From NCBI GenBank assembly GCA_029210875.1, contig JARGFJ010000016.1:13108-48810 (forward strand): a DNA stretch of 35,703 nt. The letters are read 5' to 3'. Source of the stretch: Gammaproteobacteria bacterium. Its GTDB lineage: Bacteria > Pseudomonadota > Gammaproteobacteria > Nitrosococcales > Methylophagaceae. The position numbers and the translations under genes are program-made. This document shows positions 1 to 35,703 of the stretch, piece by piece (within the stretch, counting starts at the first letter, position 1; every line of letters begins with the position of its first letter). Below the pieces are notes generated by a model, which was not told the origin of the DNA, ran no database searches, and saw only the letters and a list, made by a program, of their open reading frames with translations.

Positions 1-2576
<2,576 letters not shown>

Positions 2577-2582
2577 ATCCAT

Positions 2583-4466
2583 CTATAATGTATCCCCAGG
2601 ATTAATGTTATTTAACGTGCGTTGACGCCGCCACATAAGCAAGCTTACCCCGATAAGCAATACGATCAAAACATTGCCTATGACTAGTTTGCGTGTTGGT
2701 GACATTGCACTGCCATCATCACTTTGTTCATCAGCCATCAATTCGGGTTCAGGCTCAGTAGTTGGTAGCACTATTTCAACGCTGGTCGCCATTTCATCAA
2801 TAATTTCCGGTTGAGAGTCTGTTGGTTCTGGCTCAACAGATTCTGGTTCAGGCTGCTCTTGCGCTACATTTTCCTCAGCTTCGGGTAAGGCTAACTGTTC
2901 TTGTTGAGTTTGCTCAGGCATAACTTCAGGCTCTTCAATCAATTTGATTGGGTCTGGTTGCAAGAATAAACTACGACCTTTTAATGTTTCACCTCGTATT
3001 TGTAGCGCTACTGAATAATCTTCTCCAGCTTGCAAATCAGCCAATGTGAGTTGCCATGTATTGTTATCTTGCTTCATAACATCATATGGCCACTCACTGC
3101 CATCACGTGCTGTTAACATAGCTGCAATAGATAAGTTGTCTGATTTGATTAAACTGGTGTCAGGCTCAAGTGTTATACGATGGGTACGAGTCACTTCATC
3201 TTTAAGCTGTTCAACCGTTATTTTCAAGGGTGTCGCAACCACATTGATACTCTGGCGTCGTTGCCGTTCAAATGTCGGGCTAGTCATTGTGATAACAACA
3301 TCGTTACGACCCGGTTGGAATGTTTCTCCAACATGGCTACGATAAATACCCTTGTTTAAGCTTGGATTGAGATCGGTGTCGATAGGATCGGCAACTTCCG
3401 ATTCTTCGCGCATTGTTGCATCTACAAGTTTCAAAAAGTCAGGCCTCACAATGATTTTATTTTTTTCGGTAAGGTTTGCATTTATATCGAATGACTCACC
3501 GATTAAAATATTATTTGGCAAATCGGTCGTTTGTAACTTGAGATCGGTAATAACCATGACCCGATTATCAGGATCAAGATCGGCATCAATGTACCAGGCA
3601 CCCGCCATAGGTTTATCTATGGTGATCAAATCATAACTACCCTCGCTATGCCAACGCACACCACTTATTGATTTAATTTGAGTAAGACGTGATTGATCAG
3701 GTTGTACGAGTTCTGTTGGTTTTGATGTTGAACGAAACACCAATAACGTCATTTGGTTGATGCTACTGTCTATTTTAAAATGATTATCGGTTAATGGCAC
3801 CGTATCCCGCTGTGCTGCTTTTTCAAATAAATGTAAAAAAACACGCTGTAATTGTTCAGCACTATCAACCTGTTCATACCAGCCATCGGTTGCCAAGGCA
3901 ATTGAACGAAGTAGATCATGATCAGATGTATCGGCCAAAGCAATTGTGTGAACAGCAATGTTTGCTTTTTTCAATCGCGGCACAACTGACTCTAAAATAC
4001 GTTGGCGTGATGCTTGTGAAGCCTTGTCATCGGTCGATATATCAACCAGACCGTCCGATAACAAAATAACACTGCGACGATAGTGTGGATCGGCTTTTTT
4101 AACATCCACCGTTGCTTTATTAAGCGCCTGTTCAATATTGGTAAACAAGCCATAAGAATGAATTTTGTTCGATTGTTTTTCAGCTTCCATCCGCCAGGCA
4201 TCATTCACCTCACGATAAGGAACTAACATATTGACATACTTGGCAAAAGTCCAAACCCCTGCCTTTTCACCTTCAGGTAATAAACCCACTAACATACGAA
4301 CAGCAGGCGAACGTAAATTATTTGGATCATTTTTTTTCATACTGCCTGAGACATCGATGATAATACGAACATCGCTCACCGCTTCAGACGTGGCGAAAAC
4401 CTGCCGGATTGGCAATAGCAATGCAAAAAGCATTAAGAACAAGACAGATTTTTGAATCGGCAACAT
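2583..4466 (-). CDS. VWA-domain membrane protein
   Basis: Cell-envelope protein with a metal-binding von Willebrand A domain. Residues 1-25 form a signal peptide ending QVFA. The VWA fold follows (about 32-220) with a complete-looking MIDAS: DVSGS at 38-42, a Thr in LFTNIEQA (T109) and D138 in LLSDG. The middle part is beta-rich (about 225-510), probably Ig-like. A Glu/Pro-rich linker leads to a C-terminal hydrophobic helix (about 593-611) followed by WRRQR, so the bulk should be periplasmic and the tail cytoplasmic. The next gene downstream starts 6 nt after the stop and shares the acidic P/E-rich character, suggesting a joint envelope function. Ligand and role are unknown; BatA/B is not supported because the neighbouring MoxR ATPase and TPR genes are absent here. 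Confidence 0.85.
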   Translation of the reverse strand: MLPIQKSVLFLMLFALLLPIRQVFATSEAVSDVRIIIDVSGSMKKNDPNNLRSPAVRMLVGLLPEGEKAGVWTFAKYVNMLVPYREVNDAWRMEAEKQSNKIHSYGLFTNIEQALNKATVDVKKADPHYRRSVILLSDGLVDISTDDKASQASRQRILESVVPRLKKANIAVHTIALADTSDHDLLRSIALATDGWYEQVDSAEQLQRVFLHLFEKAAQRDTVPLTDNHFKIDSSINQMTLLVFRSTSKPTELVQPDQSRLTQIKSISGVRWHSEGSYDLITIDKPMAGAWYIDADLDPDNRVMVITDLKLQTTDLPNNILIGESFDINANLTEKNKIIVRPDFLKLVDATMREESEVADPIDTDLNPSLNKGIYRSHVGETFQPGRNDVVITMTSPTFERQRRQSINVVATPLKITVEQLKDEVTRTHRITLEPDTSLIKSDNLSIAAMLTARDGSEWPYDVMKQDNNTWQLTLADLQAGEDYSVALQIRGETLKGRSLFLQPDPIKLIEEPEVMPEQTQQEQLALPEAEENVAQEQPEPESVEPEPTDSQPEIIDEMATSVEIVLPTTEPEPELMADEQSDDGSAMSPTRKLVIGNVLIVLLIGVSLLMWRRQRTLNNINPGDTL

Positions 4467-4569
4467 AAACCATAACCTATTGTTTTTATTAACATCACTC
4501 GCTAACCGACTGAAAATATAGACGGTTTTATGACGTTATCGTATTAAGTTGTGGTGATTTATGCAGGTT

Positions 4570-4594
4570 TTGTGCCGTTCTTAAAACGGCACAA
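4570..4594. terminator. Inverted repeat between metZ and the VWA gene, possible terminator
   Basis: A 10-bp perfect stem (TTGTGCCGTT / AACGGCACAA) with a 5-nt loop lies 34 nt after the metZ stop and about 100 nt before the VWA start. No strong T-tract follows on either strand, so it is only a probable terminator of the minus-strand metZ transcript. Confidence 0.5.
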
Positions 4595-4627
4595 CTCTAT
4601 AAGACAGTATTTTTTAAAATGTGGCAA

Positions 4628-5815
4628 TTAAAGTAAATCTAATCCGTGTTGTAGATCTGCTTTAATATCTTCTACATCTTCCAGACCGACAGACAATCTA
4701 ATCAGTCCATCAGTGATTCCCGCTTCAGCGCGAGCTTCAGCCGTTAAACGACCATGTGTCGTCGTAGCAGGATGCGTTATCGTCGTTTTAGCATCACCTA
4801 AGTTTGCAGTGATTGATAACCATTGTGTCGAATTAATGAGCTTCCAAGCCCCTGCTTTGCCACCTTTGACTTCAAAAGCAATGATTCCACCAAATGCAGA
4901 CTGTTGGCGTTTGGCCAGTTCATGTTGCGGATGACTCGATAGTCCAGCATAAAATACCTTAGTTACTTGTGGCTGTTGTTCTAACCATGTTGCTATTGTT
5001 AAAGCTGATGCCGAATGCGCTTTCATCCTTAAATCTAGGGTTTCTAACCCTTTCAAAAACGTCCACGCATTGAACGGACTCATTGTTGGTCCCGCTGTTC
5101 TTAAAAAGCCATACACCTCTTCACCAACCCGTTTGCTATCGCCAACGACAGCGCCACCAACACAACGACCTTGTCCATCAATGTATTTGGTTGCCGAATG
5201 AATGACGATATCAGCACCGAATAACAATGGTTGTTGTAATGCAGGCGTACAAAAACAATTATCAACAATTAATAAACAATCATGTGCTTTAGCAAGCGTT
5301 GATAATGCGGCTAAATCGGCAATGTCATTGAGTGGATTTGATGGTGTTTCTAAAAATAATGCTTTGGTGTTGGGTTTGATCGCAGCTTGCCAATCATCAA
5401 CATCTGTCAACGATACATAATCAACTTCCAAGCCAAATTTTAATAGATATTTATCGATTAATACACGTGTTGTGCCAAAGACACTACGTGAACATACAAT
5501 ATGATCGCCTGCGGACAATAACGCCATAAAGGTCGATAAAATCGCTGACATGCCAGACGAGGTGGCAACCGCTGATTCAGCACATTCAAGTGCGGCTAAG
5601 CGTTGCTCAAACGTGCGAACGGTTGGATTGGTAAAACGCGAATAAATATTACCAGCTTCATCACCCGAAAAACGAGCTGCAGCCTGTTCTGCACTATCAA
5701 AAACATAGCTTGAAGTAACAAAGATAGGCTCAGCATGTTCCTGCTCATTGGTACGCTGTTGCCCTGCTCGCACCGCGCGCGTTGCAAACCCTTTATCTTG
5801 ATTATGTGTTGTCAT
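4628..5815 (-). CDS. metZ: O-succinylhomoserine sulfhydrylase
   Basis: PLP enzyme that condenses O-succinylhomoserine with sulfide to give homocysteine, bypassing cystathionine. At 395 aa it is the normal length for the Cys/Met-metabolism PLP family. The PLP lysine is K210 in SATKYIDGQGR, the sequence typical of MetZ; SRFTNPT (59-65) and the SGMSAI segment are also family hallmarks. It is transcribed divergently from btuB; the roughly 470-bp gap holds the btuB promoter and riboswitch. No metX or metW is adjacent. A methionine gamma-lyase or MetB role is possible from fold alone, but the overall pattern fits MetZ. Confidence 0.9.
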   Translation of the reverse strand: MTTHNQDKGFATRAVRAGQQRTNEQEHAEPIFVTSSYVFDSAEQAAARFSGDEAGNIYSRFTNPTVRTFEQRLAALECAESAVATSSGMSAILSTFMALLSAGDHIVCSRSVFGTTRVLIDKYLLKFGLEVDYVSLTDVDDWQAAIKPNTKALFLETPSNPLNDIADLAALSTLAKAHDCLLIVDNCFCTPALQQPLLFGADIVIHSATKYIDGQGRCVGGAVVGDSKRVGEEVYGFLRTAGPTMSPFNAWTFLKGLETLDLRMKAHSASALTIATWLEQQPQVTKVFYAGLSSHPQHELAKRQQSAFGGIIAFEVKGGKAGAWKLINSTQWLSITANLGDAKTTITHPATTTHGRLTAEARAEAGITDGLIRLSVGLEDVEDIKADLQHGLDLL

Positions 5816-5941
5816 CTAAGTCTGTAGTTCTTAAGCTAAAACCTAGAATTTTAAGGTAATACCAGTCACTGTTACTAGCATTTTTTTAATTCTATCAATG
5901 AAATACCTTCTGTTACTGTGTGACATTTGATGCCATCTGAA

Positions 5942-5970
5942 TTGACAGCTTAGTTCTACCAGTCTATTCT
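5942..5970 (+). promoter_or_regulatory. Sigma70-like promoter for the btuB leader
   Basis: TTGACA (5942-5947), a 17-bp spacer, then TATTCT (5965-5970). The predicted start of transcription, near 5977, falls right at the 5' edge of the cobalamin riboswitch, which supports the call. Confidence 0.65.
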
Positions 5971-5977
5971 TCCCGGT

Positions 5978-6166
5978 TGCTTCAGGTGCCCTCTTATAGC
6001 GTTATACTTGGGATAATCGGGAAGTTGGTGCGTAACATTATTGTTGACAAAGCCAACACTGCCCCCGCAACGGTAAGCGAGTTAAATGGTTCAGAGATGC
6101 CACTGTGTTTTTCATGGGAAGGCGAACAATTTAAACACTCGTAAGTCCGGAGACCGGCCTGCTGCT
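5978..6166 (+). promoter_or_regulatory. Cobalamin (AdoCbl-type) riboswitch
   Basis: Conserved cobalamin-element blocks appear in order: GGTGCC near 5985, GCCACTG near 6098, GGGAAGGCG at about 6116-6124, and the B12 box at about 6144-6163 (AGTCCGGAGACCGGCCTG). It sits in the leader of btuB. When B12 is plentiful it should switch off expression of the outer-membrane B12 receptor and probably cobO. A GC-rich segment near 6247-6260 (CCCGGGTGGG) could be part of the expression platform, but I could not fold it here. Confidence 0.92.
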
Positions 6167-6284
6167 GCTACGACCATATTGCGGCGGGCGATATTAGGCT
6201 TCATAGATACTTATGTCCCTGCGTATGGTTATTTCTAATCGCTTGATCCCGGGTGGGAATCGAGCATTAACTATAGGCTCAAAC

Positions 6285-8156
6285 ATGACATTGCGACGCT
6301 TACCCCTATCACTTAGCCCCCTGCCACTTAAGACTTTACCTTTATTTTCTATTGCTTTTATTGCTTTACCTTCATACGCTGACTCAAGTGCAGCGTTAGA
6401 TACGGTGGTAGTGACAGCAACTAGAACAGCTGTACCTTCACAGAATTTATTGTCATCAGTTTCAGTCATTACCCGTGACGATATTGAAAAATACAATTAT
6501 CAAACCTTAGCTGAAGCTATCAGTGCATTGCCCGGTGTAACGATTGCTAATACAGGCGGCATTGGCAAACAAACGTCACTTTTTTTGCGTGGTACCGAAT
6601 CAAATCACACACAGATAATTTTAAACGGTGTGAAATTGGCAACCAACGAATTTGGTGCCCCCCAATTAGAGCATATTCCTCTCAATCAAATTGAACGAAT
6701 TGAATTGGTACGTGGCCCACAATCAGCACTATATGGATCAGAATCGATTGGTGGTACTATTCAAATCTTTACTAAAAAAGGGGCTGATACACTCACACCA
6801 CGTTTTTCTGTTGCTTACGGAACGCATAATACCAAGCAAACAAATGCTAGTTTATCGGGTGGCAGTGATAATAGCTGGTTTAATATTGGACTTGGCTTTA
6901 ATCAAACCGATGGCTTTAATGCGTGTGACGGCAGAAGCGCAACTTTATCCATTGGTTGCTTTGCCAACGAACCAGATAAGGATGGCTACCTAAATCGAAA
7001 CTCGTCCATAAGAGCCGGCTACCGTTTTGATAACAGTGCTGAGATCGATGTATTCAGTCTTTATAGTGAAGGTAGCGTTCACTTCGATGGTTTTTTTAAT
7101 AAAACCGAATTTGTCCAACATACCTATGGTGCAAATGTCGATTTTAATGTCACTGATAATTGGTCAGTTAAAACCACATTAAGTCAAGGTCGGATGGAAG
7201 CAGAAAATACTGGCACAACGGCTGCTAGTTTTGCTGACAACAAACAAAACAACTTCAGCATTCAAAATGATTTCAATATTGCTGATAAGCATACATTCAC
7301 GGTTGGTTATGACTTCGAGGACGACAAAATCCAAGAGTCCTCAGGCTTTAGTCAAACTGAACGGGATAACCATGCCATTTTTGCCCAACTGTTAGGTGAA
7401 ACCGGTGCTCACGATTATCGTTTAGCTATTCGTAATGATGATAATGAACAGTTTGGTGGAAATACGACCGGCAATGCCGCATGGGGAATTAGCTTAAATA
7501 CTAATTTACGCGGTTATGTGTCTTATGGCACTGCTTTCGTTGCGCCAGCTTTAATTGATCTCTATAACCCGGATTTCTTTGGGTTTCCAACGAGCAACCC
7601 TGATCTAAAACCTGAGAAATCAAAATCCTTTGAGATTGGGTTTACAGGACAGTATTCCACTGTTTCTTGGTCGACACATATCTACAATACAAAAATTAAG
7701 GATCTAATCGCACTAGATACTTTTTTTGTGCCACAAAATATTTCAGAAGCGGAGATACGTGGTGTAGAGTTTGAGGTTTCAACACGCCTTTCCGGCATTG
7801 ATTTAAATAGCCAAATTTCATTAATGAATGCGGTAGATAAAAGCGGTGGTGTTAATGATGGTAATGTCTTGCCACGACGAGCAGAACAAACATTTACATT
7901 TAATGCCTCTAAATCATTTGGTAAATTTAGTTTGGCAAGTAAATTATTTGTCTCTGGAAAGCGTTATGACAATGCCGCGAACACACGACGTTTAGGTGGC
8001 TTCACCACTGTTGATGTGATTGGTGCTTATCAGCTGACAAGCGATACATCATTAAGACTCAAAATATCAAACTTATTTGATAAACAGTATGAAACTGTGT
8101 CTGGCTTTAACACTGATGGCACAAACTTACTGCTTTCTATAAATTACCAACCTTAA
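6285..8156 (+). CDS. btuB: TonB-dependent outer-membrane vitamin B12 receptor
   Basis: Imports cobalamins across the outer membrane using TonB energy. I prefer the ATG at 6285 (623 aa) because a signal peptide follows (basic start, hydrophobic core, SYA cleavage near residue 32) with a TonB box LDTVVVTA at about 39-46. A longer frame from 6213 adds 24 residues that lie over the presumed riboswitch expression platform and spoil the signal peptide. The plug domain spans roughly residues 55-165 (SALPGV, LRGTESNHTQIILNG, VRGPQSALYGSE), and the rest is a 22-strand-type barrel with a late NLFDKQYE motif. The length matches BtuB. The B12 riboswitch upstream and the adenosyltransferase downstream support a cobalamin substrate over siderophores. 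Confidence 0.93.
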   Translation: MTLRRLPLSLSPLPLKTLPLFSIAFIALPSYADSSAALDTVVVTATRTAVPSQNLLSSVSVITRDDIEKYNYQTLAEAISALPGVTIANTGGIGKQTSLFLRGTESNHTQIILNGVKLATNEFGAPQLEHIPLNQIERIELVRGPQSALYGSESIGGTIQIFTKKGADTLTPRFSVAYGTHNTKQTNASLSGGSDNSWFNIGLGFNQTDGFNACDGRSATLSIGCFANEPDKDGYLNRNSSIRAGYRFDNSAEIDVFSLYSEGSVHFDGFFNKTEFVQHTYGANVDFNVTDNWSVKTTLSQGRMEAENTGTTAASFADNKQNNFSIQNDFNIADKHTFTVGYDFEDDKIQESSGFSQTERDNHAIFAQLLGETGAHDYRLAIRNDDNEQFGGNTTGNAAWGISLNTNLRGYVSYGTAFVAPALIDLYNPDFFGFPTSNPDLKPEKSKSFEIGFTGQYSTVSWSTHIYNTKIKDLIALDTFFVPQNISEAEIRGVEFEVSTRLSGIDLNSQISLMNAVDKSGGVNDGNVLPRRAEQTFTFNASKSFGKFSLASKLFVSGKRYDNAANTRRLGGFTTVDVIGAYQLTSDTSLRLKISNLFDKQYETVSGFNTDGTNLLLSINYQP

Positions 8157-8213
8157 TTATTTTTAAAATGCTATGGTGGTGATTATTCACCATCATAGCC
8201 ATTTATTATCGTC

Positions 8214-8819
8214 ATGACTCAAACTAAATCCCAACAACATCAAAAGCGCATGCAACGCCAAAAGGCGGTTGTTGACAACAGCATTCAACAAGCTGATAAA
8301 GATAAAGGTTTGTTATTGTGTATCACCGGCAATGGCAAAGGTAAGAGCTCTTCAGGCTTTGGCATGGTGGCTCGTGCCCTTGGTCATAATATGCGTGTTG
8401 GTGTTGTGCAATTTATCAAAGGTGCCTTTAGTACTGGCGAAGAGACCTTTTTCAGACGTTTCCCAGAACAAGTTGAATATCATGTTATGGGCGATGGGTT
8501 TACATGGGATACCCAAAATCTGGAAAAGGATATCGAATCCGCACAGGCTGGATGGCAAGTATGCAAACGACTACTGAATGATCCATCAATTGATATGGTG
8601 TTATTTGACGAACTTAACATCGTATTGAAAATGAATTATCTGGATACTGATGCCGTATTAGAAGATATCGCCAACCGACCAACTATGAAACACGTCATCA
8701 TTACCGGTCGTGGCGCACCAGAAAAAGTAATTGATGCAGCTGATACGGTAAGTCGAATTGAAGATGTTAAACATGCTTTTCGTGATGGCATTAGAGCTCA
8801 AAAAGGCATCGAACTTTAA
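8214..8819 (+). CDS. cobO: Cob(I)yrinic acid a,c-diamide adenosyltransferase
   Basis: Transfers the adenosyl group of ATP to corrinoid cobalt, making adenosylcobalamin (CobO/CobA/BtuR family). The P-loop variant GNGKGKSS is at residues 39-46, and VVQFIKG, LFDELN and ITGRGAPEKVIDAAD are family signatures; 201 aa is the normal length. It starts 57 nt after btuB on the same strand with no clear terminator between, so it is probably under the same riboswitch. The host appears to salvage rather than make B12 here; no other cob genes are in view. Confidence 0.93.
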   Translation: MTQTKSQQHQKRMQRQKAVVDNSIQQADKDKGLLLCITGNGKGKSSSGFGMVARALGHNMRVGVVQFIKGAFSTGEETFFRRFPEQVEYHVMGDGFTWDTQNLEKDIESAQAGWQVCKRLLNDPSIDMVLFDELNIVLKMNYLDTDAVLEDIANRPTMKHVIITGRGAPEKVIDAADTVSRIEDVKHAFRDGIRAQKGIEL

Positions 8820-9112
8820 TAGATAAAATGCACTATTTTAGGGTTGTCATTAAACTGTAATAGTTACCCACATTTTCTGTGGATAACTCTGTGACTAACT
8901 TGAGTTTAAATCGATTTTAGCCTCATCTGTCAGGAGTTTGCTCAGATTGGTTAAAAATTAACCATAATATCAATCATATAAATATCAATAACTTAGAGCA
9001 TTATCATTGGTGATCAATAGCTTAGACGTACATTGTAATAAGCAGTTTGAAACATCAACTTAAATGATGAATAACTTTTTTCTATAAGTGAATAATTATA
9101 AAGACACTATAG
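8820..9112. other. AT-rich gene-free gap with DnaA-box-like inverted pair
   Basis: No credible gene seen. It holds TTACCCACA (8864-8872) and TGTGGATAA (8878-8886); the second is a perfect DnaA box consensus on the minus strand, the first one mismatch away, in inverted orientation 5 nt apart. A second inverted repeat, TGGTTAA-AAA-TTAACCA, is at 8948-8964. The remainder is strongly A+T-rich with several ATCA/TGAT tracts. Confidence 0.5.
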
Positions 9113-9154
9113 CTATTTCTTGCCCGATAGTGAGTACTATCGGGCAAGAAATAG
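9113..9154. terminator. 19-bp perfect hairpin just downstream of clpA
   Basis: CTATTTCTTGCCCGATAGT (9113-9131) pairs perfectly with 9136-9154 around a GAGT loop, 2 nt after the clpA stop. The T-rich arm is 5' and the A-rich arm 3' on both strands, so no U-tract follows. It may be a 3'-end stabiliser or a terminator of unusual form rather than a standard intrinsic terminator. Confidence 0.6.
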
Positions 9155-9156
9155 TT

Positions 9157-11409
9157 CTAAACTTTTGTGGTTTCTTTTACAAATTCCAAGGCTAGTTCAT
9201 TCTCTTTAAGCACAACGTTGACATGACCACCTTCGCTCAACTGACCAAACAATAATTCATCAGCCAAAGGACGCTTCACTTTTTCTTGAACTAAACGTGC
9301 CATCGGTCTTGCTCCCATTGCGACATCATAGCCATGTTCGGCTAACCATTGACGTGCATCATCATCAATTTCAAGTGTGACGTTTTTATCTTGAAGCAGC
9401 ATTTCCAATTCAAGAATAGCTTTATCAGCAACACGCAAAATAGCTTCTGGTGCTAACGGTTTAAACTGAATAATACCGTCCAAACGATTTCTAAATTCAG
9501 GGCTAAATGAACGTTTAATGACTTCCATACCATCTGTTTGGTGATTTTGTTGGGTGAAGCCCATAGAAGCCCGACCCATTTCTTGGGCACCAGCGTTACT
9601 GGTCATAACCAAAACAACATGACGGAAATCCGCTTTTCGGCCGTTGTTATCTGTTAATGTACCGTGATCCATTACCTGCAGTAACAAGTTAAATACATCA
9701 GGATGTGCTTTTTCAATTTCATCAAGTAATAACACAGCATGAGGCTGTTTGGTAATGGCTTCTGTCAACAACCCCCCTTGGTCATACCCAACATAACCTG
9801 GTGGTGCACCAATCAATCTTGATACGGTATGACTTTCCATATATTCAGACATATCAAATCGAATCAGCTCAACACCCAAATTAAGTGCTAACTGTCGTGT
9901 GACTTCAGTTTTACCTACCCCCGTTGGACCTGCAAATAAGAAAGCACCCGTTGGTTTTTCTGGATGACCCAAACCTGAACGAGCCATTTTAATTGCAGAA
10001 GATAAGGTAGATATCGCTTCATCCTGACCAAAAATAACGTGTTTAAGATTTTTCTCTAAATTACGTAAATTATCTTTATCTGCATTATTAACTGTTTTAG
10101 CCGGAATTCTGGCAATCTTGGCAACAATAGCTTGGATATCTGTCACACCAATCAATTTTTTACGTTTTGACTTTGGCAAAATACGTTGGGCAGCACCGAC
10201 TTCATCCAACACATCTATTGCTTTATCTGGTAAAAAACGATCATTAATATGTCGGTTTGCTAATTCCGCAGCCTGCTCAAGGGCAGCATTGCTATAACGT
10301 ACATGGTGATGTGATTCCAGGTTTGGTTTTAAACCTTTTAAGATTAATACCGTTTCTTCAACTGAAGGTTCTGGCACGTCAATTTTTTGGAATCGACGTG
10401 TCAAAGCATGGTCATGTTCAAAAATACCACGGTATTCTTTGAAGGTAGTTGAACCAATGCATTTTATTTCACCTGTAGCTAACAATGGTTTAAGCAAGTT
10501 TGCTGCATCCATTGCACTATTGCCGGCCGAACCTGCACCAATTAAGGTATGAATTTCATCGATAAACAGGATTGCATCGGCTTGTTTTTGAATTTCACGT
10601 AATAAGGCTTTCAAACGTTTCTCAAAATCACCACGATATTTTGTACCGGCAACTAAAGCGCCCATATCAAGTGAGTAAATAACGGCTGTTTCTAGAATTT
10701 CAGGTACGTCACCCAAAACGATACGTCTTGCTAGTCCTTCGGCCAGAGCGGTTTTTCCTACGCCGGCCTCACCGACAAACAATGGATTATTTTTACGTCT
10801 ACGACAAAGAATTTGTAAGGTTCGCTCTATTTCATGCTCGCGACCAATCAGTGGATCGATTTTTCCAGCTTCAGCAAGCTTATTAAGATTGCTTGCATAC
10901 ATCGACAGTGGACTTTTAGTGTCATCCGCTATCGATTGTTCAGCAATAGCTTCTTCATCAGTCTCAATATTGAGTACGTCTTCATTAGCGTTATGCGTGA
11001 TCGCATTGACAACATCAAGACGAGTGACATCTTGTTTTTGAAGCAAATAAACCGCTTGCGATTGTTGTTCTGAGAAAATCGATACCAACACGTTAGCACC
11101 GGTAACTTCTTTGCCTCCCGATGACTGCACATGCATCACCGCGCGCTGTAAAATCCGCTGAAAGGCAAGAGTTGGCTGTGTTTCACGTTCGCTATCTTCT
11201 GCCAGCGTTGCAACATTATCTGCGAGAAAATCACTCAACTCTTGCCTTAAGTCTGTAATGTTGACATCACAGGCCTTCAAAACGGCCAAGGCTTGTCCAT
11301 TTTCCAACAAAGCTAACATTAAATGCTCTACGGTCAGAAACTCATGAGATCGTTTGCGAGCATAACTAAACGCTTGGCTTAAAGTTTGTTCTAGCTCTTT
11401 ACTTAGCAT
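9157..11409 (-). CDS. clpA: ATP-dependent Clp protease, ATPase subunit ClpA
   Basis: AAA+ unfoldase that feeds substrates to ClpP, with ClpS delivering N-degron proteins. Clp-N repeats occupy about 1-140. The first AAA has Walker A GEAGVGKT (213-220) and Walker B LFIDEIH (281-287); the second has GPTGVGKT (494-501) and LLLDEIEK (560-567), followed by the C-terminal D2-small domain. The ClpP-docking loop reads MGF (616-618), where E. coli ClpA has IGL and ClpX has IGF. The length of 750 aa is normal. It follows clpS by 40 nt on the same strand, the usual gammaproteobacterial pair, and ends in a strong hairpin. Confidence 0.97.
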   Translation of the reverse strand: MLSKELEQTLSQAFSYARKRSHEFLTVEHLMLALLENGQALAVLKACDVNITDLRQELSDFLADNVATLAEDSERETQPTLAFQRILQRAVMHVQSSGGKEVTGANVLVSIFSEQQSQAVYLLQKQDVTRLDVVNAITHNANEDVLNIETDEEAIAEQSIADDTKSPLSMYASNLNKLAEAGKIDPLIGREHEIERTLQILCRRRKNNPLFVGEAGVGKTALAEGLARRIVLGDVPEILETAVIYSLDMGALVAGTKYRGDFEKRLKALLREIQKQADAILFIDEIHTLIGAGSAGNSAMDAANLLKPLLATGEIKCIGSTTFKEYRGIFEHDHALTRRFQKIDVPEPSVEETVLILKGLKPNLESHHHVRYSNAALEQAAELANRHINDRFLPDKAIDVLDEVGAAQRILPKSKRKKLIGVTDIQAIVAKIARIPAKTVNNADKDNLRNLEKNLKHVIFGQDEAISTLSSAIKMARSGLGHPEKPTGAFLFAGPTGVGKTEVTRQLALNLGVELIRFDMSEYMESHTVSRLIGAPPGYVGYDQGGLLTEAITKQPHAVLLLDEIEKAHPDVFNLLLQVMDHGTLTDNNGRKADFRHVVLVMTSNAGAQEMGRASMGFTQQNHQTDGMEVIKRSFSPEFRNRLDGIIQFKPLAPEAILRVADKAILELEMLLQDKNVTLEIDDDARQWLAEHGYDVAMGARPMARLVQEKVKRPLADELLFGQLSEGGHVNVVLKENELALEFVKETTKV

Positions 11410-11449
11410 TGTGTTGCCTCTTTCGTCCGTCTAATGTCAGTGATACTGT

Positions 11450-11770
11450 TTACTCTTCTTCCATCGTACATTGCAATGGATGCCCATGTTGCTGGGCGTA
11501 ACTATTGGCTTGTTCAACTTTGGCCTCAGCAATTTCAAACGTAAACAATCCACATGGTGCCTTACCTTCAGTATGCACTTGTAGCATCGTCTTTGTAGCA
11601 CCTTCTCTACCCATATTAAATAAGCTTTCCAGCACTTCGACCACAAAATCCATCGGTGTGTAGTCGTCGTTAAGCATCAACACCCTATACTTAGGAGGTT
11701 GTTTTAATTCAGGTTTTGCAGGTGACACTGTCAGCTGATGTTCACCATGCCAATCGTGTTCATTGCTCAT
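11450..11770 (-). CDS. clpS: ATP-dependent Clp protease adaptor ClpS
   Basis: Adaptor that binds N-end-rule substrates and hands them to ClpA. At 106 aa it has a flexible N-terminus, then the core [20 protein letters not shown], including the Asn-Asp-Asp of the N-degron pocket, and [10 protein letters not shown] with the conserved His. It lies directly upstream of clpA and 5 nt downstream of grxD, so the three are probably one transcript. Confidence 0.96.
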
Positions 11771-11775
11771 AGTTT

Positions 11776-12090
11776 TTAATTACTCACTTCATTGACCATA
11801 GTGTGTAAATCACCACTTTCGTACAGTTGCATTATTATGTCGCAGCCGCCAATCAACTCGCCGTTAACATAAAGCTGTGGAAATGTAGGCCAATCGGCAT
11901 AACGATGTAAATTTTCACGTACCTCAGGTTCTGCTAATACATTTATATAAGCATATTCCGCGCCACAAGCAGATAAGGCTTGTGATGCCCGACTTGAAAA
12001 GCCACATTGCGGAAATTCAGGTGTACCTTTCATAAACAAGATCACTGAATTTGATTCAATTGCTTGTTTGATTCTATCCATTACATCCAT
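11776..12090 (-). CDS. grxD: Monothiol glutaredoxin, Grx4 type
   Basis: Carries and delivers [2Fe-2S] clusters, working with glutathione. It has the monothiol CGFS active site ([10 protein letters not shown], about residues 27-36), KGTPEFP before it, [19 protein letters not shown] for glutathione binding and the family length of 104 aa. A second in-frame Met is at residue 4, so the exact start is uncertain by three residues. The gene precedes clpS by 5 nt. Fe-S cluster supply would serve the class I fumarase elsewhere in the window, though that link is general rather than specific. Confidence 0.95.
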
Positions 12091-12168
12091 CGTACTGCCC
12101 TATTTTAAGATTAATAAATTTGTTCAAATCATTAGGTGGAGATTCGCTTGGTTAAATTCAAGGTTATG

Positions 12169-13011
12169 CTAGTTATAAGTATGTTGCAATAAGCCTAACA
12201 CGCCTTCTAAGCCACAATGATTTAATACTGTTTTTGCCTGTTGCTGTACTTTTGGTTTGGCATGATAGGCCACGCTCAATCCAGCTTGATCCATCATTAA
12301 CAAATCATTGGCGCCATCACCGATAGCGACGACATTCGTAGGTAGAATGCCAAGTTTGTCACAATGCGCTAATAAAAAGTCAGCTTTTGCTTTAGCGCCA
12401 CAGACCTCTCCAACAACCTCACCAGTCAATTTACCGTTATATTCACCCAAGACATTTGCCATCGTAAAATCTAAGCCTAAACGTTGTTTTAATCGTTGGG
12501 TAAAGAAGGTAAAACCACCTGAAACCAATGCCGTTTTAATGCCATGTTGTTGCAGACTTTTCAACATCAGTTCCGCACCTGGGTTCAATTGTAAACGCTG
12601 CTGATAAACTGCTTCTAATGCTGTTACATCTAGCCCTTTTAACAAAGACACGCGTTGTCTCAATGAAGTTTCAAAATCAATTTCGCCTCGCATCGCAGCC
12701 TCCGTTATTTCAGCAACTTGCGGTTTCACATTGATAAAGTCAGCAATCTCATCGACACATTCAATGTTAATTAATGTTGAATCCATATCAGTCACTAACA
12801 ACTGCGTTTTCCTCACATCAAAATCGTCAGGAATAACATTAATATCAACGTTATACTGATTTCGTAACACATCTAATTCAATCAGCTCAGCTGTATCTGT
12901 ATCAATAATGGCATAAGCCGAATTCTGGCTTATTTTTCCATCAATTTTGATTGAAATTTGTTCAACAACATCTCTATTGAGATGTGATCCCTGCAAAATT
13001 AATCGCGACAT
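12169..13011 (-). CDS. serB: Phosphoserine phosphatase
   Basis: Last step of serine synthesis, hydrolysing O-phosphoserine. HAD phosphatase: the DMDST nucleophile motif is at 75-79 (D75 nucleophile, D77 acid), ALVSGGFTFF supplies motif II and GDGANDLLMM motif IV. The N-terminal roughly 70 residues are a short ACT-like region. At 280 aa it is a little shorter than E. coli SerB (322). It stands on the same strand as grxD with a 78-nt gap and follows ppa and its terminator, so it probably has its own promoter. Confidence 0.95.
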   Translation of the reverse strand: MSRLILQGSHLNRDVVEQISIKIDGKISQNSAYAIIDTDTAELIELDVLRNQYNVDINVIPDDFDVRKTQLLVTDMDSTLINIECVDEIADFINVKPQVAEITEAAMRGEIDFETSLRQRVSLLKGLDVTALEAVYQQRLQLNPGAELMLKSLQQHGIKTALVSGGFTFFTQRLKQRLGLDFTMANVLGEYNGKLTGEVVGEVCGAKAKADFLLAHCDKLGILPTNVVAIGDGANDLLMMDQAGLSVAYHAKPKVQQQAKTVLNHCGLEGVLGLLQHTYN

Positions 13012-13029
13012 GATTCACCCTAGATCTAT

Positions 13030-13070
13030 AAAAAAATCGGCGAGACTGATCGCTAAACCAGCTCGCCGAT
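13030..13070 (-). terminator. Intrinsic terminator of ppa
   Basis: On the minus strand the 9-bp stem ATCGGCGAG / CTCGCCGAT encloses a 17-nt loop and is followed by a run of T (13035-13030). It begins 22 nt after the ppa stop and ends about 20 nt before the serB start. Confidence 0.9.
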
Positions 13071-13091
13071 ATTATTGTTTCTACTTTTGGC

Positions 13092-13631
13092 TTAAAAGTG
13101 TGGTTTAACTTTGGCTGAGTTGAAGTTGTCTAAACTTGACATGATTTCAGCTTTGGCTTGTTCAATACCTAGCCAGCCTTCGATCTTAACCCATTTGTTT
13201 TTTTCAAGATCTTTGTAGTGCTCAAAGAAATGCGCTAGTTTTGCCAACTTGCGTGGTGACACGTCACCGATATCTTTGATATCGTCATACATTGGATCAT
13301 GTGGTACAGCTAATATTTTGGCATCTTCACCTGATTCATCCGTCATTTTCAACATGCCTACTGGACGACATTGCACGACAGAACCACTGATCAATGCATA
13401 AGGACTCATTACCAACACATCCACTGGATCACCATCATCAGACAAGGTATGAGGAATGTAACCATAGTTACATGGGTAGAACATCGCGGTATTCATAAAG
13501 CGATCAACAAATAATGCCCCAGTTTCTTTATCTACTTCGTATTTGACAGGATCTGAATGTGATGGAATTTCAATAATCACATTAATATCATCCGGTAAAT
13601 TTTTGCCCGAACTAACCAAGTTAAGACTCAT
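13092..13631 (-). CDS. ppa: Inorganic pyrophosphatase (type I, soluble)
   Basis: Hydrolyses cytoplasmic pyrophosphate to drive biosynthesis. The type I signature DDGDPVDVL (65-73) supplies Mg-binding aspartates, and the PCNYGYIP and KWVKIEGW segments are typical; 179 aa matches the bacterial hexameric form. It is a single-gene unit with its own terminator. A membrane pyrophosphatase (hppA) lies about 1.1 kb away on the other strand, so the cell can either dissipate PPi or use it to pump ions. Confidence 0.97.
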
Positions 13632-13766
13632 AACAACATTGCTCCAATAAGCGTATTAAATCGGAGCATTATATACTTAAACAACTCATGATTAAATGTT
13701 CGTAACGTTGCCAACGGCTTTGATTTAATTTTCGGCTAGTTTACTCATTTCGATTGAACACATTTC

Positions 13767-14567
13767 CTATACTGTTGTCTCAAACCACATTTTTACAGCC
13801 ACCAGTAGTAATACAATAGAAAAGATGCGTTGCAATGTGTCAACAGGTAAGCGTTTGGCAATACTTGCTCCTAGTCGTGCAAATATAATGCTGGTGCTGA
13901 CTATACCTAAAAAGGCTTTCCAATCTACAAACCCGGTTTGCCAGACATTATCTGAAACAGAGATCGCGCTGCCTAAATAAATAAAGCCGACAACAGCAGC
14001 CAAAGAAATAGGAAATCCACACGCAGCAGAGGTACCAATTGCCTGCTTAATTGATTGTTTTGCTGTGACTAAATAGGGCACGATTAAGGTACCGCCTCCA
14101 ATTCCCAACAGCGCTGAAATACTTCCAGCCAACAGACCAAATCCTAATAATGGTTTTGTCGTTATTAATGATGTAGCTCGTATAGAAAACGACGGAAGCC
14201 AGTCTCTCACAGCAGTGATAAACATAAATACAGCAAAGCTTTGCTGTAACAAGCTGCTCGCTATATTTATAGCAAAATAACTACCTGCCAAGGCACCTAG
14301 AAGTAAGGTTGGGGCTAGCATTCTGACTAAATACCAGTTGATATGGTGATAGCGATAGTGCGAATAGGCAGATGACAATGATGTCACAACAATAGTCATT
14401 AATGATGTACCTACGGCAAAATGCATAATAAAGTCATTATTCATTCCTTGCCATTGATAGACCATAACCAAGGCTGGCACCACAATAATACCGCCGCCTA
14501 AACCGAATAAGCCAGCGCTTGTACCAGCCAATACGCCTATGCTGAGATAGATTATCCATTCAATCAT
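13767..14567 (-). CDS. TauE/SafE-family sulfite/anion exporter-like permease
   Basis: Inner-membrane protein of the TauE/SafE (DUF81) family, about eight helices, with the duplicated glycine-rich signatures GLFGLGGGIIVVPAL near the N-terminus and ALLGIGGGTLIVPYL in the second half. I chose ATG 14567 (266 aa, MIEWIIYLSIG) because homologues begin right at the first helix; the frame extends to 14648, but the extra 27 residues are unlike the family. The substrate cannot be told from sequence; sulfite, sulfoacetate or other organosulfur anions are typical. Its neighbours (ppa, hppA) give no functional hint. Confidence 0.85.
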   Translation of the reverse strand: MIEWIIYLSIGVLAGTSAGLFGLGGGIIVVPALVMVYQWQGMNNDFIMHFAVGTSLMTIVVTSLSSAYSHYRYHHINWYLVRMLAPTLLLGALAGSYFAINIASSLLQQSFAVFMFITAVRDWLPSFSIRATSLITTKPLLGFGLLAGSISALLGIGGGTLIVPYLVTAKQSIKQAIGTSAACGFPISLAAVVGFIYLGSAISVSDNVWQTGFVDWKAFLGIVSTSIIFARLGASIAKRLPVDTLQRIFSIVLLLVAVKMWFETTV

Positions 14568-14715
14568 GATATATCCAACGTCCTTTCCTTCATCACTAGT
14601 TGAGACCTTTACAGGGTAGAGTAATACAGGTATAAAAACAGTGCACATCTAAGCGAAGTTTGGGAGTTACACCGTACACATCATAATTAACCAATAATTA
14701 AGTGAGGTTTGGCCT

Positions 14716-16728
14716 ATGTCGTTCATTAACTATGTTCCAATGGGATTAGGAGTATTTGGTCTTTTTTGTGGCTATCTTGTCTACAGAAAGGTAATTGCCG
14801 CACCAGCAGGAAGCGGGAAAGTCGTCGACATTGGTGACCAAATACACTTGGGAGCGATGGTATTTATGAAGGCAGAGTATAGCCGACTCGCCATTTTTTG
14901 TTTGGTGTGTATCGCTGCCTTAGGGTTCTCTGACTTAGGCTGGCAATCTGCTTTTGCCTTTTTCTTGGGCGCAGCATGTTCGGGAAGTGCTGGCTACATA
15001 GGCATGTATTCTGCCACTCAAGCTAATGTCAGAACGGCAGTAGCTGCAAATGAAAAGGGGGCATCTGAAGCACTGACCGTTGCATTTTTCGGTGGTTCAA
15101 TCATGGGGCTTACCGTCGCATCAATGGGACTTTTAGGCCTTGGCATTTTATATCTGGCCTTTGGTGGTGACCCTCAGACCGCACATATTATTCATGGCTT
15201 TGGAATGGGGGCATCATCAGTCGCCCTATTCTCTCGTGTTGGCGGTGGTATTTTTACTAAAAGTGCTGATGTTGGTGCTGATCTGGTCGGAAAAATAGAA
15301 GCGGGTATCCCGGAAGATGATCCACGCAACCCTGGTGTTATTGCTGACAATGTCGGTGACAATGTCGGTGACGTTGCCGGCATGGGCAGCGATATTTTCG
15401 AATCCTATTGTGGTGCCATGATTGCCAGTATTGCGATTGCATCAACCATGACTTTAGCGAGTATCAGCAATCTTGCTGACAATCAGCAAACATTAATGTT
15501 TATGCCTTTAGCATTATCTTCTATCGGATTACTTTGTTCTATCGCGGGTATTTTTGCGGTTAAATATTTTTCAGGTAAAAGTCCAGAAGTTGCCTTACGA
15601 ATTGGCACAATGGGCGCATCACTTTTATTTATTGCCGTTGCCTACTTATTGATTACACAATTAGGTGGCTCAATCAATATCTGGATTGCCGTTTTAACCG
15701 GAGCAATTGGTGGCATTGTTATCGGACTTGTCACCGAATATTACACTGGCGGCGCGCCTGTTCGTAAATTGGCAAAAGATGGGGAAACCGGTCCTGCCAC
15801 TGTATTGATCGGTGGTTTAGCCTTAGGGATGCAATCTGTTGCTATACCGGTTATCACAATTGCAACAATCATCTTTACTGCTAGTCATTTTGCCGGACTC
15901 TATGGCGTAGGTATTGCTGCTGTTGGTATGTTAGCAACTGTCGGTATCACCATGGCAATAGATGCCTACGGTCCTGTCGCTGACAATGCTGGCGGTATTG
16001 CAGAGATGGCTGGAATGGGTAAAGCTACGCGTGACATCACCGATTCCCTTGATGAATTAGGTAATACTACTGCTGCTATTGGTAAAGGGTTTGCCATTGG
16101 TGCGGCTGCTTTGGCTGCCTTAGCGTTGATTAGTGCTTTTATTGAAACTATTCATCATCATAATCCTGACTTTCAATTACTTATTAACAACCCTACGGTC
16201 TTAGTGGGAATGTTTCTGGGTGGTATTTTTCCATTCTTGGTCAGCGCCTTAACGATGACGGCTGTTGGCGATGCCGCCTTTGATATGATCCATGAAATTC
16301 GTCGTCAGTTTCGAGAAATTCCTGGTTTGCTTGAAGGTACAGCACAACCTGATACCGCACGCTGTGTCGATATTGCAACTAAAGCGGCACTAAATAAAAT
16401 GATCTTGCCAGGTACTTTAGCTGTACTCGCCCCTGTCATTGTCGGTTTTGGCTTAGGGCCTGAAGCATTGGGCGGCATGTTAGGTGGCGCTTTAATCACC
16501 GGTGTTATGATGGCGTTAATGATGGCAAATGCCGGTGGGGCCTGGGATAATGCCAAGAAATTCGTTGAGAAAGGTAATCTGGGCGGCAAGGGTTCAGATG
16601 TTCATAAAGCTGTCGTTGTCGGTGATACCGTTGGCGATCCATTGAAAGACACATCCGGGCCTGCGATGAATATCTTGATTAATGTGATGGCGATTGTGAG
16701 TTTGGTCATTGCGCCACTACTCGCATAA
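14716..16728 (+). CDS. hppA: Membrane ion-translocating pyrophosphatase, K+-dependent type
   Basis: Couples PPi hydrolysis to H+ or Na+ export. At 670 aa with about 16 helices it is in the family range. PPi and Mg binding is shown by DVGADLVGKIEAG, EDDPRNPGVIADNVGDNVGD, DAYGPVADNAGG and a C-terminal DTVGDPLKDTSGPA. At residues 449-454 the motif is GNTTAA, with Ala where K+-independent enzymes carry Lys (GNTTKA), so it belongs to the K+-dependent class; H+ versus Na+ specificity cannot be settled by eye. A GAGGT ribosome-binding site precedes ATG 14716, and a strong terminator follows. Confidence 0.95.
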   Translation: MSFINYVPMGLGVFGLFCGYLVYRKVIAAPAGSGKVVDIGDQIHLGAMVFMKAEYSRLAIFCLVCIAALGFSDLGWQSAFAFFLGAACSGSAGYIGMYSATQANVRTAVAANEKGASEALTVAFFGGSIMGLTVASMGLLGLGILYLAFGGDPQTAHIIHGFGMGASSVALFSRVGGGIFTKSADVGADLVGKIEAGIPEDDPRNPGVIADNVGDNVGDVAGMGSDIFESYCGAMIASIAIASTMTLASISNLADNQQTLMFMPLALSSIGLLCSIAGIFAVKYFSGKSPEVALRIGTMGASLLFIAVAYLLITQLGGSINIWIAVLTGAIGGIVIGLVTEYYTGGAPVRKLAKDGETGPATVLIGGLALGMQSVAIPVITIATIIFTASHFAGLYGVGIAAVGMLATVGITMAIDAYGPVADNAGGIAEMAGMGKATRDITDSLDELGNTTAAIGKGFAIGAAALAALALISAFIETIHHHNPDFQLLINNPTVLVGMFLGGIFPFLVSALTMTAVGDAAFDMIHEIRRQFREIPGLLEGTAQPDTARCVDIATKAALNKMILPGTLAVLAPVIVGFGLGPEALGGMLGGALITGVMMALMMANAGGAWDNAKKFVEKGNLGGKGSDVHKAVVVGDTVGDPLKDTSGPAMNILINVMAIVSLVIAPLLA

Positions 16729-16774
16729 TCAGGTCTATACCCGTAATCAATGAATTTGCAGATTTATAGCTTAA

Positions 16775-16799
16775 GGCCACGTAAATACGTGGCCTTTTT
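16775..16799 (+). terminator. Intrinsic terminator of hppA
   Basis: GGCCACGTA-AA-TACGTGGCC followed by TTTTT, 46 nt after the hppA stop. The next gene starts only about 19 nt later, so its promoter must lie inside or upstream of this element, or it depends on read-through. Confidence 0.92.
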
Positions 16800-16817
16800 A
16801 TTTATGAGTTTATTTAA

Positions 16818-18137
16818 TTGACACGCTCAGACAACACCCTGGTTAACCATCGCACCATCTGGCGGCTTGCGCTACCCATGATCCTCGCCAATATTTCTGT
16901 CCCAGTATTGGGTTTAGTCGACACTGCGGTTATGGGACATCTTGCTTCGGCTGACTATCTCGCTGCCGTGGCACTCGGCAGCCTTATTTTTACATTCATA
17001 TTCTGGGGATTCGGTTTTCTTAGAATGGCGACCACTGGTTTAACAGCACAAGCCAGTGGCAAACAAGATACAAATTTAACACTAGGTGTAATCCAACAAG
17101 GCGTGATGTTTGCAATTGCAATCGCATTGCTATTATTACTGTTACAAACACCTATTAAACAGTTTGCCTTTAGTATGTTAGACAGTACGCCATCTGTTAT
17201 TGATCATGCCAAAAATTACTTCGACATACGCATCTGGAGCTCACCCGCTATTTTGATAAATTACGTCATTTTAGGCTGGTTGATCGGTACTGAGAAAACC
17301 AAAAAAGCGCTCTATCTGGTCTTAATAGTCAACATTAGTAATATGCTTTTCGATCTGCTATTTGTTAACGCACTAGAAATGACCGTAGACGGTGTTGCTC
17401 TGGCATCTGTTATTGCTGAGTATCTAGGACTGCTGACAGGCTTAACTTTTCTCAAATCAGAGTTTCTGGCACTTCGTTCATTGATTCCTGGCTATGCTGA
17501 TATCAAAGGGCTTACAGATAAAAAATGGTTAACTTTAAATAGCAACATCTTTATACGCACGTTATGTTTGATGTTTAGTTTTGCCTTTTTTACAGCTCAA
17601 GGTGCAAAACAAGGGCAAACCATTCTGGCAGCAAATGCGCTGTTACTCAATTTTATAACCTTTATGGCGTTTGTATTGGATGGCTTTGCTAATGCTATTG
17701 AAATTATTTCAGGTAAGGCCATAGGCGCTAATGATCGCAGCCTGCTACGTCGCGGTTTTTTATTAGCTAGCTTGTGGGCAATGATATTGGCATCATTGTT
17801 TAGTCTTGGTTATTACCTGTTTGGCACACACATTATTTCTAGTCTGACATCGATTCCACACGTGATTTCGACTGCAAATGAGTATTTAACCTGGTTGATA
17901 TTTATTCCTATTATTGCAGTCTGGTCCTATCTGTTTGATGGACTGTTTATTGGCACAACACGTAGCAAAGAAATGCGAAACACGATGTTATTTTCAAGCT
18001 TATGTTGCTATTTACCCGTTTGGTATAGCACACAATTTTTAGCCAATCATGGTCTATGGTTATCCCTTTTAATATTTCTTGCGGCAAGAGGTATTACCCA
18101 AGCTTTTTATTTACCAAAAATTCTAATAATGAAATAA
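16818..18137 (+). CDS. MATE-family efflux transporter, DinF-like
   Basis: Inner-membrane multidrug/toxin extrusion antiporter, 439 aa with about 12 helices. The opening IWRLALPMILANISVPVLGL, with VDTAVMGHL, is typical of the DinF branch; a mid-protein GFANAIEIISGKAIGA-like segment marks the second half. The start is a TTG at 16818 because no in-frame ATG precedes the first helix (the next Met lies inside it) and the nearby ATG 16804 is out of frame. Ribosome binding is weak. It sits immediately after the hppA terminator and about 70 bp before feoA, which has its own Fur-box promoter. Confidence 0.88.
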   Translation: MTRSDNTLVNHRTIWRLALPMILANISVPVLGLVDTAVMGHLASADYLAAVALGSLIFTFIFWGFGFLRMATTGLTAQASGKQDTNLTLGVIQQGVMFAIAIALLLLLLQTPIKQFAFSMLDSTPSVIDHAKNYFDIRIWSSPAILINYVILGWLIGTEKTKKALYLVLIVNISNMLFDLLFVNALEMTVDGVALASVIAEYLGLLTGLTFLKSEFLALRSLIPGYADIKGLTDKKWLTLNSNIFIRTLCLMFSFAFFTAQGAKQGQTILAANALLLNFITFMAFVLDGFANAIEIISGKAIGANDRSLLRRGFLLASLWAMILASLFSLGYYLFGTHIISSLTSIPHVISTANEYLTWLIFIPIIAVWSYLFDGLFIGTTRSKEMRNTMLFSSLCCYLPVWYSTQFLANHGLWLSLLIFLAARGITQAFYLPKILIMK

Positions 18138-18149
18138 CCGTATAATCAC

Positions 18150-18178
18150 TTGTGTTACTCCTTTTTAAACTATATGAT
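18150..18178 (+). promoter_or_regulatory. Candidate feoAB promoter
   Basis: TTGTGT (18150-18155), 17 bp, TATGAT (18173-18178), with the -10 overlapping the Fur box. That placement fits repression by Fur-Fe2+ blocking RNA polymerase. Confidence 0.5.
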
Positions 18179-18190
18179 AATCATTATCAT
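18174..18190. promoter_or_regulatory. Fur box
   Basis: ATGATAATCATTATCAT, a near-palindrome matching the core of the classic Fur consensus GATAATGATAATCATTATC, 20 nt upstream of feoA. It implies iron repression of feoAB. Confidence 0.88.
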
Positions 18191-18210
18191 TTAGATTTGA
18201 GCTTGAGATT

Positions 18211-18450
18211 ATGAACCTGACAGACATTCAAACATTATCAGCACTTAAAGTTGGACAATCGGCTACGGTCCATGCTTTACATGTCGATTCCGGTTTTATG
18301 TATCGTTTGAATGCAATGGGATTTCGAATAGGTAAACCGTTAGAGCTGATTCGTATTGCGCCATTTAATGGACCATTTCACATCAAATTAGGTAATACCG
18401 AAGTTATGTTACGTCAACAAGATGCGGCTAACATTGAGGTATTAATGTGA
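18211..18450 (+). CDS. feoA: Ferrous iron transport protein FeoA
   Basis: Small cytoplasmic SH3-like partner needed by FeoB for Fe2+ uptake. At 79 aa it contains GFMYRLNAMGFRIGKPLELIR and a C-terminal EVMLRQQDAANIEV, both typical. It lies just downstream of a Fur box, and its TGA overlaps the GTG start of feoB by 4 nt (GTGA), so translation is probably coupled. Confidence 0.93.
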   Translation: MNLTDIQTLSALKVGQSATVHALHVDSGFMYRLNAMGFRIGKPLELIRIAPFNGPFHIKLGNTEVMLRQQDAANIEVLM

Positions 18451-20234
18451 AGCGAATTGCTTTGATCGGCATGCCAAATGCCGGCAAATCTACCTTATTC
18501 AATCGTATGAGTGGCGCCAGCGCTAAAGTCGCAAATTGGCCAGGTGTTACCGTCGATTTAATGAGTGCCAAGTTATTACTCGCTGGCGATATAACCGAAA
18601 TTGTTGATTTGCCGGGTATTTACGACTTACATGGCTTTTCTGACGATGAGCAAGTTGTGCGCCATTTTTTGTGTAAAAACCCTATAGATTTAGTTCTAAT
18701 TGTCGCTAATGCAACTCAAATAGATCGCCAACTCACCTTGGCATTACAACTAAAAGCATTAGGATTACCCGCTGTTTTATTGCTAAATATGGCGGATGAA
18801 GCCAGAAAATTAGGCATCACTATTGATACTGATCAACTAGGGAACGAACTTGGCTATCCAACCGTTTTGCTCAGTGCAAAATATGGCCAAGGTTATAGCG
18901 ATGCCTATCATTTAATTGAAACAGAACTGCAGAAAAACCGTGCTGTTTCGACAGTAACTCTGGAAGAAAATTTCGCAATCGATCAGGATGTTGAGAAAAA
19001 ACTGGAACACATTATCGAGCATAGTGTCGATTTGCCTATTCAAACCAGTCATAGCCTGACTCAAAAGTTGGATCGTGTGTTATTACATCCATGGCTAGGT
19101 TTACCTTTGTTTTTTGGCTTTATGTATCTTATGTTTGAAGCAGTCTATACTCTGGGAGCACCTTTACAAGATGGTGTCGCCTGGATTTTAGATCATCTGC
19201 GCGAACTGGTATTAGCCCCCTTATTGTCTTTCCTGCCGCCACTGTTAAACAGCTTTCTATTAAATGGTGTGTATGACGGTATTGCAACTGTGGCCTCATT
19301 TGTGCCGGTCATTATCTTGTTTTTCTTATTTATGGCAATTATTGAAGATAGTGGCTACTTATCGCGCTCTGCTTTTTTGATGGATGCTTTAATGACAAAG
19401 ATGGGCCTGGATGGTCGCAGCTTTGTCATGTTACTGATGGGGTTTGGTTGCAACGTTCCGGCCTTGATGGGAACACGCACCATGCGCAGTCGCGGTTTAC
19501 GTTTATTAACGATGCTGGTTATTCCTTTTTCATTATGTAGTGCTCGTCTGCAAGTATTTGTTTTTATGACAACGGCACTATTTGCTCCTGAGCAGGCACC
19601 TGTCGTTATTTTCAGTCTTTATGTGATGACCTTTGTCGTTGTGCTACTGACAAGTCTTTTATTTAAAGGTCAATTTAATAGCAATGAACCTTTTGCATTA
19701 GAATTACCACCCTATCGTTTTCCGACAATGCGTCAAATGATATTACGTGGCTGGTATGAAGTCCGTCACTTTCTACATCGGGCAACAAAATTTATTACTA
19801 TTGGTGTAGTTTTAGTCTGGTTTTTAACCAATATGCCTTATGGTGTTGAACCTGCAAGTGCTGCCAGTTGGTCGGGTTGGATAGGCGAATTTATGTCGCC
19901 GGTATTATCACCAGCGGGCATTAACCCGGAACTGACCATTGCCCTTATTTTTGGTTTTGTTGCCAAAGAAATCGTGATTGGTGCATTGGCAGTTATCTAT
20001 GGTGTCGAAGGCGTTGCCTTAATGCAAGGTATTGCTCAGGAGATTGACTGGGTGCAGGCATATAGTTTTATGCTGTTTACTTTAATTTACACGCCGTGTT
20101 TATCGACTATTGCAACGATTCGGGCTGAAGCTAAATCGGCCTGGTTTACCGCGCTATCGTTAATATGGCCTATGGCATTAGCTTGGGTTGTAAGTACGAG
20201 CTTTTATCAAATTGCCCGTTATTTGGGCTATTAA
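18447..20234 (+). CDS. feoB: Ferrous iron transporter FeoB
   Basis: GTP-driven Fe2+ permease of the inner membrane. The N-terminal G domain has G1 GMPNAGKST (8-16), G3 DLPG (54-57) and G4 NMAD (114-117). The membrane part carries two Gate domains with GFGCNVPALMGTR and FSLCSARLQVF, and a late helix set with TPCLSTIATIRAE. It starts at GTG, overlapping feoA by 4 nt. At 595 aa it is at the short end of the family (E. coli 773), with a short connector after the G domain, but no key motif is missing. No feoC is present; transcription ends at the hairpin 20241-20282. Confidence 0.95.
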   Translation: MKRIALIGMPNAGKSTLFNRMSGASAKVANWPGVTVDLMSAKLLLAGDITEIVDLPGIYDLHGFSDDEQVVRHFLCKNPIDLVLIVANATQIDRQLTLALQLKALGLPAVLLLNMADEARKLGITIDTDQLGNELGYPTVLLSAKYGQGYSDAYHLIETELQKNRAVSTVTLEENFAIDQDVEKKLEHIIEHSVDLPIQTSHSLTQKLDRVLLHPWLGLPLFFGFMYLMFEAVYTLGAPLQDGVAWILDHLRELVLAPLLSFLPPLLNSFLLNGVYDGIATVASFVPVIILFFLFMAIIEDSGYLSRSAFLMDALMTKMGLDGRSFVMLLMGFGCNVPALMGTRTMRSRGLRLLTMLVIPFSLCSARLQVFVFMTTALFAPEQAPVVIFSLYVMTFVVVLLTSLLFKGQFNSNEPFALELPPYRFPTMRQMILRGWYEVRHFLHRATKFITIGVVLVWFLTNMPYGVEPASAASWSGWIGEFMSPVLSPAGINPELTIALIFGFVAKEIVIGALAVIYGVEGVALMQGIAQEIDWVQAYSFMLFTLIYTPCLSTIATIRAEAKSAWFTALSLIWPMALAWVVSTSFYQIARYLGY

Positions 20235-20240
20235 CTCACT

Positions 20241-20282
20241 AACCTCAGTTCTGGGTGGCTGTGCTTATCCAGAACTGAGGTT
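20241..20282. terminator. Bidirectional hairpin between feoB and the 66-aa gene
   Basis: A 14-bp perfect stem (AACCTCAGTTCTGG 20241-20254, complement 20269-20282) lies between two convergent genes, 6 nt after feoB and 2 nt after the 66-aa gene. The loop and 3' arm contain CTTATCCAG (20264-20272), shared with two other hairpins nearby. No T-tract. Confidence 0.7.
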
Positions 20283-20284
20283 AA

Positions 20285-20485
20285 CTAGACTGGGTCATCA
20301 CTGCCCCAGGACGTGGCCGAACCACGACGATCTTTACCCGATCTGCGATCGTCTTTATCAAGCTCAAAACGAATCATTTCCCGCTGATCTTTGCCAGTAC
20401 GCCGTTGTTTCTTACGGCGATCCTCTTCACCGGTATGATGCCAATGTTCTTCTTCACTCATCAAGTCATGCTTCGAATCAGTCAT
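20285..20485 (-). CDS. Small highly charged protein with DRR motifs, unknown function
   Basis: Not recognised. 66 aa, hydrophilic throughout, no membrane segment. The first half is His/Glu-rich (SEEEHWHHTGEEDRRKKQRR), the second contains DKDDRRSGKDRRG; the repeated D-R-R-x-x-x-x-R-R pattern is seen in many short uncharacterised proteobacterial proteins. Coding status is supported by a good ribosome-binding site (AAGGAG about 10 nt before ATG 20485) and tight flanking by a hairpin 2 nt after the stop. It lies between feoB (convergent) and the pseudouridine synthase gene (same strand, 119-nt gap). RNA binding is possible given the basic clusters, but this is speculation. Confidence 0.7.
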   Translation of the reverse strand: MTDSKHDLMSEEEHWHHTGEEDRRKKQRRTGKDQREMIRFELDKDDRRSGKDRRGSATSWGSDDPV

Positions 20486-20574
20486 ATCCTTAGTCTCCTT
20501 AACGTTTTATCGTTAGGTTATTTGATCAAAACTTACTCTTTTGATCTGTTTACTGTCAACTTTCAGCCAATAAA

Positions 20575-20613
20575 TTAACCTGAGCACTATCCCTTATCCA
20601 GGATTCAGGTTAA
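20575..20613. terminator. Hairpin overlapping the end of the pseudouridine synthase gene
   Basis: TTAACCTGA (20575-20583) pairs with TCAGGTTAA (20605-20613); the gene's TGA stop lies within the right arm. The 21-nt loop contains CTTATCCAG (20593-20601). Only a weak T-rich run follows on the minus strand. Confidence 0.5.
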
Positions 20614-21450
20614 ATTAAATTGCCTCTTAATGTGTTGGTACGGACATTCAAACGCAAGGTAATAGGCTGTTAATTGTAAGTTTTCTTTATCGCCTTCTTT
20701 GCCATGCATCCGATCACCTACAACCGGAAATCCCAGTTCGGCACTATGGCGACGAATTTGATGTTTACGGCCCGTTTCAATATCGACATCCAAAATCGAT
20801 CTGTCCTGGTCAGCATCATACTGTACTAATGAAAAATGACTGACTGCGCTACGACCATCAATGTCACTATCAACTCGAACGCAATGATCTTTGTCTAATC
20901 TTTTTGAGAAGTTTCCATGAACAACGATGCGATAACGTTTTTCTACTTGGCGTTGCTGAAATAGATGTGATAAAGCTGCAGCGGCCGTCTTCTCATGCGC
21001 AATAACAATCAAGCCATTTGCCGCACGATCGAGTCGATGTACAACAAAGCTATTACGTTGTGGAGATAAATGCTGTTCAGCCCAACGTGTAATCGTGCAG
21101 TGATCCCCCCATTTCGAGCCTTGTGATAACAGGCCATAAGGTTTATTCCAGACGCTGTAATGAGCAGCATCAAATAACAACGTCGGTTCTGGCGCATTTC
21201 GGGCCAATACTATGTTGTCATAATAAATATGAATAATTTCACCACGCTTGAGTGCCCTCTTGGCACGTCTTAAACGTTGTGTATGTTTACCTTTTGATAG
21301 CCAAACCGCGCCTTTTAACATCACTTGTTTAACAGTTTGTTTTGACAATTGAGTTTGCTGCGCTATCAGATCGACTGCTATAGCACCGTTAGTAGGCACT
21401 TCTATATGTTTTTCGAACCGCGATAGGATATCAGACATTTTATGATTCAC
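20605..21450 (-). CDS. RluA-family RNA pseudouridine synthase
   Basis: Isomerises specific uridines in rRNA or tRNA. An N-terminal S4-like region (about 15-80, basic) is followed by the catalytic domain with VHRLDRAANGLIV (D141 the nucleophile), EKRYRIVVHG, and GRKHQIRRH near the C-terminus. 281 aa fits the RluA group; which member, and so which uridine, cannot be told. It is monocistronic with its stop codon embedded in a hairpin, and is divergent from the DUF4124 gene. Confidence 0.9.
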   Translation of the reverse strand: MNHKMSDILSRFEKHIEVPTNGAIAVDLIAQQTQLSKQTVKQVMLKGAVWLSKGKHTQRLRRAKRALKRGEIIHIYYDNIVLARNAPEPTLLFDAAHYSVWNKPYGLLSQGSKWGDHCTITRWAEQHLSPQRNSFVVHRLDRAANGLIVIAHEKTAAAALSHLFQQRQVEKRYRIVVHGNFSKRLDKDHCVRVDSDIDGRSAVSHFSLVQYDADQDRSILDVDIETGRKHQIRRHSAELGFPVVGDRMHGKEGDKENLQLTAYYLAFECPYQHIKRQFNLT

Positions 21451-21500
21451 AGGTTTAGCGTAAAATTTAAGCCTATTATAATCAATGTGGACAAGGAACT

Positions 21501-21956
21501 ATGTTCAAACCTTATCTTAGTCTGTTCAATCTCTATTTGATGCTTGCTATTTTTAGCACCAACACAGTTGCTGATGTCTATAAATGGGTCGATGAAAATG
21601 GTCAAACCCACTATTCACAACAAGCGCCAGCGCAACAAAAGGCTGAACTGCTAAAAACACCTCCTCCTCCGGCCTTTAATCCAGAAGATCAGCAAAGGGT
21701 TGATCAATTAATTAAGCAACAGCAACAAGATAGAAAAGCGCGCATCAAACAACAGCAACAACAGCAACAAGCGGCTGAGCAACTCGCTATCAAACAACAA
21801 AACTGCACAACGGCAAAAAACAACTTGCAGCAGTATCAGGATAATCCGGGAAGACGCGTTGCTGATGCTGAAGGCAATGTAACCAGATTAAAAGAAGAAG
21901 ATCGCCAACAACGTATTCAGGAATTTCAACAACAAGTACAACAGTACTGTAATTAA
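21501..21956 (+). CDS. DUF4124-domain secreted protein
   Basis: 151 aa. A hydrophobic signal segment at residues 1-24 (ends NTVA) is followed by the DUF4124 core DVYKWVDENGQTHYSQQAP, a short beta domain common in gammaproteobacterial envelope proteins. The remainder is a Gln/Lys-rich, probably coiled-coil tail with QQQQQ runs. Function is unknown. An AAGGA site precedes the start. The tautomerase gene follows after 13 nt, so the two probably form an operon ending at the hairpin 22323-22359. The same domain type seems to head the lytic transglycosylase at 26159. Confidence 0.85.
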   Translation: MFKPYLSLFNLYLMLAIFSTNTVADVYKWVDENGQTHYSQQAPAQQKAELLKTPPPPAFNPEDQQRVDQLIKQQQQDRKARIKQQQQQQQAAEQLAIKQQNCTTAKNNLQQYQDNPGRRVADAEGNVTRLKEEDRQQRIQEFQQQVQQYCN

Positions 21957-21969
21957 AGGAGCAATCGTT

Positions 21970-22305
21970 ATGCCATATCTTAATATTGTGACCAATCAAA
22001 CAGTCAGTGATGAACAAGCGCTACTCAAAGCGGCAAGTCAAACCGTCTCATCTGCCGCAGGCAAACCAGAAAATTATGTCATGGTTGCTATTGAAGCCAA
22101 AGCCAATATGCTAATGGGCGGAAGCGATGCTCCAGCGGCATTCCTTGACTATCGTGCCTTAGGCCTGCCGCGAGATAGAACCGCTTTTTCAGATGCTTTA
22201 TGCAGCTTAATTCATGAACAACTAGGCATTGCCGGAGATCGTATCTATATCAGCATGTCTGATTCTGAAAGACAAAATTGGGGTTGGAACTACGATACAT
22301 TCTAA
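21970..22305 (+). CDS. MIF/phenylpyruvate tautomerase-like protein
   Basis: 111 aa, the usual length of the macrophage migration inhibitory factor superfamily. The catalytic Pro follows the initiator Met (MPYLNIVTN), with Lys in the AAGKPENYVMVAI segment and NMLMGGSDAPAAF as in MIF and light-inducible-protein homologues. The C-terminus WNYDTF matches the MIF WNN/TF ending. It probably catalyses keto-enol tautomerisation of an aromatic or other 2-oxo acid; the natural substrate is unknown. The ribosome-binding site AAAGGAG is strong. Cotranscribed with the DUF4124 gene upstream. Confidence 0.88.
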   Translation: MPYLNIVTNQTVSDEQALLKAASQTVSSAAGKPENYVMVAIEAKANMLMGGSDAPAAFLDYRALGLPRDRTAFSDALCSLIHEQLGIAGDRIYISMSDSERQNWGWNYDTF

Positions 22306-22322
22306 CTATCATTAAGCACAAC

Positions 22323-22359
22323 ACTGGCTCCCTTATCCAGGCTTAAGGGAGCCAGTTTT
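22323..22359 (+). terminator. Intrinsic terminator after the tautomerase gene
   Basis: A 13-bp stem ACTGGCTCCCTTA (22323-22335) / 22344-22356 is followed by TTTT. The motif CTTATCCAG (22332-22340) spans arm and loop, as in the hairpins at 20241 and 20575. Confidence 0.9.
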
Positions 22360-22399
22360 AACATTTAGCTCAACATAACTACAGGATTTAATCCCGCAC

Positions 22400-24115
22400 A
22401 TGCGTACATCTCAATTATTAATATCAACGTTAAAAGAAACCCCTGCTGATGCTGAAGTAGTCAGCCACCAACTTATGCTCCGTGCTGGATTAATCCGTCG
22501 TTTAGCCTCGGGGTTATATACCTGGTTGCCGATGGGCTTAAGAGTATTACGTAAAGTCGAAGCGATTGTTCGGGAAGAGATGTCACGTGCCGGCGCACAA
22601 GAATTATTAATGCCATCAATTCAACCAGCAGAATTATGGCAAGAAAGTGAACGCTGGCAAAAATATGGTCCAGAATTACTTCGCATAACCGATCGCCATA
22701 ATCGCGAGTTTTGTTATGGTCCAACCCATGAAGAAGTAATCACTGATCTAGTCCGTCAAGAAATTCGCAGCTATAAACAGCTACCGATCACGTTTTATCA
22801 AATCCAAACAAAGTTTCGTGATGAAGTACGTCCTCGTTTTGGTGTGATGCGTGCGCGTGAATTTTTGATGAAAGATGCCTACTCGTTCCACCTGGATCAA
22901 GAATCACTTCAACAAACCTATGATGATATGTTTGCTGCATATTCCACTATTTTCAGTCGTATTGGCCTTGATTTCAGACCAGTTCAAGCTGATACAGGCA
23001 GTATTGGTGGTAATGCATCACACGAATTCCATGTATTAGCCAGTTCAGGTGAAGATGCCATTGCATTCAGTGATAGTAGCGATTATGCAGCTAACGTTGA
23101 ATTAGCTGAAGCGCTAGCGCCGAAGGGAGAACGCCCTGCAGCCACTGAAACTATGACGGTTATTGATACACCCAAACAACATACCATTGATGATCTGTGT
23201 CGTTTTCTCAATACAACAGCCGAACAGTGCCTAAAAACGTTAATTGTTGAGGGTGCAGAACAAGGTAGTGTCGTAGCCTTGGTCTTACGTGGCGACCACG
23301 ATTTGAATGAAATAAAAGCAGAAAAACACCCGGCTGTCGCATCACCGTTAACCTTTGCAACTCCAGAACAAGTATTAACCGCCTGTGGTGCTAATATTGG
23401 CTCCATTGGTCCAATAGGATTGACTATTCCAATATTAGTTGACCGTGCAGCCGCCCATACCACTAACTTTGTCTGCGGTGCTAATCAGGACGATAAACAT
23501 GTAACAGGTGTAAACTGGGGCCGTGATTTACCAGAGCCTGAAACAGCAGATTTACGTAATGTCGTTGTCGGTGATCCTAGTCCAGATGGTCAAGGCACAT
23601 TAGATATCGCTCGCGGTATCGAAGTCGGTCATATCTTCCAATTAGGTGACAACTACAGTAAAAAGCTGAACGCTAATGTGTTAGCTGAAACCGGTAAATC
23701 TCACATTTTAACAATGGGGTGTTACGGTATTGGGGTATCTCGTGTCGTTGCTGCTACTATTGAACAGAACCATGATGATCGTGGCATTATCTGGCCTGTT
23801 GCCATAGCGCCATTTGAAGTAGTGATTGTACCGGTCAATGCTCACAAATCTGTTCGCGTTCGTGAAGCAGCAGACGCGTTATATCAACAATTGCTTGATG
23901 CCGGCTTTGATGTTTTATTAGATGACCGAGGCCTAAGACCCGGTGTTGCCTTTGCTGATATGGAATTAATTGGTATTCCACACAGATTGATTTTAGGTGA
24001 GCGCGGTTTGGATAACGGTATGATTGAATATAAATGTCGTGCCGATGGTGAAGGTGCTGAATTTGCTTTAGCGGATACTATTGTCGAACTCAAACAACGT
24101 CTATCAGCCAAATAA
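22400..24115 (+). CDS. proS: Prolyl-tRNA synthetase (bacterial type, with editing domain)
   Basis: Class II aminoacyl-tRNA synthetase, 571 aa against 572 in E. coli. Motif 1 ([17 protein letters not shown]), motif 2 ([21 protein letters not shown]) and motif 3 ([13 protein letters not shown]) are present. The YbaK-type Ala-editing insertion lies between about residues 225 and 400 ([28 protein letters not shown]), and the anticodon-binding domain is at the C-terminus ([12 protein letters not shown]). The gene follows a terminator and precedes fumarase by 23 nt, so the two are probably co-transcribed. Confidence 0.97.
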
Positions 24116-24138
24116 ATTGAATCTGAGACACTAAATCT

Positions 24139-25662
24139 ATGACTGTTATATCAGAAAAAGACTTTATTGATAGCATTGCCGATGCCTTGCAATTTATTGC
24201 TAATTATCATCCTAAAGACTTTATTCAAGCCATGGCTGATGCTTATGACAAAGAGCAGTCTCCTGCTGCCAAAGATGCAATTGCTCAAATCTTAATCAAC
24301 TCACGTATGTGTGCTGAAGATAAACGTCCTATTTGCCAGGATACAGGTATCGTCAATGTCTTTATCAAAGTCGGTATGCAAGTTCAGTGGAATACAAGCA
24401 AGTCCCTGGATGACATGGTTAATGAAGGTGTACGTCGTGCTTATTTGCATCCAGATAATGTATTACGTGCATCTATTGTTAGTGATCCGCTGGGCTCGAG
24501 AACTAATACCAAAGACAATACACCAGCTGTTATCCATACTGAACTTGTTGCTGGTGATAAAGTTGAGATTGATATTGCAGCTAAAGGCGGTGGTAGTGAA
24601 AATAAAGCGAAATTCACCATCCTAAATCCTAGTGATAGTCTCGTTGATTGGGTATTAGACACTGTACCTAAAATGGGTGCGGGTTGGTGCCCGCCCGGTA
24701 TGCTGGGCATTGGCGTCGGTGGTACTGCTGAAAAAGCCATGTTGATGGCAAAACAATCGTTAATGGCACCGATTGACATACAAGATTTGATTGAACGTGG
24801 GCCTGAAACTGCTGCAGAAAAACTCCGTGTTGAGCTGTATCACAAGGTCAATGAACTAGGCATTGGTGCCCAAGGCCTGGGTGGATTAACAACCGTACTG
24901 GATGTCAAAATCAATGACTATCCAACACATGCAGCTTCTTTGCCTGTGGCAATAATTCCTAACTGTGCTGCCACCCGCCATACGCATTTCATTTTGGATG
25001 GCACAGGCCCTGCCCAATTCGAACCACCCACATTAAGTGATTGGCCAGAGATTACGTGGCAGGCAGCAGAAAACACCCGCCATGTTAATCTGGATACACT
25101 TACTCAAGCAGATATTGAGCAATGGCTTCCGGGTGAAACGTTATTGCTCAGTGGTCATTTATTAACCGGTCGCGATGCTGCACATAAAAAAATTGCCGAC
25201 TTATTTGCAAGCGGTTTACCCCTTCCAGATGGTTTAGATTTTAATAATCGTTTCATCTACTACGTCGGTCCGGTTGATCCGGTAAAAAACGAGATTGTCG
25301 GCCCAGCAGGACCGACTACTGCTACCCGTATGGACAAATTTACCGACATGATGCTTGATAAAACCGGTTTGCTTGGCATGATCGGTAAAGCTGAACGTGG
25401 GCCAGATACCATCGCGTCGATCAAACAACATAAATCTGTTTATCTGATTGCCGTCGGTGGTTCAGCCTATCTGGTATCAAAAGCAATCAAAGCATCACGC
25501 ATCATTGCCTTCGAACAATTAGGCATGGAAGCAATACGCGAGTTTACTATTGAAAATATGCCTGTTACTGTTGCAGTAGATAGCCGCGGACAATCTGTTC
25601 ATCACTCCGGTCCGATAGAATGGAAACAGAACATTGCCGATATAAAACTGTCTCAACATTAA
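24139..25662 (+). CDS. Class I fumarate hydratase (Fe-S)
   Basis: [4Fe-4S]-dependent fumarase, interconverting fumarate and malate in the TCA cycle. At 507 aa it has the alpha-type half (MCAEDKRPICQDTGIVNVF, cysteines at 58 and 66, the first of these the candidate cluster ligand), a middle PNCAATRHTHF with another cluster ligand, and the beta-type half (GRDAAHKKI, VGPAGPTTATRMDKFTDMML). It is shorter than E. coli FumA (548) but complete in motifs. It lies 23 nt after proS and 24 nt before the CopD-like gene. A tartrate dehydratase is an alternative, but those are usually two subunits. Confidence 0.93.
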   Translation: MTVISEKDFIDSIADALQFIANYHPKDFIQAMADAYDKEQSPAAKDAIAQILINSRMCAEDKRPICQDTGIVNVFIKVGMQVQWNTSKSLDDMVNEGVRRAYLHPDNVLRASIVSDPLGSRTNTKDNTPAVIHTELVAGDKVEIDIAAKGGGSENKAKFTILNPSDSLVDWVLDTVPKMGAGWCPPGMLGIGVGGTAEKAMLMAKQSLMAPIDIQDLIERGPETAAEKLRVELYHKVNELGIGAQGLGGLTTVLDVKINDYPTHAASLPVAIIPNCAATRHTHFILDGTGPAQFEPPTLSDWPEITWQAAENTRHVNLDTLTQADIEQWLPGETLLLSGHLLTGRDAAHKKIADLFASGLPLPDGLDFNNRFIYYVGPVDPVKNEIVGPAGPTTATRMDKFTDMMLDKTGLLGMIGKAERGPDTIASIKQHKSVYLIAVGGSAYLVSKAIKASRIIAFEQLGMEAIREFTIENMPVTVAVDSRGQSVHHSGPIEWKQNIADIKLSQH

Positions 25663-25686
25663 ATGCACAAATAGGAGCGCCATGTC

Positions 25687-26145
25687 ATGACTATTGCAAT
25701 TGCTCTACACCTTTTAGCTGCTGTAATTTGGGTGGGTGGTATGTTTTTCGCCTATGTCATATTAAGACCAACAGCAGTACAACAATTTGAACCCTCAGTA
25801 AAATTAACCTTATGGTCCGCTATTTTCGGACGCTTCTTTCCCTGGGTAACACTGTCAGTAATAACGCTGTTAATAACCGGAATTTGGATGACTGTTGCGT
25901 TAGGAGGAATGTCTGCCGCTGCGACCGGACTCCATGTTCATATTATGCTGTTGCTCGGCATTATTATGATGTTGATATTTTTACATGTGAATTTCAATTT
26001 GTTCAAAAAACTCAAGTTAGCAATCGCTGATCATGATTGGATTGCCGGTGATTTTATATTGACTCAAATTCGAAAAGCTATTGCGATGAATTTAGCATTA
26101 GGTCTAATCGTCGTTATCGTTGCCTCTAGCGGACGATTTTTTTAA
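25687..26145 (+). CDS. CopD-like integral membrane protein
   Basis: 152 aa with four predicted helices (about 1-26, 44-72, 80-103, 128-150). The first helix LHLLAAVIWVGGMFFAYVILRP is the signature of the CopD family, with conserved His residues in helices 1 and 3 (LHVHIML, FLHVNFNLF) that in relatives could bind heme or copper. The function is not established for this stand-alone type. It is tightly spaced after fumarase (24 nt) and precedes the transglycosylase gene by 13 nt. Confidence 0.75.
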   Translation: MTIAIALHLLAAVIWVGGMFFAYVILRPTAVQQFEPSVKLTLWSAIFGRFFPWVTLSVITLLITGIWMTVALGGMSAAATGLHVHIMLLLGIIMMLIFLHVNFNLFKKLKLAIADHDWIAGDFILTQIRKAIAMNLALGLIVVIVASSGRFF

Positions 26146-26158
26146 TCGTATTGATTCG

Positions 26159-26839
26159 ATGAATAAAGTACTTATTATCTGTTTATTAGCCATGACATCC
26201 GACATGCTGATGGCTGATCAAATCAAGCAAATAATCAGTGATGATGGAACAGTGACATTCACAAACGTAGCCGCGACTAAATCAGCTAAAAACCAGACCG
26301 TTATCTATCGTTATCCTGATGCAGGTGACGTTACTGTTTTTACCGATCAAAAACCTACTCATATAACAACTTTTGATATATTAAAATTCGATTGTTATGC
26401 CTGTAATCCAGATTCAACCATAGATTGGAACACTGTCGCGCTTAATCATAGTGCGTTTGCTGAAACAGTTAATAATGCAGCAAAGTCCAATCATATTGAT
26501 CCGGCATTGGTTCGTGCCTTAATTCATGCCGAATCAGCCTTTAATCCCAATGCACGTTCACAAAAAGGTGCCAGTGGCTTAATGCAGCTTATGCCTGCTA
26601 CAGCTAAAGAGCTTGGTGTGAGCAATATATTTAATGCCAAGCAAAATATTGATGGCGGTGTCCGTTACTTAGCGCGATTGCTGAAAGCGTTTAATGGCAA
26701 TATTAGCCTGGCAACTGCAGCCTATAACGCTGGTCCCAATGCCGTAAAAAAATATAATGGTATCCCGCCTTATCAAGAGACCAAAGTCTATGTTGAACGT
26801 GTTAGCATTCTACATAAGCGTTATAAAAATGAAAGTTGA
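26159..26839 (+). CDS. Lytic transglycosylase (SLT domain) with DUF4124-like N-terminus
   Basis: Cleaves peptidoglycan to 1,6-anhydromuropeptides in the periplasm. The ATG at 26159 gives MNKVLIICLLAMTSDMLMA, a signal peptide; a longer TTG start at 26120 overlaps the upstream gene and destroys it. The N-terminal QIISDDGTVTFTNV resembles DUF4124. The SLT (GH23) domain covers the C-terminal half: catalytic Glu in IHAESAFNPNARS, GASGLMQLMPATA, GGVRYLARLL and ATAAYNAGPNAV. 226 aa, like small proteobacterial Slt-domain proteins. Confidence 0.92.
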   Translation: MNKVLIICLLAMTSDMLMADQIKQIISDDGTVTFTNVAATKSAKNQTVIYRYPDAGDVTVFTDQKPTHITTFDILKFDCYACNPDSTIDWNTVALNHSAFAETVNNAAKSNHIDPALVRALIHAESAFNPNARSQKGASGLMQLMPATAKELGVSNIFNAKQNIDGGVRYLARLLKAFNGNISLATAAYNAGPNAVKKYNGIPPYQETKVYVERVSILHKRYKNES

Positions 26840-26847
26840 TTTAAACC

Positions 26848-27120
26848 ATGGCTAATCTCAAGAAGTTTCTTGCAGAAAATGAACAATTGATTCATTCCAA
26901 AATGAAAAAAGTTGAATCACACGTTCAACGACAGGTTGATAATTGGGTGCAAAATACGATTTTAATTGAAGAGTGTGATATTCCATTTAAATACAAACGC
27001 CAAAAAAAATATAAATCACTTCAGGGAGCGCGAGTGGATATCATTTATTACCCCAGCCATGAAGACATAGCAGGTATCTCTTTTGACTATATGAAAGTGA
27101 TAAAAATCAATTTATCCTAA
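26848..27120 (+). CDS. Small protein of unknown function
   Basis: Not recognised. 90 aa, soluble, basic (many Lys), with a helical N-terminal half (LKKFLAENEQLIHSKMKKVESHVQRQVDNW) and a probable beta C-terminal half (ARVDIIYYPSHEDIAGISFDYMKVIKIN). No signal peptide. It starts 8 nt after the transglycosylase stop and precedes the VF530 gene by 29 nt, so it looks part of the same run. Confidence 0.65.
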   Translation: MANLKKFLAENEQLIHSKMKKVESHVQRQVDNWVQNTILIEECDIPFKYKRQKKYKSLQGARVDIIYYPSHEDIAGISFDYMKVIKINLS

Positions 27121-27149
27121 ACCAGGATTAGTCTGGCAAGAGCAAAACA

Positions 27150-27371
27150 ATGAACAATTTTCAACACAAAAACCCACTTCATGGGCATACATTAGAAAGT
27201 ATATTGATCGCATTGGTCGAATTCTATGGCTGGGAAGGTCTCGGACGCCATATTGACATTCGTTGCTTTAATCAAAACCCATCAATCAAATCGAGCCTTA
27301 AATTTCTACGTAAAACGGAATGGGCAAGAAGAAAAGTTGAAGATTTGTTTATTGATATGCAAAAGCCCTAA
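27150..27371 (+). CDS. VF530 (DUF2132) family protein
   Basis: 73 aa. [33 protein letters not shown] and [24 protein letters not shown] match the VF530 family, small DNA-binding-fold proteins of unknown role, at full length. The next gene's proposed ATT start lies 17 nt downstream. Confidence 0.9.
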
Positions 27372-27380
27372 TACATCGGG

Positions 27381-28183
27381 AGTAGACTATTAGAAAAATT
27401 AGCATTTTAGGTAGCGGCTGGTTAGGCAAACCCCTTGCTCAACATTTTGCCAACAGCGGTTTTATAGTCTCTTTATCAACTCGATCACCAAACAAAATTG
27501 AGTCATTAGCATCTGACAACATCACGTCCTATCTTGTTGATATCGATAATATCACTGCTGACAGTGCTGATTTTCTTAATTCTGACACGCTGATTATCGC
27601 TATTACCTCCAAGAATATTAAAGCCTATCAAAACCTGATTGCTTATATTGAACGAGCACCGATAAAATACCTTATTTTTATCAGCTCTTCTTCCGTTTAT
27701 AAAACAACAAATGACATCGTGACTGAACAGTCAAACGATGAAAATGCAGAGAGTGTATTGCTACAAATAGAAACGTTGTTTAGAGCTAATCCCAATTTCA
27801 CAACGACTATCCTTCGATTAAGTGGTCTGGTTGGTTATAGTCGACATCCGGGAAATTTCTTTGCTAATGGCAAGCTGGTTCAACACGCTGATGCACCAGT
27901 TAATTTAATCCATCAAGATGACTGTATTGGCATCATCGACGCGATTATTAACCAAGATGAATGGGGTGAGGTATTTAATGCTTGTGCCGACACCCATCCC
28001 ACCAAACGCCTTTTTTATAGTCATGCCAGAGCCTTGCTTGGTTCGGCTGCACCTAGTTTAAGTTTCGCTGACACCAATGAATTAGAATTTAAAATCGTCA
28101 GCAATAATAAAGTCAAACAACAGTTAAATTATCAGTTTATCTATCCTGATGTTATGACCATTCCGTTTGGTAGCGGTGCATGA
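27381..28183 (+). CDS. YeeZ-like NAD(P)-binding Rossmann/epimerase protein with probable ATT start
   Basis: Extended-SDR-like protein; the coding part begins at 27389 (interval given here includes the ribosome-binding region). The open frame runs from a TAG at 27383 through 28183 with no ATG, GTG or TTG before the nucleotide-binding motif; the first standard start, GTG 27719, would delete it. Starting at ATT 27389 gives 264 aa beginning (M)RKISILGSGWLGKPLAQHF, matching the GxGWLG Rossmann start of YeeZ-type proteins. GGGAG at 27378-27382 lies 6 nt before the ATT. Later come LIFISSSSVY (extended-SDR active-site strand), the TTILRLSGLVG segment and VNLIHQDDC. The reaction is unknown. The stop overlaps the ychJ-like ATG by 4 nt. 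A one-base change of ATG to ATT is the alternative to a true ATT start. Confidence 0.82.
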
Positions 28184-28659
28184 CAATGCAAAAGAGTGTT
28201 AAGGATTTATGCCCATGTAACAGTGGCAGCAGTTATTCAGCCTGTTGTCAGCCATTACACACCGGAACAGTAGCGGCGAGCAGTGCTGAACAATTAATGC
28301 GCTCGCGTTACAGCGCATTTTGTTTAAAAAATGCACCCTACCTAATTGCGACCTTACACCCTGATTATCGTAGTGCCGATGATCAACAAAGCCTCGCAGA
28401 ACTGTTTGAACAAACACAGTGGTTAGGTTTAAAAGTCATTTCACATAAATCTAAAAATAACACTGCCACTGTTGAATTTTCAGCGTTTTATCAAGATGCA
28501 AATCAGGTAGCTCAGCTTCATGAACGGTCACGATTTGTCAAAATTGAAAACCGTTGGTTCTACCAAGATGGTGACTTACTTCCACCCATCACATTAGCTC
28601 GTAATGACAGCTGTTTTTGTGGCAGTGGCATTAAATACAAAAAATGCCACGGTCGCTAG
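28180..28659 (+). CDS. YchJ-family SEC-C motif protein
   Basis: 159 aa. The N-terminal CPCNSGSSYSACC and C-terminal CFCGSGIKYKKCHGR are the paired cysteine SEC-C motifs of the YchJ/UPF0225 family, expected to bind zinc, with AEQLMRSRYSAFCLKNAPYL in between. Function unknown. The ATG overlaps the preceding stop (ATGA), so it is translationally coupled. No clear terminator follows in the 100-nt gap to the convergent cysB-like gene. Confidence 0.9.
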   Translation: MTMQKSVKDLCPCNSGSSYSACCQPLHTGTVAASSAEQLMRSRYSAFCLKNAPYLIATLHPDYRSADDQQSLAELFEQTQWLGLKVISHKSKNNTATVEFSAFYQDANQVAQLHERSRFVKIENRWFYQDGDLLPPITLARNDSCFCGSGIKYKKCHGR

Positions 28660-28759
28660 TCTTTTATCGCCAGCCCTTTGCGAATTGAAAAACGCTTTAT
28701 CATTGAAAACACTGCGAGGTTCTGAAAACCAGTATTTTCAAATAACTTGGTCATCGGCA

Positions 28760-29680
28760 CTATAAGGCCAGCTTGCTCTCAATATCACCTTTATCCAATT
28801 CAGGTATACATAATGCGATAAAATCATAGCCAAACGTTCTGAGATAATGGCCTTTTCTGACCGCCAATTTTGTCTGATTTTCGCCAAATAGGTGACTGCT
28901 ATCTATCAATGCAAGACTTGTATCACGTTTGGCATCAAATGCCATAGCAGCGACAATACCAACACCCATGTCCAGTTCCACATACGATTTAATAACATCA
29001 GCATCTAATGCAGACATAGCTATATCAGGAAAAATACCGGCATCTGCAAACGCTTTATCAATAGTTGCCCGACCGGTGAAGCCTTCGTGATAGGTCACAA
29101 TCGGATAAGCAGCAATATCATCGAGTTGTATTGTTTCTATCTGTGTCAGAGGGTGATCTTTTGGAACGAGCACGGCATGTTGCCAACGATAATAAGGAAA
29201 ACTTCCCAAGTCATTAATTTCACCAATTGCTTCGGTCGCAACCCCAATATCAGCATCACCATTTATCAACATTTGTGAAATTTCATCAGGGCTACTCTGA
29301 TGGAGTTTTAAATGAACTTTAGGATAACGTTGCTTAAATTTTTTAATGACTTCCGGCAAAACATAACGCGCCTGCGTATGGGTTGTCACAATGGTTAACG
29401 TACCCGTGTCCTGTTGGCTATATTGATCGGCAAGATTTTTTAGATTTTTAGCATCGAGAAGCATCCGCTCCACAATCTGTTGCATCTCTTTACCCGGTTC
29501 GGTTAAACCAATTAAACGTTTACCTTTTCTGATATAAAGATCAACGCCAAGCTCATCCTCCAAGTCTTTAATGTGCTTGGACACGCCCGACTGCGAGGTG
29601 AACAAATGATTAGCCACCTCGGTCAGATTGAAATTATGCCGCACAGTCTCGCGGATAATCCGTAGTTGTTGAAAATTCAT
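28760..29680 (-). CDS. cysB: CysB-like LysR-family regulator
   Basis: Transcriptional regulator of sulfur assimilation, activated in the family by N-acetylserine or O-acetylserine. Winged helix at 1-60 ([45 protein letters not shown]), with the CysB-type TSQSGVSK recognition segment, then a periplasmic-binding-like effector domain with [15 protein letters not shown]. 306 aa, slightly shorter than E. coli CysB (324). It is the last gene of the sulfate operon, overlapping cysA by 4 nt, so the regulator is expressed with its target. Cbl is an alternative assignment. Confidence 0.88.
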
Positions 29681-30768
29681 ACATGACTATCCTTATTGAT
29701 GCTATCTCTATGAAACAACTTTAGTTTCGACGGTACTAACTTAACAATCTGACCAGAGGTTAACGATAATTCATCGACACGTTGCGGATTCAGTTCAACC
29801 TCAAAATGCTGACCCTCAGCGCTATTGATGCCATCGAGCTCGACCCGTGAATTCAAACCAAATGACAAAACACGATTGACCTTGGCAGACAGGCCATTGA
29901 CTTGCTCGTTATCTGTCACTATTTCCAATTCATGCGGTCTTGCAAAAGCATAGACTTCAGAACCGTGATCATAATTTTCACCCTGATTATGAATAACATC
30001 ATCTCCAATATGCAGATGACCATCATCAACGCGGCCATGGAACAGATTGACCGATCCTAAAAAGCCATAAACAAATGGGGTTTCGGGTTGATTATACACT
30101 TCATCAGGTGTACCAACCTGTTCCACTTTACCGTGATCCATCATCACCACTCTGTCAGCAACTTCCAATGCTTCTTCCTGATCATGCGTTACAAAAATCG
30201 ACGTAATGTGCAACTCATCATGCAATTTACGCAACCAGCGACGTAACTCCTTACGTACTTTGGCATCCAATGCGCCAAATGGCTCATCTAACAATAACAC
30301 CCGAGGCTCTACTGCCAAAGCTCTTGCCAACGCAATTCGTTGTCGTTGCCCACCCGATAGTTGTGATGGAAAACGATCCGCCAGCCAATCCAATTGCACC
30401 AATTCGAGTAGGCGATGGACTTTTTCAGCAATCACTTTTTCAGATGGTCTTGATTTACGTGGTTTCATTCGTAAACCAAATGCCACATTATCAAATACGG
30501 TCATATGCTTGAATAAAGCATAATGTTGAAAGACAAAGCCGACTTGACGTTCGCGCACATGAGTAGCTGACGCATCATCTCCTTCAAGAATCACTGAACC
30601 GGAATCAGCTTGCTCCAACCCGGCAATGATCCTTAATAAGGTGGTTTTTCCACAGCCAGATGGACCTAACAAGGCTACCAGCTCACCTGATGGAAAGTTC
30701 AGCGAAATATCGTCCAGTGCGGTGAAACTGCCAAATTGTTTATGTAAATTTTTAACTTCTATACTCAT
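29677..30768 (-). CDS. cysA: Sulfate/thiosulfate ABC transporter ATPase
   Basis: Powers sulfate import through CysT/CysW. Walker A GPSGCGKT (35-42), signature LSGGQ (137-141), Walker B LLLDEP (158-163) and VTHDQEEA switch. The C-terminal third is a TOBE-like regulatory region, and total length 363 aa is as in E. coli (365). It lies 18 nt after cysW and overlaps cysB by 4 nt. Confidence 0.95.
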
Positions 30769-30786
30769 GTTAATCGTCTCTTAAAT

Positions 30787-31701
30787 TTAGTGTGCCGAGC
30801 CATTTGTGCCAGCGCGGTGTTCGACCCAGGTTTTTAATATCAGCGTCACTAAGGCCAATAATGCCAGCAATGATGCTACTGCAAAGGCTGCGGCAAAGTT
30901 ATATTCGTTATAAAGAATTTCAACGTGCAAAGGCAGTGTGTTGGTTTGTCCACGAATATGACCAGATACCACTGACACCGCACCAAACTCACCCATCGCT
31001 CTGGCATTACACAAAATTACCCCGTAGAGCAGTCCCCATTTAATATTGGGCAAAGTCACATACCAAAAGGTTTGCCAGCCACCAGCACCTAATACAACTG
31101 CGGCTTCTTCCTCTTCCTTGCCTTGTGCCTGCATCAATGGAATTAGCTCGCGCGCAACAAACGGAAACGTGACAAATATAGTGGCAAGTACAATGCCCGG
31201 AACCGCAAAAATAATCTTGATATCGTTAGCGACAAGCCATTCACCAAACCAGCCATGCACACCAAATACCAGCACATACACCAGACCGACAATGACCGGC
31301 GATACAGAAAAAGGCAGATCGATAAACGTAATTAACAACTGCTTGCCTTTAAATTCAAACTTAGCAATTGCCCAGGCAGCAGCCACCCCAAACACCAGAT
31401 TTAATGGCACTGCAATTGAGGCAGCTAAGAGTGTTAATCGCACCGCTGATAAGGCATCAGCATCAGTCAATGCAAGCCAGTAAACCCCAAAGCCCTTGCG
31501 TAGTGCTTCTGAAAATACCGCTATCAGTGGCAGCAACAAAAATAAAGCAAAAAAACTCAAGCCAATGCTAATGACAGCAATTTTTATCCATTTATTCTCT
31601 CGGGTTGCGACATTGTGTTCAAATTTAGTCGGCTCAACCCACTTAAATAGTCGATCTGATGGTTTAGCCTGTAAAGAAGTATCCGTGATTGCAGTAGTCA
31701 T
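30787..31701 (-). CDS. cysW: Sulfate ABC transporter permease CysW
   Basis: Inner-membrane permease half of the sulfate importer; about six helices. The EAA-loop segment reads [32 protein letters not shown], and [26 protein letters not shown] is the CysW hallmark. 304 aa, with an N-terminal cytoplasmic extension. Its ATG overlaps the cysT TGA (ATGA). Confidence 0.95.
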
Positions 31702-32537
31702 TTATTTCTTCCTGTGCGTTTGCCAGCCCATGATTGCAAGGCATTAATAATCAACAACATCACAAACGACACCACCAACATAACTGCTGCAATCGCTGTG
31801 GCTCCGGTATAGTCATATTGCTCTAGTTTGGTAATAATCATTAATGGCGTAATTTCTGACACCATCGGAATATTGCCCGCGATAAAAATAACCGAACCAT
31901 ATTCGCCAACTGCCCGAGCGAACGCCAACGCAAAACCAGTCATCAAAGCAGGTAGCAGGATCGGCATCAGCACATAGCGAAACGTCTGCCAGCGATTCGC
32001 ACCCAAACTGGATGCCGCTTCTTCGAGTTCTGTTTCCAAGTCCTGAAGTACGGGCTGCACTGTTCGCACTACAAATGGCAAACCGATAAATACTAATGCC
32101 ACCAGCACACCCAGCGGTGCAAAAGCTACTTTTATGCCTAACGATCCCTGAATAAACTGACCCAACCAACCGTTCGGAGCATATAACGCCGTTAATGAAA
32201 TACCCGCCACCGCAGTAGGTAAAGCAAAAGGTAAATCTATCAAAGCATCGACAATTTTCTTACCCGGAAAGGAATACCTAACCAACACCCATGCCAGCAT
32301 CAAGCCAAAGACAGAATTAATTGCTGCTGCGCCTAGCGAAGCACCAAAAGATAATTTATAGGATGCCACGACACGAGGTGCGGTGACGACTGCCCAAAAT
32401 TCAGTCCACGTTAATGCGCTGGTTATAATAAACACTGCACTCAGTGGAATCAGAATAATCAATGACAGGTAAACCAGGGTAAAGCCCATTGACAGCCCAA
32501 ACCCTGGTAATACCGAAAATGATTTAACAGAAGACAT
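31698..32537 (-). CDS. cysT: Sulfate ABC transporter permease CysT
   Basis: Pairs with CysW to form the sulfate channel. 279 aa, about six helices; [13 protein letters not shown], the EAA loop [30 protein letters not shown] and [19 protein letters not shown] are typical of CysT. Start overlaps the sbp stop by one base (TAATG), and the end overlaps cysW. Confidence 0.95.
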
Positions 32538-33547
32538 TAGCGATTCACCATGATTTGATCAAACAAGGCGCCATCAGCAAAATGCTGAGCTTTGACAGCA
32601 GCCCAACCACCGAGTTTTTCATCAACCGTAAAGGTTTTAATATCCGGATATTGGTTCTTATATTTAGCTAACACTGTTTGATTTCGTGGTCGGAAGTTTT
32701 GCCTGGCAATAATTTCCTGACCTTGTTCGCTGTACAGAAAATTCAGATATTCTCTGGCTAATTCAGTGGTGCCACGCTTCTCTGTCACCGACTTAATAAT
32801 GGCAACTGGTGCCGATGCATCAATAGAAAGCGAAGGATAGACCACATCAAATTTATCCTTGCCCAACTCACCAGCAATTAAAATAGCTTCGTTTTCAAAG
32901 GTCACCAACACATCGCCAACATCACGCTGGGTAAATGTCGTTGTTGCACCACGACCACCACCATCCAAAACAGGCACATTGGCAAATAATTTAGTCACAA
33001 AGTCTTTTGCGCCCTGCTCGCTGCCAGTTGTTTCAAGCGCATAGCCCCATGCTGCAAGATAGGTATAACGGCCATTGCCTGATGTTTTAGGGTTCGGCAC
33101 AATGACTTCCAATCCAGAACGCGTCAAATCTGGCCAGTCCTGAATGTTTTCAGGATTACCTTTGCGAACCAAAAAAACGGTGGTGGTTGAATATGGTGTA
33201 GCGTTATACGGAAACTGCTCTTGCCAATTCGCAGCAATCAAGCCCTTGTCAGCCAGCATTTGAATATCGGGCGACTGGTTCATGGTAATAACATCAGCTT
33301 CTAAACCAGCGGCAACCGCCATTGCCTGTTTGCTTGAGCCACCATGCGACTGATTGATAGTGACCTTACGGTTTTGCTGTTTTTGAACAAATGTTTTAAA
33401 AGCTGGGTTGATGCCCTTGTATAGCTCTCTCGATACGTCATAAGACACATTGAGTAAACTGTCTGCCGCCCAGACACTATTAGTCAGTGCTAAGCCAAAG
33501 CTTGTTGCAATCGCTACTTTTCTAACGATTGATTTGTTGATTTTCAT
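32537..33547 (-). CDS. sbp: Periplasmic sulfate-binding protein
   Basis: Captures sulfate (possibly thiosulfate) for CysTWA. A signal peptide at 1-27 ends SVWA; the mature N-terminus LLNVSYDVSRELYKGINPAF and the HGGSSKQAMAV, RGATTTFTQRDVGDVLVTFENEA and YSEQGQEIIA segments are diagnostic of the Sbp/CysP group. 336 aa, normal. A strong GGAGGG lies 4 nt before ATG 33547. First gene of the sbp-cysTWA-cysB operon. Sbp and CysP cannot be separated by eye. Confidence 0.94.
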   Translation of the reverse strand: MKINKSIVRKVAIATSFGLALTNSVWAADSLLNVSYDVSRELYKGINPAFKTFVQKQQNRKVTINQSHGGSSKQAMAVAAGLEADVITMNQSPDIQMLADKGLIAANWQEQFPYNATPYSTTTVFLVRKGNPENIQDWPDLTRSGLEVIVPNPKTSGNGRYTYLAAWGYALETTGSEQGAKDFVTKLFANVPVLDGGGRGATTTFTQRDVGDVLVTFENEAILIAGELGKDKFDVVYPSLSIDASAPVAIIKSVTEKRGTTELAREYLNFLYSEQGQEIIARQNFRPRNQTVLAKYKNQYPDIKTFTVDEKLGGWAAVKAQHFADGALFDQIMVNR

Positions 33548-33600
33548 TTAACCCTCCACGGTCATATATTTATGTACGGGGCAGAGTTTAAACAGACCTC

Positions 33601-33723
33601 TTATTCAAAAGAACCAATAAAAAACGCAAAGCTTATGAATTTTTCTGCTAAGTAATTTTCTACCCTGCCACAAGAACTTATCCCATCACAAGAATAAGCA
33701 TAGAAGATATTGTTATTTGGCAT
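33601..33723 (-). CDS. Possible small upstream ORF in the sbp leader
   Basis: A 40-codon frame starting at ATG 33723 with GAGG about 6 nt upstream on the minus strand, ending in TAA 54 nt before the sbp start. The peptide begins MPNNNIFYAYSCDGISSCGR and has two cysteines four residues apart, then a hydrophobic end. Not recognised; it may be a leader peptide of the sulfur operon or chance. Confidence 0.3.
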   Translation of the reverse strand: MPNNNIFYAYSCDGISSCGRVENYLAEKFISFAFFIGSFE

Positions 33724-33799
33724 TTGTCACCTCAATCATTATTGTTTGCAGAAAAAAATACATACCTAAATTAAACATAAATAACTCAAGGAAATGAAC

Positions 33800-35062
33800 A
33801 TGGCGACAAACACACATTCTGTGTCGATATCGGCTGGACTGCTGATTGCTTCACTGGCAATGCCAGCATTTGCCACCAACGGCTATCTGCCACATGGCTA
33901 CAGCATCCGTTCACAGGGCATGGGAGGTGCCGGACTTGCCTTGCCACAAGATGCTATCGCAGCTGCCAGCAACCCAGCTGGAATGGTCTTGATCGGTGAT
34001 CGCATTGATCTTGGTTTGAGCTGGTTTCGCCCACAACGCGACGCGACGATCTCGGGCAGCCCACTACCACCAGTGAACGGCAACTTTGATGCCGATAAGA
34101 CCGAGAACTTCTTCATTCCTGAGTTTGGCTATAATCGCAAAGTCAGAACAGATCTTAGTGTCGGTGTCAGTGTGTATGGCCATGGCGGTATGAACACCGA
34201 CTATGACCGACCAATCCCGCTGCTTGGCAACTCACGTCCCGGTGTCGATCTGGCACAGCTATTCATTGCACCGACCATTGCCTGGCAAGTCACACCCAAA
34301 CACAGCCTGGGACTTTCAGTGAATGTCGCCTATCAGCGGTTTGAGGCAAAGGGACTGCAAAATTTTGACAATCCAAGTTTTACCAAATACCCAGGCAAGG
34401 TCACTAATAACGGTTACGACTCATCAATAGGTGCGGGCATACACCTGGGCTGGATTGGTCAGTTCACTGATCACGTCAGTGTCGGTGCGGCTTACCAGAG
34501 CAAAACCTATATGAGCGAGTTCGATGATTACAAAGGACTGTTTGCAGATGACGGTGATTTTGATATTCCGGCACACTATGGCGTTGGAATTGCCATCAAG
34601 GCGACACCAAAACTGACCATCGCCGCCGATGTGGAGCGTATTTTCTACAGCGACATCAACTCGGTCGGTAATGACTCTGTAGGCAAACTGCTGACCGGAC
34701 AGCAACTCGGTGATAACAATGGCCCCGGTTTCGGCTGGCGCGATATCAACGTGTATAAGCTTGGCGTCAGTTATATCTACAACCAGGATCTGACTCTGCG
34801 AGCCGGTTATAACCACAGCACCCAACCGATTCGCGACCGCGATGCCCTGTTTAATATTCTCGCTCCGGGTGTGGTGCAAGACCACCTCACTCTGGGCGCA
34901 AGCTGGAAGCTGGGCAAGGGCGAACTGTCCGTGAGCTATATGCATGCGTTTGAGGAAAGCGTCAATGGCGATAACGCTATCCCCAACGCATTTGGTGGTG
35001 GCAATGTCAAGCTGAAGATGTATGAGGATTCTGTCGGTATCACCTATGGCTGGAAACTGTAA
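33800..35062 (+). CDS. FadL/TodX-family outer-membrane transport protein
   Basis: Outer-membrane barrel for hydrophobic or small organic substrates. A signal peptide ends MPAFA, and the mature protein opens TNGYLPHGYSIRSQGMGGAGLALPQDAIAAASNPAGM, the NPA-containing FadL-family hatch. 420 aa. I chose ATG 33800 over 33794 because the AAGGA site sits 7 nt before it but only 1-2 nt before the first ATG. The last residues SVGITYGWKL end in a typical barrel strand. Composition is GC-richer than its surroundings (34681-34740 is 36 of 60 G or C, against 26 of 60 at 26401-26460), suggesting transfer. tusA follows after 2 nt, pointing to a sulfur-related substrate, though that is inference. Confidence 0.88.
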   Translation: MATNTHSVSISAGLLIASLAMPAFATNGYLPHGYSIRSQGMGGAGLALPQDAIAAASNPAGMVLIGDRIDLGLSWFRPQRDATISGSPLPPVNGNFDADKTENFFIPEFGYNRKVRTDLSVGVSVYGHGGMNTDYDRPIPLLGNSRPGVDLAQLFIAPTIAWQVTPKHSLGLSVNVAYQRFEAKGLQNFDNPSFTKYPGKVTNNGYDSSIGAGIHLGWIGQFTDHVSVGAAYQSKTYMSEFDDYKGLFADDGDFDIPAHYGVGIAIKATPKLTIAADVERIFYSDINSVGNDSVGKLLTGQQLGDNNGPGFGWRDINVYKLGVSYIYNQDLTLRAGYNHSTQPIRDRDALFNILAPGVVQDHLTLGASWKLGKGELSVSYMHAFEESVNGDNAIPNAFGGGNVKLKMYEDSVGITYGWKL

Positions 35063-35064
35063 TT

Positions 35065-35304
35065 ATGGCCAACGACTACCATGCAGACATCAACCTGGAC
35101 GTGCGCGGACTGTCTTGTCCCTTGCCTGTTATTCGAACCAGAAAGGCACTGGATGAGCTTGGTTCTGGCGAAATACTCAACGTACTTTCATCCGACGTGA
35201 CATCGACTAACGAATACCATGCGCTTGCCAACAGCCTTGGTCTGGAGTTGCTTGATTCCAATGTAGATCAAGGTGTTCTCAAAATTTGGCTAAGGAAACC
35301 ATGA
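35065..35304 (+). CDS. TusA-family sulfur carrier protein
   Basis: Small cytoplasmic carrier of protein persulfide. 79 aa; the sulfur-binding Cys is C18 in LDVRGLSCPLPVIRTRKAL, with VLSSDVTSTNEYHALANSLG typical of the fold. It lies between the FadL-type porin and a DsrE-family gene, a pairing seen in sulfur-oxidation gene clusters, rather than as a stand-alone tRNA-thiolation tusA. Confidence 0.92.
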   Translation: MANDYHADINLDVRGLSCPLPVIRTRKALDELGSGEILNVLSSDVTSTNEYHALANSLGLELLDSNVDQGVLKIWLRKP

Positions 35305-35305
35305 C

Positions 35306-35644
35306 ATGACAAAAAAACTTGCCCTGATCGCCTCTAAAGGCACGCTTGACTGGGCCTATCCGCCTTTCATTCTAGCTTCAACGGCTGCCGCACTGGATTA
35401 CGAGGTTTCCATATTCTTCACTTTTTACGGGCTGACCCTGCTGAAAAAAGACCTCAGCGAACTGAAAGTTTCACCCTTGGGTAATCCGGCGATGCCGATG
35501 CCGGTGCCTATCCCTGCGATTGCTCAGGTCTTGCCCGGACTCGAAAGCGCGGCAACATTAATGATGCGGCGCAAACTCAAGAACAAAGGTGTCGCCAGCA
35601 TCGAGGAATTGCGATCCATCTGTCTGGTGTCAACAACACTTTAA
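35306..35644 (+). pseudogene. DsrE-family (DsrE2-like) protein, 3' end lost to an insertion
   Basis: The N-terminus KKLALIASKGTLDWAYPPFILASTAAAL and FTFYGLTLLKKDLSEL match DsrE2-like sulfurtransferase-associated proteins (family length about 155 aa). Similarity ends at GVASIEELRSICL, close to base 35627; the frame then continues VSTTL and stops, using bases of the adjacent repeat-bearing element. About 45 C-terminal residues, normally containing a conserved cysteine-bearing helix, are missing, so the product is probably non-functional unless the rest lies beyond an insertion. It starts 1 nt after the tusA stop. Confidence 0.8.
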
Positions 35645-35703
35645 AATTGACCCCTTTTGGCTTTAAAACACCGGTTTAAATTTGACCCCCTTGAGCAGGA
35701 TCT
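35628..35703. mobile_element. Probable insertion-sequence terminus (IS21-like), partial
   Basis: Begins TGTCAACAACAC, at the point where the DsrE-like homology breaks, and contains two similar copies TTTAAAATTGACCCCT (35640-35655) and TTTAAATTTGACCCCC (35675-35690), 35 bp apart. Several subterminal repeats next to a TGT end is the IS21-family pattern. The rest, including any transposase, is beyond the right edge. Family assignment is tentative. Confidence 0.65.

Follow-up and report, generated by a model that had tools for sequence, protein, structure and literature searches.

How is translation begun on a gene whose reading frame holds no ATG, GTG or TTG ahead of its nucleotide-binding motif? 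This question is raised by the gene of an NAD(P)-binding Rossmann protein on the forward strand of the window, by which we mean the whole stretch of 35,703 nucleotides that was analysed, from a genome of 2.44 Mb in 93 contigs that belongs to the same family as Methylophaga. The only candidate in sight is an ATT codon, and starts at AUU, AUC or AUA (AUH from here on) are very rare.

The ATT codon at 27389..27391 lies seven codons ahead of the first G of GSGWLG. Reading from it, AGA AAA ATT AGC ATT TTA GGT AGC GGC TGG TTA GGC follows, which gives RKISILGSGWLG, and the frame stays open up to the TGA at 28181-28183, for a gene (27389..28183, forward strand) of 264 codons plus stop. A Shine-Dalgarno (SD) sequence, GGGAG, is found at 27378..27382 on the same strand, separated from ATT by the 6-nt spacer TAGACT. 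The original prediction rested on this GGGAG 6 nt before ATT and on the lack of any ATG, GTG or TTG before the nucleotide-binding motif, and direct reading confirms both points, with one refinement: against the textbook anti-SD the paired core is GGAG (27379-27382) and not GGGAG beginning at G 27378, which leaves the spacing unchanged. Over the 20 nt upstream, the duplex with the anti-SD amounts to -6.9 kcal/mol. Because an in-frame TAG at 27383..27385 (forward strand) closes the frame upstream, there can be no canonical start ahead of the Rossmann motif, and the earliest in-frame ATG, GTG or TTG in the list of open reading frames is GTG 27719, 110 codons downstream of ATT. The gene has 29 Ile codons in frame, and ATT 27389 has the strongest SD of them all (-6.9 versus a median of +0.2 kcal/mol for the others). 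As codon and SD also recur in relatives, their combination is more than chance.

The gene upstream, encoding a VF530 protein (27150..27371, forward strand), has its stop codon 17 nt ahead of ATT. Further upstream, a 90-aa ORF at 26848-27120 is without a Pfam or NCBIfam match, and in Methylophaga loci 92-aa ORFs resembling it precede the Rossmann-protein gene. Rfam returned three chance-level matches at the locus, all under their gathering scores, and thus no structured RNA; a promoter scan found 6 sites where 6.5 were expected.

What would be lost if translation began at GTG 27719 instead, as the original prediction allowed for? Pfam assigns the protein to NAD_binding_10 (32.9 bits, cut-off 27.2) and Epimerase (25.7, cut-off 20.9), and an AlphaFold2 model built from 31 sequences has a pLDDT of 93.0, with residues 2-6 forming the first strand, beta-1. 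In this confident model the N-terminal 109 codons would make up half of the Rossmann fold, and a protein begun at GTG 27719 would be predicted to go without that half, including beta-1 and the G7-S-G-W-L-G12 motif that is invariant in an alignment of 26 relatives. Furthermore, a comparison of the window genome with the sister species, an independent genome (G004) with 87% protein identity, gives a dN/dS of 0.24 over the 109 sense codons that follow the start and 0.25 over the remainder. A start at GTG 27719 would thus delete a stretch that is under the same constraint as the rest of the protein, which speaks against it.

The closest folds found by Foldseek were 3ius (TM 0.77) and 3gpi (TM 0.75), which are also matched by profile (E 7.5e-9 and 7.7e-18, respectively); both are SDR-like proteins of unknown function with about 20% identity to the window protein. 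Classical SDRs carry a catalytic Tyr-xxx-Lys pair after an SSxxVY strand. No conserved Y-x3-K was seen by eye between alignment columns 103 and 145 in the 26 relatives, and the expected place reads S-x-L-x-QIE. The protein therefore has the Rossmann fold and glycine-rich motif of an extended or atypical SDR and falls outside the classical catalytic SDRs, and because the classical pair is not conserved we call it atypical. It probably binds NAD(P), as an atypical SDR that might act as a sensor or a non-classical enzyme. Two other identities were rejected: TIGR01777 (YfcH) scored 29.8 bits, under its curated cut-off of 207.35, and the gene is not infC, which lies elsewhere in the genome (G000:C30), while the window protein matches NAD_binding_10. 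With the gene found in only 9 of 369 gammaproteobacterial genomes (E <= 1e-30), its presence across the class is patchy.

In every fetched locus, codons were read from the upstream in-frame stop to GSGWLG, and a start was counted as AUH where no ATG, GTG or TTG occurred within 16 codons and ATT, ATC or ATA stood seven codons before the motif (position -7). Forty members of the family have a parsed start, of which 16 are AUH by this rule and 24 are ATG, TTG or GTG. The 16 consist of the window, its sister, which has the same ATT codon and the same letters of SD and in-frame TAG, and 14 of the 22 gene-carrying genomes of the genus Methylophaga (g3). In the window, the sister and many Methylophaga, the frame is closed by a stop 1-3 codons ahead of the start codon. 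Three genomes, G037, G042 and G050, were counted as canonical by the rule, since they carry either TTG at -14 or ATG at -9. Of these, G037 is in effect a fifteenth AUH case in g3, as its sole canonical codon, the TTG at -14, has an SD of -2.4 versus -6.0 for ATT. In G042 and G050, an ATG stands two codons before the ATT, and AAGGA is separated by a single base from the ATG but by seven from the ATT, a spacing that fits ATT better than ATG (L155 and L030, respectively). ATG starts are found in more distant Methylophaga copies (G039, G040, G044, G048 and G055) and elsewhere in the genus of the window (g1), where 14 relatives with a parsed start use it. Since many relatives use ATG, TTG or GTG, AUH cannot be essential to the gene. 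Where AUH does occur it is always at codon -7, while the canonical starts within the family are scattered from -5 to -14. In one count of AUH starts, the third base gives ATT 12 times, ATC 5 times and ATA 4 times.

The named loci, taken as the best 80 of 486 confirmed ones, break down into 68 with a nearby canonical start, 10 whose only candidate is AUH, one with neither (L086) and one that lacks the motif (L111; the motif was likewise not parsed in L119). The 10 AUH-only loci include two that are not MAG records, Methylophaga aminisulfidivorans MP (L046) and Methylophaga sp. OBS4 (L043). Named relatives from the Methylophaga family are L036, L040, L043, L045, L046 and L048. Of these, L045 (G006:C38) is a Methylophaga-like copy on a short contig, in a bin of another genus and at the same coordinates, and probably represents contamination; as a near-copy of L028 it was left out of the 64-row tree, the SD comparison and the Ile-codon ranking described below. 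Close relatives of the gene also turned up in MAG contigs assigned to Desulfobulbaceae and Chloroflexi (L047, L049 and L053), by gene transfer or mis-binning, and many of the Bacteroidota orthologues among L055-L110 start with TTG instead of ATG.

The distribution of AUH over the tree is clustered. In one Methylophaga clade (clade A; support 98/86 in a 64-row tree and 99/90 in a 68-row tree), 12 of 12 species have AUH at the homologous codon, 8 as ATT and 4 as ATC, and none has ATG. Outside the family, the gene is carried by 13 of 41 genomes of a second gammaproteobacterial family, f155, and seven of these 13 have AUH at -7 (ATA in six, ATC in one), where the duplex energy is -10.6 kcal/mol in five, -7.2 in one and -6.4 in another. 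A canonical start occupies the same -7 codon in the remaining six (TTG 3, ATG 2, GTG 1), with energies of -5.8 to +0.4 kcal/mol. Family f67 has the gene in one of three genomes, with ATC at the start (L116). The seven AUH members of f155 form one clade (100/100). In the 64-row tree, AUH needs 8 changes, 6 of which are forced by well-supported branches; in the 68-row tree, to which f155 was added (26 of 68 rows AUH) and from which L044, L050 and L052 (same contigs as L198, L199 and L201) and the long or unplaced rows L118, L086, L109 and L096 were omitted, it needs 8 changes with 4 forced. These counts indicate that AUH is clustered without having a single origin, with transfer, losses and gains inseparable.

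AUH starts are accompanied by stronger SDs. The median duplex energy is -7.1 kcal/mol for AUH (n=21) versus -3.1 kcal/mol for canonical starts (n=42; Mann-Whitney p 2.8e-9), and within the family -7.1 for 16 AUH versus -3.0 for 24 canonical starts (p 1.6e-7), where the p-values overstate independence, the rows being related, and are not to be taken as true probabilities. Canonical rows were scored by the best of their nearby starts, a bias that works against finding the stronger SD at AUH. When the in-frame Ile codons of each gene are ranked, the best SD belongs to the codon at -7 in 15 of 24 genes, and in 23 of the 24 this codon comes third or better. Two AUH cases have a moderate SD, L051 (-5.1, its start ranking sixth of 30) and L015 (-5.6). 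Together with the reading of the frame, these results show what is seen in starts of the infC kind: AUH as the sole possible start of a conserved frame, a strong and well-spaced SD, and conservation of the codon across all 12 species of clade A and in 7 of 13 f155 carriers, if not universally.

Is AUH then a habit of these genomes in general? For infC itself, the start is ATC in all 19 family genomes read, and over the infC loci (L120-L149) an ATC or ATT start is legible in 28 of 30 (26 ATC, 2 ATT; the exceptions are G068 and G073). In the family, the AUC of infC follows a TAGAGGA-like sequence and is closely preceded by a TAG in frame, an arrangement that resembles that of the window gene. 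A further candidate, pcnB, was rejected as a second AUH gene in this family, because of the 20 out of 30 loci that could be parsed by motif (one was cut at a contig edge) 19 have ATG. The gene ychJ (28180..28659, forward strand), whose ATG shares bases with the TGA that ends the ATT gene, adjoins the SDR gene in 30 of 40 family loci, and in all 30 of them its start is canonical. With ychJ canonical and pcnB at ATG, AUH is specific to infC and the SDR gene among the genes checked. In clade A and B loci of Methylophaga that have ychJ, the overlap with the SDR gene is 1-11 nt, G045 being the exception with a gap of 53. As the SD of ychJ itself is mostly weak (-6.6 to +0.7), the two genes are probably coupled in translation; some relatives with a canonical start are without ychJ next door. 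A special initiator tRNA was also considered and rejected: a pattern allowing any base at one anticodon position plus 3 mismatches, outside of which very different tRNAs would fall, has one match in the genome, with anticodon CAT.

Three other explanations must be taken into account. The AUH start could be real yet neutral, or merely tolerated, with the strong SD offsetting a poor codon and no regulation depending on it. Compensation of this kind has been described genome-wide for GUG and UUG in a survey (PMC5622118), and the canonical starts of many relatives fit it. On the other hand, codon -7 has stayed AUH throughout clade A while its third base was swapped between T and C without ever giving ATG, and the same survey has switches to AUG as more frequent than switches away from it, although the third-base changes are too few for a firm test. 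We regard neutrality as quite possible on this evidence, if short of probable.

A second explanation holds that the Ile codon is internal, and that its frame is entered from an upstream one by a programmed frameshift or by readthrough. This would account for the exchange among ATT, ATC and ATA without ATG, and some genomes do have short out-of-frame ORFs with a canonical start that run up to or across the site, that in the window being 55 codons long and lying inside the VF530 gene. However, such ORFs vary in length and frame between lineages, the 55-codon ORF of the window is not shared by Methylophaga, and 6 of the 22 loci have no ORF with a canonical start over the site in either of the other frames. 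In all 12 clade A Methylophaga, moreover, the upstream gene is divergent and 99-120 nt away, the five clade B loci have their long upstream open frame on the minus strand, and the stop just upstream in the window, the sister and many Methylophaga closes the frame itself. With no shared translated frame leading into the site, a frameshift or readthrough is strongly disfavoured as a general explanation, and we hold it to be very improbable.

Least credible, and very unlikely, is a recent mutation from ATG to ATT or a base error, leaving a pseudogene or a product from GTG 27719, an alternative that the original prediction had raised: the ATG of the 14 same-genus relatives and the availability of that GTG would fit it, but the same ATT and SD are present in the sister species, the N-terminal part is constrained and its removal would cut the Rossmann fold, Methylophaga and the second family, f155, again have ATT, ATC or ATA at the homologous position, and base error is refuted by the sister together with isolate genomes, M. 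aminisulfidivorans included. Nor do relatives all have ATG, which was one part of what was to have overturned a true ATT start; AUH recurs among them, next to many with ATG or TTG. The prediction of a true ATT start with a well-placed SD is thus borne out by position, frame, the sister genome and recurrence in relatives.

We conclude that the gene is very probably initiated at AUU 27389, in what looks like an evolved arrangement for a weak start, comparable to infC. It is comparison between genomes that argues for the codon, its spacing, the strength of the SD, the absence of alternative starts and the constraint on the N-terminus. In such an arrangement, the strong and well-spaced SD would hold the 30S subunit at AUU 27389, where the ordinary initiator tRNA with its CAU anticodon would start despite an unpaired third base. 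IF3 may discriminate against this AUU as it does at infC, keeping the protein low and tying it to the level of IF3 or to initiation fidelity, and ychJ, overlapping the end of the SDR gene, would be set by the same initiation step. AUH combined with a strong SD is probably an old, evolved feature of the gene family in Methylophagaceae and other gammaproteobacteria. Since AUU pairs at two bases only with CAU, and IF3 acts against such starts, the AUH start probably limits expression of the atypical SDR and probably makes it sensitive to IF3; the original suggestion that the ATT limits expression or responds to IF3 is therefore plausible.

How does this compare with known cases? IF3 represses AUH-type starts (PMC5472188), and infC, with AUU in E. 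coli and AUC in Streptomyces, has such a start in common with the window gene; infC encodes an initiation factor and the window gene does not, and therefore has no autoregulatory loop. In Staphylococcus aureus, the ordinary genes cvfC1 (AUU) and ccpN (AUA) have conserved non-canonical starts with a strong or extended SD, and AUU and AUA reporters with strong SDs reach about 10% of AUG in poor medium, with ccpN attaining as much as 30% when the medium is rich (PMC13009471). These are unrelated Firmicutes genes, proven by ribosome profiling and reporters, where the case for the window gene is made by comparison only. The Streptomyces sigma factor gene sigR starts with GTC in 32 of 34 species and GTT in the other two, behind a strong SD, AGGAGGTG, and is repressed by IF3 (PMC5472188); GUC is not AUH, but a kept non-canonical codon with a strong SD is what we see here as well. 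In Borrelia pncA, overlooking the AUU start leaves a truncated protein in the databases; this gene is described for a single lineage, with no conservation across families in the text available, unlike the window gene (PMC13398362). The pcnB gene of E. coli has, going by the title of a reference, an AUU start that limits expression, whereas it has ATG in the window's family. Lastly, the survey mentioned above lists one switch to AUU among 61,358 ancestral AUG starts (PMC5622118). Conserved non-canonical starts with strong SDs are already known in cvfC1, ccpN, sigR and infC, and what stands out in the SDR gene is the recurrence of AUH in more than one family, together with natural AUG, UUG and GUG counterparts. 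A literature search, mostly of records without full texts, found no paper on this SDR gene or on AUH starts in Methylophaga.

What may this mean for the family? We tentatively propose, as an idea that is rather doubtful in its full form, that the SDR gene is an ancient gene under IF3 gating outside infC, coupled in Methylophagaceae to the ychJ that follows it. AUH would then be ancestral to Methylophagaceae and maintained by selection against AUG, so that the NAD(P)-binding protein would rise when initiation fidelity or IF3 falls. An ancestral AUH is hinted at by the scatter of the canonical starts, as if these had been gained separately, and by the relic-like ATT or ATA at -7 behind newer-looking ATGs at -9 or -8 in G050 (L030), G042 (L155) and G032 (L016). 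For annotation, gene finders restricted to ATG, GTG and TTG would lose the first 110 codons of the gene in the window, and with them the nucleotide-binding half. For the biology of these bacteria, the SDR gene provides a ready-made system for testing whether weak starts are selected as regulators.
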